A DNA stretch of 64,000 nt, from NCBI GenBank assembly GCA_018401695.1, contig JAGYKD010000001.1, positions 1,428,016 through 1,492,015 of the forward strand. Direction: 5' to 3'. This stretch comes from Flavobacteriales bacterium. GTDB lineage: Bacteria; Bacteroidota; Bacteroidia; CAIKAF01. The notes beneath the pieces were generated by a model that saw only the letters and a list, made by a program, of their open reading frames with translations, was not told where the DNA came from and searched no databases. Position numbers and translations under genes: made by a program. Below are positions 1 through 64,000 of the stretch, piece after piece. The number at the start of each line of letters is the position of its first letter. Position 1 is the first letter of the stretch.

Positions 1-105
1 GTTTGGGCTGCAAAGCCACGGCCTGTGGGGGTTCCGCAAAGCTCCACCTCCTCGGCTCGGGCTTTGCTAGCCCTCACTTGCAGGCGCTCCCGGGTTCCAT
101 CCCCG
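1..105 (+). repeat. GC-rich intergenic repeat, family C copy 1 (5' truncated by window start)
   Basis: A GC-rich, non-coding stretch with the core GGTTCCGCAAAGCTCCACC near position 30. The same core recurs at about 9.7, 41.5 and 61.6 kb (see those entries). The short open frames here are not gene-like. The flanking 106-202 is AT-rich promoter sequence for the next gene. Confidence 0.6.
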
Positions 106-169
106 GCCGAAAAATTCAAGAAATGATGCCGCATTTTTCATATTTCGTGTGTCTTTCATACGGATTTCG

Positions 170-177
170 TATTTTTG
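170..177 (+). promoter_or_regulatory. Putative -7 box (TAnnTTTG) of the porP/sprF-like gene
   Basis: TATTTTTG matches the Bacteroidota TAnnTTTG consensus exactly and lies 25 bases before the ATG at 203. No good TTTG -33 box is present at the expected distance, only TTTC-like bases near 145, so this is a moderate prediction. Confidence 0.4.
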
Positions 178-202
178 AACGTTTGACAGACAAAATACCC
201 TC

Positions 203-1171
203 ATGGTAAAACAATACCTTCTCACTGTGGTTGCTGCCTGCATGGCTTGGTCATTGACCACTACAGCGCATGCTCAGGATCCGCAGTTTAGTCAGTTCTA
301 CGCCAACCAAATTTATTTGAACCCGGCGTTTGCAGGATCGGTGCGCTGCCCCAGAGTATCGCTCAATTACCGAAACCAATGGACCGCCATTTCCGGTAAT
401 TACCAAACCATGGCTGCTTCTTACGACCAACATTTCGATGCCCTCCAAGGAGGAATTGGCATTCGGTTGATGCGCGACCAGGCAGGTACCAGCACCATTA
501 CCTCCCATAATGTGGCAGTTTCCTATTCTTACCTTATTAAGTTAAACCGAAAAGTGAATTTGAGGTTGGCTGCTGAAGTAGGCTTTTTACAGCGTAGCCT
601 CAATACCGATAACCTAACCTTTGGCGACCAAATCGATGACCGATACGGCTTTATTTATGCCACGCAAGAGGTGTTCGATAACGACGAAAAGCTTTTCGCC
701 GATTTTGCAGCAGGTGCTTTGTTGTACAACCAAATTTTTTACGGCGGTTTTGCTTTCCATCACATCACCGAACCTAACGAAGGTTTCTTAGGAAGCTCTG
801 CGCTGCCTTTTAAATTCACTACCCACTTTGGAGCTATGATTCCTTTGGGAAAAAAGCGCAAGTACGCCGGCGATTTGTTCATTTCTCCCAATATTTTGTT
901 CCAATTGCAACAATCCTTCTACCAACTTAATGTTGGTTTGTATGCAGGTAAAGGTCCCATCGTTGGTGGTATATGGTACCGCAACAACGATTCCTTCATT
1001 GCATTGGTTGGTTTACAGCGCGATACCTGGAGAATTGGTTACTCGTATGATGTTACCATTTCTCGTTTGACCAACCGCACCGCCGGTTCGCATGAATTGT
1101 CGCTCGGTTTCAAAATCCCTTGCAAACCCGCGCGTCGCAGATTCCGAACCGTGCGTTGCCCATCGTTCTGA
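203..1171 (+). CDS. PorP/SprF family type IX secretion system membrane protein
   Basis: 322 aa outer-membrane protein of the PorP/SprF family, which in Bacteroidota is linked to T9SS and gliding machinery and to surface-adhesin export. The sequence shows a signal peptide (cleavage likely after AHA, residue 24), the diagnostic mature N-terminus with QDPQFSQFYANQIYLNPAFAG, and alternating beta-strand segments ending in a short basic tail. Length is typical of the family. It is followed after 58 bases by a gldJ-type lipoprotein gene, a pairing known near porU in related genomes. Whether it is PorP itself or one of the many paralogues cannot be decided from the sequence, so no symbol is given. 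Confidence 0.85.
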   Translation: MVKQYLLTVVAACMAWSLTTTAHAQDPQFSQFYANQIYLNPAFAGSVRCPRVSLNYRNQWTAISGNYQTMAASYDQHFDALQGGIGIRLMRDQAGTSTITSHNVAVSYSYLIKLNRKVNLRLAAEVGFLQRSLNTDNLTFGDQIDDRYGFIYATQEVFDNDEKLFADFAAGALLYNQIFYGGFAFHHITEPNEGFLGSSALPFKFTTHFGAMIPLGKKRKYAGDLFISPNILFQLQQSFYQLNVGLYAGKGPIVGGIWYRNNDSFIALVGLQRDTWRIGYSYDVTISRLTNRTAGSHELSLGFKIPCKPARRRFRTVRCPSF

Positions 1172-1229
1172 TTTGTTTTCAACAATTTTTCATAATTTTC
1201 CACGTTCTAAAGACAGAAATTCGCCAAAA

Positions 1230-2792
1230 ATGAATACCCAACAATCTTTCTTAATCGCTGTCGGAGCCGGCCTCCTTCTTGCCTCTTGCGGCGGAAATAA
1301 AGGGGGGATGTCTGCTACTACCGGCTGGGCCTACAACGACTACAAAAACGGTGGTTTCGAGGTAATGCCTTACATAGAGCAGGAAACAGGCCCCGGCCTT
1401 GTCCTTATTGAAGGTGGTACCTTTGTTATGGGCCAGGTAGAACAAGATGTCCTTTACGAATACGACAACATGCCCCGAAGGGTAACGGTCTCTTCCTTTT
1501 ATATGGACGAAGCCGAAGTTTCTAATATTGCCTACCTCGAATACCTGCACTGGGTAAAACGTGTATTCGGCGAAGATTATCCGGAAGTCCTCAAAAAAGC
1601 AATGCCCGATACGCTGGTTTGGCGCTCCAAACTCGGATTTAATGAGCCTTATGTTGAAAACTACCTAAGGCATCCCGCCTATCATTTCTACCCCGTTGTA
1701 GGCGTCAATTGGGTGCAGGCTACCGATTTTTGTGCGTGGAGAACCGATAGGGTGAATGAGCAAATCCTCATTCGTGAGCGCATCATGGTGCACCACCCTC
1801 TGGAGCAAATTGCCGAAGAAAACTTCAATACCGAATCCTACCTTGCCGGTCAATATGAGCTGGGTCTTAACGACAAACAACGTTATCAGCCCATCAACCT
1901 GGTTACCGGTGAAACCCGCAAAGTAAAATGGGAAGACGGAATTTTGCTTCCAAAATATCGCCTCCCAACAGAAGCCGAATGGGAATACGCAGCACTTGCT
2001 TTGGTAGGTAACACCGATCCAAGTACAGACCGTGAAATCATCAAGGAAAAGCGTTTGTACCCTTGGAGTGGTCACATTGCACGTAACCCCAACGATAAGT
2101 TTAAAGGCGATTTCTTGGCCAACTTCCGTCGTGGTCGTGGAGACTATATGGGTAGTGCCGGTCGTTTGAACGATATGGCCGATATCACCGCGCCTGTCTA
2201 TTATTATTGGCCCAACGACTTTGGCCTTTACCACATGGCCGGAAACGTTTCCGAATGGGTAATGGATGTTTACCGTCCCTTGTCCATGATGGATATGGAC
2301 GAATTCCGTCCGGTGCGTGGCAATATCTTCAAAAAGAAACTGATCGACGACGAAGGTTTCTTGGCAGAGAAAGACAGCCTGGGACGCCTTCAATACGTAA
2401 ACGTTACTGAGGACGATGCTGCCGATCGCCGCAATTATACCCGCGCCAACTATCTGGATTACCAAGACGGCGACTACAACTCTTCTATTTATTACAACGA
2501 CGAAACCTTCCAAGAGCCCGAGCGTAGCAATGACTTGATGTATGAGTTTGGAACTACCACACTCATCAACAACAAAGCCCGCGTAGTAAAAGGTGGGTCA
2601 TGGAAAGACCCCGCCTATTGGATGGTTCCCGGTACACGTCGCTTCATGGATGAGGAAACCGCCATGGATTGGATTGGATTCCGTTGCGCCATGGATAGAA
2701 TTGGTAGCCCCATGGGTATTGGTAAAAATACCCGATACAAACACCGGGGAGGCGAACAGTACGGAAAAGATCCCGGTAAAATCAGGCGATAA
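1230..2792 (+). CDS. gldJ: Gliding motility / T9SS lipoprotein GldJ (SUMF1-like fold)
   Basis: 520 aa lipoprotein from the ATG at 1230. The longer open frame starting at 1092 overlaps the previous gene and lacks a signal peptide. The signal peptide ends in a lipobox LASC with Cys20. After it comes the TTGW...GGF segment and GPGLVLIEGGTFVMG, which opens the formylglycine-generating-enzyme (SUMF1) domain; GNVSEWV and VKGGSW lie near the end. GldJ and its paralogue GldK share this domain. I favour GldJ because of the TTGW/GGF N-terminus, the length over 500 aa, and because no gldL, gldM or gldN follows (a terminator does). In Flavobacterium, GldJ is needed for gliding and stabilises GldK in T9SS. 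GldK remains the alternative. Confidence 0.8.
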   Translation: MNTQQSFLIAVGAGLLLASCGGNKGGMSATTGWAYNDYKNGGFEVMPYIEQETGPGLVLIEGGTFVMGQVEQDVLYEYDNMPRRVTVSSFYMDEAEVSNIAYLEYLHWVKRVFGEDYPEVLKKAMPDTLVWRSKLGFNEPYVENYLRHPAYHFYPVVGVNWVQATDFCAWRTDRVNEQILIRERIMVHHPLEQIAEENFNTESYLAGQYELGLNDKQRYQPINLVTGETRKVKWEDGILLPKYRLPTEAEWEYAALALVGNTDPSTDREIIKEKRLYPWSGHIARNPNDKFKGDFLANFRRGRGDYMGSAGRLNDMADITAPVYYYWPNDFGLYHMAGNVSEWVMDVYRPLSMMDMDEFRPVRGNIFKKKLIDDEGFLAEKDSLGRLQYVNVTEDDAADRRNYTRANYLDYQDGDYNSSIYYNDETFQEPERSNDLMYEFGTTTLINNKARVVKGGSWKDPAYWMVPGTRRFMDEETAMDWIGFRCAMDRIGSPMGIGKNTRYKHRGGEQYGKDPGKIRR

Positions 2793-2811
2793 ATCGAAGT
2801 ACAATATGTGC

Positions 2812-2848
2812 AAAATCAGGTACGCTTAAGCGTACCTGATTTTTTTTT
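2812..2848 (+). terminator. Rho-independent terminator after gldJ
   Basis: A near-perfect palindrome, with stem ATCAGGTACGC pairing with GCGTACCTGAT around a TTAA centre, is followed by eight to nine T on the plus strand (2840-2848). It lies 20 bases after the gldJ stop and closes the unit, so gldJ is not cotranscribed with anything downstream. Confidence 0.9.
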
Positions 2849-2851
2849 GTA

Positions 2852-3090
2852 CCGGACTTTAGGTCTAGGCACTGGCGCGCAAGCTCCTTATGTAAAGCTT
2901 AGGCCTTTGGGGTCAAAGTGCCGCAAAGATAGCACGTGGCAGGGATGGAGCCGATAGCCCACAGCCACTGAGGCTGGACCTTCGTGGAGCGTGGTGGCTT
3001 GCCCCGATTTTTCGGGGAAGCCCACCTAAGCCCCGCAGGACCTGCCTTAGGGGCGAGGACTAAAGGCGAGAGCCCGTAAGCCACCCAAAA
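2852..3090. repeat. GC-rich structured intergenic region
   Basis: Non-coding, GC-rich stretch between convergent genes. It contains a clear hairpin at about 2991-3027 (GGTGGCTT..CCCCGA with TCGGGG..AAGCCCACC, T-rich loop) and a second imperfect one just after it (CCTAAG..CCCGCAGG / CCTGCC..TTAGGGG). It resembles the other structured elements of the window in base composition, but I could not align it to one of the named families. Confidence 0.4.
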
Positions 3091-3096
3091 AATCTT

Positions 3097-4191
3097 CTAG
3101 TTCTTTCCAACAATATAGCGCGCTGCTTTTTCGGAGCAACCCGAACGGCCTAGTATTTTCCTAAGCTCTTGGTAATGTTTCAATTGTTTGCTCCGGCCTT
3201 GGAGACTCAGCAGTTTTTGTGTTTCCAATTTCAGGCGTTCAGGACTGAGCTCCTTTTGGATTAGTTCTGGAATGGCGGTTTGCTGCAAGAGCAAATTCAC
3301 CAGGGAAATCCAAGGGACTTGTATTAAGCGACGTGCAATGGCAACGGAAACAGCACTTGCACGGTAGCAAACCACTTGAGGAACCCCCATTAACGCTGTT
3401 TCTAAAGTGGCCGTTCCTGAAGTAACCCAAGCGATATCGGCTTTACGGAGAAGCGCATTGGTTTGGTCTTTGCGTAGTTTCACTTGAAGCTTTGGATGTT
3501 GGCTTAGGTGTTTTTGGTACAAGCTTTCATCTAAATGGCTCATGCCGGCTATTTCGGCGTGCAGTTCAGGAAGCAGTTCCAGACTTTGAAGCATGATGGG
3601 GAGCACTTTTTCGACCTCTTTGGCGCGGCTTCCCGGTAACATCACGAGCTTGGCCGGATTGTTGATTTGTTTTTCAGGACCTTGATTTAGATCGGGTCGG
3701 TCGAGCAAAGGGTTACCCACATAGTGTACATTGACCTTATACTTTGTATAGAAATCTACCTCAAAGGGGAAAATAACCAAAACTTGACGGCAATACTTAC
3801 GTAAACTATGCACGCGGCTGCTGTGCCAAGCCCAAACTTGAGGAGGAATAAAATAATCGACCCGAAATCCCTGTTTGGCAGCCCATTTCATGATCCTAAA
3901 ATTGAATCCGGGGTAATCTACAGGAACCACAACATCGGGTTTGAAACTTTGAATATCTCGCTGTACGGCCTTTATTTGGCGTAGGATTTTTGGTAAATGC
4001 CTAAGGATTTCTGCAAAGCCCATAAAATTTTGTTCGCGGAGGTGCACAAAGAGCTCCATGCCTTCTTTTTGGCAAGCATCTCCTCCCATGCCTCTGAATT
4101 CGGCTTCCGGGTCAAGCGTTCGTATGGCCTGAATGAGTCCGGCCGCATGTTGGTCTCCGGAAGATTCTCCGGCAAGCAGATAATACTTCAT
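3097..4191 (-). CDS. lpxB: Lipid-A-disaccharide synthase
   Basis: 364 aa GT19 glycosyltransferase that joins UDP-2,3-diacylglucosamine to lipid X, giving the tetraacyl disaccharide of lipid A on the inner face of the cytoplasmic membrane. Visible signatures are the N-terminal AGESSGDQHA (residues 7-16), FRGMGG, VDYPGFNFRI, PPQVWAWHSSR, VGNPLLD and the LPGSRAKEV segment of the nucleotide-sugar domain. Length is close to the family norm of about 380 aa. It is the last gene of a minus-strand surE / small membrane protein / lpxB unit, with only three bases between it and the upstream gene. This fits a Gram-negative outer membrane. Confidence 0.95.
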   Translation of the reverse strand: MKYYLLAGESSGDQHAAGLIQAIRTLDPEAEFRGMGGDACQKEGMELFVHLREQNFMGFAEILRHLPKILRQIKAVQRDIQSFKPDVVVPVDYPGFNFRIMKWAAKQGFRVDYFIPPQVWAWHSSRVHSLRKYCRQVLVIFPFEVDFYTKYKVNVHYVGNPLLDRPDLNQGPEKQINNPAKLVMLPGSRAKEVEKVLPIMLQSLELLPELHAEIAGMSHLDESLYQKHLSQHPKLQVKLRKDQTNALLRKADIAWVTSGTATLETALMGVPQVVCYRASAVSVAIARRLIQVPWISLVNLLLQQTAIPELIQKELSPERLKLETQKLLSLQGRSKQLKHYQELRKILGRSGCSEKAARYIVGKN

Positions 4192-4194
4192 GGC

Positions 4195-4509
4195 CTAAAA
4201 CCAGCCCTCTTCGGCGCCAAGCACCAGCACCACATTAATGAACGCAAAAATAAAGGTAATGAGCAGTATTCCTTTTCCGGTTTGTTCGTAACGTTTATTG
4301 ACCATGTACAAGCGAAAAGGAAGCAAATTGGCCGCTACAGCTATGAATCCGAGCACATCGGTAGACACCGGAATTCGGACTTTAAGAAAGTCCATAAGGA
4401 AAATGGAAAGCCCAACGATAAGCGCAAAGGCAAGTGCAGGTACGGCAATTCCCAAGGCCGCTCCAAAAACCAACTGGTCTTTATCGAAGAAACGTTTAAT
4501 GCTATTCAT
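4195..4509 (-). CDS. Small conserved membrane protein between surE and lpxB
   Basis: 104 aa. Three hydrophobic segments (about residues 14-38, 48-68 and 78-98) suggest an integral membrane protein with short loops. It sits between surE and lpxB with three-base gaps on both sides, so it is very probably cotranscribed with them. I recognise no domain; related small proteins occupy the same slot in other Bacteroidota, but their function is unknown to me. Confidence 0.75.
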   Translation of the reverse strand: MNSIKRFFDKDQLVFGAALGIAVPALAFALIVGLSIFLMDFLKVRIPVSTDVLGFIAVAANLLPFRLYMVNKRYEQTGKGILLITFIFAFINVVLVLGAEEGWF

Positions 4510-4512
4510 GGT

Positions 4513-5289
4513 TTAAGGCTGTAGGTTCCATTGGCTTATTTCAGGAATGGCCTTGTAGGCGGTAATGTCTATTTGGACTGGGACAACAGAGATGTAACCG
4601 TTTGCCAGGGCGTGTTCGTCGGTATCTTTTCCTTGGTCCATATTTTTAAAAACGCCGGTAAGCCAAAAGTATTTTCCGCCTCTTGGGTCAACACGCTCGT
4701 CGAGTTCTTCCACCCATTGTGCTCTGGCTTGGCGGCAAACTTCAACACCTTTAATAGGTCCCTTGTCAGGTCCGGGGATATTTACATTGAGGCAAACCCC
4801 TTTAGGAAGGCCATTCTGAAGCACTTGTTTGGTCAAATGCTGTACATAGGGAATAGCCGGTTGAAAATCTGCATCGTAGCTGTAATCGCACAGAGAAAAA
4901 CCAATGGAGGGAATGCCCTCAATACAACCCTCAACAGCGGCGGACATGGTGCCGGAATAGATAACGTTGATGGAGGAGTTGCTTCCATGGTTTATTCCGG
5001 AAACAATTAAATCTATGGGCCTCTCAGCGAGATGACTCACGGCTACCTTTATGCAGTCAACCGGAGTGCCCGTGCATGAGTATTTGGGAAAATCCGGGTC
5101 GTGCTTGATTTGGTTTACACGCAGGGTGGCGTTTATGGTAATGGCATGGCCCATACCGGATTGAGGACTGTCGGGAGCAACCACCAAAATATCTCCAAGG
5201 GGCAATACGGCATCGATAAGGGCTTGAATGCCGGGAGCAAAAATGCCATCGTCGTTACATACCAGAATGAGGGGACGTTTTTTAGCCAT
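4513..5289 (-). CDS. surE: 5'/3'-nucleotidase SurE
   Basis: 258 aa metal-dependent phosphatase that removes phosphate from nucleoside 5'- and 3'-monophosphates and is tied to stationary-phase survival in other bacteria. The N-terminus has ILVCNDDGIFAPGI with the paired metal-binding aspartates (residues 13-14), then VVAPDSPQSGMGHAIT, and SGINHGSN with the conserved Asn. CTGTPVDCIK is also typical. Length is normal. It is the first gene of the minus-strand unit that continues into the small membrane protein and lpxB. Confidence 0.95.
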   Translation of the reverse strand: MAKKRPLILVCNDDGIFAPGIQALIDAVLPLGDILVVAPDSPQSGMGHAITINATLRVNQIKHDPDFPKYSCTGTPVDCIKVAVSHLAERPIDLIVSGINHGSNSSINVIYSGTMSAAVEGCIEGIPSIGFSLCDYSYDADFQPAIPYVQHLTKQVLQNGLPKGVCLNVNIPGPDKGPIKGVEVCRQARAQWVEELDERVDPRGGKYFWLTGVFKNMDQGKDTDEHALANGYISVVPVQIDITAYKAIPEISQWNLQP

Positions 5290-5488
5290 GGGGCAAAGGT
5301 AGCATAAAGCAAAGCTTTGACCGCTCGTTGTGGCATTGTGTGGCTCAAGTCAAAAGCCAAACAATATCGGATGATGCGTTACCAGAAACCTGCTAAAGCC
5401 ATGCATGCCTTGTGTTTTGGGATTTTTAACGTGTGAAAAAGAAACCAAAGGATGGTAGTTTGCGTAAAAAAGACCAATTTTACATTCT

Positions 5489-5496
5489 TAAATTTG
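5489..5496 (+). promoter_or_regulatory. Putative -7 box just upstream of the Zn-peptidase gene
   Basis: TAAATTTG is an exact TAnnTTTG match and ends 8 bases before the ATG at 5505. If used, transcription would begin close to the start codon. A TTTG at 5459 is too far upstream (26-base spacer) to be a standard -33 partner, so support is partial. Confidence 0.4.
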
Positions 5497-5504
5497 AACA
5501 ATCG

Positions 5505-6191
5505 ATGGTATTTGTCATCATTATAGGATTCATGCTTTTGAGCATGTTGGTGGGTATGGCACTCAAGAACCGATTTAATGCCTACACCAAAATTCCATTA
5601 CGGAGTGGCTTGAGCGGCAGAGAAATTGCCGAGAAAATGCTTCGTGACAGCGGTATCAACGATGTACAGGTTACTTGCGTGCAAGGAAAACTGACGGACC
5701 ACTACAATCCTGCCAATAAAACGGTGAATTTGAGTCCTGAGGTGTACGAAGGACGGTCTGTGTCTGCAGCTGCCGTTGCCGCGCATGAAGTAGGTCATGC
5801 GGTACAGCATGCCACTGCCTATCCATTTTTGCAGTTTCGTTCGGCTTTGGTTCCATTGGTTGCATTTTCGCAGCAAATTATCCAGTTCGTATTTATCGCG
5901 TCTATATTTGGTGCCTTTGTTTTTAAAGGCTTTGGAGATACGGCATTGCTCATTGTAATTATTGCGCAAGGGGCAATTACCTTATTCAGCTTAATCACTT
6001 TGCCGGTGGAGTTTGATGCCACACGTAGAGGCTTGGTTTGGTTGAATGGGACCGGCCTTACTTATGGAGAGGAGCACACCAAAGCCACCAAAGCTTTGGG
6101 ATTAGCGGCAATGACATATGTAATTGCAGCCTTGTCTTCTTTGACTTTGCTGTTGTATTACGTTATGCTATTTATGGGAAGGAGGGACTAA
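5505..6191 (+). CDS. Zinc metallopeptidase, YugP family
   Basis: 228 aa membrane-bound peptidase. AAHEVGHAVQH carries the HExxH zinc motif. The N-terminal helix (MVFVIIIGFMLLSMLVG), the LTDHYNPANKTVNLSPEVY stretch before the active site and two or three helices after it match the YugP-type neutral zinc metallopeptidases. I chose the ATG at 5505 because homologues start at the membrane helix and a TAnnTTTG box lies just before it. A GTG at 5433 would add 24 charged residues. The gene ends convergently with, and overlaps by 4 bases, the flavoprotein gene. The substrate is unknown. Confidence 0.85.
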   Translation: MVFVIIIGFMLLSMLVGMALKNRFNAYTKIPLRSGLSGREIAEKMLRDSGINDVQVTCVQGKLTDHYNPANKTVNLSPEVYEGRSVSAAAVAAHEVGHAVQHATAYPFLQFRSALVPLVAFSQQIIQFVFIASIFGAFVFKGFGDTALLIVIIAQGAITLFSLITLPVEFDATRRGLVWLNGTGLTYGEEHTKATKALGLAAMTYVIAALSSLTLLLYYVMLFMGRRD

Positions 6192-7615
6192 ACTTCCTCG
6201 TCGGGAAATATTTTGCCCGGATTTAAAATCCCTGTAGGATCAAATAGCTTTTTGATGCCACGCATTAGGGTTAATGCCGTCGGAGAAAGCGCAATATCCA
6301 TATAGTTTTTTTGCACCCACCCTATGCCATGTTCTCCGGAAAGTGTGCCTCCAAGAGATTTTACATAAGCGAACAATTCTCGGATGGCTTTTGGGAGTTC
6401 GTTTTCCCAAGCTTCTTGGCTAAGGTTTCCTCGAATGATATTGACATGAAGGTTTCCGTCTCCGGCGTGGCCATAACAAACCGATTCGAAACCGTAGGTT
6501 TTTCCTAGCTCCTTTACTTTTTGGAGCAATGCGGGGAGTTGAAAGCGGGGTACAACGGTGTCCTCTTCTTTGTAAATGGAGTGGCTTTTTACAGCTTCGC
6601 CAATGGCCCTTCGCACTTTCCATAAGGCCTCCTTTTCTGAGGCAGAGGTTGCCATCCAAATATCGGAGGGGGCAAAGGAGTCTAAGACATGGGTGATGCC
6701 CTCGCACTGGTTCATAAGCTCCTCTTCCGAGTTTCCGTCGACTTCAATAAGCAGCATGGCTTTGGCTTCGTCGGGAAGCGGAAAACTTAAGTCGCTTCGG
6801 TATTTTAAAGTAAACACAATGCCTTCTCTTTCCATGAATTCCAGGGCAGAAGGGCATAATCCGGCTCGAAAAACCGCACTTACTGCCTCACAGGCTTTTT
6901 CGGGAGATACAAAGGGAACCAGCATAAGCCAGTTCATTTTAGGCAGGGGGATAAGTTTAAGGTCGATTCGAGTAATAATACCCAAGGTTCCCTCGGAGCC
7001 AACCATGAGCTGGGTTAGATTGTAGCCGGTGGCGTTTTTGAGCACCTTTGCACCTGTTTCCATGATGGTGCCGTTAGGCAAAACGACTTCCAAGTTAAGC
7101 ACATAGTCTTTGGATACTCCATATTTCACAGCTCTTGGTCCACCGGAGGATTCTGCCAGATTTCCGCCAATAAAGGAGGATCCTCGGCTTGAGGGGTCGG
7201 GCGGGTAAAACAGCCCTTTGGTTTCAACCAACTCTTGCAATTGTTGGGTAATAATCCCAGGTTGCACCGATACTTGCAGGTTGTTTTCGTCCAAATGCAG
7301 CACCTGATTCATTTTGGCCATGGCAAGTACAACTCCGCCATACACAGGCAATGCTCCACCACTAAGGCCGGTTCCGGCTCCTCTGGGGGTAACCGGCAGG
7401 TTTCTATGAAAGCAGTGCTTCATTATGGCAGCTACTTCTTGGGTTTCCCTTGGTAAAAGCACAATAGCCGGCAAGAAGCTTAAATCTTCCGTATAATCTT
7501 TCGCAGCGGCTTCCAGACTGTTTTTGTCTGTTTTTACGCATTCCGGGGGCAGAATCTCCAGGAAGAAATCTATATCTGTTGAATTCAGCAGGTTATAGGA
7601 GATAAGATTTGCCAT
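6188..7615 (-). CDS. FAD-linked oxidase, GlcD / D-lactate dehydrogenase type
   Basis: 475 aa flavoprotein. The N-terminal FAD-binding domain of the PCMH type is marked by VTPRGAGTGLSGGALP and YPPDPSSRGSSFIGGNLAESSGG; the C-terminal FAD-linked oxidase domain has CYGHAGDGNLHVNI and LSGEHGIG. Such enzymes oxidise 2-hydroxy acids such as glycolate or D-lactate. There is no separate iron-sulfur GlcF gene next to it, so the exact substrate and electron acceptor cannot be read off. No signal peptide is visible, so it is cytoplasmic or membrane-peripheral. Confidence 0.88.
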   Translation of the reverse strand: MANLISYNLLNSTDIDFFLEILPPECVKTDKNSLEAAAKDYTEDLSFLPAIVLLPRETQEVAAIMKHCFHRNLPVTPRGAGTGLSGGALPVYGGVVLAMAKMNQVLHLDENNLQVSVQPGIITQQLQELVETKGLFYPPDPSSRGSSFIGGNLAESSGGPRAVKYGVSKDYVLNLEVVLPNGTIMETGAKVLKNATGYNLTQLMVGSEGTLGIITRIDLKLIPLPKMNWLMLVPFVSPEKACEAVSAVFRAGLCPSALEFMEREGIVFTLKYRSDLSFPLPDEAKAMLLIEVDGNSEEELMNQCEGITHVLDSFAPSDIWMATSASEKEALWKVRRAIGEAVKSHSIYKEEDTVVPRFQLPALLQKVKELGKTYGFESVCYGHAGDGNLHVNIIRGNLSQEAWENELPKAIRELFAYVKSLGGTLSGEHGIGWVQKNYMDIALSPTALTLMRGIKKLFDPTGILNPGKIFPDEEV

Positions 7616-7783
7616 GTTTGTGTGTTAAATATGGTTAATGCAACCCTTGTACAAAAGAGATGAAAGCCTATATATAACTGTATTTCAAAGGCTTTTTGCA
7701 AATAGGAGAACGCTGCATGTCAAGAATAAGTAAAACAAAGGTAAAGGCGGTCTGTTCCAATAGGAAATAGCAAATCCAAACTT

Positions 7784-9529
7784 ATGAAAAGGAATGTACT
7801 TTTTTCTGCCTTGGCGCTAGGTGCAGGTTTAACTGCATCAGCTCAAACTGCCAATGTGCAAATCATTCACAACTGCCCAACACCGGCTGCAGATTCTGTG
7901 GACATTTATGTAAATCCCGGTACCGGTTGGCTTCCTGCCGCTGCGGTATCCAATTTGAAATTTAGGGAGGCTACCGGTTTTATTCAACTACCTGCCGGAA
8001 TTCCAGGGGTACGTGTGGCGGTAGCGCCCAACGATGCAACGCCTGCCATATCTGACACCTTGGCTTCTTTTGCTGTTCCAAATTTAATGTCGGGAAGCGA
8101 TTACGTTGCCATGGCTGGTGGGGAATTAGGAAGCCAAACGGTTCCATTCAACATCTTCTTTGGAGCTGCTGCTCAGGTCGGAACTACCGGGCCTAATGAT
8201 TTTGATGTAAATATTTTCCATGGTGGAACAGACGCACCTGGAGTGGCTGCTTTTACCAACGATGATGCCTTGACTCCCGTAGTGCCAAGTCTGACTTTCG
8301 GAAACTTTACCGGAATGGCCAGTTTGCCTGCCAATGACCAATTTCTCTTGTTGACCCTAGACGCCAACTTCAACGATATGGTAAGCGGCTTCTCTGTACC
8401 TTTGGCTACCTTGAATGCTGGCGGTGGCGCCGGTGTAGTATTTGCTTCAGGCAAACTAAATCCTGGGCCCAACGAGGCTGCTTTTGGCATGTTTGTAGCA
8501 CTTCCTGACGGCACCGTACTTGAGCTAACCCAAACAGATGTAAGCCGGATTCAGATCATTCACAATGCGCCGGATCCTGCCGCTGCCTCTGTAGATATTT
8601 ACGTTGTCGATCCCAGCGGAAATGTTGAACAAGTAGAGGATGATTTCGATTATTTGGAAGCAAACGAATACGCCATTATTCCCTCAGGAAACTATCGTAT
8701 TTTGGTTGCTCCCAGCACTAGCACCGATACTAGCACCGCAGTATTTGCTGCCAATGCCAGCCTTGTTGGCAATACTACCTACCAAGTGTTTGCCCGCGGT
8801 TTGGTAGACTTAAGCGGCACCAATTTTGCAAACTCAGTAAGTGTAAATGGCAATAACGTAGCCTTTAACTTAGGTATTTGGAGCGATGCCCACCCCTTCT
8901 CTGATTTACCAAACCTGGTAGACGTAGCCGTAGCACACCAAAGCCCTGATGCTCCAGAAGTAGATGTGGTGGGAAGTACCGGAGTATTGGTAGACGATAT
9001 TTCATTTGATGAGTTCCAAGGTTATTTGACTTTGCCGACCATTGCTGATTCTCAGGTAGAGATTACCCCTTCTAACGACAACAATACCATTCTTAAGACC
9101 TATGGTGTGCCCCTTACTCAATTGAGCAACTTGGGCTTAACCATTTTCGCTTCAGGTTTCTTTACCCCTGACGATGAAAATGTAACCGGTCTTCAAGCCT
9201 TTGGTTTGTGGGTTGTATTCCCTGATGGAACTGTGGTACCTTTGACTGAAGTAATGTCTATTGAGGAGAACCAAGTCGTAACCGGCATGGAGTTGTTCCC
9301 GAATCCTGTAGTAGATCAAACCACCTTGCGCTTGAACTCTGAGGTTGCGGAAAACGCATCTGTTCGCGTAATTGACATTACCGGAAAAGTAGTGATGGAA
9401 CTAGGCGAACAAAGCATTGAGCAGGGAGCCAACACCATTAGCCTTGATATGAGTGAATTGTCCTCCGGCACCTATTATTTAACGGTACAAGGCAACCAAA
9501 TTAAGGCAGCAAAAGCCTTTATCAAATAA
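7784..9529 (+). CDS. Secreted DUF4397 protein with T9SS C-terminal sorting domain
   Basis: 581 aa. A signal peptide ends at about residue 20 (LTASAQT). Three repeated DUF4397-type units follow, opening with ANVQIIHNCPTPAADSVDIY (about residue 23), RIQIIHNAPDPAAASVDIYV (about 255) and VDVAVAHQSPDAPEVDVVG (about 380). The last 80 residues form a type A sorting tail: ELFPNPVVDQTTLRL, an ITGKVV turn, LSSGTYYLTV and a basic end. The T9SS therefore exports it and probably anchors it to the surface. Beta-rich repeats of this kind occur in adhesive or cell-wall proteins, but the ligand is unknown. A terminator follows at once. Confidence 0.9.
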   Translation: MKRNVLFSALALGAGLTASAQTANVQIIHNCPTPAADSVDIYVNPGTGWLPAAAVSNLKFREATGFIQLPAGIPGVRVAVAPNDATPAISDTLASFAVPNLMSGSDYVAMAGGELGSQTVPFNIFFGAAAQVGTTGPNDFDVNIFHGGTDAPGVAAFTNDDALTPVVPSLTFGNFTGMASLPANDQFLLLTLDANFNDMVSGFSVPLATLNAGGGAGVVFASGKLNPGPNEAAFGMFVALPDGTVLELTQTDVSRIQIIHNAPDPAAASVDIYVVDPSGNVEQVEDDFDYLEANEYAIIPSGNYRILVAPSTSTDTSTAVFAANASLVGNTTYQVFARGLVDLSGTNFANSVSVNGNNVAFNLGIWSDAHPFSDLPNLVDVAVAHQSPDAPEVDVVGSTGVLVDDISFDEFQGYLTLPTIADSQVEITPSNDNNTILKTYGVPLTQLSNLGLTIFASGFFTPDDENVTGLQAFGLWVVFPDGTVVPLTEVMSIEENQVVTGMELFPNPVVDQTTLRLNSEVAENASVRVIDITGKVVMELGEQSIEQGANTISLDMSELSSGTYYLTVQGNQIKAAKAFIK

Positions 9530-9547
9530 AACCAGCGATGGTCAAGC

Positions 9548-9584
9548 AAAAAGCCGTCCTCTTTGTGGGGACGGCTTTTTTTTT
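9548..9584. terminator. Bidirectional rho-independent terminator
   Basis: Stem GCCGTCC / GGACGGC (9553-9559 with 9569-9575), nine T after it on the plus strand and five A before it. It ends the DUF4397 gene and could also act from the other strand. Confidence 0.9.
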
Positions 9585-9633
9585 GAGCAATAGAAGGCGG
9601 CAGGTTTGGGGCTCGGGGAGCAGGTTCATATGG

Positions 9634-9835
9634 GTAAGAACCCCCAAAGAATGGGCCCCCGGCCCTGCAAAGGCCCGCCCGCAGCCTATGGGATTGGCAA
9701 AACGAGACCGAGGAGGTGTAGCTTTGCGGAACCCCCGGAGGGCCGTATTGCCCCGCATAGGCAAGGGAGGCCGGCGCAAAGGCCGGATAGATACCGGAAT
9801 TTCCCTATGGATCAGGCCCCCATTTGGGCCAAGGT
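9634..9835 (-). repeat. GC-rich intergenic repeat, family C copy 2
   Basis: In the reverse orientation this stretch runs through ATCCGGCC, the core GGTTCCGCAAAGCTACACC and GGCCGGGGGCCCATTCTTTG, in the same order as copies at 41.4 and 61.5 kb. The overlapping plus-strand open frames here (from 9538 and 9606) are a by-product of high GC and are not called as genes. Confidence 0.6.
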
Positions 9836-9841
9836 TATTGC

Positions 9842-9871
9842 AAAAAAAACGGCTAAAGGAGAGCGGTTTTT
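9842..9871 (-). terminator. Probable terminator of the small exported protein gene
   Basis: Read on the minus strand, AACCGCT and AGCCGTT form an imperfect stem (one mismatch) followed by eight T (plus-strand A at 9842-9849). It lies about 20 bases after the stop at 9893. Confidence 0.5.
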
Positions 9872-9892
9872 GAACAGATTCCGGAAGGTGTT

Positions 9893-10276
9893 TTACCTGC
9901 CATAAATTAGCCGTTGTTTGTTTTTGAGGTCAATGAGTTGCAGCTCTTTTTTGTCGATGCGGTAGAGCACAAACTCGTGGTATCGTTTGCTTTTGGAGAA
10001 ATTCATGGTAAGGATTCGGGTGACTTCGTCGAATAGCCAATTGGCGGTTTCGGTGTTGCCGTTTTCGTATACGACAACGGTATTGTCCGGATTAAACAGC
10101 CAATAGTCGCTTTTTTCGGATTTTGAAGCTTTTGTTTCGCCTTCGGTGGAGAGGATTTTTTCGGGGACCCATTTTTCGCCGCAAAGCGTTTCCCTAACGC
10201 TGTCGGCAGAGGGTTTAAACGAGCATAGGCTTGCCGCCAAGATGACCGTGGTAGTAAGAATTCCGAGATATTTCAT
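9893..10276 (-). CDS. Small exported protein of unknown function
   Basis: 127 aa from the internal Met at 10276. The open frame extends 12 codons further, but the extra part is unlike a signal sequence. A signal peptide (KYLGILTTTVILAASLC) precedes a mature part with WVPEKI, DYWLFNPDNTVVVYENG, ANWLFD and LQLIDLKNKQRLIYG. This reads like the beta-strand pattern of small lipocalin-like periplasmic proteins of Bacteroidota, but I cannot assign the family. The lipobox is poor because Leu precedes the Cys. It is a single-gene unit. Confidence 0.65.
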   Translation of the reverse strand: MKYLGILTTTVILAASLCSFKPSADSVRETLCGEKWVPEKILSTEGETKASKSEKSDYWLFNPDNTVVVYENGNTETANWLFDEVTRILTMNFSKSKRYHEFVLYRIDKKELQLIDLKNKQRLIYGR

Positions 10277-10344
10277 AAGATGTATTTCAATGTGTGGAGA
10301 TAAAATAGACATTTTGGAGCAGAAAAAAGGATGGGCTTAAAGAT

Positions 10345-11808
10345 TCAATGTTTTTTTTGCAGGTATTTGGTGCTTCTATGGGCGGCAATTTGTCCGCTGA
10401 GCGCTGCCCCTGGAATTCCCTGGCCCGGGTAAACGGTGTCACCTGCGAGGAAGAGTCCGGGCAACTTAGTTTTTGCGGAGTTCATTTGCCAAGGTTTGAT
10501 GCGTTGCAGTTGAGGGTATCCGCCAACAGCACCTGCGAATCTTCCGGTCCATTTTTCCCAAGCTCCCTTTCCGGAGCTGTGTAAATACACGGGAGTTTGA
10601 GGCATGAACCCAAACTGTTTTAGGTATCGAATCACAGCTTCTTCGATATGGGCTTTCATTTCATGTTTCCAGCTGAGAAGGTTTCCCAGGTGGGTGCTAA
10701 CAGATACAACTTGGTGTCCGGGTTTGCACCTTTGGGTGTCCCAGGGTGCTGAAAGACTAACGAACAAGCTTTTGCTTTGGGTTCCGGGTAGGGCTTCTGG
10801 CAAGTGGATTTGGTGATGTAGGGCTTGATAGGGCAGCTGCACGGGCAACTCATAGCTGAGCTGAAAGGCCGACCAAAGCTGGTCTTCGGTTCTTAGGTCA
10901 GAGATTCCTGTATGGGAAGGTCTTTCTAGCCAAGAGATTGTTTGGTTTACCGGTACTGCGCTAACTACCACATCGCACTCCCAGCTGTTGCTTTCGGTTT
11001 GAACCTGCCAACGGCTTTTGGAAATTTGCTTAAGGCCCACGACATTTTGCCGAAGTTCTATTTGGTTGGAATGAGCTTGAATGTATTGTGCCAGTTTTTC
11101 GGCTACTTTTCCGATTCCACCCGTTACGTAATAATTGGGTACTAAGGGGTAGGCTAGGGCAGTTGCGCCGAAAAGGGCATTGGTTTCATGGCTGGAATTT
11201 TGGGAGGTGATGAGCAGTTGGGCTTCCACAAAGCGCATAAAATCCAGATGCTTGTGGAGCTTGTGGGAAGCAATCCATTGCTGCGTACTTCTCAAAGCTT
11301 TGCTGAGGAGCTGAATGTCTTTCCACTTAAATTGAGGAATCAGGCGGGCAAAATCGCGCCAATCTTGAGGAGGGAAGTCTAAATATCGGCCGCTGGCATC
11401 CCAAACCCCAAGAGCCATTTGGAGACTTTCTTTCCAGAAAGAAGTTTGGTTTATCCCAAAAAAATGTTCGGCCTCTTGAATCCAAGGCATTAGGTCTTTG
11501 TGCCGTGTAAGCACTCGAGCGTCAGGGAATAGAATTTGCATGGGCACTTCTAAAGGAATAGCTTCCCAATCTAAGTTTAAGTCCCTTGCCAATGTTCCTA
11601 ATGGCATATTTGGCTCCAGTCCCACCAAAGTAGTTGCTCCTGTTTCGTAGCGGGCATGTTTTCTTAGGTAGGTGCCTGCACAACCTCCCACCATCCAGTT
11701 TTGGTCGAGCAGGCAAAGTTCATAGCCCTGTTTGCTCAGCAAGGCTGCGGCACTAAGGCCTGCTATACCGGCTCCAATAACCACTACTTGCGTTCTGGTA
11801 CTATTCAT
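10345..11808 (-). CDS. FAD-dependent oxidoreductase, carotenoid isomerase/desaturase-like (CrtISO/CrtI superfamily)
   Basis: 487 aa. The start is the ATG at 11808, because the Rossmann motif VVVIGAGIAGLSAAALL follows directly; an upstream extension of 37 residues is not homologous. Other marks are GGCAGTY after the first FAD segment and, near the C-terminus, LPGLFLAGDTVYPGQGIPGAALSG, the FAD-binding end typical of phytoene-desaturase and prolycopene-isomerase-like enzymes. It diverges from the SDR gene with only 52 bases between starts. The neighbouring photolyase genes suggest a role in light-related pigment or cofactor metabolism. No phytoene synthase is in the window, so the substrate is open. 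Confidence 0.82.
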   Translation of the reverse strand: MNSTRTQVVVIGAGIAGLSAAALLSKQGYELCLLDQNWMVGGCAGTYLRKHARYETGATTLVGLEPNMPLGTLARDLNLDWEAIPLEVPMQILFPDARVLTRHKDLMPWIQEAEHFFGINQTSFWKESLQMALGVWDASGRYLDFPPQDWRDFARLIPQFKWKDIQLLSKALRSTQQWIASHKLHKHLDFMRFVEAQLLITSQNSSHETNALFGATALAYPLVPNYYVTGGIGKVAEKLAQYIQAHSNQIELRQNVVGLKQISKSRWQVQTESNSWECDVVVSAVPVNQTISWLERPSHTGISDLRTEDQLWSAFQLSYELPVQLPYQALHHQIHLPEALPGTQSKSLFVSLSAPWDTQRCKPGHQVVSVSTHLGNLLSWKHEMKAHIEEAVIRYLKQFGFMPQTPVYLHSSGKGAWEKWTGRFAGAVGGYPQLQRIKPWQMNSAKTKLPGLFLAGDTVYPGQGIPGAALSGQIAAHRSTKYLQKKH

Positions 11809-11860
11809 ATATATATAGAAACAAATTGGGGTGCAAGGTGTTGAACTACTAAAAGAAATT

Positions 11861-12562
11861 ATGGCTAATACATATTTGATAGTGGGCGGAAGCTCGGGAA
11901 TAACAGCAGCTTTGGCCAAACAACTCCTAAGGGATGGACATACGGTGCATTTGAGGAGTCGAAATCAACCGGATTGGGAGGGCGCGGACAAGGCGCACTG
12001 GCTGTTGTGGGATGCGGTATCGGGCGCACCGATTCCCGAAATTCCGGCAGAACTAAACGGGCTGGTGTATGGCCCGGGAACCATAAACTTAAAACCATTT
12101 AGAGGATTAAAGCCGGCGGATTGGGAAAACGATTGGAAAGTGAATGTAATGGGCGCGGTGCAGGCTTTGCAGCAGTGCGAAAAAGCACTAAAGTCCGCGG
12201 CTCAGGCTTCAGTAGTGTTGTACAGCACCGTGGCGGTACAAACGGGCATGCCATTTCATGCTTCGGTGGCGGCCGCCAAAGGCGCCTTGGAGGGCATAAC
12301 CCGCTCCTTGGCTGCCGAATGGGCTCCTAGCATACGCGTAAATGCCATAGCGCCCTCGCTTACAGAAACACCAATGGCAGCCCGCTTGCTTAGCTCCGAA
12401 GATAAAATAGAAGCTTCAAAACAGCGCCATCCTTTAAAACGCATAGCAAGTGCAGACGAAATGGCTTCCTTGAGCCGTTTTTTATTGGATCCGGCTCAGG
12501 CCAGTATTTCAGGGCAAGTTTGGTTTGCCGATAATGGCATGCATAGCCTTAAATCGCTTTAA
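11861..12562 (+). CDS. SDR family oxidoreductase lacking the catalytic Tyr
   Basis: 233 aa Rossmann-fold protein, starting at the ATG at 11861 just before YLIVGGSSGITAAL (nucleotide-binding Gly motif). The catalytic Ser is present (YS, residue 122) and so is the Lys (residue 140), but the expected YxxxK reads VAAAK, so Val136 replaces the catalytic tyrosine. The rest (ITRSLAAEWAPSIRVNAIAPSL) is a standard SDR. It may bind NAD(P) without classical dehydrogenase chemistry. It is the first gene of SDR / flavin reductase / photolyase / DUF2256, with one base before the next start. Confidence 0.85.
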   Translation: MANTYLIVGGSSGITAALAKQLLRDGHTVHLRSRNQPDWEGADKAHWLLWDAVSGAPIPEIPAELNGLVYGPGTINLKPFRGLKPADWENDWKVNVMGAVQALQQCEKALKSAAQASVVLYSTVAVQTGMPFHASVAAAKGALEGITRSLAAEWAPSIRVNAIAPSLTETPMAARLLSSEDKIEASKQRHPLKRIASADEMASLSRFLLDPAQASISGQVWFADNGMHSLKSL

Positions 12563-12563
12563 T

Positions 12564-13217
12564 ATGGACTCCAACCTTTATACCTCTTTGGATTGGGATG
12601 GGTGGGATAAGCAGTTTAGGCGGTATTTTATGAATGCGGTAAGCGGTCCCAAGCCCTTGTTTTTGATGGGTACCAAGCATAGCTCGGGAGCAAGTAACTT
12701 GGGCTTGTTTTCTAATATTATGCATGTGGGTGCTCATCCTCCCACGGTGGCAGTATTATTTAGACCCCTTACTGTAGCAAGGCACAGTTACCATAATTTA
12801 AAAGAGCAAAAGCAGGCCACCTTAAATTTGGTTTCGGAGCCTATGCTTAGCAAAGCGCACTTATGCTCGGCATCGTTTCCGGAGGAAGTTTCTGAATTTA
12901 AAGAATCGGGCCTGACGGAGGAATATATAGAATCTTGGGATGCACCTGCCGTACAACAATCCCCATTGCAGTTGGGTGTTATGCCTGTAGAGGAGCACCG
13001 ATTGGAGGCGAATAAAACCATTCTTTTTGTACTTAGAGTTGAGTGGATTAGGCTCAATGGGCTAAGCCCCGAAAGGGATGGATTTTTGGATTTGCAAAAG
13101 TTAGAAGCGGTTTCGGCCAACGGATTAGATGCCTATGCCGGAATGAAGCCGGTTAGCAAATTTTTGTATGCCAAGCCTGGGCGACCGGTTGAGGCAGTGG
13201 ATTCCTTTATTCCATGA
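12564..13217 (+). CDS. Flavin reductase family protein
   Basis: 217 aa FMN-binding split-barrel protein of the flavin reductase-like family. GPKPLFLMGTKHSSGASNLGLFS and VAVLFRPLTVARHSYHNLK are typical of the flavin-binding face. I take the ATG at 12564, immediately after the SDR stop; the open frame from 12525 overlaps that gene. It ends in ATGA with the photolyase start, a sign of translational coupling. It may supply reduced flavin to a neighbouring flavoprotein; this is inferred from position. Confidence 0.85.
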   Translation: MDSNLYTSLDWDGWDKQFRRYFMNAVSGPKPLFLMGTKHSSGASNLGLFSNIMHVGAHPPTVAVLFRPLTVARHSYHNLKEQKQATLNLVSEPMLSKAHLCSASFPEEVSEFKESGLTEEYIESWDAPAVQQSPLQLGVMPVEEHRLEANKTILFVLRVEWIRLNGLSPERDGFLDLQKLEAVSANGLDAYAGMKPVSKFLYAKPGRPVEAVDSFIP

Positions 13218-14686
13218 ACCCGATTCAGATCGTTTGGTTTAAGCGAGACTTGCGCTTGCATGACCATGCACCGCTGAGGCGTGCCTTGGAATCGCCGGAA
13301 ATTCCTTTGTTTTTGTTGTTCATAGAAGAGCCTTTTTATGAGGAGGACCCGCATTATCACTTAAGGCATCGTTGGTTTATTCGAGAGAGCCTAGAGGATA
13401 TGAATAGGCAGCTCCGCGCATTTGGAGGAAAAGTACACAGCTTTAGTGGGTCAGCGCCAGAGGTTTTTGACTATTTGAGTAACCAATGGGAAGTACGGAG
13501 GGTGATTAGTTATGAAGAGACGGGAATGGAAGTGACCTATGCCCGCGACCGTTTAATGCAAGCATGGTTTAAGCATCGTGGTATTTCTTGGATCGAAATA
13601 CCTCAGCCCGGCGTCATTAGAGGCTTACAGCAGAGAGAGGAATGGCATAGCAGTTGGCAAAGGGAAATGGAAGCTCCACTTTGCCAAGTAGATTTTGCAA
13701 AAGCAAGGTGGCCAAAGGTTTTGGTTCCGGAACGGTGGAAGCCCCAAAAAATAGCAAACTACGAAGGACAAAGTCTGCACCAAACCGGAGGTAGTACAGA
13801 AGCTAAGGCTTGGCTACACAGTTTTTGTACACAACGAAGCAAGCGTTATCGATTTAGCATATCTAAGCCCGGCCATGCGGTATTGGGCTGTGCGCGCTTG
13901 TCGCCCTATTTGGCTTGGGGGAATTTGTCCTTGCGGGAGGTTGTACAACATGCAAATGCGCATAAGCTGGAGCGGGCCTTTCAATCGCGGTTGCATTGGA
14001 ACAGGCATTTTGTGCAAAAATTAGAAACCCAGCCGGACATAGAATTCAAAAACATGAATCCTGCAGTGGATGGTTTGCGAAAGGATTGCCCGGACAGTCT
14101 TTTGGAGGCTTGGAAATATGGAAAAACCGGCTACCCCATGGTGGATGCTTGCATGCGACAGCTGCGGCAAACCGGGTATTTGAATTTTAGGATGCGTGCC
14201 ATGGTCGTTAGTTTTGCGACCCATCACTTATGGTTGCCTTGGCAGTCTATTTCCCCATGGTTGGCTTCCTGTTTTTTGGATTTTGAACCGGGAATACACT
14301 TTCCCCAATTGCAAATGCAGGCGGGCTGCACAGGTATCCATACCTTAAGGATTTATAATCCGGTGAAGCAGGGAATGGACCAAGATCCAGCGGGGAAGTA
14401 TATCCGCTATTGGATACCTGAGCTTCGCAGTTATCCTCAAGAAACGGTGCACCAGCCGTGGAGGATTTCTCCCTTAGAACGGTTGCTTCTTAAAGAGGAA
14501 GAAAGCATTTACCCCAAGCCCATTGTGGATATTGAAACCACCGGTCGAAATGCCCGCAAGCAGTTATGGGAAGCGATACATAGTCCGGAAGCACAACAAC
14601 ATGCCCGCGTCCTTTTAGACCGACATGTAAAAAGTAAGCTGCGAAAGTTTAATGAAGCAAACAGAAGCAATGGGCCAAAGAATTAA
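13214..14686 (+). CDS. Cryptochrome / DNA photolyase family protein
   Basis: 490 aa. The N-terminal antenna domain begins IVWFKRDLRLHDHAPL, and the FAD-binding helical domain contains SRLHWNRHFVQKLE, GKTGYPMVDACMRQLRQTGY and LNFRMRAMVVSFATHHLW. The usual class I segment around WQW..GTGTD is replaced by QLQMQAGCTGIHTLRIYNP, so this belongs to a divergent clade that is found beside DUF2256 genes in other bacteria. It either repairs cyclobutane pyrimidine dimers using blue light or senses light. Start and stop overlap its neighbours (ATGA upstream, 17 or 35 bases downstream), so it lies in a tight operon. Confidence 0.9.
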   Translation: MNPIQIVWFKRDLRLHDHAPLRRALESPEIPLFLLFIEEPFYEEDPHYHLRHRWFIRESLEDMNRQLRAFGGKVHSFSGSAPEVFDYLSNQWEVRRVISYEETGMEVTYARDRLMQAWFKHRGISWIEIPQPGVIRGLQQREEWHSSWQREMEAPLCQVDFAKARWPKVLVPERWKPQKIANYEGQSLHQTGGSTEAKAWLHSFCTQRSKRYRFSISKPGHAVLGCARLSPYLAWGNLSLREVVQHANAHKLERAFQSRLHWNRHFVQKLETQPDIEFKNMNPAVDGLRKDCPDSLLEAWKYGKTGYPMVDACMRQLRQTGYLNFRMRAMVVSFATHHLWLPWQSISPWLASCFLDFEPGIHFPQLQMQAGCTGIHTLRIYNPVKQGMDQDPAGKYIRYWIPELRSYPQETVHQPWRISPLERLLLKEEESIYPKPIVDIETTGRNARKQLWEAIHSPEAQQHARVLLDRHVKSKLRKFNEANRSNGPKN

Positions 14687-14813
14687 GGAAGAAAAGCTTT
14701 GCTTAAGCTGCAACAGGCCTTTTAGCTGGCGCAAAAAATGGAAAAACTGTTGGGATGAAGTAAAGTATTGCAGCAAGCGTTGCCGAAACGAAAAAAAGGC
14801 AAACAAAAGCTAA
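14670..14813 (+). CDS. DUF2256 zinc-ribbon-like mini-protein
   Basis: 47 aa (53 aa if the in-frame ATG at 14652 is used). Its short sequence contains CLSCNRPFSWRKKWKNCW and VKYCSKRCR, the hallmark of DUF2256: two CxxC-like pairs suited to bind zinc, with a PFSWRKKW core. Its start overlaps the photolyase 3' end, and this partnership recurs in other photolyase operons. Function is unknown; a role as a small partner of the photolyase is inference. Confidence 0.88.
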   Translation: MGQRIKEEKLCLSCNRPFSWRKKWKNCWDEVKYCSKRCRNEKKANKS

Positions 14814-14899
14814 CGAGCTTTGGCGAAAAATGGAGATTCTCTGTTATTGTTTGCTCTCACAAACCGTTCCTTTTCCGTATTTTTAAAAAAAATGGCGTT

Positions 14900-16669
14900 A
14901 TGAAGGTGTCAAGAAACTTTGATTTAGTTGACTTTAGGTTAGAGCAAGATCCTGAAAGTTTGGTGGTTTCGGGAAAACGAGGAGGTAAGTGGTACCATTA
15001 CAAAGCAAAAGAATATAAGGAAGCCATAGATCGATTGAGCTACGGCTTACTTGAGTTGGGATTTGAAAAGGGCGATAAGGCCGCCATCATTTCTTTTAAT
15101 CGGCCCGAATGGAATTTGGCAGATTTTGCCGTAAGCCAACTTGGTGGCGTAACGGTGCCAATGTATCCCACGGCCTCAAAAGAAGACTTCGCTTACATTC
15201 TTCAGGATGCCGAGGTAAAGGTGGTTTTTGTGGAATCCCATGAATTCGCAGAAAAATTAATGGCGGTCAAGTCGGAAGTATCCTCTCTCAAGCACTTTTT
15301 TTCATTCGAAAGCTCGGAGGGTTGCCGCCCCCTTTCCGAACTTATGGACTTGGGTGAGCGTAATCCTGCCCCAGGAATAGTTCAAGGCAGAAAAGATTCG
15401 GTAAAGCCGGAAGATTTACTGACCTTAATTTATACATCGGGAACCACCGGTAGACCCAAAGGTGTAATGCTTTCGCACAACAATATTTTGAGTAATGTGA
15501 ATTCCAGTGCCGAAGTGTTTCCCATGTTTAGAAATAAAACAGTACTTTCCTTTTTGCCGCTCTGCCATATTTTTGAACGTATGGTAGGCTATTTGTACCA
15601 CCGTTTGGAGGCTTCTATTTATTATGCCGAAAGCATGGATACCATTGCCGATAACCTCAAAGAGGTACAACCCTATGCGTTTACCACAGTTCCCAGACTT
15701 TTGGAAAAAGTATACGATAAAATTGTGGCCAAGGGCAACGACCTTAGCGGCATTAAAAAGAAGCTGTTCTTTTGGGCTCTTAAATTGGGGCATGCGTATG
15801 AGTTTGAGGGCGCCAACGGCTGGTGGTATCAGAAAAAGTTAGCCATTGCCGATAAGTTAATCTTCAGCAAATGGCGCGAAGCTCTGGGAGGGAAAGTGGA
15901 GGTTATTGTTTCGGGCGCTGCGGCCTTGCAACCTAGGCTTGCCCGGGTCTTTACTTCCGCAGGAATCGCAGTCCTTGAAGGGTATGGCCTAACAGAAACC
16001 TCACCTGTAATTGCCGTAAATCGCTTTGAGGAAAGCAACCGAATGTTTGGCTCTGTGGGGCCGGTTTTAGATGGAGTACAAGTGAAAATCGCCCCGGACG
16101 GGGAAATTTTATGCAAAGGGCCAAACGTCATGATGGGCTATTTTAAGAACCCCGAAGCTACCCGAGAAATATTGGATGAGGAAGGCTGGCTCCACACCGG
16201 CGATGTAGGCGAAATGCGCAAAGAACGGTTCTTGTGCATTACCGACCGGAAAAAAGAAATATTCAAAACCAGCGGAGGCAAGTATATTGCACCTCAAACC
16301 ATGGAGAATAAGTTCAAAGAGTCCATTTTTATAGAACAGGTAATGGTGTTGGGGGAGGGACGTAAACATCCTTCGGCATTGATTGTTCCATCTTGGGAGT
16401 CGCTCCAAAAGTGGCTTGCAGACCATGAACTTAAGGCTCAAAGTTTGGCCGAAGCGGTTGCTCTACCCGAGGTAAATAAGCTCTTGGAAGAGGAAGTACA
16501 GCGGTTAAACCAAAGCTTTGGTCAGTGGGAACAAGTCAAAAAATTTAAGCTGCTTCCACAAGAATGGACTATTGACGGGGGGGAGCTAACCCCTACCCTC
16601 AAGCTCAAGCGTAAACCAATTCAGGCCCGCTACCAAAGCGAAATTGAAGCCCTTTACGCCCAAATTTGA
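14900..16669 (+). CDS. Long-chain acyl-CoA synthetase (AMP-forming)
   Basis: 589 aa from the ATG at 14900; the longer frame from 14768 overlaps the DUF2256 gene. The adenylation signatures are clear: LIYTSGTTGRPKGVMLSHNN (P-loop-like AMP motif), EGYGLTETSP, GWLHTGDVGE and the C-terminal ITDRKKEIFKTSGGKYI hinge. It activates long-chain fatty acids to acyl-CoA via an acyl-adenylate, feeding phospholipid synthesis or beta-oxidation. Plural paralogues are usual in Bacteroidota, so I do not assign fadD as a symbol. It heads a lipid-related block on the plus strand. Confidence 0.92.
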   Translation: MKVSRNFDLVDFRLEQDPESLVVSGKRGGKWYHYKAKEYKEAIDRLSYGLLELGFEKGDKAAIISFNRPEWNLADFAVSQLGGVTVPMYPTASKEDFAYILQDAEVKVVFVESHEFAEKLMAVKSEVSSLKHFFSFESSEGCRPLSELMDLGERNPAPGIVQGRKDSVKPEDLLTLIYTSGTTGRPKGVMLSHNNILSNVNSSAEVFPMFRNKTVLSFLPLCHIFERMVGYLYHRLEASIYYAESMDTIADNLKEVQPYAFTTVPRLLEKVYDKIVAKGNDLSGIKKKLFFWALKLGHAYEFEGANGWWYQKKLAIADKLIFSKWREALGGKVEVIVSGAAALQPRLARVFTSAGIAVLEGYGLTETSPVIAVNRFEESNRMFGSVGPVLDGVQVKIAPDGEILCKGPNVMMGYFKNPEATREILDEEGWLHTGDVGEMRKERFLCITDRKKEIFKTSGGKYIAPQTMENKFKESIFIEQVMVLGEGRKHPSALIVPSWESLQKWLADHELKAQSLAEAVALPEVNKLLEEEVQRLNQSFGQWEQVKKFKLLPQEWTIDGGELTPTLKLKRKPIQARYQSEIEALYAQI

Positions 16670-16706
16670 GTCTGGAAAGCGCCCCCACCGTCCAAATGGA
16701 TGATGT

Positions 16707-17132
16707 ATGCGCTTATTTATAATTTTAGCTACTTTTTGGATACCTATGAGTTTTTCGATGACCCCCTCGGAAGAACCCATTTCTCTTACTGTGCTTGTTC
16801 AAGGCGTGCCCAGCAGCCAAGGCGAAATCAGGGTAGGTGTCTACGACTCTCCAGCCAAGTTTCGCTCCAAAACAGGCGTGGCTTACCAGCAAATACAAGC
16901 AGCAAAAATGGGCAATATGACAGTCAAACTTAGGCTGCTGCCCGGATCCTATGCGGTGGCTGTATTTCACGATGCCAATTCCAACGGCAAATTAGATACC
17001 AATTTTTTAGGCATTCCCACCGAGGCATACGGCTTTTCCAACAATGCCCGAGGTAGTTTTGGACCTCCTGACTTTAAAGATTGCTTAATTACCATTACGG
17101 GGCCCACCACCATATCCATTCGCCTGGATTAA
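16707..17132 (+). CDS. DUF2141 exported protein
   Basis: 141 aa with an N-terminal hydrophobic signal segment (RLFIILATFWIPMSFS). The body contains GEIRVGVYDSPAKF, LPGSYAVAVFHDANSNGKLD and GIPTEAYGFSNNARGSFGPP, which are the conserved blocks of DUF2141. These proteins are small, secreted, beta-rich and of unknown function; the DxNxNGxLD segment looks like a calcium-binding loop. It sits 37 bases after the acyl-CoA synthetase. Nothing further is visible in 17133-17298. Confidence 0.88.
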   Translation: MRLFIILATFWIPMSFSMTPSEEPISLTVLVQGVPSSQGEIRVGVYDSPAKFRSKTGVAYQQIQAAKMGNMTVKLRLLPGSYAVAVFHDANSNGKLDTNFLGIPTEAYGFSNNARGSFGPPDFKDCLITITGPTTISIRLD

Positions 17133-17298
17133 ATCCCCTGCGCTGTTTGGCAAGGTTTGATTTTGGTTCTATTCCAAAATCCATAATACGCAAAAAGTCC
17201 CTGATAACAAGTATTTTGCTTGCTCTTAAAAGGTCTGTCTGCCACGGGTAAATCAACCAGATTCGCCAAATTTCACGTATCATTGTCCAAACACCGAC

Positions 17299-18234
17299 AT
17301 GGATTACCCGTTTTTTTCCACCTATATGCTGCCCATAAGCCTTGGGCTCATTATGTTTGGGATGGGTTTGGCCTTACGTTGGCACGATTTTAAAGATATT
17401 TTATTGCATCCTAGGGAGGTACTTACCGGTTTGGTAGCTCAAATGGTGCTTCTGCCCTTGCTTGCCTTGCTCATCACTTGGCCGGTTCCTTTGCCTCCAC
17501 CCATTAAAGTGGGTATTGTTTTGGTAGCTATTTGTCCCGGTGGTTCCACTTCCAATTTGTTGAATTACTTGCTTAAAGGTCATTTGGCGCTTTGTGTTTC
17601 CCTAACCAGCCTAAATGCTTTACTTACCCAACTTACCATTCCTTTGTTGCTGCAATTTTTTCTCTGGTTTTATATGAATACCAGCACCAGCGTGGCATTG
17701 CCCTTTGGGGAGGTGGTGGTTAAAATCTTTTTGGTGACCCTTTTTCCTGTGGTGGCTGGCTTAGTGGTTCACCATAAGTTCCCAGCCTTTGCCGAGAAAG
17801 CACGATACCCACTTAAATATTTGATGCCCATAATGCTGGGTGTTGCCATGTTGGGGGCTGCTCTTTGGGAGGAAAAAAGCGGGCCCTCCATTACCTATGT
17901 AGACTTGGCCTACATCCTCCCGGTTTTGTTGGTTTTAAATGTGGGTAGTACCTTGCTGGGCTACTATTTCGGTCTCAAAACCGGCTTATCCAAACGCTCG
18001 GCCATGACCATTGCCATAGAAGTGGGCTTGCAAAATACCGGTTTGGCGCTTTGGATCGCCACCTATCAATTAAAAGGAGATCCCCGCATTGCCGTTCCTG
18101 CGGCCATTTATGCCCTGTTTTCTTTCTTTACTACCGCAGCCTTAGGACTGTGGCTTTCCGATCAAAAATACCGATTTCGGCACCTTGGAGGGCATATTAA
18201 AGCCATTTTTGGACGGGTTTCTAAGCCACAGTGA
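17299..18234 (+). CDS. Bile acid:sodium symporter (BASS) family transporter
   Basis: 311 aa with about nine hydrophobic helices. The N-terminus (ISLGLIMFGMGLALRWHDF), the CPGGSTSNLLNYLLKGH segment and the E..LQNTGLALWIA segment near residue 240 match the two crossover regions of the BASS fold, which bind sodium and an organic anion. In bacteria the substrates are varied (organic acids, sterol-like or keto acids), so the cargo cannot be named. The gene stands alone between DUF2141 and accB. Confidence 0.88.
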   Translation: MDYPFFSTYMLPISLGLIMFGMGLALRWHDFKDILLHPREVLTGLVAQMVLLPLLALLITWPVPLPPPIKVGIVLVAICPGGSTSNLLNYLLKGHLALCVSLTSLNALLTQLTIPLLLQFFLWFYMNTSTSVALPFGEVVVKIFLVTLFPVVAGLVVHHKFPAFAEKARYPLKYLMPIMLGVAMLGAALWEEKSGPSITYVDLAYILPVLLVLNVGSTLLGYYFGLKTGLSKRSAMTIAIEVGLQNTGLALWIATYQLKGDPRIAVPAAIYALFSFFTTAALGLWLSDQKYRFRHLGGHIKAIFGRVSKPQ

Positions 18235-18277
18235 TAAAAAGCCTTAAAAAAAAAGACAAGAGCCCATAATTTCTGGT

Positions 18278-18285
18278 TAATTTTG
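18278..18285 (+). promoter_or_regulatory. Putative -7 box for accBC
   Basis: TAATTTTG is an exact TAnnTTTG match 26 bases before the accB ATG. No matching TTTG -33 box is seen at 19-21 bases upstream. Confidence 0.38.
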
Positions 18286-18311
18286 ACCTTCTGTTAATCG
18301 ACCAAATTCGT

Positions 18312-18791
18312 ATGGAATTAAAAGAAATCCAGGATCTCATCAAGTTTGTTGCCAAGAGCGGTGTCTCTGAAGTAGAACTTGAAATAAATGGGACCAAAAT
18401 CGTAATCAAAACCCAGCCTAAAGAAAAAGAGGTTCAGGTAATTGCTGCACAAGTCCCTCAGGCGCACACCGCTGCTCCTGCCCATGCTCCGGCACCGGTA
18501 ACACAAACCGCCCCTCCGGCTTCCGAAAAACCCGCCGATGACGACAGCAAGTACATTACCATTAAGGCACCTATGATTGGTACCTTCTATCGGAGACCTT
18601 CTCCCGATAAGGACCTGTTTGTAAACGTAGGCGATGAAATTAAACCCGGCTCCGTTATTTGCATCATCGAAGCCATGAAACTCTTTAACGAAATCGAAGC
18701 CGAACTTACCGGACGCATCGTTAAAGTGTTGGTAGATGATGCATCGCCCGTTGAATACGATCAGCCTTTGTTCTTGGTTGACCCCTCTTAA
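18312..18791 (+). CDS. accB: Acetyl-CoA carboxylase biotin carboxyl carrier protein
   Basis: 159 aa. The N-terminal helix pair ([24 protein letters not shown]) is followed by an Ala/Pro-rich linker (about residues 48-75) and a C-terminal biotinyl domain with [17 protein letters not shown], in which Lys123 of the EAMKL motif carries biotin. It shuttles carboxybiotin between biotin carboxylase and the carboxyltransferase for malonyl-CoA synthesis. The accC gene follows after 32 bases, the standard accBC pair. accA and accD are not in the window. Confidence 0.95.
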
Positions 18792-18823
18792 CCGGGAATT
18801 TCGTAGGACTTAAACCCATTGCT

Positions 18824-20164
18824 TTGTTTAAAAAAATTCTAATTGCCAATCGCGGTGAAATCGCCTTACGCGTAATCCGCACCTGCCGAGAAATGGGCAT
18901 CAAAACGGTGGCCGTATACTCTACTGCCGACCGCGAAAGTCTGCATGTGCGCTTTGCCGACGAAGCGGTGTGCATTGGGCCTCCCTCCAGTAAGCAATCG
19001 TATTTGGATATGGCCAGCATTATTGCCGCTGCCGAAATTACCAACTCCGATGCCATTCACCCGGGCTACGGCTTTTTGTCCGAAAACGCTAAGTTTTCTA
19101 AAATTTGCCAAGAACACGGCATTAAATTTATTGGCCCCAGCCCCGAAATGATCGACGCCATGGGCGATAAAGCTACCGCCAAGGCTACCATGATCAAAGC
19201 CGGGGTCCCTACCGTACCCGGAAGCGAAGGCATCATCGATACCCTCGAAGATGCGCTTAAAGCAGCAAAGGATACCGGTTACCCCGTCATGATTAAAGCC
19301 ACTGCCGGCGGAGGAGGGAAAGGGATGCGCATCATCCGTTCCGACGAAGACCTTAAAGTCAACTGGGACAAGGCCAAGAACGAAGCCGGTGCCGCCTTCG
19401 GAAACGATGGCATGTACATGGAAAAATTCATCGAAGAGCCTCGGCACATCGAAATCCAAATCGCCGGTGACCAGCACGGAAAAGCTTGCCACCTCTCCGA
19501 AAGGGATTGCTCCATCCAACGCCGCCACCAAAAATTAGTAGAAGAGGTGCCTTCTCCATTTATGGACGATAAACTCCGCGAAAAAATGGGCAATGCCGCC
19601 ATTAAAGCAGCACTTGCCATCAACTACGAAGGTGTAGGTACCGTTGAGTTTCTTGTCGATAAAGACAAGAATTTTTACTTCATGGAGATGAATACCCGAA
19701 TTCAGGTAGAGCATCCCATTACCGAAGAAGTAATCAATTTTGACCTCATCAAAGAGCAAATCAAAATTGCCGCCGGTTACACCATCTCAGGCAAAAACTA
19801 CTACCCTCAACGGCACGCTATTGAGTGCCGCATCAATGCCGAAGATCCTTTCAACGATTACCGCCCGTCTCCCGGAAAAATCACCAACTTCCACGCTCCG
19901 GGTGGTCATGGCGTTCGGGTAGATACCCACGTATATGCCGGATACACCATTCCACCCTATTACGACTCCATGATTGCCAAGCTCATTGTAATGCACCAAA
20001 CCCGTGAAGAGGCCATCAATAAAATGCTTCGAGCATTGCAGGAGTTCGTTATCGAGGGCGTCCATACCACCATCCCTTTCCATATTCAATTAATGAACAA
20101 CGAGGACTTTAGAAAAGGGGTGTACACCACTAAATTCTTGGAGACCTTCGAACTCAAAAAGTAG
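18824..20164 (+). CDS. accC: Acetyl-CoA carboxylase, biotin carboxylase subunit
   Basis: 446 aa ATP-grasp enzyme that carboxylates biotin on AccB using ATP and bicarbonate. Signatures are [20 protein letters not shown] at the N-terminus, [13 protein letters not shown] (Gly-rich ATP loop), [17 protein letters not shown] (catalytic Glu and Arg region) and ECRINAEDP. The family N-terminus lines up exactly with a TTG codon at 18824. No ATG or GTG is available before the in-frame stop at 18803-18811, so TTG is the likely start, perhaps damping expression relative to AccB. The only other option is an ATT two codons upstream. Confidence 0.95.
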
Positions 20165-20178
20165 TTTTTGGAATTTCT

Positions 20179-20934
20179 ATGCCAAAGGAATCCTTTTTTA
20201 AACGGTTGCCCTGGTACCCTTACGAAGCCTGGGCAGGCCTGTGGTTTGTCCTACTTATGCTGCTCTCCGCACTTTGGGCCCTTCCCATCTACCTTGTTTT
20301 TGGTGGCAAAGCCCATAGGGTGTATTTTGTAGGATACAAGGTTTGGGCTCGGCTTTGGTTTTTATTGGCCTTTATAGATTTTAGAAGAAAAGGCATGAGC
20401 CACCGCAACCCTGCCTTACCGGCAGTAATTGCAGCCAACCACAGCTGTCATTTAGATTTACTCAATGGCGCAGCCGTTTCGCCCATCCGGGTTAAGGCGC
20501 TAGCTAAAGTGGAGCTCCGCAAAATTCCCGTTCTCGGCTTAATGTTTCAGACTGCCAGCGTATTTGTGGACCGCTCTTCTCCCAAAAGCCGCGAAGCATC
20601 CTTTCAGGCACTGCAACGTACCTTGGCTCAAGGCTATAGCTTATTTATGTTTCCCGAAGGCAGCCGCAACCGCAGCCAAGAGCTGCTGCGCCCCTTTTAC
20701 GACGGAGCATTCCGACTCGCTGTGGTCGCTAATCGCCCCATCCTCCCGCTGGTGTTTACAGGTACTACGCAAGTAATGCCTATGCAGGGCATTAAACTCC
20801 GTCCCGGCCGCATCACCGCCCATTTTTTAGCCCCAGAGTGGCCCAATCCCAAAGCCCCAAACCCGGTAGAAGAATTACGAAATAGGGTGTTTCAACAAAT
20901 GGAGAATACCTTAAAAAACAAGGCTAAGGGCTGA
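20179..20934 (+). CDS. 1-acyl-sn-glycerol-3-phosphate acyltransferase (PlsC-like)
   Basis: 251 aa membrane-associated acyltransferase. NHSCHLDLLNG holds the HX4D catalytic motif, FPEGSRNRS is the glycerophosphate-binding motif, and VFTGTTQVMP is the third conserved block. A hydrophobic N-terminal region of about 50 residues anchors it to the membrane. It would transfer acyl chains to lysophosphatidic acid or a related lysolipid. It starts 14 bases after accC, so fatty-acid initiation and phospholipid assembly genes are in one unit. Confidence 0.9.
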   Translation: MPKESFFKRLPWYPYEAWAGLWFVLLMLLSALWALPIYLVFGGKAHRVYFVGYKVWARLWFLLAFIDFRRKGMSHRNPALPAVIAANHSCHLDLLNGAAVSPIRVKALAKVELRKIPVLGLMFQTASVFVDRSSPKSREASFQALQRTLAQGYSLFMFPEGSRNRSQELLRPFYDGAFRLAVVANRPILPLVFTGTTQVMPMQGIKLRPGRITAHFLAPEWPNPKAPNPVEELRNRVFQQMENTLKNKAKG

Positions 20935-20974
20935 TTTTTTTTGCGCCTTTTCCGGCCCTTTTTTCTAGCCGACC

Positions 20975-21058
20975 CTTTGGAGCTTGTGCCCTTCGGTAGG
21001 CAAGGGAGCTCTCTGGCGTTCCGCTCCTTGCCTCCACGTAGGGCATCAAGCTCCAAAG
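20975..21058. repeat. 84-base GC-rich long hairpin
   Basis: CTTTGGAGCTTG..GCCCT at 20975 pairs with AGGGCATCAAGCTCCAAAG ending at 21058, and the inner arms GGTAGGCAAGGGAGC / GCTCCTTGCC also pair. This gives a stem of more than 30 pairs with small bulges. It is 40 bases after the acyltransferase stop, has no T-run, and so is not an ordinary terminator. Confidence 0.7.
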
Positions 21059-21170
21059 CGCCGGGCTATTCATGCGGTCCGGGGCGGAGATTCCGAAAAA
21101 ATCTCTACATTAAAAATGTTAATCATTTGATAATTAGCATTTTAATATTTTGAAAATCTCTACATCGCGC

Positions 21171-22796
21171 TTACCACGAAATTTGGATTTCTCCGTCACC
21201 ATTTCGAACGCCTGCCTGAGCCGAGGGATTGGTTCCTGCATTAAAAGAACCACCCCCGCCACCACCGGAACAACACGAAGAGCCTTGACCGCCTCCCCCT
21301 CCGGAATAACCGCCACCGCCGCCGCAACCGCAATAAGCACCTCCACCGCCACCAAAACCACCATGCGCCGAACCTCCCGAGGCCGCATTTCCTCCGGTAA
21401 AGGTATACTTGGTGCTCCCTCCGGTGGTGCCATTTCCTCCGGAAGAGTTTCCTCCGCTGCTTAGCCAGCCCGCACCTCCACCTCCTGCACCGCTTGGGGC
21501 ATTTCCTGAACCTCCGTTACCATTGGTTCCGGCAGGAGCACCTATATTCCCCTGCGTTCCATTTTGCCCCGTTTGACCGTCTAAACCTGATCCGCAACCA
21601 CTATATACGGTATTTCCACCACCGCCGCCGCCGGCAATGAGCATTGGTTGGCTAGGGTTCGTTGAGCTCCACACAAAAGAACCTCCGCCTCCGCCGCCGC
21701 TACTCCAATTCGAACTTAGATTTTGCCCTCGCTGGCCCACCACCAAATGAAGCACCTCTCCCGGACTCACCGTAAATGTTCCCTTTACATAGGCCCCTTG
21801 GCCACCTTGAGCGTTGCCCCCCTGTGCGCCCCAAGCTTCCACCGTTACCGAACAAATTCCGGCGGGCACGGTCCATTCTTGAATCCCTCCGTTTACAGTC
21901 ACTACACCCGGACCGTAGCTATTGTTGCACTGGCTTTGGCTAGGTCCTTGTCGGCCGGTGTTTCCGCAAGGCGTAAAGGTTTGGCTTCCTCCCGTAAGAC
22001 AAGAAGATATCTGTACGGTTTGGGTGTCTGAGTTGCTGCAGCCTTGCTGATCCACAATACTTAAAATTACCGTGTAATTTCCTTGATTTGACCAGCTCAC
22101 CGAGGGATTGGAGGCATTGGAGCTCGCCGGAGTCCCCGATTGAAATTGCCATTGGTAGCTCAAGCCAGAAACGGAGGGACTAAAACCAACCGGTGCTGTG
22201 GTACTTCCGGCCAAAGGGCTAAATGCCGCCGAAGCCGGCTGTGCACTAATGGAGGTGCTGATTGGAGCACTTTGTCCACAAGAATTTTGGGCGGATACTC
22301 CAATGCTGCCTGAAAGACCTGTTGGAAAAAAGACCTGAATGGAATCACCAGTACTTGGACCAATAAACTGGGCGCCAGAGGGGAGACTCCATTGGTAGGC
22401 CGATGCACCGGGAACCGGCTGTGCAGCGTACCAAACCGTATCGCCCGGACAAGGCCCGGACGCCGGTTGTTGAATCAAGGAAGGGCTTGCAGGAGCTTGA
22501 GTGCAATTGCATTGGGTAGGCTTCCATCCGGTAGGGAAATATACCTCAACGCATTCGGAAGTCACATTGTAAATTTCTAGCCCTATGGCCGGACTATTTA
22601 TATTGTTGCGTTGACTTGCAGTTAAACGGGGCAACAGAAAGCCTCTTTGGTTGCTTCGTATTTCAAAGGCGGCGGAGGAGTGAGGGGCCTGTGCGGTATC
22701 CCCTACCAAAACCCCCTGAGCGCCTGCACTTAAAGCAAACCAAAGGCAAAACAAAGAGAAGAAAAAAAGCCGTGGAATTAAGGTGTTCGTTTTCAT
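21171..22796 (-). CDS. Secreted glycine-rich protein with Ig/PKD-like region
   Basis: 541 aa. Start at 22796 (MKTNTLIPRLFFFSLF), which begins the signal peptide ending near SAGAQG. Residues about 30-110 resemble the N-terminal region of Bacteroidota surface proteins (RGFLLPRLTASQRNNI). Two Ig/PKD-like stretches follow (YQWSLPSGAQF, YQWQFQSG..SNQGNYTVILSI). From about residue 300, VTVEAWGAQGGNAQGGQGAY opens a glycine-rich domain like that of animal ALK-type receptors and bacterial Gly_rich proteins, with long GGGGG tracts and Cys pairs. No T9SS tail is visible. Its role is probably surface or matrix, unproven. Confidence 0.82.
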   Translation of the reverse strand: MKTNTLIPRLFFFSLFCLWFALSAGAQGVLVGDTAQAPHSSAAFEIRSNQRGFLLPRLTASQRNNINSPAIGLEIYNVTSECVEVYFPTGWKPTQCNCTQAPASPSLIQQPASGPCPGDTVWYAAQPVPGASAYQWSLPSGAQFIGPSTGDSIQVFFPTGLSGSIGVSAQNSCGQSAPISTSISAQPASAAFSPLAGSTTAPVGFSPSVSGLSYQWQFQSGTPASSNASNPSVSWSNQGNYTVILSIVDQQGCSNSDTQTVQISSCLTGGSQTFTPCGNTGRQGPSQSQCNNSYGPGVVTVNGGIQEWTVPAGICSVTVEAWGAQGGNAQGGQGAYVKGTFTVSPGEVLHLVVGQRGQNLSSNWSSGGGGGGSFVWSSTNPSQPMLIAGGGGGGNTVYSGCGSGLDGQTGQNGTQGNIGAPAGTNGNGGSGNAPSGAGGGGAGWLSSGGNSSGGNGTTGGSTKYTFTGGNAASGGSAHGGFGGGGGAYCGCGGGGGYSGGGGGQGSSCCSGGGGGGSFNAGTNPSAQAGVRNGDGEIQISW

Positions 22797-22998
22797 AAGC
22801 TTAAATACCATTGGAATATTGGAAAGAGTTTAGGTCAGGTCAAATCCCATTGCCTGTGTTTCCTTCTCCGGGCTTTTGGCCTCTCGCCGTCCTGGCCAAA
22901 ATAAAACAAGGGATGAGGTTACGCGGAACAGATTCTTTGCCTTTAACGGATAGGATAGGTGTTTATTTTTTTGATTTTAACCTGTTAAAAATAGCACT

Positions 22999-24837
22999 TT
23001 ATAATTCCTCATGCAAACCATACAGTATGGGGTTCCCAGGCCAACACTCTATATAAAATGATTCGGCCTCAAGCATTACCCCTGCAGGATTCCAAACCAA
23101 TACTTTCCACAAATCCTCCCGACTTTGCAATACATCTGCCAAAGGAAGGGTCAAATAGCAAACCCAAACCTGCTGCCTAAGTTTTTCGGCTTTGGCGCTT
23201 TTCCAATGTACCCGATCATGTTCCGAATACCATTCACTCACAAGCTCCACTTTTTCAGCCTTTTCGTTGCTCCTAAAGTAAAAGGCAGCAAACAGCACAT
23301 CGTTTTTTTCTAAGTCATGCCTTTTTGCTTTTAACTCCAAGCTTTTGGAATACTCCAATCGGTGCTTATGCGGCACATGGAAAAAGGAATGCACATTATT
23401 ATCAAATGCATACCGCCATCGAGGAGCTATGCTCTTTTCTTTTGATTGCTGCGTCCAAAGCCAGCGGGTGCCTCCCAATAAATCCAAGCGATGGCTCAGG
23501 TAGGGGTGGCTCCTTCGCGCCCTAAACAATACATTGTGGTTGCTCGATGGAAACACTCCAACCGAAACCCGAGGATAATTCATGCTTGCGCCCCAGTCCG
23601 AAATTTCCGGACTTAGATGCACCCGGTCGAAAGATTCTCCTCCGAAAAAATCCCACCTTTTTTCGGGAATGTCCAAAGCAACATAAGTATCCGGGTCCAA
23701 GCTTTGCTTTTGCGCATCAAGAGATAAGCCCTTAAACGGCTCTTTGGCCATAAGGGCATGGTGTGTCCTAAACCCTTGGGTCCAAACCACCGAAAAGACC
23801 AACCAAATCCCCGTAAATCCATATACCCAAGGTTTTGGGAAACTGGAAAGGCCTTTGGATAAGAACAACACCAAAAAGGGACTCGCAAACAGCAGCGCAG
23901 CCGGCTGCAATACAGGATTTATCCAAACCGAGTAACCGTATCCAACGGCTAGGGGAAAAATAAAGGCCAACAGCAACCAAAAGCTTGACTTTGGAAGGTG
24001 CATGGGTTTTTCTGAATGCATATACAAAGCACATAGAGCCAAAAAGCCTGCGCTGCCCCAAAGCCAAGGGTTGAATGCAAACAAATAGCTTAGAAAATCC
24101 CACACGAATCGTGGCTCCGGTGCTCCCAACCAACCTTCAGGACCACCAATGCCTCCCATGCTCAATTGCTGCAAAAAGTAGGGTAAGTAGGGAGCAAAAC
24201 CGGCCAGCATTACCGCTCCGCTGATTCCCCAAGCTAATCGCCTTTGGGCAGGCCACCAGAACCCTGCCGATGACCATAAAAAGGCCGCTTGCAGTGCGGC
24301 AAAGTAGTGGCTGTAGGCGCACATCCATGCAGCTAAAACCCATTGAACCCAATGTCCGCGCTTAACCTGTTCTTTTCGCGAAAGCAAAAACCACATTTGC
24401 GCCATCCATAAGGTGCCATTCAAGCCGGGACCATAGGGGCGCGCCACTTGTCCATAGTAAATAAAAAAGGGCAAAACCGCCATAACTCCTGCCGCCCAAA
24501 AGGCCGCAGGGCTACCAAACCACTGCTTGGTGAGCCAATACATTTGGTGGATTGCCAAAACAGAAATAAGGACAAAAGGAAGCTTAATCCAAAAAGTCGA
24601 ACCTGGGCAAAAGGGTACGTAGTAGTAAAGAAAGATTTGTACCAATGGCGGATGACCGTCTGCAGCCACTCCATACTCCATTAAATGCCCAAACGTTGGC
24701 GAATCCAAACGCAACAGGGCACTAATCTCATCGCTGGTGAGGGGAATGCCTCCGGGAACCCACCACCTCAATAAGGCAGCACTAAGCAGCAAGGCCATAT
24801 ATGCCCAAAGCTCACTTTGTTTGCTAGTAAGATTCAC
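22999..24837 (-). CDS. GT-C fold glycosyltransferase, family 39-like membrane protein
   Basis: About 612 aa (650 if the TTG at 24951 is used; an in-frame stop lies just upstream of that). I prefer the GTG at 24837 because the first membrane helix starts soon after it and the preceding stretch looks intergenic. About ten hydrophobic helices are followed by a C-terminal soluble region. The first periplasmic loop has LTSDEISALLRL, with acidic residues where GT-C enzymes keep their catalytic Asp/Glu, then ADGHPPL and YYGQVARPYG, typical of ArnT/PMT-like proteins that use lipid-linked sugars. Acceptor unknown. It is a single-gene unit divergent from dnaB. Confidence 0.78.
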   Translation of the reverse strand: MNLTSKQSELWAYMALLLSAALLRWWVPGGIPLTSDEISALLRLDSPTFGHLMEYGVAADGHPPLVQIFLYYYVPFCPGSTFWIKLPFVLISVLAIHQMYWLTKQWFGSPAAFWAAGVMAVLPFFIYYGQVARPYGPGLNGTLWMAQMWFLLSRKEQVKRGHWVQWVLAAWMCAYSHYFAALQAAFLWSSAGFWWPAQRRLAWGISGAVMLAGFAPYLPYFLQQLSMGGIGGPEGWLGAPEPRFVWDFLSYLFAFNPWLWGSAGFLALCALYMHSEKPMHLPKSSFWLLLAFIFPLAVGYGYSVWINPVLQPAALLFASPFLVLFLSKGLSSFPKPWVYGFTGIWLVFSVVWTQGFRTHHALMAKEPFKGLSLDAQKQSLDPDTYVALDIPEKRWDFFGGESFDRVHLSPEISDWGASMNYPRVSVGVFPSSNHNVLFRARRSHPYLSHRLDLLGGTRWLWTQQSKEKSIAPRWRYAFDNNVHSFFHVPHKHRLEYSKSLELKAKRHDLEKNDVLFAAFYFRSNEKAEKVELVSEWYSEHDRVHWKSAKAEKLRQQVWVCYLTLPLADVLQSREDLWKVLVWNPAGVMLEAESFYIECWPGNPILYGLHEEL

Positions 24838-25105
24838 ACCATAAATGTACGCAGTTTGTCGAAAGCCCCCGATTTCAGGGATTTTGAAAGGGTTTGATAA
24901 TAAATAGCTTACAAATACAGCCTGATTTTTTTCAACAAACCAAGGAGCCAACTTTGATGCTTTTCATTACACATGCACTCTATTTATCTTTGAAATTCAG
25001 TCACTTAGTTTTGGGGCTAACAATATAGAAGCTTTGCCCGAACCACCAAATTGACTTTTCCACCACCTACTAATAACTTGGCTTTAGTCTCCCAAAGAAT
25101 GGCTT

Positions 25106-25113
25106 TAATTTTA
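25106..25113 (+). promoter_or_regulatory. Possible -7 box immediately before dnaB
   Basis: TAATTTTA (one mismatch to TAnnTTTG) ends 4 bases before the dnaB ATG. A TTG at 25078 is a few bases too far upstream for a standard -33 element. If used, the mRNA would be leaderless. Confidence 0.3.
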
Positions 25114-25117
25114 CGCT

Positions 25118-26668
25118 ATGGAAGAGCAAGGTAGGAGCACGGTACGCCAAAATAAATCTAAAGTGCGCAATATTAGTCCCATAAGCAACGAAATGGGGCG
25201 TATTCCTCCCCAGGCAGTTGACCTGGAGGAGGCCGTTTTAGGTGCCTTAATGCTGGAAAAGGACGCCTTAACCGCCGTCATAGATATCTTGAGGCCCGAG
25301 GCCTTTTATAAGCCTGCCCATCAAATGATTTATCAGGCCATCCAAAACCTTTTTCAAAAGTCGGAGCCGGTAGATATGCTTACCGTTACCCAGCAATTGA
25401 GCGCTGAGGGCAACCTGGATGTGGTGGGTGGACCATACTACATTACCCAACTTACCAGCAGAGTTGGCTCCGCTGCTAATGTGGAGTTCCACGCCCGTAT
25501 TGTGGTCGAAAAATTTATTAAGCGGGAGCTCATCCGAATTTCAAACGAAGTAATGCACGATGCCTTCGAAGAAACCAGCGATGTGTTTGACTTACTCGAT
25601 CGTGCCGAAAAAAACTTGTTCGATGTAGCTCAAGGCAATATTCGCCGTACCAGCGAATCCATGGGCGATTTAATTACTCAAGCCCTAAAACAAATCGAAG
25701 CCGCTAAAGGCGATTCCGGAGCGCTTACAGGTGTGCCTACCAGCTTCACCGACCTCGACGAAATTACCGCAGGATGGCAACCCTCCGATCTCATTATTGT
25801 AGCCGCACGACCCGCCATGGGTAAAACGGCATTTTCACTAACCATGGCACGAAACGCCGCCGTTGACCATAAAATCCCGGTGGCCGTTTTTAGCTTAGAA
25901 ATGGGAGCCGTCCAATTGGTCAATCGCCTTATTTCTTCCGAAACCGGAATTTCTTCCGAAAAACTACGTCGAGGAAATCTTACTGAAGCCGACTGGGAAC
26001 GCCTAAATACCAAATTGTCCAACCTTGCCGAAGCCAAAATCTTCATCAACGACACCCCCGGTCTTTCCATTTTTGAGTTTAGGGCCATCGCCAGAAGACT
26101 CAAACAACATTCCGATATTGGAATGATTATTATTGACTACCTCCAACTCATGACCGCAGGTAGCGAACTAAAAGGCATGCGTGAGCAAGAAATTTCTACC
26201 ATTTCTCGCTCGCTTAAAGCCATAGCCAAAGAGCTTAAAGTACCCATCATTGCCCTCTCTCAACTTTCTAGAGCCGTCGAAAACAGACCAGGCGAAAAAA
26301 AACCGCAGCTGTCAGATTTGAGGGAGTCCGGAGCCATAGAGCAAGACGCCGATGTGGTCTGCTTCCTTTACCGCCCCGAATATTATGGGGTAATGGAGGA
26401 TGCGGAGGGAAGGCCTACCCAAGGACTGGCTCAGATTATTATTGCTAAGCACAGAAACGGAAAAACCGACGAGGTGTACCTCCGCTTTGTAAGCGAATTG
26501 GTACGCTTCGAAAACCCGGATAGTGAATTTCTTAAATCCGGCGGAAATGCCGGTGGTTTTGGCCGAAACCTCCCGGACCCCAGCAGTTTGGGTGGGCAAC
26601 GCACCGTTACTCGACCCAGCCGAATGAACGACGACTTGACCTCCTTTGACGACGATGCCCCTTTCTAA
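25118..26668 (+). CDS. dnaB: Replicative DNA helicase DnaB
   Basis: 516 aa hexameric 5'-3' helicase of the replication fork. The N-terminal DnaB domain starts at IPPQAVDLEEAVLGALML (about residue 29). The RecA-like C-terminal domain has Walker A AARPAMGKTAFS (about 229-240), GISSEKLRRGNL, Walker B IIIDYLQLM and the H4 segment SQLSRAVENRPGEKKPQLSDL. No intein is present. The C-terminal 40 residues are a polar Bacteroidota-type tail ending in DDDAPF. It is transcribed divergently from the GT-C gene. Confidence 0.97.
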   Translation: MEEQGRSTVRQNKSKVRNISPISNEMGRIPPQAVDLEEAVLGALMLEKDALTAVIDILRPEAFYKPAHQMIYQAIQNLFQKSEPVDMLTVTQQLSAEGNLDVVGGPYYITQLTSRVGSAANVEFHARIVVEKFIKRELIRISNEVMHDAFEETSDVFDLLDRAEKNLFDVAQGNIRRTSESMGDLITQALKQIEAAKGDSGALTGVPTSFTDLDEITAGWQPSDLIIVAARPAMGKTAFSLTMARNAAVDHKIPVAVFSLEMGAVQLVNRLISSETGISSEKLRRGNLTEADWERLNTKLSNLAEAKIFINDTPGLSIFEFRAIARRLKQHSDIGMIIIDYLQLMTAGSELKGMREQEISTISRSLKAIAKELKVPIIALSQLSRAVENRPGEKKPQLSDLRESGAIEQDADVVCFLYRPEYYGVMEDAEGRPTQGLAQIIIAKHRNGKTDEVYLRFVSELVRFENPDSEFLKSGGNAGGFGRNLPDPSSLGGQRTVTRPSRMNDDLTSFDDDAPF

Positions 26669-26714
26669 GCCATAAGGAATGAAACTTCTAAGCATGGACA
26701 TCGTTACTAGTATT

Positions 26715-26722
26715 TAAATTTG
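26715..26722 (+). promoter_or_regulatory. Putative -7 box just before the gene at 26731
   Basis: TAAATTTG, an exact TAnnTTTG match, ends 8 bases before the ATG at 26731. No clear TTTG partner lies upstream. Confidence 0.4.
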
Positions 26723-26730
26723 GTAGGTTA

Positions 26731-27993
26731 ATGTGTAGAAGTCTTTGCTTGGTGCTGTTGTTTGTTTTAGGTTTTGGCTCCCATGTCAAAGCCGGTTATT
26801 TGTTGGTGCCGATGGACCAAAATCAGTCCAACCACCTCAAAGCCTATGGCCTGGCCTATTGGGTACTCGGATTTGATACCGATATCTTTTGGTTGCTCAA
26901 CTATCGCGGCGGTGCGTTCATGTTTAAAGCCCATCCCGATTTTGAGGCCGAATGCCGTATACGCGGCATTTCTTTTGAAAGTATTCCGGACGCCAAGTCT
27001 ACCCAAATTCTAGCCGAACTTGCTGCCCCGGACGTAAATATGGATGCGGTAAAGTTGGAGAAACAGCCAAGAATTGCCGTGTACTCTCCGCCCGGAAAAC
27101 AACCCTGGGACGACGCAGTTACCCTAGTGCTAAGCTATGCCGAAATTCCCTACGAAATCATCTACGACCAAGAAGTCATTGGTGGAGAACTTCCCACCTA
27201 CGACTGGCTTCACCTGCACCACGAAGATTTTACCGGCCAGTACGGACGGTTTTGGGCCGGCTACCGCAACATGCCCTGGTACCAGGAACAGGTCCGCAGT
27301 TCCGAAGCTTTGGCACGAACCTTAGGCTTTGAAAAGGTATCTCAACTCAAATTGGGAGTAGCCAAAAAAATCCGGGATTTTACCGCAGGTGGAGGCTATT
27401 TATTCGCCATGTGCTCCGCTACCGACTCCTACGATATTGCTTTAGCCGCCGAGGGCGTAGACATTTGCGAAAGTATGTTCGATGGAGATCCCATGGACCC
27501 TAAAGCCCAACAAAAACTCGATTATTCCAAAACCTTTGCCTTTAAAGATTTTCGCCTTTCCCTAAATCCAATGGAATACGAATATTCCAACATCGACAAT
27601 ACCAATTTTAGAAGGGTACAAAAGAATTTGGACTTCTTTACCCTCTTTGAGTTTTCGGCCAAGTGGGATCCGGTACCTACCATGCTTACTCAAAACCATC
27701 AACGAGTAGTATACGGCTTTATGGGACAAACCACCGCTTTTAATAAAGCTACCCTCAAAAGCGATGTGCTCATTATGGGCGAGCAAAAAGAAGCCAACGA
27801 AGCCCGATACATCCACGGCGAATTCGGTAAGGGTTTTTGGACTTTTTACGGCGGACATGATCCCGAAGATTACCAACATTTTGTAGGGGATCCGCCCACC
27901 GATTTGGCGCTTCATCCCAATAGCCCGGGCTATCGGTTAATTCTAAATAATGTGCTCTTTCCTGCGGCCAAGAAAAAGAAGCAGAAGACTTAA
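26731..27993 (+). CDS. Exported protein of the family often labelled asparagine synthetase B in Bacteroidota
   Basis: 420 aa. A signal peptide ends around SHVKAG (residue 22). Conserved-looking blocks are GYLLVPMDQNQSNHLKAYG, LLNYRGGAFM, PQWDD-like PWDDAVTLVLSYAEIPYE, DWLHLHHEDFTGQYG, a FTAGGGYLFAMCSATDS segment like a class I amidotransferase nucleophile loop, and GKGFWTFYGGHDPEDYQH near the end. Related proteins beside dnaB in Bacteroidota are automatically labelled asparagine synthetase B, but there is no N-terminal Cys nucleophile and no PP-loop, so that function is unlikely. It may be an exported glutamine-amidotransferase-like protein; the true role is unknown to me. Confidence 0.8.
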   Translation: MCRSLCLVLLFVLGFGSHVKAGYLLVPMDQNQSNHLKAYGLAYWVLGFDTDIFWLLNYRGGAFMFKAHPDFEAECRIRGISFESIPDAKSTQILAELAAPDVNMDAVKLEKQPRIAVYSPPGKQPWDDAVTLVLSYAEIPYEIIYDQEVIGGELPTYDWLHLHHEDFTGQYGRFWAGYRNMPWYQEQVRSSEALARTLGFEKVSQLKLGVAKKIRDFTAGGGYLFAMCSATDSYDIALAAEGVDICESMFDGDPMDPKAQQKLDYSKTFAFKDFRLSLNPMEYEYSNIDNTNFRRVQKNLDFFTLFEFSAKWDPVPTMLTQNHQRVVYGFMGQTTAFNKATLKSDVLIMGEQKEANEARYIHGEFGKGFWTFYGGHDPEDYQHFVGDPPTDLALHPNSPGYRLILNNVLFPAAKKKKQKT

Positions 27994-28000
27994 GCCGGAC

Positions 28001-28030
28001 GATGAGGTAAAGACGGGATGCCTCCCTCTC
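28001..28030 (+). repeat. 30-base repeat, copy 1
   Basis: GATGAGGTAAAGACGGG followed by ATGCC TCC CTCTC. The same 30 bases with three changes occur at 43772-43801. Here it lies 7 bases after a stop codon. Confidence 0.55.
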
Positions 28031-28131
28031 CGGACGATGACCGCCATCTTTATGTTGACTTTTTGGGGATGCTCATTTTTAAGCGTTTTTTATTTATTTT
28101 AAGTGTTTTTTATTTAATAGTTTAAGCAGCT

Positions 28132-28533
28132 ATGATTAAGATTTTTTTGGTTTGGTTTGGCTTGTTAGGTCAAGCCTATGCGCAGATGGATTCCCTGTCC
28201 GGTCAAAATGGCAGTTCCATAGTGATCTTAGAATCTTCCTCTCGAGCCGGAACGGCGCCAAGGGCATTTGAAAAACCGGAGAATGCTGCTGGCTTTTTGA
28301 AGCGTGGAGGCCAAAGAATTACCTTAGGTTTAGGATTGGGGTTGGCAGGCCCAACCTTAGCCTTAACTCCACTTGCCTTTTCTTCGGATGCCGAAACGAC
28401 CCTTCCTTTTGCCGTTGCCGGAGGAGTAATTGGCCTTATTGGTTATGGTTTTTTGTTTGCCGGAGCTAATGATATTCGCAAAGCCGGAATTTGTTTGAGC
28501 ACTGAGGGTGTCGGTTTGGGGGTGCGTTTTTAA
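28132..28533 (+). CDS. Small exported/membrane protein of unknown function
   Basis: 133 aa. A signal peptide ends at QAYAQ (residue 18). The mature part has a polar stretch and two hydrophobic, glycine-rich segments (about residues 63-82 and 88-112: ITLGLGLGLAGPTLALTPL and FAVAGGVIGLIGYGFLFAG), ending in VGVGVRF-like beta residues. It resembles the small two-helix proteins often seen in Bacteroidota, but I recognise no family. It is preceded by a very AT-rich stretch that may hold the promoter (28075-28130). Confidence 0.65.
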   Translation: MIKIFLVWFGLLGQAYAQMDSLSGQNGSSIVILESSSRAGTAPRAFEKPENAAGFLKRGGQRITLGLGLGLAGPTLALTPLAFSSDAETTLPFAVAGGVIGLIGYGFLFAGANDIRKAGICLSTEGVGLGVRF

Positions 28534-28592
28534 CCTTTAGTGTAATTTAGGGTCTTAGTCCTTGGTTTACCAAACAACAATCAATAGCAGAT

Positions 28593-28712
28593 TTTTTGGG
28601 CGCCTTATCCGTCTCCGGCCATTAGCTGCCTCCTAGGGTGGCTACGCCGTCAAGCATGGCCAAGGAGCTTCCTGTGGTCGCTCTTGCCCATGCGGCGGCT
28701 GAGCACCCTGAG
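28593..28712 (+). repeat. Family A inverted repeat, left copy
   Basis: About 120 bases starting TTTTTTGGGCGCC and running through CCGTCTCCGGCCATTAGCTG and GAGCTTCCTNTGGTCGCTCT to GGCTGAGCACC. It matches the reverse complement of 35810-35926 at most positions. It is non-coding. Confidence 0.75.
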
Positions 28713-29352
28713 GCTGTGGATGCGATGCTATTCCGGCGGCGCTCTTGTCCTGACGCTTCGGTCAGGAAAAAGGTCCCTGAGGCCCTGGTCAGGGGTATAA
28801 ACTTGAAAAGGCAACGCATCAGCGGTCTCGGTCTATTTGCCGCTCTTGTATGGGAACATAAAACCAAAGCCCATGAAATACACCGGGGGTGCACCCCGCA
28901 AAGCACATCTTCCATCAAGAAGAGGGAGATTTATACCCAAGGGAGATTAAAATAAACTTAAGGAGAAATCTTTAAACCAAGGGTAAAGGCGGGGTTTAAG
29001 TTCCAAGGAATAGGGCGGTCATCCTTTTAAACCGGGCCATGCCGGGCTAAAAATCCGCATAGGGCTGTTGTGCCCTGGCCTACAAGGAACTGCCCACGGA
29101 GCGTAAAGCGCCCCGATGGAGGCAGAAAGCCCGGAAGTTGGAGGCCCGGCCGGCTTAGCGGGTGGAGGCTTATTCCAATGGTTTGGGAAGCCCCCGCACC
29201 GCTTAGCCGGCCGTGGCCTCCAAAGAGGACTTGGCGCCGGAAGCGGAAAAGGCGCCCCACTTTTCCCCTACCATTTTTAGGCAGCAAGGAAGGCAAACCT
29301 TAAGGGAGCTTGGTGGCGCAGCGGTTTCCGGTTTTAGCCGGGGCATTGGTTT
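28713..29352. other. Gene-free, GC-rich repeat region
   Basis: No plausible gene on either strand. It holds a REP-like palindrome at 28749-28766 preceded by CTATTCCGGCGGCG (family E; also at 36.0 and 52.8 kb), a degenerate variant at about 28773-28793, an AT-rich spacer around 28920-28990, and a long hairpin at 29138-29223. CCCACGGAGCGTAAAGCGCC at 29092 also occurs, with small changes, at 35762. Confidence 0.6.
29138..29223. repeat. 86-base GC-rich long hairpin
   Basis: TTGGAGGCCCGGCCGGCTTA at 29138 pairs with TAGCCGGCC..GGCCTCCAA ending at 29223. Size and build are like the hairpin at 20975-21058, although the sequences differ. Confidence 0.65.
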
Positions 29353-30648
29353 TTAGGGCAAAAGGAGCATACGGTAGGGCCTGCCTTCGCAAATTACCCA
29401 ATAAAATCCCGGAGTAGAAGGCAGTTCCCCGCCCCGGGTAGACAGCAGGCGTCCATCGTAGGAATGCATACGTTGGACTTTTCCCCAAGCTTCGGGCAGG
29501 GCTTGTCCAATTTTAAGCAGATAGGTAGAGGAGCGCTGTTCTTTCTTGGTTTGCTCAAATCCTGAACTGAGGGTAGAAGCTTCCAAAACAAAGGAGTATT
29601 TATTTTGGCTGTTGTTTTGGTTTCTAAAACCCAGCTTAACGGTGCTGCTTCCCGGATTTGCGGGGCTTAAAAAATCGAGGCTAAAGTGCATGGTATCGTT
29701 TGCCGGAATGGTAACTACAATGGAATCGGCGACGGAAGAGTAGCAAATATCGGCACAGAATGCCGATTCCCATCCGGGGCCGTATTGTTCTTCAATTTTC
29801 ATGATAAGCACTTGGGCATCGCCTTGGGGGCCGGCAATTAAATCGATGTAGTTGAACAGGACATCGCCGGGGTTTCCGGAAGATTGCAGGTTTAGGGGTT
29901 CAGCCCTAAAGTTTCCGAAGCTTGGATTGGCTTGGCAGCTGCCGGAGGAAACGTTAAGGATGCTGTCTAAGTCGCAGAACATTTGGTCCGGCGTTCGGTG
30001 GAACCAACCGTGTTTGATGGCGATTTGGCCGTTGGGCAAAAAGACATAAGCGTTGTTGGGTGCCGGCCCAAAGTAGTTCCACCATTCCTGACAGGGTCTG
30101 TCCAGGTAGACAGGCACCGTAATGTTGGAGTGGTTTACAGCTATTTGAGCCAAATTTGCTCTGTCGCCATAGCTAAGGGGTTGCGGATACAAAATTCCTT
30201 CCTGCTGGTTTTGGCTGGTGATGTTTACGTAGCCAAAATAGGGCGATACGTCGGTGGGGTGGGCTTCTACCGTAATAACAATGGCTACTTCCAAAAGGCC
30301 GGCATAGGCCAGCGCCATTTGCTCCAGCGCGGGGATTTTGTTTCGGAACACCGGGCAGGTGAGGCTGCCATTGACCAAAAGCAAAGGCTTGCCACCGGCC
30401 AATAGGCCGGCCAGGTGCAGGGAATCTCCATTGAGGCCGTGCAGCGTAAAATCGGGAGAAAGGGAACCCACCGCCGGTCCTGTGGTATAAAAACTACCTA
30501 AGTACAGGGGAATGGTGCATATGGGATCGGAGGCTTGGGGTGCTCCCGGGCTTGTGAGGCTGGGTCCGAGCTGAGCCTTTACCTGCAGCGGCTGCATGGC
30601 CAGGGAAAAGAAGAGCACAAACAGGGAGCAAAAGCGCGTGGTTTTCAT
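29353..30648 (-). CDS. Secreted deiodinase-like thioredoxin-fold protein with C-terminal sorting-like tail
   Basis: 431 aa. A signal peptide ends at QVKAQ (residue 26). GSLSPDFTLHGLNGDS and LLLVNGSLTCPVFRNKIPAL form a thioredoxin-fold domain like the iodothyronine-deiodinase family, with Cys98 at the position of the catalytic selenocysteine or cysteine, and VITVEAHPTDVSPYF matches the EAHP block. The middle (about residues 240-350) is a beta-rich domain of unknown type. The last 50 residues (SYDGRLLSTRG..STPGFYWVICEGRPYRMLLLP) look like a degenerate T9SS type A sorting tail. A redox role outside the cell is plausible; iodide chemistry need not be involved. Confidence 0.75.
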   Translation of the reverse strand: MKTTRFCSLFVLFFSLAMQPLQVKAQLGPSLTSPGAPQASDPICTIPLYLGSFYTTGPAVGSLSPDFTLHGLNGDSLHLAGLLAGGKPLLLVNGSLTCPVFRNKIPALEQMALAYAGLLEVAIVITVEAHPTDVSPYFGYVNITSQNQQEGILYPQPLSYGDRANLAQIAVNHSNITVPVYLDRPCQEWWNYFGPAPNNAYVFLPNGQIAIKHGWFHRTPDQMFCDLDSILNVSSGSCQANPSFGNFRAEPLNLQSSGNPGDVLFNYIDLIAGPQGDAQVLIMKIEEQYGPGWESAFCADICYSSVADSIVVTIPANDTMHFSLDFLSPANPGSSTVKLGFRNQNNSQNKYSFVLEASTLSSGFEQTKKEQRSSTYLLKIGQALPEAWGKVQRMHSYDGRLLSTRGGELPSTPGFYWVICEGRPYRMLLLP

Positions 30649-30935
30649 GCTATGGTATTGTACTACAATTTAGCCAAAGCAGCGCATAATCAAAACCCTA
30701 TGTGTGTTTTTTTTGGGCAGGAGTTTATGGCTTTTAAGGGTTGGTGAAAAAGGGGAATTCAAAAGCAGAAAACCAAGTAAAGGGAGGTGGGTAATGCGTT
30801 TTTTGGGGGGGTGAAATGTCGGCTGTCGAGACGCTTCGGTCAGGACCTAAGGCCTGCTTCACATCCTCAGGCTGCTCCCCAGGTTTTGAAGGAAGGCATT
30901 TGCAATTTTTTGTCGGTACATTATGTTTTGTGGGG

Positions 30936-31170
30936 TTTTATTTGTGTTTTTCTGGCAGTGGGTTGTCTTTCAAGAGGGGGAATTTGTGGTTTTTTGGTAG
31001 TGGATTGTGTATCGTATGGGATGAGTTGTGTTTGAGAGGGGGTGAATTGTGTTTCGGAGGGGGTGATTTATGTATCGGAGGGGGTGATTTATGTTTCGGA
31101 GGGGCTGAGTTGTGTTTTGGAGGGGCTGAGTTGTGTTTTGGAGTGGGTGATTTATGTTTTGGAGGGGGCT
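30936..31170 (+). repeat. 21-base tandem repeat (minisatellite)
   Basis: Seven clear 21-base units at 31023-31170, each of the form GAnTTnTGTnTnGGAGGGGsT (units start at 31023, 31044, 31065, 31086, 31107, 31128, 31149). About four more degenerate units run back to about 30936. Because 21 is a multiple of three, frames on both strands stay open (Cys/Gly-rich forward, PPPKHKS-rich reverse), but no frame has a convincing start or signal. I regard it as non-coding. Confidence 0.85.
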
Positions 31171-31508
31171 GGAGGGTCAAGATTTCCGGGAATGGCCGGA
31201 GCTAAGCTCAGTAAACGTGTTGGAAGGGGCTTTGTTTTTCCGGAGGATTGGAGGGGTTAGTATGCTCCGGAACGGTCAAGTATAAGAGCAGTAGCGGATT
31301 GCAAGGCGATTACCTGTCCGCCACCACAAAAGTTTATTAAATGCACTGACCTTGATTTTACCACTTCACACGCTATTGCTTTTATACAATGTTGTATGCC
31401 CGTGCTTTCTTTTCGTCCGTGCGTTGGGGAAGCCCTACTCTTTGGCAAATTTTGGTCTGAGTGTTGGCTTGTGCGACTTGGCAATGTGTGTGGCTGTTGT
31501 GCATAGGC

Positions 31509-32490
31509 TTATTTTTTCAATATTGTTGTTCTGTGATAATCCAAATAGATTTCTCTACCGTCTGTCGGCAAGTATGGAATTATTTTGTTGTCTGAAATAC
31601 CAAGTTTGGATATGTCATATTTGAAAGGAACGGAGATAAAACCAGTTTTTCTGTCGTCTGTGAATGATAAAAATCCCCGGTCAAATAAGAAATCAAAAGT
31701 TGGCGTTAACATAAAACCGTTTTTGGGGTCTGTTTTTCAAAGTCATTTGATGCTGCCCAAGGCTTGATATGACTTGCTATTAAAGTCTGTCGTCTGATAC
31801 TAAGTAATAGGGCAGAAAGGACAAAGTTCTAAAAGTTTCTTTCTGTATTCACCTTGTCCAACTCTTGCCTTTGATAAAGTGAGTTTTTCTGTTTCGTTTT
31901 TCTATTTGTTCGATTGCTTCTTCTTCCTTCTTGATAATGTATGGGTGTTGAACTTCACCAAAAATAGTCTGCAAATAGTCGGAAGTAGTAAAACAGTTTC
32001 CCTTTTTGTCAACGATTTTAATAACCGATATGTAGGTTATGTTTAGTAGAATAATTCTCTGATAAGTTTACATATGCTTGGTCTGTTAGTTACATAAACT
32101 CTTGGTCCTGCTATTTGAGTTTGCTCTCTAACTTCAAACTCTATTACATCAGGTAATGCTTCAATTTTCTTTTTTTCCTTTCATTTCCAAAGGGAGTTGG
32201 AAAGGTAAAAGTTCTCGATTTACATACACTGTTCAGGCTTTAAGTACTCAGTTTTAGTTTCTTCTAAGTATTGCAGCAAGTCTTTTTAATAGGAAGCAAG
32301 GGATTGTAAAACCAGTATTACCAAAAAGCTTCTTACTTCAGGAATTGTCATTACCAACATAAAGTTTGCTTCGCCATTTCCACCACCAATTTTGTTTTGG
32401 CGAACTACAAATGATCAGCTATTGTGATTTTTCTTTTGTATCAATAACCTTAAAATCTTTGTACCTATGTTGATATTCATAACTTATGGT
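31509..32490 (-). pseudogene. Second HNH endonuclease of the R-M cassette, frameshifted
   Basis: Only pieces are open, but read across frames the minus strand gives ASHIKPWAASNDFEKQTPKNG, then FMLTPTFDFLFDRGFLSFTDD, a standard HNH core, ending PTDGREIYLDYHRTTILKK with stop at 31509. Further upstream the pieces GGGNGEANFMLVMTIPEVRSF, VIEFEVREQTQIAGPR and EEEAIEQIEKRN lie in changing frames, so several single-base indels are needed. Probably a restriction endonuclease subunit or companion. The upstream limit (about 32490) is estimated. Confidence 0.65.
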
Positions 32491-33615
32491 TGATTGACTT
32501 CTTCTTTTTGGTTAAAAATGGCTCTATGGTATTCTATGTATGTTTGATTATTTTCATTGATGACAATGGATAATTCGTCAATGTTGGGATGTGTTGTATT
32601 AATTTGTTTCTTGTGTCTTCATCTATTCTGTTATTAGACCATATAATATTCCCATCTTCATTGAATGTGATTAGGAATTTATCAAATAATTTGTCCGAAT
32701 GTAGGAGTTAATAAAATTCCATTATTAGGGTCGAGTCTTTCTTGATTATTGGAATCTTTCAGTTTTATATGACTTGCAATCAATAAATTTGGATTAGATA
32801 TTCCTGTAATGAAACAGTTATTTTGTCAGAGTTGAGTAGGTCATTTCTAAATTGGGATTGACCAATCTGATCTTTGTTATGGCTTCTCTTATTGTTTGAA
32901 TTTGTTCACTATTAATTGGTAACTTTTCAATTGCTTTAGAAACACTGCTTCAACATTGTCAGTATATTATAGCATTGTATAAGATAATTCCAAGTTGTAC
33001 TAATTATGCCGTCAATGCAATTGTCTACTTCAAAGTTTAAAAAGGATTGATGTGGAATAAAAAATTCTTGAACAATTTTGAAATTATCTTGTGTGTCAGG
33101 GTAATTGAACCACTTGAAATATGGTTTAGCCCAATTTGCGTCTCTGATAAAAACCAAGTCTGATTTAAATCTTACAAAATTCATCTTGTATGTTGTTAAT
33201 TCTTTCACCTAATTCAATTTGCATTTAAGTTTACATTGTGATATAAATTGCTAAACTGTTGTAAATATGAATTCAAAAAAAGGAATAGTAAAGGACAATA
33301 ATAAGTCTTTACTTATTTTATGATGTACTCTAATACCTTGTTCCCTTTGAATAGTTCTTGGAGGTAATATTCGGGTTATTGAAGTTTGCTTCACATATGT
33401 CTCTTACTTCAATTAATCTTTGACATCAAAGGGTTCTGAAATTTATCTATAGACTGAACTGGTGAATTTCCTAAATAAAACAAATCATTACCACCAATTA
33501 GTGAGGTGATTCAATTAATCTTCTGTTATCGCTTTGTGCTCTCTTTACAACTTCATTAGCAACACTAAATGGGATAGGAAATATTTTCATTATTTCCGAA
33601 TTTAGTAATATCCAT
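32484..33615 (-). pseudogene. First HNH endonuclease of the R-M cassette, frameshifted
   Basis: Begins at the ATG at 33615 (MDITKFGNNENISYPI), which overlaps the methyltransferase stop. A long open piece covers 33208-32936 (MNFVRFKSDLVFIRDANWAKP and on). Then, with a frame change, QIGQSQFRNDLL, LIASHIKLKDSNNQERLDPN, NGILLTPTF and KLFDKFLITFNEDGNIIW form an HNH nuclease core, and the end is IEYHRAIFNQKEEVNQP with stop at 32484. At least three frame changes are required. As the gene right after the methyltransferase it is the best candidate for the restriction enzyme. Confidence 0.65.
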
Positions 33616-34825
33616 TTGTTTTAACCAAAGCAATTAAAACATCCACAACTATATATTCCACTGCTTGACGATACATTTGAGTGTCGCTGACTGCAATTTT
33701 AAAATTATCTCTAAAGCCCATTAATCTTAAACATTCTCTTGGAGTTAATTTACGAATTTTGCCCTTATTATGAGTTACATAATTGTCAACTCCCGGCACG
33801 GTGCATTTTGTGCATTGATTGTAAGTGGTCGAGCAATTTCCAAATCTGTTTTGGTGCTGGTTCTAAAGTTTTTGTTCCACCTGCTAATACGTAATCACGA
33901 ACCTTGTCAGATAGGTAGTATTTTTCTTCAACTTTTTATTTACATCAAAAATGAACTCATCAAATCATTTTTCATCTGCTGTTGATTCGAAATAAAAAAT
34001 GCCTGTGCCAATTAAATTGTTGGTTAGCCTTTTGGCAAAGCATTACGTCACCATTTTATTTGAGTATATCGCTTTTGTTTTGTTTTTAGAACTTGTAACG
34101 AATTTTGCACTTTTTCTTTGAGATAGTATTTTGAGTCTGTGTAATCTTCAAGAAAAGTCCTGCATTGTTCTTTCAAGTTGGAGTTTTGAGGAAATGAAAA
34201 CTCAACATCTTTATCCTTAAAGCCAACAGAAATCCGTTCACGGTGCTGTGGAATGCCGTAATCTTTGCTGTTTTAGAATTTTGGAATTAATTTGATAACC
34301 TAAATCGTGAAAAACATCTTGAACTACTTTTTCAGGTTCTACCATTGTCGTGATTTGTTAAACCCTTTGTTTTTCATAGATAAAAACCTTTGGTTGTGTT
34401 TCTTTTACAATACGAGCAAAGTCGTAGAATAAAGTTCCGCGAATATCTTCTAATCCTAATCGTTTGCAACCATTGAGAACGCTTGGCAAGGACTACCACC
34501 AACTAATAAGTCAAGTTTTCCTTTTGTATTTCTTAGCTGAAAATTCTGTAACATCATTATGCCAGTGACTTGCTGCTGTTCATAGTTTGCGAAATAGCTT
34601 TGTCTAACGTGTGGGTCAATGTCCCCTGCCAAATGTTATTGAATGGTTTAAGTTAAACCGTCTAAAAGCGTGTTCAATGGCTCCAATGCCACTAAATAAT
34701 GTCCCAATTCTTATTTCCGCTGTCGGATTAAGAAAACTCTTTTAATCTCCAGTCATTCTCACCAAACAAATCAGGTTCGGCTGCAATTGAATAATCAATT
34801 TGGTCTGAGTTGTAACCGTATTTTA
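33602..34825 (-). pseudogene. DNA (cytosine-5) methyltransferase, heavily frameshifted
   Basis: Reading across frames on the minus strand recovers a nearly complete Dcm-type enzyme: IRIGTLFSGIGAIEHAF (motif I), GKLDLLVGGSPCQAFS (motif IV with the catalytic PCQ Cys), RLGLEDIRGTLFYDFARIV, IYE then GLTNHDNGR, YGIPQHRERISVGFKDKD (motif VIII) and KIRKLTPRECLRLMGFRDNF (motif IX), ending near 33602. I count at least eight single-base gains or losses, many in short homopolymers, and almost no substitution-type stops. The AT-rich composition differs sharply from neighbouring genes, which points to transfer. Confidence 0.8.
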
Positions 34826-35105
34826 TGTATTTAATTTTTCTCCTGCAAGCGTCAAAATAGATTGATCTAATTCTTTGTCACCAAATTGCTCGTGCAATTT
34901 TTCACTTACTAACTCTTTTTCCATTTCGGATTTATCGAGTTTGAAGATTTTACAAAGTTTGGTTAGTTTTTCATCTAGTTCTCTCTTGCCATTTTCAATT
35001 TTGCTCAGGGTGCCAGAATCAATGTCAAGCTTTGCAGCAAGTTGGTAAGAGTCTGACCCTTGTCATTTCTTAGGGTTTGATATATTGTCCAATCGTTTCT
35101 CTCAT
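34823..35105 (-). pseudogene. Xre-type controller (C) protein of the R-M cassette, frameshifted
   Basis: From the ATG at 35105 the reading is MRETIGQYIK, then after one missing base TLRNDKGQTL, and after a second missing base LAAKLDIDSGTLSKIENGKR, ELDEKLTKLCKIFKLDKSEM and on to stop at 34823. This is a helix-turn-helix of the Xre family, typical of controller proteins that time R-M expression. Restoring one A in an A-run and one C in a C-run repairs both shifts. It is the promoter-proximal gene of the cassette. Confidence 0.75.
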
Positions 35106-35416
35106 ATGACTTGTCAGAAGTTTTGACAAATTTATAGAATCTTGAAAATTTTGTCGAGTAAAACTTGATTTTATTATTAACAATGTCACATTAATTAGTC
35201 GGTGCGGTGGCAAAAAATGGCTCTGTTGGTTTTGCGTAGGGTCGGCTTGTGTGTCGAGGCAAGCCAGATATTGCCATTTGTGCGTGGGCATTTTTTCGTT
35301 CTATGTTGGGTCGTTTTTACTACCACTGTCGTTGTCTTTTTAGGCTTGCTTACAACTCGTTTTTAAATGAGCTTGAACCTCATTTATCCACCCTCAATGG
35401 TAGGCTAAGTGATGGT
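35106..35416. other. AT-rich cassette flank without genes
   Basis: No gene seen. It contains the presumed promoter region of the R-M cassette (about 35106-35190) and a stretch (35195-35345) with several short inverted repeats and GTTGGGT-like heptamers that recall integron recombination sites, though not convincingly. Confidence 0.35.
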
Positions 35417-35568
35417 TTACCTCATTCGATTACCCTTTGCTAATATAAGTTGTTTTCCCAAGTCATTGAAAGGTATATGAATCTTTTGAAGCAGCCGGTT
35501 GCTAACATGCGTGTAAATCTCAGTTGTCTTGCTGCTCTTATGCCCATGCAACTCTTGAATGACCCGCA
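35417..35568 (-). pseudogene. 3' fragment of a tyrosine recombinase/integrase
   Basis: About 50 codons remain: LRVIQELHGHKSSKTTEIYT then HVSNRLLQKIHIPFNDLGK, the C-terminal box of tyrosine recombinases with the catalytic His (GHKSS) and the nucleophilic Tyr (EIYTHV). Upstream of the LRVIQE segment the frame runs into a REP-like palindrome (35572-35601) and loses all similarity. The 5' part has therefore been lost or replaced. Its 3' end faces the R-M cassette, which is on the same strand. Confidence 0.8.
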
Positions 35569-35585
35569 AACCCTGACGCCTTGTG

Positions 35586-35601
35586 CTGACGCTGGGGTCA
35601 G
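35586..35601. repeat. REP-like palindrome (variant) truncating the integrase
   Basis: CTGACGCTGGGGTCAG, a variant of the CCTGACGC..GGTCAGG palindrome described at 36.0 kb, with a half-copy CCTGACGCC just before it. Confidence 0.5.
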
Positions 35602-35703
35602 CATCTTTGAGTCGGGACAGGATCGGTGCCTGGCTCAAGCAGGTGCGGCGCATAGCTGTCCCTCGGCAAAGGAAGCGCAGCTTTCTTGTTGACATTTATT
35701 TAC

Positions 35704-35742
35704 CCCATGGTTGAAACCATTGCCCAAGGTTACAACGGTGGG
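35704..35742. repeat. Solitary REP doublet resembling the transposase hairpins
   Basis: CCATGGTTGAAACCATTG followed by CCCAAGGTTACAACGGTGGG: two imperfect hairpins. The first has the same TTGAAA loop as the left hairpin of the Y1 transposase element at 44.0 kb. Confidence 0.5.
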
Positions 35743-35809
35743 CCATCATTCAAAAAATATCCCCACGGAGCTTAAGCGCCCCGGTGCAGGCCAATTAGCC
35801 TGCCACAGT

Positions 35810-35926
35810 GGGGTGCTCAGCCGCTGCGGAGGCAAGAGCGACCAGAGGAAGCTCCTTGCCTGCGCATAGCGGCGTAGCTTCCCCACAAGGCAGCTAATGG
35901 CCGGAGACGGATGAGGCGCCCAAAAA
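35810..35926 (-). repeat. Family A inverted repeat, right copy
   Basis: Reverse complement of 28593-28712 at most positions, including GGGCGCC, CCGTCTCCGGCCATTAGCTG and GCTCTTGCC..GCGGCTGAGCACC. With the left copy it brackets the 7.2-kb accessory region. Confidence 0.75.
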
Positions 35927-35990
35927 CCGGAGTTCGTCGATGCCTTGCTATGCTAACCGCAATCCTTTCCTGCCGAGGCAATCAGCATCT

Positions 35991-36238
35991 TGAGACCGTT
36001 GACGGGAGACTATTCTGGCGGCGATCCTGTCCTGACCGCAGCGTCAGGGTTTGCGTTACGGCCAAATCTCAAGTTTTTTATCCTGACCGAAGCGTCAGGG
36101 CTCCTCATTTACAATCAGTAAACTGCGGCCTGCCCTGACCGCAGCGTCAGGGGACTTTCAATTTGTCCGTGCCTTAATCTGCCCCTGACGCCTTGGTCAG
36201 GGACTCCGTCTTGAAAACGCCTCCCGTCAACGGTCTCA
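35991..36238. mobile_element. MITE-like element with 18-base terminal inverted repeats
   Basis: TGAGACCGTTGACGGGAG at 35991-36008 recurs as its exact reverse complement at 36221-36238. The 248 bases between hold no gene but contain four REP-like palindromes (36031-36048, 36082-36099, 36134-36151, and 36184-36201 in opposite orientation). A related 97-base element is at 52714-52810. Confidence 0.7.
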
Positions 36239-36260
36239 TCTTGTTGTCAAGATTGAAAGC

Positions 36261-36278
36261 CCTGACCGAAGCGTCAAT
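36261..36278. repeat. REP-like palindrome, degenerate copy outside the MITE
   Basis: CCTGACCGAAGCGTCAAT, differing from the consensus CCTGACCGMAGCGTCAGG in the last two bases. Confidence 0.45.
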
Positions 36279-36351
36279 GGTTCTATTGGGTATAAATCTC
36301 TGCCATCCGGTGCGCTTAGGCTTGCCGTTTAAGCGATTTGCGACCAAAGGT

Positions 36352-37149
36352 TTAGGGATGAACTCCCGGGGCATAAGCCACAAAGGAGGGCATTTCTACT
36401 CTCGGTAAATCATAGCTCAAAGGAACTCCCTGCTTCCATTCTTCCACTTTTCCGCCGGCGGCCAACACCAAGGCATGCCCGGCCGCCAAATCCCAGGCCG
36501 ACAGGTGCTGAGCTCTGGGATACCATTCGGCCAATCCTGCGGCAATCCATGCAAATTTAAGGGAGCTGCCCACGCGCCGGGTTGGGCCTTCTTGGGCTTT
36601 GGCCCCAAAGTGTTTTTGCATGGCTTCTCCGGAATCTCGGTAATCGCTTCGGCTGGCCAGCATTCCCGACTTTGCGGGTCGCTTGGTTTGGTGTCGGTGT
36701 TCTTGGCTTAGTTCCCAGGATTGGTGCAGGTTCCAATGCCAAAGCCCTTGACCGGGCCATCCCAGCCAGGCCCCTCCCGGAAAGGATTCGAGCGCAGGGG
36801 CAATAAGCAAACCCAACACCGGATTTCCGTGCTGCACCAGGGCAATGTTTACGGTAAATTCATTGGTACGGTTTACAAAATCTCGGGTGCCGTCGATGGG
36901 GTCTACCACCCAGTACATGGGCGCTTTGGTTTTTGGATCAAAGGCGGCAAAACTCTCTTCCGTAATCATTGGAATGCCGGTAGGAGCCAGGGTGTCCCGA
37001 ATGATGTTGTCGGCCTCCATGTCGGCCTTGGTTACGGGACTGTCGTCGGCTTTGTAAATTACTTCAAATGGGGTTTGGTATATGTCCATTATGCGCCGGG
37101 AAGCGTTTCTGCCGGCCTGCAAAACCAAGGGAATCCAGGACTCAATCAT
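36352..37149 (-). CDS. cysQ: 3'(2'),5'-bisphosphate nucleotidase CysQ
   Basis: 265 aa of the inositol-monophosphatase superfamily. Metal- and substrate-binding motifs are SPVTKADMEAD, ITEES, WVVDPIDGTRDFVNRTNEFT (the Asp-Pro-Ile-Asp-Gly-Thr signature) and AWDLAAGHALVLAAGG near the C-terminus. CysQ removes the 3'-phosphate of PAP, the by-product of sulfate activation. Family length is normal. It overlaps the 3' end of the next upstream gene (amidohydrolase) by 8 bases, so they share a transcript, although no functional link is evident. Confidence 0.9.
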   Translation of the reverse strand: MIESWIPLVLQAGRNASRRIMDIYQTPFEVIYKADDSPVTKADMEADNIIRDTLAPTGIPMITEESFAAFDPKTKAPMYWVVDPIDGTRDFVNRTNEFTVNIALVQHGNPVLGLLIAPALESFPGGAWLGWPGQGLWHWNLHQSWELSQEHRHQTKRPAKSGMLASRSDYRDSGEAMQKHFGAKAQEGPTRRVGSSLKFAWIAAGLAEWYPRAQHLSAWDLAAGHALVLAAGGKVEEWKQGVPLSYDLPRVEMPSFVAYAPGVHP

Positions 37150-38389
37150 AGGACTCTTTCAGTCGTTCTTGTGGCCCCGTCAGGTTGATGGATTTTCCTT
37201 GAATCCACACGCCTTTCATGTCCAAACTTTTGGGTTCGAAGGGGCTTCCCTGGCAGAGAAAAAAGCTGGCTTCTTTGCCTACTTCCAGGCTGCCGATTTG
37301 GGCATTCAATCCAAGTACTTTGGCGGGATTGGAGGTGAGCAGGGGAAGAATTTGGGCTTCGGTGAGTCCGTAGCGCATTAAACTACCGGCCATAAAGCCA
37401 AGGTTTCGGCCGCCCATGGCCTCCATATCGCCTTCGTAGTCCAGCATTACAGGAATTCCTTCTTGAATTAAATGGATGGCGTCTTTCCAACGGTGCATGG
37501 GGTCGGCATCCGAAGCATAGGGCAATTCCCAAATGCGCGAAAGCAGCACCGGAATGTTACGGGCTTTTAGTTCGGGCAATAAGGGCATTGGGTCAAAGCA
37601 ATCGACCAAAGCCCAGCGGATGTTGGGTCTGGTATCGAGCCAGGCCATGGCTTCCAGGGCTTCACGGGCTCCGGACGCATGCAGCATGAGCAGTTGTTCT
37701 CCCGAAATAACCTTGCGCCAGACCTCATAGGCTTGTCCCAGGCGTCCGGCTTGGGCATCGGCCAGGGTTTCTTCCAATTGCCGGAGGCGTTCTTTGCGGA
37801 TTTGGCTGCGTTTGCTCCAGACTTTATTGGCTTTTGGGTCTCCTTCGATGTGTTCGGGGCTAAAGTCCGGCCAAAACACATGCAAGGCGGCCTCCGGTGA
37901 CAAAGCGGCCTGAGTCCAGGGCTTTCCGTTCAAGCGCAAAACCGAAGATTGGCCGCTAACCATTCCCCCTTTGGGCGTAGATTCTACAAACAAAACTCCA
38001 TTTTGTACCAAGGTGGGTAGGATGCGCGAAGCGGCATTGAAGGCAATGCCTGCCCGAACTTCCGGGGTGAAGGGACCCGTTTCGTCGTAGTCCAGGGTGG
38101 CCCTTACGGCATCGGTCTCGGTAAGTCCGGCGATGTTGTTCATCAACAAAAATCCGGGGTATAGGTGAAGTCCATCCCCTTCAACTACTGTAGTATATTC
38201 TGCCCGTGTAGTTTGGGGCTTTCCAAGATCAATGAGGTCGGCAATGCGTCCATTTTCTACCACCAAAATGCCTTTTTCAATGGTTTGTCCGTTGCCCAAA
38301 TGCAGGGTGGCTCCTTCCACAGCAAAGCTTTGAGCCGCAAGGTGCACTGCGCAGGCGAGGAGAATAAGGAGCTTAATGTAGGTCTTCAC
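37142..38389 (-). CDS. Secreted amidohydrolase family protein (single domain)
   Basis: 415 aa. A signal peptide ends at HLAAQS (residue 20). The composite beta-domain starts ATLHLGNGQTIEKGILVVENGRI, and the end has LTSNPAKVLGLNAQIGSLEVGKEASFFL, the usual closing block of metal-dependent amidohydrolases. The canonical HxH metal motif is not obvious, since the expected segment reads LHLYPGFLLMNNIAGL. It may therefore be a non-catalytic or altered partner of the larger amidohydrolase just upstream, which it overlaps by 17 bases. Confidence 0.82.
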   Translation of the reverse strand: MKTYIKLLILLACAVHLAAQSFAVEGATLHLGNGQTIEKGILVVENGRIADLIDLGKPQTTRAEYTTVVEGDGLHLYPGFLLMNNIAGLTETDAVRATLDYDETGPFTPEVRAGIAFNAASRILPTLVQNGVLFVESTPKGGMVSGQSSVLRLNGKPWTQAALSPEAALHVFWPDFSPEHIEGDPKANKVWSKRSQIRKERLRQLEETLADAQAGRLGQAYEVWRKVISGEQLLMLHASGAREALEAMAWLDTRPNIRWALVDCFDPMPLLPELKARNIPVLLSRIWELPYASDADPMHRWKDAIHLIQEGIPVMLDYEGDMEAMGGRNLGFMAGSLMRYGLTEAQILPLLTSNPAKVLGLNAQIGSLEVGKEASFFLCQGSPFEPKSLDMKGVWIQGKSINLTGPQERLKESYD

Positions 38390-41339
38390 AATGGTAAGGT
38401 ATTACAAGTTTTGGCTTCACCGGCCGTGTTTTTTCGCCTTTTTCTGCGGCTTGGAGCATTTTACGTTCCAGCAATGCGCGGTCTTTTTGGCTGCGTTCCA
38501 AAAGGGTTTCGTGTCTTTTTTGATCGAAAAGGGCTTTTCCGTCTACCCAAGTGGTTTTGGGCCGAGCCGTAACGGACATGGGGTGGGCATCCCACCAGAC
38601 CAAATCGGCGTCCATTCCCGGTTCAATTTTTCCAAGCCGATGGTCCAAGCCCAGCATCTTGGCGGGGTTTAGGGTCACCATTTTCCAGGCGTTTTCTTCG
38701 CTGAGTTTGCTGTAGCGCACCATTTTAGCGGCTTCTAGATTGAGTCGGGTGCCCATGGCGGCATCGTCGGAATTTAGGGCGGTAAGTACCCCTGCTTGCA
38801 ACATAAGTCCGGCATTGTAGGGAATGGCATCGCGGACTTCTTCTTTATAGGCCCACCAATCGGAGAAGGTGGAACCGGCAGCCCCGTGTTCGGCCATTTC
38901 TTTGGCCACCTTATAGCCTTCCAAAACGTGGGTAAAGGTGCGGATTCTAAAGCCCAGGGATTCGGCCAGGCGCATGAGCATAAGAATTTCGCTGGCCACA
39001 TAGGAATGGCAGGTTATGAAACGCTTTCCGGCTACAATTTCGCGGAGGGCTTCTTCTTGAAACGAAAACGGCTTTTCCGGATCGTTTTTGAGGGCTTGAA
39101 TGAACTGCTCCCGGATAAAGGTTTCGACTCCCATGCGGGTTTGCGGATAGCGAATCACGAATTTTTCGCCCCAATTGGATTGCTTTACGTTTTCGCCTAA
39201 GGCAAATTTGATGAAGGGAGGCGCGTCTTGAATGAGCATTTCTTCGGCGGTGCTTCCCCAGCGCATTTTAACGATGGCCGATTGTCCTCCCATGGGATTG
39301 GCGGAGCCGTGCAAAAGTTGGGCGGCGGTAACTCCGGCCGCCAACTGGCGGTATATGTTTGGGTCTTCGGGATTGAGCCCATCGCGCATGCGTACCTCGG
39401 CGCTTATGGCGTTTCCCGATTCGTTGACGCCATGCCTTAGCGCAATATGGGAATGTTCGTCGATGATGCCGGTGGTGAGGTGTTGTCCTTGCAGGTCCAC
39501 TTCTTTTACCCCCGGGGCTTTGAGGTCCCGGCCAACCGCCTTTATTTTTCCATTGGAAATCCACACATCGCCGTTGGTTTGTATGCCTGCTTCTGTGTTG
39601 GTCCAAACGGTGGCATTACGCAAAACCAAGTCTTGGGCCGGAGGGAGGGAGTCTTGAGCAAAACCGAAGGGATGAAATGGATAATAAATGGGTCCGGTGA
39701 GCAGTTCGGGCAAATACAGCATGCGGTCGTCGGGTAAGGTGTCCGGTTCCGGACGATCGTAGGGCTTGGCGAATCCTTTACGTTCGAGTTTAATGGTATG
39801 TATTTTATTGCCGGGAAGCCGCACTATTCCTGTCCACAGGCTATCGTTTTTTTGTTGGAGACTCCATTGCACATAGCCTTGAAGTGCTAGCGACTCCATG
39901 GTTCCTGAAAGCAAGCCCGACTGCCAATTTAAGTTGACCGAAACGCCTTGTGCCGGGTTTGGAAAAAATTCTCCTGCAGGCGCGTAAGGGTTGCCTTTGA
40001 TATCGAAGCGTTTTTGATGGGCAAAGTCTACATCCGGAGCTATAATGGTGTATTGACCTCCAACGATGTGGGGGAGCATTTCTTTTTCATAGAATAAGGT
40101 GCCGCGCACCACATGCAAAACTACTTCTGCTTTGGGGTCGGTAAAAATATCTCCGGAACTTAAAAAGAAGCTGGCTTGCTTGCCGGGTTCCAGGCTTCCT
40201 ATTTGGCGATCTAAGCCGAGCCATTGGGCGGGGACCAAGGTTAGGGCTCTAAGCAAATAAGTTTTGCTTGCTCCGGCGGCGTGGAGTTTGCGCAAATGGG
40301 CAAAAAGTTCGCTTCGGCGCTTGCCGGGATATAGGGCAATTTCTTTTCCGAGGCGCTCAAACATGGCCGCAGCGGTGGGAGCCATTTCCCAATGTTTCAT
40401 GTAGGAAAAGTCGCCGCGGTTGGCCAAAAGCGGTTCTTGCAAATTCAATGGATAGGGCAGGGAGGCCGGGAGGGCGAGCCTATAGGCCTCGTTTAGGAAC
40501 AGATCGGGCCGTTGGTACGCATCTCCGGCGTCCAAATAAATGATTGTATGGTCTTTGCCCAACAAATTATTCCACAATACCAAATCCCATTTGCTGCGTG
40601 CCTGCACCAATGAAGTTTTGTTTTTTGCTTTTCTGTAGGCTTGGAATACCAAGGCATGGTTGTTTTTTTCGGGATGCTGTGCATACCAAGCTTCGTCCAC
40701 CAAAAATTGACGGATAAGGGCATTGGCTCCGGGCAAAGAGCTGGGGTAATCTTGGGTGGAGCTGCCTTTATCAAAAGACCAGGGCAAAAATGCCTCGGCA
40801 TCCATGACGACCGAGGCATCCTTTGGAGCTCCGGAAGAAACCAGGGCGCCAAGTCCTCCCAAAATGCCGTCGTGGGCATGCACCATTTGGTAGCCAATGC
40901 CCCGCTTTCGGGTTTCCTGCCAATCGCTTTCTTGCGCTTTAATATGGTCTGCAGCCCTTTGGTCGGGCCGAATGGCATCGTTGGTGTAATATAGATTGGG
41001 GTCGCGCTTGGGTTCCGGTTGTGGGCCATCTTTGTGGGGCTTGGCAGCTTCGGCTAGACCTAAATTGCTGTTGAGGTCAATAAAGCTGGGGTACAAATGC
41101 AAACCCGGGGCGCGAATAACCCGAATGCCTTTAGGTAGGGGCTCATTGCTGATACGGACCAGGTGTTGCCCTTGAAAAATAACGGAGGCGCCGCTTAGCT
41201 CTCGGCCATCGGGTTGGTGGATGCAAGCCCCAACAATGGCAAGGGGCACTTCGCTGTGGGCCTGAATGGCAGGTTGTTGGGCTTTGGCCGGTTGCAGGCA
41301 GCAAATTCCAATCAAGCCTAGTAAAAAACGTGCATACAT
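38373..41339 (-). CDS. Large secreted protein with two amidohydrolase-like domains
   Basis: 988 aa. A signal peptide ends near QPAKAQQ (residue 21). The first amidohydrolase-like half (about 30-440) has LHLYPSFIDLNSNLGLAEA and LGLDRQIGSLEPGKQASFFL but no HxH. The second half (about 580-960) has HLTTGIIDEHSHIALRHGVN (with HSH metal ligands), FITCHSY, RIRTFTHVLEGY, NSDDAAMGTRLN and MLGLDHRLGKIEPGMDADLV, consistent with an active metal site. Imidazolonepropionase or dipeptidase-like substrates are possible. Such double proteins paired with a shorter one recur in Bacteroidota; function unknown. Confidence 0.85.
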   Translation of the reverse strand: MYARFLLGLIGICCLQPAKAQQPAIQAHSEVPLAIVGACIHQPDGRELSGASVIFQGQHLVRISNEPLPKGIRVIRAPGLHLYPSFIDLNSNLGLAEAAKPHKDGPQPEPKRDPNLYYTNDAIRPDQRAADHIKAQESDWQETRKRGIGYQMVHAHDGILGGLGALVSSGAPKDASVVMDAEAFLPWSFDKGSSTQDYPSSLPGANALIRQFLVDEAWYAQHPEKNNHALVFQAYRKAKNKTSLVQARSKWDLVLWNNLLGKDHTIIYLDAGDAYQRPDLFLNEAYRLALPASLPYPLNLQEPLLANRGDFSYMKHWEMAPTAAAMFERLGKEIALYPGKRRSELFAHLRKLHAAGASKTYLLRALTLVPAQWLGLDRQIGSLEPGKQASFFLSSGDIFTDPKAEVVLHVVRGTLFYEKEMLPHIVGGQYTIIAPDVDFAHQKRFDIKGNPYAPAGEFFPNPAQGVSVNLNWQSGLLSGTMESLALQGYVQWSLQQKNDSLWTGIVRLPGNKIHTIKLERKGFAKPYDRPEPDTLPDDRMLYLPELLTGPIYYPFHPFGFAQDSLPPAQDLVLRNATVWTNTEAGIQTNGDVWISNGKIKAVGRDLKAPGVKEVDLQGQHLTTGIIDEHSHIALRHGVNESGNAISAEVRMRDGLNPEDPNIYRQLAAGVTAAQLLHGSANPMGGQSAIVKMRWGSTAEEMLIQDAPPFIKFALGENVKQSNWGEKFVIRYPQTRMGVETFIREQFIQALKNDPEKPFSFQEEALREIVAGKRFITCHSYVASEILMLMRLAESLGFRIRTFTHVLEGYKVAKEMAEHGAAGSTFSDWWAYKEEVRDAIPYNAGLMLQAGVLTALNSDDAAMGTRLNLEAAKMVRYSKLSEENAWKMVTLNPAKMLGLDHRLGKIEPGMDADLVWWDAHPMSVTARPKTTWVDGKALFDQKRHETLLERSQKDRALLERKMLQAAEKGEKTRPVKPKLVIPYHCEDLH

Positions 41340-41410
41340 GCCGCCAAATTACGAGAATCCCCTAGGATGGGGCTCTAATTTTCCGCTAAAAATCCTAAAA
41401 CCTATATAGT

Positions 41411-41584
41411 TTGGCCCCCCGGCCGGGCGGAAGACCCCGCTTGGGCAAAGCAGTGGTTTGTGCGCTGAGGACGGGTGGAGCTATGCGGAACCCGAGCCGA
41501 AGCGTTCACAAGCCCTGTTTTGCACAAGTGAGGCTGGAGCTTGGGCCGGATTGGAAGGGGGAATTTCCATTGGAACCGGGGCCC
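41411..41584 (-). repeat. GC-rich intergenic repeat, family C copy 3
   Basis: Read on the minus strand: GGGCCCCGGTTCCAATGGAA, AATCCGGCCC, the core GGTTCCGCATAGCTCCACC and GGCCGGGGGGCCAAA, in the same order as copy 4 at 61.5 kb. It lies between the divergent amidohydrolase and peptidase genes. Confidence 0.65.
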
Positions 41585-41627
41585 AAAGCTTTGCTATGAA
41601 TATGTATTTTTACTCAAAATTCAATGT

Positions 41628-43781
41628 ATGCGTTTTCTTTTTCTTGCTTTGGTTTTGACGGCGTCGGCGGTGGCTCAGCGGCCGTTTACCTTGGAGGATA
41701 TTTGGGTGAATTATTGGTTTTTTCCGCGAGGCGCAGAGGGCTTTAATGCCACGGCAGATGGCAAGCACTATTTGGCAGAGGACGATGGCGGCTTGGCCAA
41801 GTTTCGGTTCGATGCAGAGGCGCCGGTGGCCGCTTACCGCTTTACCTTGGAGGGTCGGCCTCTAGATGGCTTTGACAGCTACCGTCTTTCATCGGACGAG
41901 AAAAAGGTTTTGTTGGCTACGGAAACGGAATCGATTTATCGGTATTCGTCGCGTTCGGTGTATTTGGTGGGGGATCTGGTGGATGGAGCGTTGCGGCCAT
42001 TGACCGAGGGGCAAAAAGTGCGCTATGCTGATTTTTCGCCCGACGGGAAGCATGTGAGCTATGTGAGTGGCAATAATTTATATATTAAGAGTTTAGAAGA
42101 CAATACTTTACGTCAAATCACAGAAGATGGAAAAGTCAACTCCATTATTAATGGGGCTTCGGATTGGGTGTATGAGGAGGAGTTTGAATTGGTGCAGGCG
42201 TATGACTGGTCGCCCTCTTCTACCTATTTGGCCTATTTAAAGTTTGACGAGTCGGAGGTTCCGGAGTTTGCCATGCCCATGTTTGGCGGCGGTTTGTATC
42301 CGGAAAACTATGTGTTTAAGTACCCCAAAGTGGGCGAAAAGAATGCGGTGGTGAGCGCTTGGGTGCATCATTTGGCCTCCGGTAAAGCCGTGCAGGTTTC
42401 GCTTCCCTCCGATATAGAGTATTTGCCAAGGCTTTGGTGGACGCCCGACGACCGCTTGGTGTTGCTGGTGATGAACCGATTGCAAAACCACCTGCGGTTG
42501 CTTTTGGCCAATCCGGCAAGCGGCAGTACGCGCGTTATTTGGGAGGAGCGCAGCGATACCTATTTGGAACTGCCGGAAGATCCGGTCTTTTTGGCCGGCA
42601 GCAGCCGTTACTTGCTCACCAGCGAAAAGAGCGGTTTTAAGCATTTGTATTTGAATGATTTTGAGAAGCAAAGCTCGGAAGCTCTGACCCAAGGGAATTG
42701 GGAGATTCGAGACTTTTTGGGGTTCCATGAAGGAAGGAAGGAGGCGCTGTACACCTCCACCGAAACCGGTTCTATGGAAACGCAGTTGTTTGCGGTGAGT
42801 TTGAAGGGTAAGAAACGGCAAATTACCCAAGCCCCGGGGACGCATGATATTTCTTGGAGTGGCGATTATTTCGTGGATAATTACAGCCGTGCGCATTTGC
42901 CTTATCGATCCGTCTTGTATGATCTGGACGGAAAGGAATTGCGGGCGCTCAATCAAGAGTCGTATGAAATATACCAAAAGTTGTATACCGAGCAGTTGCA
43001 GTTGAAGCCGCCGGTTTTCTTTTCCGCTCCTGCTGCGGATGGCAGTTCATTGAATGCCTTTGCCATTTATCCCCCAAATTTTGATTCGAGCAAGACCTAT
43101 CCTGTACTCATGTATGTGTACGGAGGTCCCGGAAGTCAGGAAGTTACGGATGGTTGGATGGGTCCCAACTACGGATGGTTTCAATACCTGAGCACCCGTG
43201 GCGTGGTGGTGGTTTGCGCCGATAACCGGGGCACGGGTGGTCGCGGCAAAGCTTTTCGCGATATTACCTACGGCCGACTGGGAGAAATTGAAACCAGGGA
43301 TCAACTAAATGTAGCGCGCTGGCTGCAAGCTAAGTCTTGGGTCAAAGACGATGCCATAGCCATGTTTGGCTGGAGTTACGGCGGTTACATGACGGCCTTG
43401 TGTACTTTTCAGGGGAGCGATGTGTTGAGCGCCGGAATCAGTGTGGCGCCGGTGACCAATTGGAGGTTTTACGACAATATTTACACCGAGCGCTACATGG
43501 GAACCATGCAAACCAATCCCAAAGGCTTTGATAAGCAAGCTCCCATACGATTTGCAGATAAACTTAAGGGAGATTTTTTATTGATTCACGGTAGCGCCGA
43601 CGACAATGTGCACTGGCAAAACACGGCAGAGCTAAGCATGGCTTTGATTCAGGCGAACAAGGACTTTGAGCAATTCATTTATCCGGACAAGAACCATGGC
43701 ATTTATGGCGGGAATACCCGCTTGCATTTGTACCGAATGATGACCCGGTTTTTGGAGGAGAAGGTGGGGATGATGAGGTAA
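41628..43781 (+). CDS. Dipeptidyl peptidase IV-type S9 family peptidase
   Basis: 717 aa from the ATG at 41628, chosen because MRFLFLALVLTASAVAQ is a clear signal peptide (the open frame begins 29 codons earlier). An N-terminal beta-propeller (DPPIV_N, about 80-440, with WVYEEEFELVQAYDWSPSS including the substrate-binding Glu pair) is followed by an alpha/beta hydrolase domain. The triad is Ser in GWSYGGYM, Asp in HGSADDNVH and His in KNHGIYGG. It would cleave X-Pro or X-Ala dipeptides from oligopeptides in the periplasm, complementing the two POT dipeptide/tripeptide transporters 0.9 kb downstream. Confidence 0.93.
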   Translation: MRFLFLALVLTASAVAQRPFTLEDIWVNYWFFPRGAEGFNATADGKHYLAEDDGGLAKFRFDAEAPVAAYRFTLEGRPLDGFDSYRLSSDEKKVLLATETESIYRYSSRSVYLVGDLVDGALRPLTEGQKVRYADFSPDGKHVSYVSGNNLYIKSLEDNTLRQITEDGKVNSIINGASDWVYEEEFELVQAYDWSPSSTYLAYLKFDESEVPEFAMPMFGGGLYPENYVFKYPKVGEKNAVVSAWVHHLASGKAVQVSLPSDIEYLPRLWWTPDDRLVLLVMNRLQNHLRLLLANPASGSTRVIWEERSDTYLELPEDPVFLAGSSRYLLTSEKSGFKHLYLNDFEKQSSEALTQGNWEIRDFLGFHEGRKEALYTSTETGSMETQLFAVSLKGKKRQITQAPGTHDISWSGDYFVDNYSRAHLPYRSVLYDLDGKELRALNQESYEIYQKLYTEQLQLKPPVFFSAPAADGSSLNAFAIYPPNFDSSKTYPVLMYVYGGPGSQEVTDGWMGPNYGWFQYLSTRGVVVVCADNRGTGGRGKAFRDITYGRLGEIETRDQLNVARWLQAKSWVKDDAIAMFGWSYGGYMTALCTFQGSDVLSAGISVAPVTNWRFYDNIYTERYMGTMQTNPKGFDKQAPIRFADKLKGDFLLIHGSADDNVHWQNTAELSMALIQANKDFEQFIYPDKNHGIYGGNTRLHLYRMMTRFLEEKVGMMR

Positions 43782-43801
43782 AGACGGGTTGCCCCCGTCT
43801 C
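43772..43801 (+). repeat. 30-base repeat, copy 2
   Basis: GATGAGGTAAAGACGGG then TTGCCCCCGTCTC, 27 of 30 bases identical to 28001-28030. Here it includes the stop codon of the peptidase gene and forms a small hairpin (AGACGGG / CCCGTCT). Confidence 0.6.
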
Positions 43802-43859
43802 TGAGTGTTGCATGATGCATAATTAACCGCACACCGTTGAACCTCCACGTTTGGTTGGG

Positions 43860-44003
43860 GGCGCCTTATCCTGCTGTCAGCGGTAGTGCCCCCTCTCCGG
43901 CCCACGGTCTGCGGCCGCTCCGGGGTCTTCGTTCCTCAGCCTCCTCGCCTGGCCGCATACCGGGGCCGGAGAAGGGGTCAGCTACCTGCTTCCATCAGGG
44001 GCG
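43860..44003 (+). repeat. Family B repeat, left copy
   Basis: About 144 bases with GCCTTATCCTGCTGTCAGCG, CGGCCGCTCCGGGGTCTTCG, TTCCTCAGCCTCCTCGCC and TCAGCTACCTGCTTCCATCA. It is matched at roughly nine bases in ten by the reverse complement of 61831-61973. It abuts the left hairpin of the transposase element. Confidence 0.8.
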
Positions 44004-44007
44004 TGTG

Positions 44008-44522
44008 CCCACGGTTGAAACCGTGGGTTTTTGTATATTAAAGGGTTCCTCTGCCCCATATTGTTTGTTTATGTCACATTCATCAGCGCAGCTTTGGGTG
44101 CATGCTATTCTAGGGACGAGGTTTCGGCGCTCTCTAATTACTGAAGATAGAGAGGAGGCCTTGTACGATTTTATTCGTGCTCAACTGGAGGGTATGGGTT
44201 GCAAGGTTCGGATCATTCATGGGGTTTCCGACCATATTCATTGTTTGTTTTTATTGCATTACACCAAGTCCATTGCAGAGGTTATGAAGCAAGTGAAAGG
44301 AAGCAGTTCGCGGTATATGAATGCGGATGTGCGTATGGAAGGTAAGTTCAAGTGGCAAACAGGCTATGGAGCTTTTTCTGTATCGCATCATAGTTTGGAT
44401 GTAGTGCACCGATATATCCAGAACCAAAAGATTCGGCATGGGGAAGGGAAGGGGTGAGATGGCCCACGATTAAATCGTGGGTTCTTGTGGGTTTTGTTGT
44501 GGCCCACGATTAAAACCTTGGG
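44008..44522 (+). mobile_element. REP / Y1 transposase element (IS200-IS605 superfamily, RAYT type)
   Basis: A short Y1 transposase gene between hairpins. The left hairpin is CCCACGG-TTGAAA-CCGTGGG followed by TTTTTGT (44008-44034). The right hairpins are CCCACGAT-TAA-ATCGTGGG followed by TTCTTGT (44463-44488) and an imperfect copy CCCACGAT..CCTTGGG (44503-44522). No target-site duplication is expected for this transposition chemistry. The exact ends are estimated from the hairpins. Confidence 0.8.
44071..44457 (+). CDS. REP-associated tyrosine transposase (Y1_Tnp domain)
   Basis: 128 aa from the ATG at 44071; the open frame extends upstream into repeat sequence but homology starts here. It shows the HUH motif DHIHC (His55, His57) and the single catalytic Tyr115 in VVHRYIQNQ, plus LWVHAILGTRFRRSLI and VKGSSSRYMN, all typical of TnpA-like Y1 transposases. 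It cuts and joins single-stranded DNA at hairpins through a 5'-phosphotyrosine. Both metal/active-site motifs are intact, so it may be functional. Flanking hairpins with the same CCCACG stem are its likely substrates. Confidence 0.88.
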   Translation: MSHSSAQLWVHAILGTRFRRSLITEDREEALYDFIRAQLEGMGCKVRIIHGVSDHIHCLFLLHYTKSIAEVMKQVKGSSSRYMNADVRMEGKFKWQTGYGAFSVSHHSLDVVHRYIQNQKIRHGEGKG

Positions 44523-44608
44523 GTGCTGAGATGCGATTTCAGATGTTTGATGCTCGGCACCTCCGGTTGCTCCAATGCCCTGCAAAGCTCCCGGTTGAAC
44601 CCCGGGGC

Positions 44609-44639
44609 TTTGTAAATCCCCAAGGTAAACTTACTTTTA
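44609..44639 (+). promoter_or_regulatory. Promoter of the peptide-transporter genes
   Basis: TTTG at 44609, 19-base spacer, TACTTTTA at 44632-44639 (one mismatch to TAnnTTTG), 21 bases before the ATG at 44661. Confidence 0.45.
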
Positions 44640-44660
44640 AGGGATTTTTAACAGTGGGCT

Positions 44661-46544
44661 ATGGCAGACAGTGAATCGAGGTCGCAGGTTTCAACCATTC
44701 TAGGGCACCCAACGGGACTTTTTGTTTTGTTTTTTACCGAAATGTGGGAGCGGTTCAGCTACTACGGCATGCGGGCTATTTTGGTCTTGTACATGAGTGC
44801 AAGTGCCACCGCAAAGAATGCCGGCATGGGATGGACCGAAGACAATGCCTTGGCCTTGTACGGCTGGTATACCATGTTGGTCTACGTAATGTCTATTCCC
44901 GGAGGCATTATTGCGGACAAATTCATTGGTCAAAAAAAGGCGGTATTGTATGGGGGACTGCTGCTGGTGGCCGGTCATTCCGTTTTGGCGATTGAGCAAC
45001 ATTGGGCCTTTTTTACCGGCTTGGCCTTGATTGTATTGGGGGTTGGTGGATTAAAGCCCAACATCAGTACCATGGTAGGGGGATTATATGCGGAGGGAGA
45101 CATTAGGCGTGATAAAGGCTTTACCATTTTTTATATTGGCATTAATATTGGGGCAGCTTTTGCCTCCATTTTGGTGGGTTGGATAGGAGAGACCTTTGGT
45201 TGGCATTACGGCTTTGGCTTGGCGGGTATTGGCATGCTGCTGGGTCAATTGGTGTTTATGTTGGGAGCTTCCCACTTAAAGGGGATTGGCGAAAAACCCA
45301 TCAAAGAACCGGAGGGTAAAGATTCTTTGGGCCATTTGTTCAAAAAGCTGTTTAGTTCAGGCTTTCCCAGGTTGGGTTTTGGGTTGGTTTTTAGTTTGGG
45401 TTTGGTTTTGGTTGCTTTGGGTTTGAGCAAAGAAGACGGAGGGTATTTAGGTTACGGCCTGCTTCTGTTGTTTTTGAGTTTTGTGGTGGGATTGTTGATG
45501 GTGATTTACCAGGAACTCACGAAAGTAGAAAAGGACAAGTATGTGGTTTTGCTGCTGTCTTTTTTGATTGTGATTGTGTTTTGGGGCGCTTTTGAGCAAG
45601 CCGGAGGCTTAATGAACTTATATACCAAAGCCAAGGTAGATCGGACGGTATTGGGTTACGAAATTCCTGCCTCTACCTTTCAGGCGGTGAATGCCATATT
45701 TATCATATTGTTTGGGACATTGGTGGCGGGTTTTTGGGCTTGGCGTAAGCGGAACAAAAAAGAGTCCTCTTCTTTGTTTAAAATGGCCATAGGCACCATT
45801 ATTATGGGTTCGGGCTTTTTGTTCATGGCCAAAGCCAGCTTGGAGGTATTGTCTACCGGTCAAGCCGCCTTGGTTTGGATTTTATTGGCTTATCTGTTTC
45901 ACACCTTGGGAGAGTTGTCGGCCTCTCCGGTGGCTTTGTCGTTTATTACCAAATTGGCACCGGCCAAGTATGGCTCTATAATGATGGGGGTTTATTTTGC
46001 GGCCACAGGCTTGGGCAATAAAGTAGCGGGGGCCATTGGCGAAATGTCGCGTACCCCACAGGCCGAACTTAAGGTAGCCGAAGCACCGATGCATTTAGGG
46101 AATTTGGTGGCAGATTCGACGGTGGCCAAGGCGCAAAATTTTGATATTCAAGGAAGGATTTATCTGAATGCGGCGCAAGAACCGGTTATAGAAGATTTAG
46201 AGGGGCGGTCCTTATTGGTGCAAGATTTGATGGCGGACTCCACTGCTGATGCCCTATTGAAAAGAACCTTGGCCTCAGAAGAGCACAGTGCGGAGGCGCC
46301 TTTGCGCGTGGATTTGAGTTTTGAGAATAAAAAGGACCAAGTGGCCTTGCAAGAAAATACGAGCCATGAGGGGCAATTGAGAAATTACACTGCACGAGCG
46401 GCCGTATTTGAGGTAGAGAATAAGAAGGAGCTGCACACCTTTATTGGCATAACGGGTTTTACGCTACTTTTCGGACTTCTGCTTATTTTGTTCCTGAAAA
46501 AACTCAAAAGCCTCACGCATGGGGTAGAGGAACGTGAATCTTGA
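44661..46544 (+). CDS. POT/PTR2 family proton-dependent oligopeptide transporter
   Basis: 627 aa major-facilitator protein. The first helix has FTEMWERFSYYG, the ExxERFxYY proton-coupling motif of the family, and IFYIGINIGA is the second PTR2 signature. About 14 hydrophobic segments. An extra periplasmic or cytoplasmic insertion (about residues 455-590, from FDIQGRIYLN to FEVENKKEL) sits before the last helix and is rich in charged residues. It imports di- and tripeptides with protons. A second POT gene follows after 24 bases. Confidence 0.92.
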   Translation: MADSESRSQVSTILGHPTGLFVLFFTEMWERFSYYGMRAILVLYMSASATAKNAGMGWTEDNALALYGWYTMLVYVMSIPGGIIADKFIGQKKAVLYGGLLLVAGHSVLAIEQHWAFFTGLALIVLGVGGLKPNISTMVGGLYAEGDIRRDKGFTIFYIGINIGAAFASILVGWIGETFGWHYGFGLAGIGMLLGQLVFMLGASHLKGIGEKPIKEPEGKDSLGHLFKKLFSSGFPRLGFGLVFSLGLVLVALGLSKEDGGYLGYGLLLLFLSFVVGLLMVIYQELTKVEKDKYVVLLLSFLIVIVFWGAFEQAGGLMNLYTKAKVDRTVLGYEIPASTFQAVNAIFIILFGTLVAGFWAWRKRNKKESSSLFKMAIGTIIMGSGFLFMAKASLEVLSTGQAALVWILLAYLFHTLGELSASPVALSFITKLAPAKYGSIMMGVYFAATGLGNKVAGAIGEMSRTPQAELKVAEAPMHLGNLVADSTVAKAQNFDIQGRIYLNAAQEPVIEDLEGRSLLVQDLMADSTADALLKRTLASEEHSAEAPLRVDLSFENKKDQVALQENTSHEGQLRNYTARAAVFEVENKKELHTFIGITGFTLLFGLLLILFLKKLKSLTHGVEERES

Positions 46545-46568
46545 TTAGAAATTTATTGAACTGAAATT

Positions 46569-48674
46569 ATGCAACAGAGCTCCAATCCCGACTTTTTTAA
46601 GAGCAAGGTGCTGGGACATCCGGCCGGTTTGTTTGTGCTGTTTTTCACCGAAATGTGGGAACGTTTTTCGTTCTACGGCATGCGGGTGCTGCTGATTAAC
46701 TTTTTGACTATGGCGGCTATAGGCTTAAATCCGGGCTGGGAATGGAGTTCCGAGAATGCCGGAGCCTTATTTGGAACCTATGCCGGTCTGTTGTACTTAA
46801 CCCCCATTTTGGGCGGCTATATTGCCGATAAAATCACGGGGTACCGTTTGGCGGTGCTTATTGGTGCTATCATTATGACGGCGGGCCATGCCAGTATGGC
46901 TTTTGAAACCGAGGCCTCCTTATACATTGGATTGGCTTTATTGGTGATTGGAACAGGCTTTTTTAAGCCCAACATGACGTCTATTATTTCGGAGATGTAC
47001 AAAGACGTTCCGGAGAAAAAAGATGGAGCCTATACCATTTTCTATATGGGCGTGAATGCAGGTGCCTTTTTTGGAATGATGCTTTGCGGGTATTTGGGCG
47101 AGAAAGTGGGTTGGTCTTGGGGCTTTGGTTTGGCCGGTATATTTATGCTTTTAGGCAGCATACAGTTTTGGTTGGCTAAACCCTTGTTTGGAAGCATTGG
47201 GGATAAGCCGAACAAAAACTTGGTGCAAAGCGAAGAAGAACGATTGGCTGAGGAAAACAACCCCAATGAGGGCAAGCAGAACCCCTTTACCGGTTTGGAT
47301 AAGGTGTTGATTTTTATCTCTGCTGCCGTAGGCTTGTTGTATATTTTTAATGATCCAAGCAGCAAAATTGCCAATATCCACCTTTTGCCGGAGGAGATTA
47401 TGGGATTGAATGGTCCGGCATTGATTACCGGGATTGGCCTATTGGTATTTCTGTTTTTGGTGAGTTCCCGGATTTCGAGGTACGATAAAGTCGTTCGAAA
47501 TCGGATGATAGCCGTAGTGATATTTGCCTTTTTTACAGTACTTTTTTGGATGTCCTTTGAGCAGGGGGCAACCTCTTTAGTGTTATTTGCGCGTGATTTT
47601 ACTCAACGTACGCTGGTTGGAGATTCAGCTACCATTTTTAAAATCGTGAATACCCTGCTTACGGTGATTCCATTGGGAATTATTACTTGGGTGTTGTTTC
47701 GTTTATTTCGGGAAACGGCAAACCGAATTGCCACTTCAAACATAGTATTAGCAGGAAGTTTTGTAGTGGTTTGGGGGATTGTAGGCTGGATGCTTTGGAA
47801 AGATTATAATGCTGTAGCCTACAAGGTTTCTTACCAAGTGGTAGAAACTCCTAGTAAAAATAAGGACGGTGAGGTAATTAAGAATGAGGATGGGACGCCT
47901 GTTCTACTTTGGTCACCCATTGAAGAAAGTCGAGCCTTAGCTGAAGGGGATCGGGTTAGAGATACCCAAATGGTGATTTCGAGCCAGGTGCCTTTGGAAG
48001 TAAACCAACAGGTAAACATCCATGTGGAGAAAGGGAACTTTGTGTTGCTGGACGACCCCATGTCAGAACAGATTCGCAGCGATTACCAAGCCGCAAATAG
48101 AGCTTCCATGGTAGTACCTGCCACCGTTACGGAAGAAGTAACCAACCAAATTGAGGTTACTGCCTCTTGGTTTAGTATTCTGAACTCGTTTTTCATTATT
48201 GCTTTTGCTTCCTTCTTCAGTAAATGGTGGGAGAGTAAATATAATCCTCCCGGCGCAGTAAAGTATGGACTTGGTTTGGCCATCATGGGGCTTGGCTTTG
48301 GAATGTTGGCTATCGGCTCCTCTTCCATTCCGCAAGGAGCTGAGCCGGGCATTGTTCGGGTGAGTATGGTCTGGCTCATTTTGGCCTATTTGTTCCATAC
48401 TTTGGGAGAGCTTTGTTCGTCACCCGTTGGCTTGAGTTACGTAAGTAAATTGGTGCCCGGACGCATGATTGCCTTTATGTTTGGTATGTGGTATCTGGCC
48501 ATTGCCATAGGCAACAAATTGGCGGCTAATTTGGGTGGAGCTGTGGAGCAGATTTCCGAAGAGTATTCTTTAAGTGCCTTCTTTTTGATATTTACCATTA
48601 TACCCATTTCTGCGGGGATTTTGGTTGCCGCATTGAACCCTCTGCTCAAACGTTTAATGGGCGGAGTAAAATAA
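46569..48674 (+). CDS. POT/PTR2 family proton-dependent oligopeptide transporter (second copy)
   Basis: 701 aa paralogue of the preceding gene. FTEMWERFSFYGMRVLLINF carries the ExxERF motif and IFYMGVNAGAFFG the second signature. A large inserted loop (about residues 415-525, VVETPSKNKDGEVIKNEDGT onward) lies before the last helices, as in the first copy but unrelated in sequence. The tandem arrangement suggests the two arose by duplication and now differ in substrate preference or regulation. Confidence 0.92.
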   Translation: MQQSSNPDFFKSKVLGHPAGLFVLFFTEMWERFSFYGMRVLLINFLTMAAIGLNPGWEWSSENAGALFGTYAGLLYLTPILGGYIADKITGYRLAVLIGAIIMTAGHASMAFETEASLYIGLALLVIGTGFFKPNMTSIISEMYKDVPEKKDGAYTIFYMGVNAGAFFGMMLCGYLGEKVGWSWGFGLAGIFMLLGSIQFWLAKPLFGSIGDKPNKNLVQSEEERLAEENNPNEGKQNPFTGLDKVLIFISAAVGLLYIFNDPSSKIANIHLLPEEIMGLNGPALITGIGLLVFLFLVSSRISRYDKVVRNRMIAVVIFAFFTVLFWMSFEQGATSLVLFARDFTQRTLVGDSATIFKIVNTLLTVIPLGIITWVLFRLFRETANRIATSNIVLAGSFVVVWGIVGWMLWKDYNAVAYKVSYQVVETPSKNKDGEVIKNEDGTPVLLWSPIEESRALAEGDRVRDTQMVISSQVPLEVNQQVNIHVEKGNFVLLDDPMSEQIRSDYQAANRASMVVPATVTEEVTNQIEVTASWFSILNSFFIIAFASFFSKWWESKYNPPGAVKYGLGLAIMGLGFGMLAIGSSSIPQGAEPGIVRVSMVWLILAYLFHTLGELCSSPVGLSYVSKLVPGRMIAFMFGMWYLAIAIGNKLAANLGGAVEQISEEYSLSAFFLIFTIIPISAGILVAALNPLLKRLMGGVK

Positions 48675-48681
48675 CTGACCT

Positions 48682-49914
48682 ATGTTTCCATTGCAGAACG
48701 ATGCTGTGGTGCTGGCCTTGCTGGTCGGCACCCTGGCACTTATTTTTGGAGCTACAAAAACCAAGGCCCTTCAACCTATCTTTAAGTTTGTGCCGGCCTT
48801 GCTGCTGTGCTATTTTATCCCTTCGTTGTACACCACTTGGGGGCTGGTGAACGAAAAAGAGTCCAGCTTGTATTTTGTGGCTTCGAGGTATTTGTTGCCC
48901 GCCAGTCTAGTATTGCTCACCTTGAGCATTAACCTTAAGGAGGTTTTTCGGTTGGGTTCCAAGGCCTTGATTATGTTTCTTACCGGTACGCTGAGTATTA
49001 TCATTGGTGGTCCTTTGGCCATTTTACTGGTGTCTTTGGTTTCTCCGGAAACTGTGGGCGGCATGGGACCGGAAGCCGTTTGGCGCGGCATGACCACCAT
49101 TGCCGGAAGTTGGATAGGGGGCGGCGCAAACCAAGCCGCCATGTTTGAAGTTTTTCAGCCTTCCAATGCCTTGTATAGCGTAATGATTACCGTAGACATC
49201 ATTGTAGCTCAGGTATGGATGTTCTTTCTGTTGTTGGGCATAGGGCAAAGTGATCGGATAGACAAACGTTTAAAAGCAGATACCTCTGCCATTGACCGTT
49301 TGCGCGATAAGATGGACGAGTTCAGCAAGAAGAATAGCCGTATTCCTGACTTTAATGACCTAATGGTAATTTTAGGCATCGCTTTTGGCGCTACCGGATT
49401 GGCGCACTTGTTGGCCGATATTTTGGCCCCTTGGATAGCGGAAGATTTTCCTGCCTTGAAAAAATTCAGCTTGGATTCCGGGTTCTTTTGGCTGATTATT
49501 TTGGCCACCACCTTTGGTTTGGCTTTGTCCTTTACCCGCTTTAGGAGCTACGAAGGCGCCGGCGCTTCAAAAATTGGTTCGGTATTTATTTACTTTTTGG
49601 TGGCTACCATTGGACTTAAGATGGACATCAATGAGGTGTTTAATAATGCCGGACTTTTTGGAGTTGGCTTTGTGTGGATGGCCATTCACGTAGTGCTGAT
49701 GATTTTGGTGGCCTGGTTGATTAAAGCCCCATTCTTTTTCTTGGCGGTGGGTTCCAAAGCCAATATTGGAGGCGCAGCTTCTGCTCCGGTAATTGCGGCA
49801 GCATTTCACCCGGCCTTAGCTCCTGTGGGTGTGTTGTTGGCGGTTTTGGGCTATGCCCTTGGGACTTATGGCGCTTGGCTTTGCGGTTTGTTGATGCAAG
49901 CTGCCGCTCCCTAA
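48682..49914 (+). CDS. DUF819 family integral membrane protein
   Basis: 410 aa with about ten hydrophobic helices. PASLVLLTLSINLKEVFRLG, GSWIGGGANQAAMFEVF and NIGGAASAPVIAAAFHPAL are the conserved blocks of DUF819 (YjcL-like) proteins, whose two half-repeats resemble those of secondary transporters. A charged cytoplasmic loop lies near residues 190-225. It begins 7 bases after the second POT gene and is likely cotranscribed, which hints at an amino-acid or peptide-related role. The substrate is unknown. Confidence 0.88.
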   Translation: MFPLQNDAVVLALLVGTLALIFGATKTKALQPIFKFVPALLLCYFIPSLYTTWGLVNEKESSLYFVASRYLLPASLVLLTLSINLKEVFRLGSKALIMFLTGTLSIIIGGPLAILLVSLVSPETVGGMGPEAVWRGMTTIAGSWIGGGANQAAMFEVFQPSNALYSVMITVDIIVAQVWMFFLLLGIGQSDRIDKRLKADTSAIDRLRDKMDEFSKKNSRIPDFNDLMVILGIAFGATGLAHLLADILAPWIAEDFPALKKFSLDSGFFWLIILATTFGLALSFTRFRSYEGAGASKIGSVFIYFLVATIGLKMDINEVFNNAGLFGVGFVWMAIHVVLMILVAWLIKAPFFFLAVGSKANIGGAASAPVIAAAFHPALAPVGVLLAVLGYALGTYGAWLCGLLMQAAAP

Positions 49915-50021
49915 GGCAGGCCTTGAACAATAAGGTTGTATCTTTGCTTCCAAATGCTGTGTTTACCTGTGTAAAAGGTGGGCAGCAGTGGAAATGGAAA
50001 GCACCGATAAAGCAGAGGCAC

Positions 50022-50526
50022 ATGTACATCGTAAAAACCGGTACAAAGCACCTTTGATTTTAATCCTGAAACGGAAGGAACTTGGAGCAGCCCACAGGCC
50101 TCCGGTCTCATTCGTATTGAGGGAGATTCCCGTCAGGGCTTTCGGTTGCATATCGGTAACGAAAGCTATGCTGCTTTTTTGGTGGAAGCCGACTATCGCC
50201 AAAAGCGCTTTGTATTTAGCATTCAGAACCGGCGTATAGAGGTTTTTGTAGAGGACGAAAAAGATCAGGCCATAAAGGCATTGGGTTTGCCGGTAGTTAA
50301 GCAGAAAAAGGTGGATGTGCTTAAGTCACCTATGCCGGGAATGGTGTTGGAAGTACTCACCAAGCCCGGACAAACCGTCTCCAAGGGTGAGCCTTTGTTG
50401 ATTTTGGAAGCCATGAAAATGGAAAATGTCCTTAGGGCTGCCGGCGAAGGGGAAGTAAAAGAGGTGTTGGCAGAAGCCGGTACAGCTGTTGACAAGAATC
50501 AGGTGCTCATAAAATTTGTAGAATGA
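50022..50526 (+). CDS. Biotin/lipoyl-binding carrier subunit of an acyl-CoA carboxylase, with a +1 frameshift at CTT TGA
   Basis: Read from the ATG at 50022 the frame gives [11 protein letters not shown] and then a TGA at 50055. Skipping one T gives [12 protein letters not shown].. and continues in the open frame to 50526, for 167 aa in all, the normal length of these carriers. The C-terminal domain has [20 protein letters not shown] and [10 protein letters not shown] with the biotinyl Lys. The shift site CTTTGA is the same as in the RF2 gene, but the strong upstream Shine-Dalgarno is missing. Alternatives are a one-base sequencing or assembly error (an extra C or T) or a shortened protein from the TTG at 50146. 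It overlaps mvaD by 4 bases. Confidence 0.75.
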
Positions 50527-51563
50527 GCGAGGTACTGCATACGCACTGGAAGAGTCCATCCAACATTGCCCTTATAAAGTATTGGGGCAAAACAGGACAT
50601 CAAATTCCCTGCAACCCATCGTTGTCGATTACCTTAGACCAGGCCCATACCGATACCCGAATAGAAGCGCTGCCCAAACAGGGTGATTTTCCTGAACCGG
50701 AATTGTACTTTGAAGGCAAGCGAAACCTGCCGTTTGAAACCAAAATTTTAGGGTTTTTTCAGCAGATTAGCGAACGTTTGCCGGTGGTAACTTCCCACAA
50801 ATTGCTGATACATTCCGAAAATTCTTTTCCGCATTCGGCAGGAATTGCCAGTTCGGCTTCCGCCATGAGTGCATTGGCCTTAGGGCTTTGCGAATTGCAG
50901 CGGCAACTGGACGGCGGGGCGCGCGATGCTGCCTTTTTTGCTTTGGCTTCGGATATAGCACGTTTGGGCAGTGGATCTGCCTCCAGATCCGTATATGGCG
51001 GTTTGGTTTCCTGGGGCAAACATGCCGATTTGCCCGAAAGCAGCGATGAAGTAGCTGCTCCCTTGCCTTTTGAGGTGCACGAAGTGTTTACCAAGCTGCA
51101 CGACGATATTTTGATTTTAGACCGTTCGCCTAAAAAGGTTTCTTCTAGAGCCGGACACGGCTTAATGAAAGGAAATTTGTTTTCGGAAGTACGGTTTAAG
51201 CAAGCCCATCAACACTTTTCGGAATTGTTGGAGGCGCTAAAAACCGGAGATTGGGATCGATTCATTGCCATTACGGAGTCAGAGGCTTTGAGCTTGCATG
51301 CTATGATGCTAACTTCAAACCCTCCGTACCTGTTGATACAGCCGGAAACGGTTAAAATAATTAAAGAACTTCAGGACTTTAGACAACAATCGGGGCTACC
51401 TGTCTGTTTCACCCTCGATGCAGGACCAAATGTGCATCTGATATATCCGGATACTTGCCGGGAAAAGGTGCAGGAGCTGTTGTCGATGTGGCAAAACGAC
51501 TCGAGTTTTTCCTTCGAAGTTTTGCCTGATGTTATGGGAAAAGGGCCAATTTGCTTGAAATAA
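50523..51563 (+). CDS. mvaD: Diphosphomevalonate decarboxylase
   Basis: 346 aa GHMP-superfamily enzyme that makes isopentenyl diphosphate from mevalonate diphosphate using ATP. The N-terminus [18 protein letters not shown] is diagnostic, with the ATP loop [20 protein letters not shown] and [19 protein letters not shown] (conserved Ser/Arg) following. The catalytic Asp lies in [10 protein letters not shown]. Its ATG overlaps the end of the biotin-carrier gene and its stop overlaps the mevalonate kinase start (TAATG), so the three are translationally coupled. Confidence 0.94.
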
Positions 51564-52522
51564 TGCCTGTTATGAATGACCAACATAAATCTTTCAAATC
51601 TAAGATTCTTCTTTTTGGAGAGTATGGGGTGATTCATAATGCCATGGCTTTGAGCATACCCTTTGAAGCCTTTGAAGGCTGTTTGACCTTTTCGCCGGAA
51701 CGACTTAAGCCGGGGGAAGCCAAAGCTTCTGCCAAGGCATTAAAAGCTTATGCCCGTCATTTAAAGGAGCTTGTTGAGGTCGATAAACTTCCTTTCGTTT
51801 TTGACATAGAAGCATTTGAAGAGGATTTGGCCAAAGGCTTAGTCTTTGATTCTTCTATTCCACAGGGTTTTGGTGTGGGAAGTTCGGGAGCCTTGGTTGC
51901 CGCATTGTATGATCGGTATGCCTTGGAGAAAATTCCAAACAATCAGGTGATAAGCGGCCCGGAAACGGTTCGATTGAAAGACAGCTTTGCCAAGATGGAG
52001 AGCTATTTTCATGGAAAAAGTTCCGGAATGGATCCGCTGATTTGCTACTTAAGCGCCCCTATGTTGATTCGCAGCAGCGATGCCATTGATAAAGTTGGGC
52101 TCCCCGTTTCTTCGGCCACAGGAAAAGGCGGTATTTTTTTGTTAAACACAGGAAATCCGGGGAAAACACAACCTTTAGTAAACCTGTTTTTGGAAAAATG
52201 CAAGGAAGAGGGCTTTTTGCAGGTGGTTAAGGGCGAAATCATACCTTTTAGCGACAATTGCATTAAAGCTTTTTTGAAGGGCGAGGCTAGTGAGATGTTC
52301 GACAATATGAAAGAATTGTCGCGTTTGTTGCTGAGCTATTTGAGCCCTATGATACCAAGGCGTTTCCGGAAGGTTTGGCGCCGAGGCATTGAGACCCAAA
52401 GCTACTATTTGAAGCTCTGCGGCAGTGGAGGTGGTGGCTTTTTGCTTGGTTTTGCCGAGGATTTGGATAAAGCTCAAGAGGAGTTAAAGGAACACCAAAT
52501 AGAGGTGATCCATCGGTTTTAA
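51563..52522 (+). CDS. Mevalonate kinase (GHMP family)
   Basis: 319 aa from the ATG in the TAATG overlap (9 bases later is a second ATG; a TTG lies further upstream). Motifs are KSKILLFGEYGVIHNAMALS at the N-terminus, PQGFGVGSSGALVAALYDRY (ATP-binding loop), FHGKSSGMDPLICYLSAP (catalytic Asp region) and KLCGSGGGGFLLGF near the end. It phosphorylates mevalonate in the isoprenoid pathway and fits its neighbour mvaD; phosphomevalonate kinase is not in the window and could be the alternative identity. Confidence 0.85.
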   Translation: MPVMNDQHKSFKSKILLFGEYGVIHNAMALSIPFEAFEGCLTFSPERLKPGEAKASAKALKAYARHLKELVEVDKLPFVFDIEAFEEDLAKGLVFDSSIPQGFGVGSSGALVAALYDRYALEKIPNNQVISGPETVRLKDSFAKMESYFHGKSSGMDPLICYLSAPMLIRSSDAIDKVGLPVSSATGKGGIFLLNTGNPGKTQPLVNLFLEKCKEEGFLQVVKGEIIPFSDNCIKAFLKGEASEMFDNMKELSRLLLSYLSPMIPRRFRKVWRRGIETQSYYLKLCGSGGGGFLLGFAEDLDKAQEELKEHQIEVIHRF

Positions 52523-52966
52523 AGCGCAGGGAATTACGGCGAGTGATGGATAATGAAAGGTGCATGAGGAACCGTTGATGGTGTCCTCTGTTTCGCAAAA
52601 AGCCGCAAAGGGGTGTTTGGGGTGGCTAAGGATTTTACGCCATACGCAAAGTCCAAAGGGGGCGCTTGACGGTGCGATTAATTCCCGCTAGGGTTTTTCC
52701 GCTTCAAAGCCTTAGGAGACTGTTGACCCGTTGTGTTTTCAAGCTTTTTGTCCCGACCGCAGCGTCAGGGCAGGATCGCCGCCAGAATAGCAGCGCGTCA
52801 ACGGTCTCCTTAGTTCTTTAGCGTCTTAGCATGCCTTCTTTCCTGGTCAAAGCCTTAGCATCTTTGGAGGGCTATTTTCCGCGCAAGATTCTGAGCACCT
52901 TCAGTCCACACCGGTTTCTTTTCGCCTTTAAATCATTCACACGGAAGAGTGCGGAGTTGATTGGTA
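52523..52966. other. Gene-free region with a MITE-like element
   Basis: No gene on either strand. Apart from the element at 52714-52810 the stretch has mixed composition with short GC-rich pieces and no further clear repeats that I could place. Confidence 0.5.
52714..52810. mobile_element. Short MITE-like element with 14-base inverted ends
   Basis: AGGAGACTGTTGAC at the left and GTCAACGGTCTCCT at the right are inverted copies with one mismatch. Inside is one REP-like palindrome (52752-52769) and GGCGGCGATCCTGCCCTGACG in reverse, the same interior as the element at 35991-36238. It appears to be a shortened relative of that element. Confidence 0.65.
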
Positions 52967-52998
52967 TTTGGGTTGGGAGGGGTGGCTGAGTATATTTG
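52967..52998 (+). promoter_or_regulatory. Strong promoter match right before mscS
   Basis: TTTG at 52967-52970, a 20-base spacer, and TATATTTG at 52991-52998 fit the Bacteroidota consensus perfectly. The ATG is at 53003, so transcription should start at or within a few bases of the start codon. Confidence 0.65.
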
Positions 52999-53002
52999 TA
53001 CT

Positions 53003-54616
53003 ATGAGAAGTTTGTGTGCCCTTTTCTTTTTGGTGTTGCTTTGTTCGATTGGATTACGGGCTCAGGAGTATCCTTTAGACCAGGCGAATCCACAGCATGC
53101 CGTGCATTTGCACTTTTATGCGCTAAGCGAAGCCCACTACACACCAATCCAAGTGCATGGTTTGTTTCCCGGAAAGTCTGCCAAAGAGGCAGAACGCCTG
53201 GCCATTCAACTTAAACAGATTTTTGATTCCAGAGGACTTTTCCTGGATATGGAAGAAATCCCCAAGGCCCCTGATTATATAGACAGCCTGAGTGGCAAAC
53301 ATAAATATGTGCTGCATAAAACCTATCCAGAGGTTTTTTTGGTAAAAGAAGGTAGCCAATGGGTTTACAGTGCATCGGCTCAGCAAGCCATTCCATCTAT
53401 ACATAGTGCGGTGTTTCCCTTTGGCACCGATGCTTTAATGAACTGGATGCCGGGCAATGAAACCGGTTCTTTTTTGGGCCTAAAGGCCTGGCAATGGATT
53501 GGTATTGCGGTACTCTTGCTTTTGGCCTTTTTGCTGCATAAGCTATTCACCTTTGTGCTGGAGCGTTTGGTGCGTATTTTGATTAAGAGTCCGGTAGTGC
53601 CAAGGCCTGTGCGTGTAGCCGTGCATAAGGCCGCTATTCCTTTCAGTTACTTTTTGCTGCTGCAGGTATTGGAGTTTTTTATACCGGTGTTGCAATTGCA
53701 GGTCATGATTTCCCAAATTCTATTTACCGGCTTTCATGTAGCGGAGCCCATTTTCTTGTCTTTGACTTTGTACCGCATTGTGGATGTGGTCTCTATTTTT
53801 ATGGAGCGCAGGGCCGAGAAAACAGATACAACCTTAGACGATCAACTGGTGCCCTTGGTGCGTAAAATGGCCAAGGTGGTGGTGGTGATTATTGGTATGG
53901 TTTGGGTGCTTTCCAGCCTGGATTTTAACGTTACGGCCCTGGTTGCCGGGGTGTCTATTGGTGGCTTGGCCTTTGCTTTAGCTGCTCAAGATACCATTAA
54001 GAATATGTTCGGCAGCCTCATGATTTTTATTGACAAACCTTTCCAGGTGGGTGATTGGATTCAAGCCGAGGGGCTCGACGGAACAGTAGAGGAGGTTGGG
54101 TTTAGAAGCACCCGGGTGCGCACCTTTGCCAATTCGGTGACTTATGTGCCCAACGGCAAGGTAGCGGATATGATTGTAAACAATATGGGCATGCGGAACT
54201 ACCGCCGGTTCAACACCCATATAGCGGTCACCTACGATACGGCACCACATGTATTGGAGATGTTTGTGGAGGGCTTAAAGGGCCTTGTTGTGCATCATCC
54301 CAATACTTGGAAAGATACCTATGAAATACATGTGAACAATATGGGGGCGCACAGTATCGATGTGTTGTTTTATGTGTTTTTTGATGTGCCTACTTGGTCC
54401 GAAGAGCTGAAAATTCGCCAACAAATGATTTTAGAAATCATGCGATTGGCAGAATATTTGGGCATCCGCTTTGCATTCCCAACCCAAACCTTGCATATCG
54501 AAGAAGTGCCCGGACAAACATCCTTAACCCCTACGGCACCTTTTGCCCCTGATCAAGGCAAGGAAAAAATGGAGGCTTGGTTGGCTTCCTACAAGCAAAG
54601 AGTTTCACCCCAATAA
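53003..54616 (+). CDS. Mechanosensitive ion channel, MscS family
   Basis: 537 aa. The ATG at 53003 starts a signal-like hydrophobic segment (SLCALFFLVLLCSIGLRAQE). An extracytoplasmic domain runs to about residue 150, then four helices, with the pore helix FNVTALVAGVSIGGLAFALA followed by AAQDTIKNMFGSLMIFIDKPF, GDWIQ and a cytoplasmic beta domain (VGFRSTRVRTFANSVTYVPN). It opens under membrane tension to release solutes after hypo-osmotic shock. A long periplasmic N-domain makes it larger than E. coli MscS (286 aa). Confidence 0.92.
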   Translation: MRSLCALFFLVLLCSIGLRAQEYPLDQANPQHAVHLHFYALSEAHYTPIQVHGLFPGKSAKEAERLAIQLKQIFDSRGLFLDMEEIPKAPDYIDSLSGKHKYVLHKTYPEVFLVKEGSQWVYSASAQQAIPSIHSAVFPFGTDALMNWMPGNETGSFLGLKAWQWIGIAVLLLLAFLLHKLFTFVLERLVRILIKSPVVPRPVRVAVHKAAIPFSYFLLLQVLEFFIPVLQLQVMISQILFTGFHVAEPIFLSLTLYRIVDVVSIFMERRAEKTDTTLDDQLVPLVRKMAKVVVVIIGMVWVLSSLDFNVTALVAGVSIGGLAFALAAQDTIKNMFGSLMIFIDKPFQVGDWIQAEGLDGTVEEVGFRSTRVRTFANSVTYVPNGKVADMIVNNMGMRNYRRFNTHIAVTYDTAPHVLEMFVEGLKGLVVHHPNTWKDTYEIHVNNMGAHSIDVLFYVFFDVPTWSEELKIRQQMILEIMRLAEYLGIRFAFPTQTLHIEEVPGQTSLTPTAPFAPDQGKEKMEAWLASYKQRVSPQ

Positions 54617-54625
54617 TTCAATACT

Positions 54626-55306
54626 ATGGCCTGGTTTTCGGAAGCATATTTGGATTTTTTCATGGAGCTTGCTCCCAACAACCAGAAGGCGTGGTTTGAT
54701 GCCAATCGGCATATTTATCAAGAGAAAGTACGCAAGCCTTTCTTGGCCTTTACCCAAGCCTTAATAGATGAGTTGGGAAAGCGCGATGCTCGGTTGGTGC
54801 AGCCGGCAGCTGCTTGTTTGTTTCGTATCAATAGAGATATTCGGTTCAGCAAAAACAAGGAGCCTTATAAATTGCACATGGCAGCCGCTATCTCGGTCAA
54901 TGGAAAAAAAGATGCAGCCGGACGCCTAGGCCTGTATTTCCAATTTTCACCCGAAGCTATAATGTTTGCCGGGGGGGCCTATGCCCCGGATAAGATGGAA
55001 TTAAAACGCATTCGAGACCACATTGCTGACCATCCTGCAAAATTCGAAAAAGCCATATCCGACGAATCGTTCCGCAAAAGGTATGGAGGAATTCAAGGCG
55101 ATAAAAACAAACGATTGACCGAATCAGAACACAAGGCAGCCGCAGAAATGCAGCCCTTGATGTACAACAAGCAGTTTTACTACATGGCCCAATATGAGGA
55201 TGCTATGCCCTTGCTCAAAGACAATTTATTGGAGTGGACCCTGGCCCATTACGACGACGCTCTTCCGGTGGCAAACTATTTTGAACAGGCCTTGACTCAA
55301 CTATGA
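54626..55306 (+). CDS. DUF2461 domain-containing protein
   Basis: 226 aa. It matches the DUF2461/TIGR02453 pattern: FLMEL-like N-terminus with NNQKAWFDANRHIYQEKVRKPF, FRINRDIRFSKNKEPYKLHM, then YFQFSPEAIMFAGGAYAPDK and LTESEHKAAAEMQPLMYNKQF. Cytoplasmic, no signal peptide. Function unknown. It starts 9 bases after mscS and overlaps pabB by 4 bases, so all three form one unit. Confidence 0.9.
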   Translation: MAWFSEAYLDFFMELAPNNQKAWFDANRHIYQEKVRKPFLAFTQALIDELGKRDARLVQPAAACLFRINRDIRFSKNKEPYKLHMAAAISVNGKKDAAGRLGLYFQFSPEAIMFAGGAYAPDKMELKRIRDHIADHPAKFEKAISDESFRKRYGGIQGDKNKRLTESEHKAAAEMQPLMYNKQFYYMAQYEDAMPLLKDNLLEWTLAHYDDALPVANYFEQALTQL

Positions 55307-56610
55307 ATCAAGTCTATTCCATTTCTGATGAAAAGAATTTCATCTGGTTTCGGCAATTGTTTTCCCGGTTGGCCAATGAGCCGATTTTGGCCGCCTTTTG
55401 CAGCCAAGGCTTTTGTGACCCGCGAGCCGAAAGTCCCTTTATACCTCCTTTGGTAGATTGGCTTTTGGCTTGGGAGCCAATAGAGGAGCTGAGTCCTTCT
55501 TTGGCCCAAGGTATGGCAGGTTTTGCACCCATGCCCGACGACCAGCTTTGGGTAGGTCACTTTTGTTACGAGGCCGGTTTTTCCCGTTGGCAGCACAAAT
55601 TGCCCATGCTAAATGGAAAAGCCGGATATTTTTTTAGACCTGCGCATGCCCTTTATTCTTTGCATGGTCAATTGCACTATGTGGGAGCCGGGTTACCTTG
55701 GTTGGAAACTTGGATACAGCTAGGTGGTGCGGACGATATTCCGGTGGAGTTTACACCTCAAAAACCAGTCCTTGCCCAATGGAAATTCAATAAATCCGGG
55801 TATTTAAAGAGGGCTGCTTCTTTGCTGCGACTAATGGATTTAGGCGAAATTTACGAAGTGAATTTTTGCAATAAACTCCAACTGAACTTGCCCTTGGATA
55901 CCAATTGGCCGGCTTTTTGGCTGACTTGGACCGCCCGGCAACCCATGCCCTTTTCGGCCTTTTTGCGAACCCCCCAAGAAACCGTGGTGTCCGTAAGTCC
56001 CGAACGATTCGCCTGTTTTCGTGATGGGCAATGGTTTAGCCAACCCATGAAGGGAACGGCTCCCCGAGCTGAGGAGGCAAAGGAGGACGCCGCCGCGGCA
56101 TTTCATTTGCAAGAAAACGCCAAAGAACGCAGCGAAAACATTATGATTGTAGACTTGGTACGGCACGATTTGAGCCAAATTGCACAACAAGGTTCAGTCA
56201 AGCTAAAACACTTGTGTCAAACCGTACCTTTCCCCGGCGTACATCAGATGATTTCTACGCTTGTTGCTAATTCAAAGCCTCACTTGGCCTGGCATGAAGT
56301 GTTAGCGGCTATGTTTCCTATGGGCAGCATGACAGGCGCACCCAAATTGCGTGCCATGCAATGCATTGCAGAGGCCGAAGAAGAGCCTAGAGGTGCTTTC
56401 TCAGGATCAGCAGGGTACTGGATCCCAGGTTTGGGTGGTGATTTTAATGTGTTGATTCGAAGTCTATTGGTAAATCCGGAAGAAGGAGCACGCCTATGGG
56501 TTGGTAGCGCCTTGACCCGAAAGTGCGACCCTGAGCAAGAATGGGAAGAGTTGGGTTGGAAAACAGCCAGCTTACGGGAGTGGCTTAAATGGACCGAAGA
56601 TGAGAGTTAA
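55303..56610 (+). CDS. pabB: Aminodeoxychorismate synthase component I (chorismate-binding)
   Basis: 435 aa. The C-terminal chorismate-binding domain has EIYEVNFCNKLQLNL, VSVSPERFACFRDGQWF, QPMKGTAPR, NIMIVDLVRHDLSQIAQ and MGSMTGAPKLRAMQCIAEAE, which match PabB and separate it from anthranilate synthase (no tryptophan-type feedback site seen). It aminates chorismate to 4-amino-4-deoxychorismate for folate synthesis, with ammonia from a PabA partner not present here. Start and stop overlap DUF2461 by 4 and tilS by 11 bases. Confidence 0.9.
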   Translation: MNQVYSISDEKNFIWFRQLFSRLANEPILAAFCSQGFCDPRAESPFIPPLVDWLLAWEPIEELSPSLAQGMAGFAPMPDDQLWVGHFCYEAGFSRWQHKLPMLNGKAGYFFRPAHALYSLHGQLHYVGAGLPWLETWIQLGGADDIPVEFTPQKPVLAQWKFNKSGYLKRAASLLRLMDLGEIYEVNFCNKLQLNLPLDTNWPAFWLTWTARQPMPFSAFLRTPQETVVSVSPERFACFRDGQWFSQPMKGTAPRAEEAKEDAAAAFHLQENAKERSENIMIVDLVRHDLSQIAQQGSVKLKHLCQTVPFPGVHQMISTLVANSKPHLAWHEVLAAMFPMGSMTGAPKLRAMQCIAEAEEEPRGAFSGSAGYWIPGLGGDFNVLIRSLLVNPEEGARLWVGSALTRKCDPEQEWEELGWKTASLREWLKWTEDES

Positions 56611-57919
56611 AGACCAAAGCTTTGAAGAACGCTTTAAGGCCTATTTGACGGAGCTCCTCCCTGGGCCGTCTCAGTCTTTTATTGTGGGCCTGAGTGGTGG
56701 CGTAGACTCTATGGTATTGCTTCATTTACTTCATCAAAATGGACATAGATTATGGCCCGTGCATGTGCAATACCACCTGCGGGGAGACGATTCTTTACAG
56801 GACGAAGCCCTGGTTCGTGGGGTCTGTGCATCACTGGGTTTGGATCTTAAGGTGGTTCAAGCCGATTTAAGTGGACAAAAGCACGGGGTGCAGCTTAAAG
56901 CCCGTCAACTAAGATACACTGCATTTGAGCAGCTAAGAGAAGAAAAGCGAGCTCAATGGCTGGCTACGGGACATCATTTAGACGACGCCCTTGAAACCTT
57001 ATGGCTAAACCTTTCGCGTGGTACGGGTCTTTCCGGTCTAAAAGGGATTCCCGCCAGAGACGGCCACAAAATTCGCCCTTTGCGCTTTGCTACCGCAGAG
57101 GAAATTCAGCAATTCGCCCTACAAAAGCAGTTGGCTTGGAGGGAGGACAAAAGCAATGCCGATCCAAAATACAAGCGCAATCGGATCCGCCATAAATTGC
57201 TGCCCATGCTTAAAGAGTTGAATCCTTCTTGGCCCCAAAGTTTCGAACGGAGCCTCTCCAAATTGGAAACCAGCTTGAACATTCAAAAGCAATGGCTGCA
57301 CGAGCGGCGAAATCGATTGATGCATCAAGACCCCGAGACCGGAGATTATCGAATGCTTTTCTTGGAAATGGCTGCTGCCGGTGTAGATCCACACGTGCTG
57401 AGCTGGTTGTTGGAGCCTTATGGGTTTACAGAGGCTCAAGGTCGCTTGGCTTGGGAATTGATAGGGGCAGCGCCTGGAAAAAGATTGGTAAGCTCACAAT
57501 TTGAATTGATTGCCGAAAAGCATGCCTTAGTTTTGCAGGAAAGAGCCAAAGCTTTGCTATCCGATTGGAGCTTTAATGCTCAGGAGGATTTTCACCAAGG
57601 ACTTCCGCCGGGTTATATTTTGGACTCATTGGGAAGTCAAGAACCAAGTTTGCGGGTGTACCCGCTTCCCCATGATTGGGAAAAAAAGGGTTTGGAATTT
57701 GGCCGTTGGAAAAGCGGCGATAAAATGACCATTCGAAACGGACGAAAAAAAGTGAGCGACCTGTTAAACGAAGCCGGATTAAGAGGCGAGCGAAAAATGA
57801 ACCAAGCGGTATGGCGGCTTGGAGAAGAAGTCGTTTGGATTCCCGGCATTAGAAAATCTTGGCATAATATACCCATGGAGAAAGGAGTTTGCTTGGTCTA
57901 TTTAGGATATGAACCTTAA
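56600..57919 (+). CDS. tilS: tRNA(Ile)-lysidine synthetase
   Basis: 439 aa. The PP-loop is at residues 30-37 (GLSGGVDSMVLLHLL). Also present are VHVQYHLRGDDSLQDEAL, ATGHHLDDALETLWLNLSRG and LAWREDKSNADPKYKRNRIRH, with a TilS C-terminal domain after residue 350 (SGDKMTIRNGRKKVSDLLNE). It converts C34 of the CAU-anticodon tRNA-Ile to lysidine, needed to read AUA codons. It is the last gene of the mscS-DUF2461-pabB-tilS unit. The following 95 bases hold the ribosomal-protein promoter. Confidence 0.95.
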   Translation: MRVKDQSFEERFKAYLTELLPGPSQSFIVGLSGGVDSMVLLHLLHQNGHRLWPVHVQYHLRGDDSLQDEALVRGVCASLGLDLKVVQADLSGQKHGVQLKARQLRYTAFEQLREEKRAQWLATGHHLDDALETLWLNLSRGTGLSGLKGIPARDGHKIRPLRFATAEEIQQFALQKQLAWREDKSNADPKYKRNRIRHKLLPMLKELNPSWPQSFERSLSKLETSLNIQKQWLHERRNRLMHQDPETGDYRMLFLEMAAAGVDPHVLSWLLEPYGFTEAQGRLAWELIGAAPGKRLVSSQFELIAEKHALVLQERAKALLSDWSFNAQEDFHQGLPPGYILDSLGSQEPSLRVYPLPHDWEKKGLEFGRWKSGDKMTIRNGRKKVSDLLNEAGLRGERKMNQAVWRLGEEVVWIPGIRKSWHNIPMEKGVCLVYLGYEP

Positions 57920-57946
57920 GTTTTTCAATATTGCTTTGTTGAAATA

Positions 57947-57977
57947 TTGGTGGGATGAAAAATAGTCCTTATTTTCG
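57947..57977 (+). promoter_or_regulatory. Promoter of the rplM-rpsI-rpsB-tsf operon
   Basis: TTG at 57947-57949, a 20-base spacer and TATTTTCG at 57970-57977 (one mismatch to TAnnTTTG), 38 bases before the GTG of rplM. Confidence 0.45.
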
Positions 57978-58014
57978 CAGCCCATTTTACGGAGAATAGG
58001 CTAACGATAGTATA

Positions 58015-58470
58015 GTGGAAACAAATAGCTACAAAACCATTTCGGTGAATGCCGCGACCGCTCAAAAAGAGTGGATCATAGTAGATGCCGAAAATCAAGT
58101 ACTCGGACGTTTGGCAGCACGCATCGCCATGATGCTGCGCGGTAAACACAAACCCGGATTCACTCCGCACAGCGATTGCGGTGACAATGTAATTGTAATT
58201 AACGCCGACAAGGTTCGACTCACAGGCATAAAAGCTCAGGTAAAGACTTACCGCAAGCATACCGGCTATCCCGGTGGACAGCGTGAGTTGGAGTTTTCAC
58301 GCATGCTCGACAAACGCCCCGAATTCCCTCTGGAGAATGCGGTGCGTGGCATGTTGCCAAAAAACCGCCTCGGTCGAGCCCTTATGGGTAACTTTAAGGT
58401 CTATGCCGGCAGTGAGCATCCGCACGAAGCGCAACAACCCAAAACAATTGACCTCAACGCAATAAAATAA
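58015..58470 (+). CDS. rplM: 50S ribosomal protein L13
   Basis: 151 aa. WIIVDAENQVLGRLAARIAM, GDNVIVINADKVRLTG and MLPKNRLGRALMGNFKVYAG are typical L13 blocks. The start codon is GTG at 58015; no ATG is available upstream in frame before the tilS region. L13 is an early assembly protein of the large subunit. First gene of the operon, with rpsI one base later, as in most bacteria. Confidence 0.97.
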   Translation: METNSYKTISVNAATAQKEWIIVDAENQVLGRLAARIAMMLRGKHKPGFTPHSDCGDNVIVINADKVRLTGIKAQVKTYRKHTGYPGGQRELEFSRMLDKRPEFPLENAVRGMLPKNRLGRALMGNFKVYAGSEHPHEAQQPKTIDLNAIK

Positions 58471-58471
58471 T

Positions 58472-58864
58472 ATGGAAGTGATCAACATGACCGGCCGCAG
58501 GAAATGCTCCGTGGCACGTGTTTACCTCAAAAAAGGAGGCTCAGGCAAAATCACTGTTAACAAACGCGATTATAAAGCCTATTTCCCAACCTCTATACTG
58601 CAATATAAAATCACGCAGCCATTTGAGGTTACCGAGCAGAATGCTGCTCAATTCGATATCACTATAAACGTCCATGGCGGAGGTATTAACGGACAGGCAG
58701 AGGCCGTTCGTTTGGCCATTTCTAAGGTGCTCGTGTCCGAAGACGAAGAAATTCGCCCTCAATTACGCACCCACGGACTGCTTACCCGCGATCCCCGTAT
58801 GGTAGAACGTAAAAAGTTCGGCCGCAAAAAGGCCCGTCGTCGCTTCCAATTCTCCAAGCGTTAA
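58472..58864 (+). CDS. rpsI: 30S ribosomal protein S9
   Basis: 130 aa. MTGRRKCSVARVYLKKGGSG at the start, NVHGGGINGQAEAVRLAISK in the middle and the basic C-terminus KKFGRKKARRRFQFSKR, whose last residues reach the P-site tRNA. One base after rplM. Confidence 0.97.
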   Translation: MEVINMTGRRKCSVARVYLKKGGSGKITVNKRDYKAYFPTSILQYKITQPFEVTEQNAAQFDITINVHGGGINGQAEAVRLAISKVLVSEDEEIRPQLRTHGLLTRDPRMVERKKFGRKKARRRFQFSKR

Positions 58865-58885
58865 TCCCAAGCTGCATTCATTCTT

Positions 58886-59842
58886 ATGTCAAAAGTTTCT
58901 GTACAACAATTGCTGGATGCCGGTGTTCATTTTGGACACCTTCGTCGTAAATGGAACCCGCAAATGGCTCCATACATCTTCATGGAGAAGAATGGCATCC
59001 ATATTATTGACTTAAACAAAACCTCTGCTAAACTCGAAGACGCTTCCAAAGCTCTTCGTCAAATTGCGCGCTCCGGCAAAAAGGTTTTGTTTGTTGGTAC
59101 CAAAAAGCAGGCCAAAGAGATTATCGCCGAAAAGGCGCGAAACTGCCAAATGCCTTACGTTACTGAACGTTGGCCCGGTGGTATGCTCACCAATTTCGTA
59201 ACCATACGCAAAACGGTGAAGAAAATGACCCAACTCGAAAACATGCTCAAGGACGGTACTGCCGAAACCTTGTCCAAAAAAGAGCGCTTGGTCATTTCTC
59301 GCACCAAAACCAAACTGGAAAAAGACTTTGGGGCTATTGCCGATTTGAACCGATTGCCTGCCGCCATGTTTATCGTAGATATCAAACGTGAGCATATTGC
59401 TGTTGCAGAAGCCAAACGACTCAATATCCCTACCTTTGGAATTGTAGATACCAATTCCAATCCCAACGAAATCGATTTCCCGATTCCGGCCAATGACGAT
59501 GCTTCAGATAGCGTGGCTTTAATCCTTGAAGTCATTAGCCAAGCCATCAATGAAGGTTTGGAAGAACGTAAGCAAGACAAAAATAAGCCCGCGCCTAAGG
59601 AAGAAGAGGCCAAAGAATCCAAAGCCGAAGCCAAGAGCGAGACTAAGCCCGAAGCCAAAGCCGAACCGGAACCCGAAGTCGAGGCCAAAGCCGAACCGGA
59701 ACCCCAAGTCGAGGCAAAAGCTGAACCGGAACCCCAGGTCGAGGCAAACGCCGATTCCATTGAAGAAACTAAGGAAACCGTTACTGCCGAAGCCGATACT
59801 GAGGGCACAGACAGCAAAGTTTCCAACGAAGAGTCTAACTAA
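58886..59842 (+). CDS. rpsB: 30S ribosomal protein S2 with acidic C-terminal repeat tail
   Basis: 318 aa. The core is standard (VQQLLDAGVHFGHLRRKWNP, FVGTKKQAKEII, TERWPGGMLTNFVTIRKTVK, DIKREHIAVAEAKRLNIPT) and ends at about residue 228. A tail of 90 residues then follows, rich in Glu, Lys, Ala and Pro, with three 10-residue repeats of AEPEPxVEAK. Typical S2 is about 240 aa, so the tail is an addition, seen to varying degrees in Bacteroidota. 21 bases after rpsI. Confidence 0.96.
   Translation: MSKVSVQQLLDAGVHFGHLRRKWNPQMAPYIFMEKNGIHIIDLNKTSAKLEDASKALRQIARSGKKVLFVGTKKQAKEIIAEKARNCQMPYVTERWPGGMLTNFVTIRKTVKKMTQLENMLKDGTAETLSKKERLVISRTKTKLEKDFGAIADLNRLPAAMFIVDIKREHIAVAEAKRLNIPTFGIVDTNSNPNEIDFPIPANDDASDSVALILEVISQAINEGLEERKQDKNKPAPKEEEAKESKAEAKSETKPEAKAEPEPEVEAKAEPEPQVEAKAEPEPQVEANADSIEETKETVTAEADTEGTDSKVSNEESN
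59654..59743 (+). repeat. Three 30-base tandem repeats in the rpsB tail
   Basis: Units at 59654-59683, 59684-59713 and 59714-59743 encode AKAEPEPxVE three times. Differences are mostly silent or E/Q changes. Confidence 0.85.
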
Positions 59843-59859
59843 TTTAAACCCATACCAAG

Positions 59860-60699
59860 GTGTCTGAAACGGTAAAAATTACAGCTGCAGAAGTAAATAA
59901 CCTCCGCAAACAAACGGGTGCGGGTATGATGGACTGCAAAAAGGCCCTTACCGAAGCGCAAGGAGATTTCGAAAAAGCAGTAGAAATCCTTCGTAAAAAA
60001 GGACAAAAGGTAGCCGCTAATCGCTCCGACCGCTCTGCTAGCGAAGGTTATGTAGTGGCACTCACCAACGACAACGGTCATGCCATTTTGCTCGCCCTCA
60101 ATTGCGAAACTGATTTCGTGGCCAAAAACGAGGACTTTGTTTCTTTTGCCAATGCAATCACAAAAATTGCCCTCCAACACCAAATCAATTCGCCCGAAGC
60201 TTTACTTGAAGCTTCTTTAGACGGTCGTACCATAGGCGAACACATTACCGACATGGTGGGCAAAATCGGAGAAAAAATCGAAGTGGGCAATTGCGATTTT
60301 ATTGAAGGCGCTTTTGTGGTAGGATACAATCACCCGGGCAACCGTGTAGCCACCATTGTAGCGCTCAACAAAGCCGATGTAAGCCATGTGGAATCCATCG
60401 CCAAAGATGTGGCTATGCAAGCCGCTGCCATGGCTCCTGTGGCTTTGGATAAAGACGATGTTTCCCAAGACACCATCGAAAAGGAAATCGAAATTGCCAA
60501 AGAGCAATTGCTGCAAGAAGGTAAACCTGCCGACAAAATCGATATGATTGCCAAAGGCAAGCTTGAAAAATTCTTTAAAGAAAATACCCTCCTTCAGCAA
60601 GCCTTTATTAAAGACGGAAAAATGAGCGTGCTGCAGTATTTGCAGTCCGCCGACAAGGAGCTTACCGTAACGGCCTTCAGGCGTTACGCATTGCAATAA
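59860..60699 (+). CDS. tsf: Translation elongation factor Ts
   Basis: 279 aa. The UBA-like N-domain [20 protein letters not shown] with [18 protein letters not shown], then the core with [15 protein letters not shown] (TDF finger) and the C-terminal module [19 protein letters not shown]-like. It recycles EF-Tu by releasing GDP. Start is GTG at 59860, 17 bases after rpsB. A terminator follows immediately. Confidence 0.96.
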
Positions 60700-60700
60700 C

Positions 60701-60733
60701 AAAAAGGAGAAACTTCGGTTTCTCTTTTTTTTT
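60701..60733 (+). terminator. Rho-independent terminator of the ribosomal protein operon
   Basis: GAGAAAC-TTCG-GTTTCTC (60707-60724) with a stable UUCG tetraloop followed by nine T. It separates tsf from pyrH. Confidence 0.93.
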
Positions 60734-60755
60734 ACCTTTTTTGAACCAAATGGCC

Positions 60756-61469
60756 ATGAAATATACGCGCATCTTACTTAAGCTCAGCGGTGAATCCCTA
60801 ATGGGCGAACGCCAATTCGGAATCGATCCGGACATGTTGAGCCATTATGCAGGACAAATCAAAGCCGTATTGGACCGCGGTGCTCAAATAGCCGTGGTTA
60901 TCGGCGGTGGAAATATCTATCGCGGTATCAACGCCGTAGAAGGTGGATTTGATCGGGTCCAAGGCGATTATATGGGCATGCTGGCCACCGTAATGAACGG
61001 CATGGCCCTGCAATCCGCCCTAGAAAATATCGGCATTCACACCCGTCTGCAAACCGCTATAGAAATGAAAGAAATAGGCGAGCCCTTCATTCGCCGACGG
61101 GCCATTCGGCACCTGGAAAAAGGTAGGGTGGTGATTTTTGGTGCCGGTACAGGCAACCCTTACTTCACTACAGACACAGCCGCCAGCCTGCGTGCCATCG
61201 AAATCGAAGCCGACGTAATCCTCAAAGGAACCCGAGTAGACGGCATTTACAGCGCAGACCCGGAAAAAGATCCTAGCGCCACCCGCTACCAAACCATAAG
61301 CTTCGACGAAGTTTACCGCCAAGGCCTCAATGTAATGGACATGACCGCCTTTACCCTCTGCAAAGAAAACCACCTTCCTATCGTGGTATTCAACATCAAT
61401 CAAACCGGCGAACTGCTCCGATTGGTGGACGGCGAACAAGTGGGCACACTGGTCACCAACGAAGGCTAA
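60756..61469 (+). CDS. pyrH: UMP kinase
   Basis: 237 aa from the ATG at 60756 ([17 protein letters not shown]); an ATG two codons earlier is an alternative. Family motifs are [42 protein letters not shown] and [20 protein letters not shown]. It phosphorylates UMP to UDP and is an allosteric hexamer in bacteria. It follows tsf as in most genomes but behind a strong terminator, so it needs read-through or its own promoter. Confidence 0.96.
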
Positions 61470-61530
61470 GGCATCCTAAGGCTTCCTTTTTCAATGTTTA
61501 CCTTTTGGTTCCAAAGGGATTTTATTTTTT

Positions 61531-61710
61531 GGGCCCCGGTTCCAAAGGAGTTTTTGTATGCTATCCGGCCCTTACTGCGGCCCTTTTCGGCTTAGGATTG
61601 CCGTCCTAAACCTGCGGTGGTTCCGCTAAGCTACACCTCCTCGGCTAAGGACGGCTCATCCTTCGCCTTCGAAGGGTCCTTCGTTGTGCCGGGGGGCCAT
61701 TCTTTGAAGG
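61531..61710 (+). repeat. GC-rich intergenic repeat, family C copy 4
   Basis: GGGCCCCGGTTCCAAAGGAG, ATCCGGCCC, the core GGTTCCGCTAAGCTACACC, CTCCTCGGCT and GCCGGGGGGCCATTCTTTG, in the same order as copies 2 and 3. It is the most complete forward copy. Confidence 0.7.
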
Positions 61711-61830
61711 ATCTTGCGCCCCTGACCGATTGGAAGTTCATGACCTTTCGGTCCGCACAAATAGCTTGAAAAAACAAGGCCTCAACGGTGTACTATGGTT
61801 TAACTATTCCAAAAAAATAGGTACACTCCC

Positions 61831-61973
61831 GCCCCTGATGGAAGCAGGTAGCTGACACGGTTCCGGCCCCGGTATGCGGCCTGGCGAGGAGGCTGAGGAA
61901 CGAAGACCCCGGAGCGGCTGCAGACTGTGGGCTGGAGACGTGGCACTAACGCTGACAGCAGGAAAAGGCGGCC
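61831..61973 (-). repeat. Family B repeat, right copy
   Basis: Reverse complement of 43860-44003 with about nine in ten bases the same, including CCTGATGGAAGCAGGTAGCT and GCGAGGAGGCTGAGGAACGA. No transposase gene is next to this copy. Confidence 0.8.
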
Positions 61974-62066
61974 AAAAGAAGAAAAGAATCCATCCCTCAT
62001 CCTATAGAGACGGGGCCTCGCCACTGGCTTCTCCTAGGCAATTCGGAGACGGTGAATTGCCCGTTT

Positions 62067-63482
62067 CTACTTTTTCGATGCAACCTCAGCCTCCTCTGCT
62101 TTTCGTGCTTCTTTGGCCTTGATTTCTTTCACCTTTTTCTGTTCCGCTTTATAGCTGCCCTCCAATCGATACATGAGCATGACCATGGATGCATAAAAAG
62201 GCAGTAAAGGAATTTTGTAACGGACCAAGGCACCAAAATTGGCGGTAGTAAGGCCAATGGAAAAGGCCATCAAAAGGGAAAATATAAAGCAAAAGAAAAA
62301 GAGTGGATAAGCCTGAATGCGTCGATAAACCCCAATAGGAGAAAGTTTGATTAATAAAAACAAACTGATCAACAATAGAAAGGTATTTTCAATTCCCGAA
62401 AATATCATTACAATGTTTCCGGATTCCCATAAAAAAGGCCGATACAAGCCCGCAGAAATGGCCACGGGAGCTTTCGCAAGAACGCCTCCTATGGTGGGCT
62501 CAAAAGCGCCGATGTCAAAGTTGTTTCCTCCGTAGGCTTCTTCGCGCACCAAGTCTTGCTGGGTAATGGCCGCTCGTTCCAAAATAGTATCGGGGGCATA
62601 CTCCCCAAAAGCTTCTCCGGAGTTTAGGTAGGCAACAATGCCAAGTAAAATGGTAGTAATTAAGCCTAAAGGAAGCACCACCACTCGAATAAGCACACTT
62701 TTGATGCGTCTAATGGTTTCGATATTCAACCAAATGAGCAAAGCCGGTGCAGATGCAATAAGTACATAGGGCTTAACGATGTACACAATGTATCCATATA
62801 CCAACAGCCAAAACAGAAAGGGCAATAAGGAAATATTACGAAGTACAAACCGGCGGTAAAATACGTACAAGAAATACCCCATGCCAATCATAGTGAGGGT
62901 ATCTTTCATGATACCTGTTCCCCAAAAGGCGACCGATGGGAAAAACAGAATAGACCAACTTAGCAACTTCTCATGTTTGGGAAAATAGTAAATGAACATT
63001 TCGTAGAGTTTCCAGATGGCTTTAAAGGAAAAGAAGGCAAAAATCATGGTGCCTCCTACCAAACTGCCTCCCGTAAAAAGCAAGGGAATAGAGGCAAAGC
63101 GTATGACCACCACATTTTCTAATCTTCGATATAACCAAGTGGGCGGATAGCCGGTATCCGCATTAAAATTGTTCCAATATTTGGCCCAGGTAGGTTCGCC
63201 ATACATCATCTCCAAGTATCGGCCGGGGCTTTGCAGCAATAGGTTTTTCATGGCATTTCCTCCCAACCAGTAATTGATGGTGTCGCCCCCGCCATATACA
63301 AACAGGTAAATGCCAATAAAGGCCATACCCATGAGCAGCCGGTAGTTGAGTGCTTTACGAAAAAAGCGGTAATGGGGTTTGGAAGCCAAGTTTTTTTCCA
63401 CCTGCACTCTAGCCCATACATTGAACCCTATAGGCAAGGCAAGCAACCAAAATAGATCGATTATGGAAAGAAACTGCCCCAA
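62067..63482 (-). CDS. Polytopic membrane protein of unknown function
   Basis: 471 aa with about ten hydrophobic helices and a charged C-terminal tail rich in Lys, Glu and Ala (EQKKVKEIKAKEARKAEEAE). FLFVYGGGDTINYWLGG, WNNFNADTGYPPTW, SVAFWGTGIMKDTLTMIG and ALVRYKIPLLPFYASM recall polysaccharide polymerase-type proteins (Wzy or EpsG-like), but I cannot assign a family with certainty. It ends 2 bases from the PRPP synthetase stop on the same strand, so both probably share a transcript. Confidence 0.72.
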   Translation of the reverse strand: MGQFLSIIDLFWLLALPIGFNVWARVQVEKNLASKPHYRFFRKALNYRLLMGMAFIGIYLFVYGGGDTINYWLGGNAMKNLLLQSPGRYLEMMYGEPTWAKYWNNFNADTGYPPTWLYRRLENVVVIRFASIPLLFTGGSLVGGTMIFAFFSFKAIWKLYEMFIYYFPKHEKLLSWSILFFPSVAFWGTGIMKDTLTMIGMGYFLYVFYRRFVLRNISLLPFLFWLLVYGYIVYIVKPYVLIASAPALLIWLNIETIRRIKSVLIRVVVLPLGLITTILLGIVAYLNSGEAFGEYAPDTILERAAITQQDLVREEAYGGNNFDIGAFEPTIGGVLAKAPVAISAGLYRPFLWESGNIVMIFSGIENTFLLLISLFLLIKLSPIGVYRRIQAYPLFFFCFIFSLLMAFSIGLTTANFGALVRYKIPLLPFYASMVMLMYRLEGSYKAEQKKVKEIKAKEARKAEEAEVASKK

Positions 63483-63484
63483 GC

Positions 63485-64000
63485 TTACAATTGGTTAATG
63501 GCTTTGATGCTCTGGTTGGAGAGCAGTTGTTTTAAAGCGCGCGCCAAAAGAGGAGCACAATTGATGGTTCGAAACTTGGCTCCCTCAGGACGATTGGGTA
63601 TGGTATTGGTCCACACGATTTCTTTTAGCGGGGATGCCAACAAGCGCTTTGGTGCATCTCTGCTCAATACGGCATGAGTACAGTAGGCCGAGACTGATCT
63701 GGCCCCTTGGTGAAGCAATAATTCAGCGGCTTTAACTAAAGTTCCTCCGGTGTCGATTAAATCATCAATAAGTACCACGTCCCTATCTTTCACATTACCG
63801 ATAATCTCCATATTATCGACTTGGTTAGGTCGTAAGCGCTCTTTGTGAATAACAGCCATGTCGCAGTCCAAGGCTTGTTTGTAGGCCCTAATGCGTTTGA
63901 GTCCGCCAAAGTCAGGGCTGCATAACAATAGGTCGTCTTTGGCATAGCGGCTTCGTAAATCCTCCAAAAACACCGAGCTCATTTGCAGGTGATCGATGGG
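63485..64000 (-). CDS. prs: Ribose-phosphate pyrophosphokinase, 3' part (cut by window end)
   Basis: The last about 171 residues; the frame stays open to the window edge, where PIDHLQ precedes MSSVFL, so the gene continues beyond 64000. Visible motifs are SPDFGGLKRIRAYKQALDCD, the catalytic flexible loop IHKERLRPNQ and the PRPP-binding loop DVVLIDDLIDTGGTL. It makes PRPP from ribose-5-phosphate and ATP, for nucleotide, His and Trp synthesis. The 63982 start seen inside is only an internal Met. Confidence 0.93.
   Translation of the reverse strand, partial: PIDHLQMSSVFLEDLRSRYAKDDLLLCSPDFGGLKRIRAYKQALDCDMAVIHKERLRPNQVDNMEIIGNVKDRDVVLIDDLIDTGGTLVKAAELLLHQGARSVSAYCTHAVLSRDAPKRLLASPLKEIVWTNTIPNRPEGAKFRTINCAPLLARALKQLLSNQSIKAINQL

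Follow-up and report, generated by a model that had tools for sequence, protein, structure and literature searches.

The split carrier gene and its neighbours

We analysed a window of 64,000 nucleotides from a Flavobacteriales bacterium (G000), whose genome (2.99 Mb, 19 contigs, 99.8% complete) has a single copy of the biotin carrier gene considered here. The start and the body of this gene lie in different reading frames, and the following features describe the locus.

50022..50057, + strand: start codon and truncated frame of the carrier gene (ATG at 50022-50024, 11 codons, then TGA at 50055-50057)
50042, + strand: extra T relative to the sister species G002, the gene's only indel, outside any homopolymer and 10 bases upstream of CTTTGA
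50052..50057, + strand: CTTTGA, resembling the release factor 2 (RF2) site in looks and containing the TGA that ends the short frame
50035..50526, + strand: biotin carrier body, an open frame of 163 codons plus the stop at 50524-50526, under strong purifying selection
50523..51563, + strand: diphosphomevalonate decarboxylase, with an ATGA overlap with the carrier stop

The coordinates and frames agree with a sequence-only reading of this DNA, in which the frame from 50022 ended at the stop in CTTTGA and the carrier continued one base over. A TAA at 50032-50034 closes the +1 frame, which is then open from 50035 up to its stop, with no ATG, GTG or TTG found between 50035 and 50146. Joining frame 0 to the carrier body needs a shift somewhere within 50035-50057. 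The product of the +1 frame is a biotinyl carrier (Pfam Biotin_lipoyl, E 2.7e-18) which retains the lysine of AMKM, and both this biotinyl domain (EAMKMEN) and the length shared with its congeners match the Bacteroidota acyl-CoA carboxylase biotin carrier subunit of about 165 residues, from which it differs in that the start and body occupy different frames. Readthrough or recoding of the TGA was rejected, as many more stops follow in that frame, and a second carrier copy elsewhere was rejected since the genome has only one.

The carrier, the diphosphomevalonate decarboxylase and a mevalonate-kinase-like gene form a tight tandem with overlapping ends (window 50523-52522), in an order common to G002, G001, G003 and G005. 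Elsewhere in the window, at roughly 18558-20143, lie open frames for accB and accC of fatty acid synthesis, two genes identified from their domains and from standing next to each other. A second biotin carboxylase and two large carboxyltransferases are encoded in the genome as well, and these partner carboxylase genes are open. Besides AccB, the broken carrier is the only small stand-alone carrier found in the genome, and thus it probably serves the second biotin carboxylase and the two carboxyltransferases of an acyl-CoA carboxylase.

An extra T relative to the sister species

Comparison was made with five other species of the genus, of which G002 is the nearest (92% nucleotide identity to the window over 3 kb, with identical gene order). 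The ATG and first six codons are the same in both species, and in G002 the carrier gene is one uninterrupted frame. The window reads GGTACAAAGC where G002 reads GGACAAAGC, a difference of one additional T at position 50042, whereas the sequence-only reading had looked for the suspect base at 50050-50056. This T is the sole coding gap in an 8-kb block of six genes, the other gaps being intergenic, and G002 is an intact close relative one indel apart, the pattern of an isolated indel.

The two sequences are identical from the inserted T to past CTTTGA, so the hexamer is also present in G002, where it is read in frame as ACC-TTT-GAT (Thr-Phe-Asp). This alignment indicates that the supposed slip site is coding sequence exposed out of frame, and no slip site. 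The sequence-only reading had named in advance, as part of its counter-evidence, relatives with an uninterrupted frame and no CTTTGA; the relatives are uninterrupted, yet the hexamer is kept in G002 inside that frame.

The carrier is also uninterrupted in the four remaining congeners, two of which share the Tyr-to-Phe spacing of G002 in the alignment. An uninterrupted frame in G002 and in more distant congeners, with matching spacing in two, is by parsimony the ancestral state. Carrier matches were found in 39 of the 40 genomes searched, and no second carrier broken like that of the window was seen among these 40. Nor was the RF2-like break present in any but the window's gene among about 109 carriers from relatives and public genomes; the few without an early ATG have open frames of at least 164 codons and, judged by eye, plausible GTG or TTG starts. 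A scan of genome contigs found no further genome of the same species, and no relevant report of a frameshifted biotin carrier in Bacteroidetes came up in a literature search.

We conclude that the carrier gene has very probably been broken by an isolated one-base insertion private to the window sequence, either a recent mutation or an assembly error. Ribosomes starting at 50022 would leave the carrier frame at 50042, and the first out-of-frame stop that they then reach would be, by happenstance, the TGA within a conserved coding CTTTGA. In a cell truly carrying the extra T, the product would be lost or very low. Counted against this reading is the coincidence of a CTT-TGA junction after a random insertion: one-base insertions simulated in the window genes placed the first stop in CTTTGA in only 3.4% of cases, and in 9% of those where the first stop was TGA. 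The window holds 63 copies of CTTTGA against 48 ± 7 expected. The hexamer at the carrier's first stop is thus a modest coincidence for which selection is not needed. A C TTT GAx (Phe-Asp) coding stretch can mimic the RF2 frameshift site after one upstream base shifts the frame, and a quick test is to ask whether a close relative carries the same hexamer out of frame.

The carrier junction compared with prfB

The programmed +1 frameshift of prfB, which encodes RF2, shares with the carrier a CTT-TGA slippery stop early in the gene and a downstream frame at +1. The published prfB consensus is AGGGGG, three bases and CTTTGAC (PMC12421855), and the prfB of the window's own genome agrees with it, having the genuine motif GAGGGGGTCACTTTGAC and the RF2 body in the +1 frame (L134 position 1527; contig C1 near 1162266). 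The same motif is common to the three congeners checked (G001, G002 and G005), and the shift is reported in 72% of Bacteroidia prfB genes (PMC8710568). In contrast, the carrier has no Shine-Dalgarno-like AGGGGG three bases upstream of CTTT, the upstream sequence being GGTACAAAGCAC as opposed to GAGGGGGTCA in prfB, and TGA is followed by T instead of C. Both of these departures had been noticed in the sequence-only reading, and we see no purine-rich Shine-Dalgarno sequence here. The carrier junction, made by a private insertion, is conserved in no relative.

An insertion that is real may be partly rescued by accidental, unselected +1 slippage at CTTTGA, so that a little full-length carrier is made. 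Slippage in RF2 occurs on the same CTTT, and frameshifting that compensates for problem indels has been described as a class (PMC5009743). However, the carrier lacks the stimulatory Shine-Dalgarno sequence, and in Flavobacterium johnsoniae even the complete prfB motif reportedly shifts poorly (PMC12421855), leaving such a rescue improbable. It is slightly harder still to credit that the insertion is real and recent and that the conserved carrier survives through incidental +1 slippage at a coding CTTTGA, a glimpse of how an RF2-like shift might arise.

Internal initiation might instead supply a shorter carrier, comprising the biotinyl domain, if ribosomes began at TTG 50146 or at some other non-ATG codon of the open frame. 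The frame is indeed open from 50035, and a start at TTG 50146 would yield 126 residues with the whole biotinyl domain. We regard this as very unlikely, since the ATG corresponding to 50022 shares its frame with the body in G002, and conserved residues are already present upstream of 50146.

A programmed, regulatory RF2-like shift would have the P-site tRNA-Leu slip from CUU to UUU at a slow UGA to give ...KHLDFNPE..., with termination at the UGA tuning the carrier level. The junction is exactly CTTTGA, the carrier body is strongly constrained, and a shifted product would be of the right length and align without gaps to the G002 carrier. Nevertheless, G002 and every other congener have one frame, the same CTTTGA is plain coding sequence in G002, and the carrier lacks the two flanking signals that the prfB of its own genome and those of three congeners possess, in a motif described as hyper-conserved (PMC12421855). 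We therefore reject programmed frameshifting on the sister species and the prfB control, and consider it highly implausible. Among the three options offered by the sequence-only reading this one falls, with relatives uninterrupted and CTTTGA at no frame junction in G002, while a fresh mutation and a consensus error remain candidates. Not much is expected of transcript slippage at the A5 run (50033-50037), which is too short.

Age and origin of the extra base

Downstream of the insertion, the carrier body differs between the window and G002 by 34 synonymous and 2 nonsynonymous changes. Its dN/dS of 0.013 is the lowest among six neighbouring genes, and on this measure no decay of the body has yet begun. 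A gene unconstrained through the whole lineage should have gathered about 79 nonsynonymous changes (364 sites × half of the dS of 0.43). Set against the 2 observed, this suggests that constraint on the carrier has been absent for no more than a few per cent of the lineage time, and the lesion would thus be either very recent or a consensus error.

An error-ridden assembly was rejected, as nearly all of about 160 orthologous ORFs, aligned over 185 kb of coding sequence, stay in frame, and no other conserved gene showed a clear single-base break of its frame. The script used for this comparison has a 24-base threshold and skips the carrier, where 20 bases precede the insertion; a separate comparison flags it. 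Three other flagged ORFs were set aside. The G002 ORF in region A differs only by a 5′ extension of non-coding appearance, while that in region B is a small, poorly conserved ORF with 80% nucleotide identity and several phase changes. The third, a 145-codon ORF in G000 (contig C1 1418631-1419065, 9 kb before the window), retains only the final ~110 codons of a gene that is intact, with 522 codons, in G002, and looks like a truncated remnant after rearrangement. The assembly is thus generally sound, and the lesion would be an isolated error or else a mutation of very recent date.

We give a consensus error about an even chance, and a very recent mutation a little under that. The position of the extra T outside a homopolymer is unlike the usual platform error, which tips the balance slightly to a real mutation. 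Conservation of the gene, together with partner carboxylase genes that are open, points toward an error. According to a GeneTack survey, most such singletons, where homologues run across them, are expected to be sequencing errors (PMC3711429). The carrier resembles this singleton indel or sequencing-error class in occurring in a single genome, with no conserved site, homologues that span the junction and no recoding signal; nothing of substance sets it apart, CTTTGA at its stop being a coincidence.

If the lesion is real, the strain would retain AccB but lose the only other small stand-alone carrier it has. The diphosphomevalonate decarboxylase is likely to be translationally coupled to the carrier, and, given the ATGA overlap, early termination could lower its translation.

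A palindromic element between genes (window 44460-44502; CCCACGATTAAATCGTGGG plus an incomplete second copy) is partly missing at the same place in G002. Two dispersed repeats of ~150 bases (window 43859-44003 and 61820-61980) are both 91-93% identical to G002 contig C13 94595-94755.
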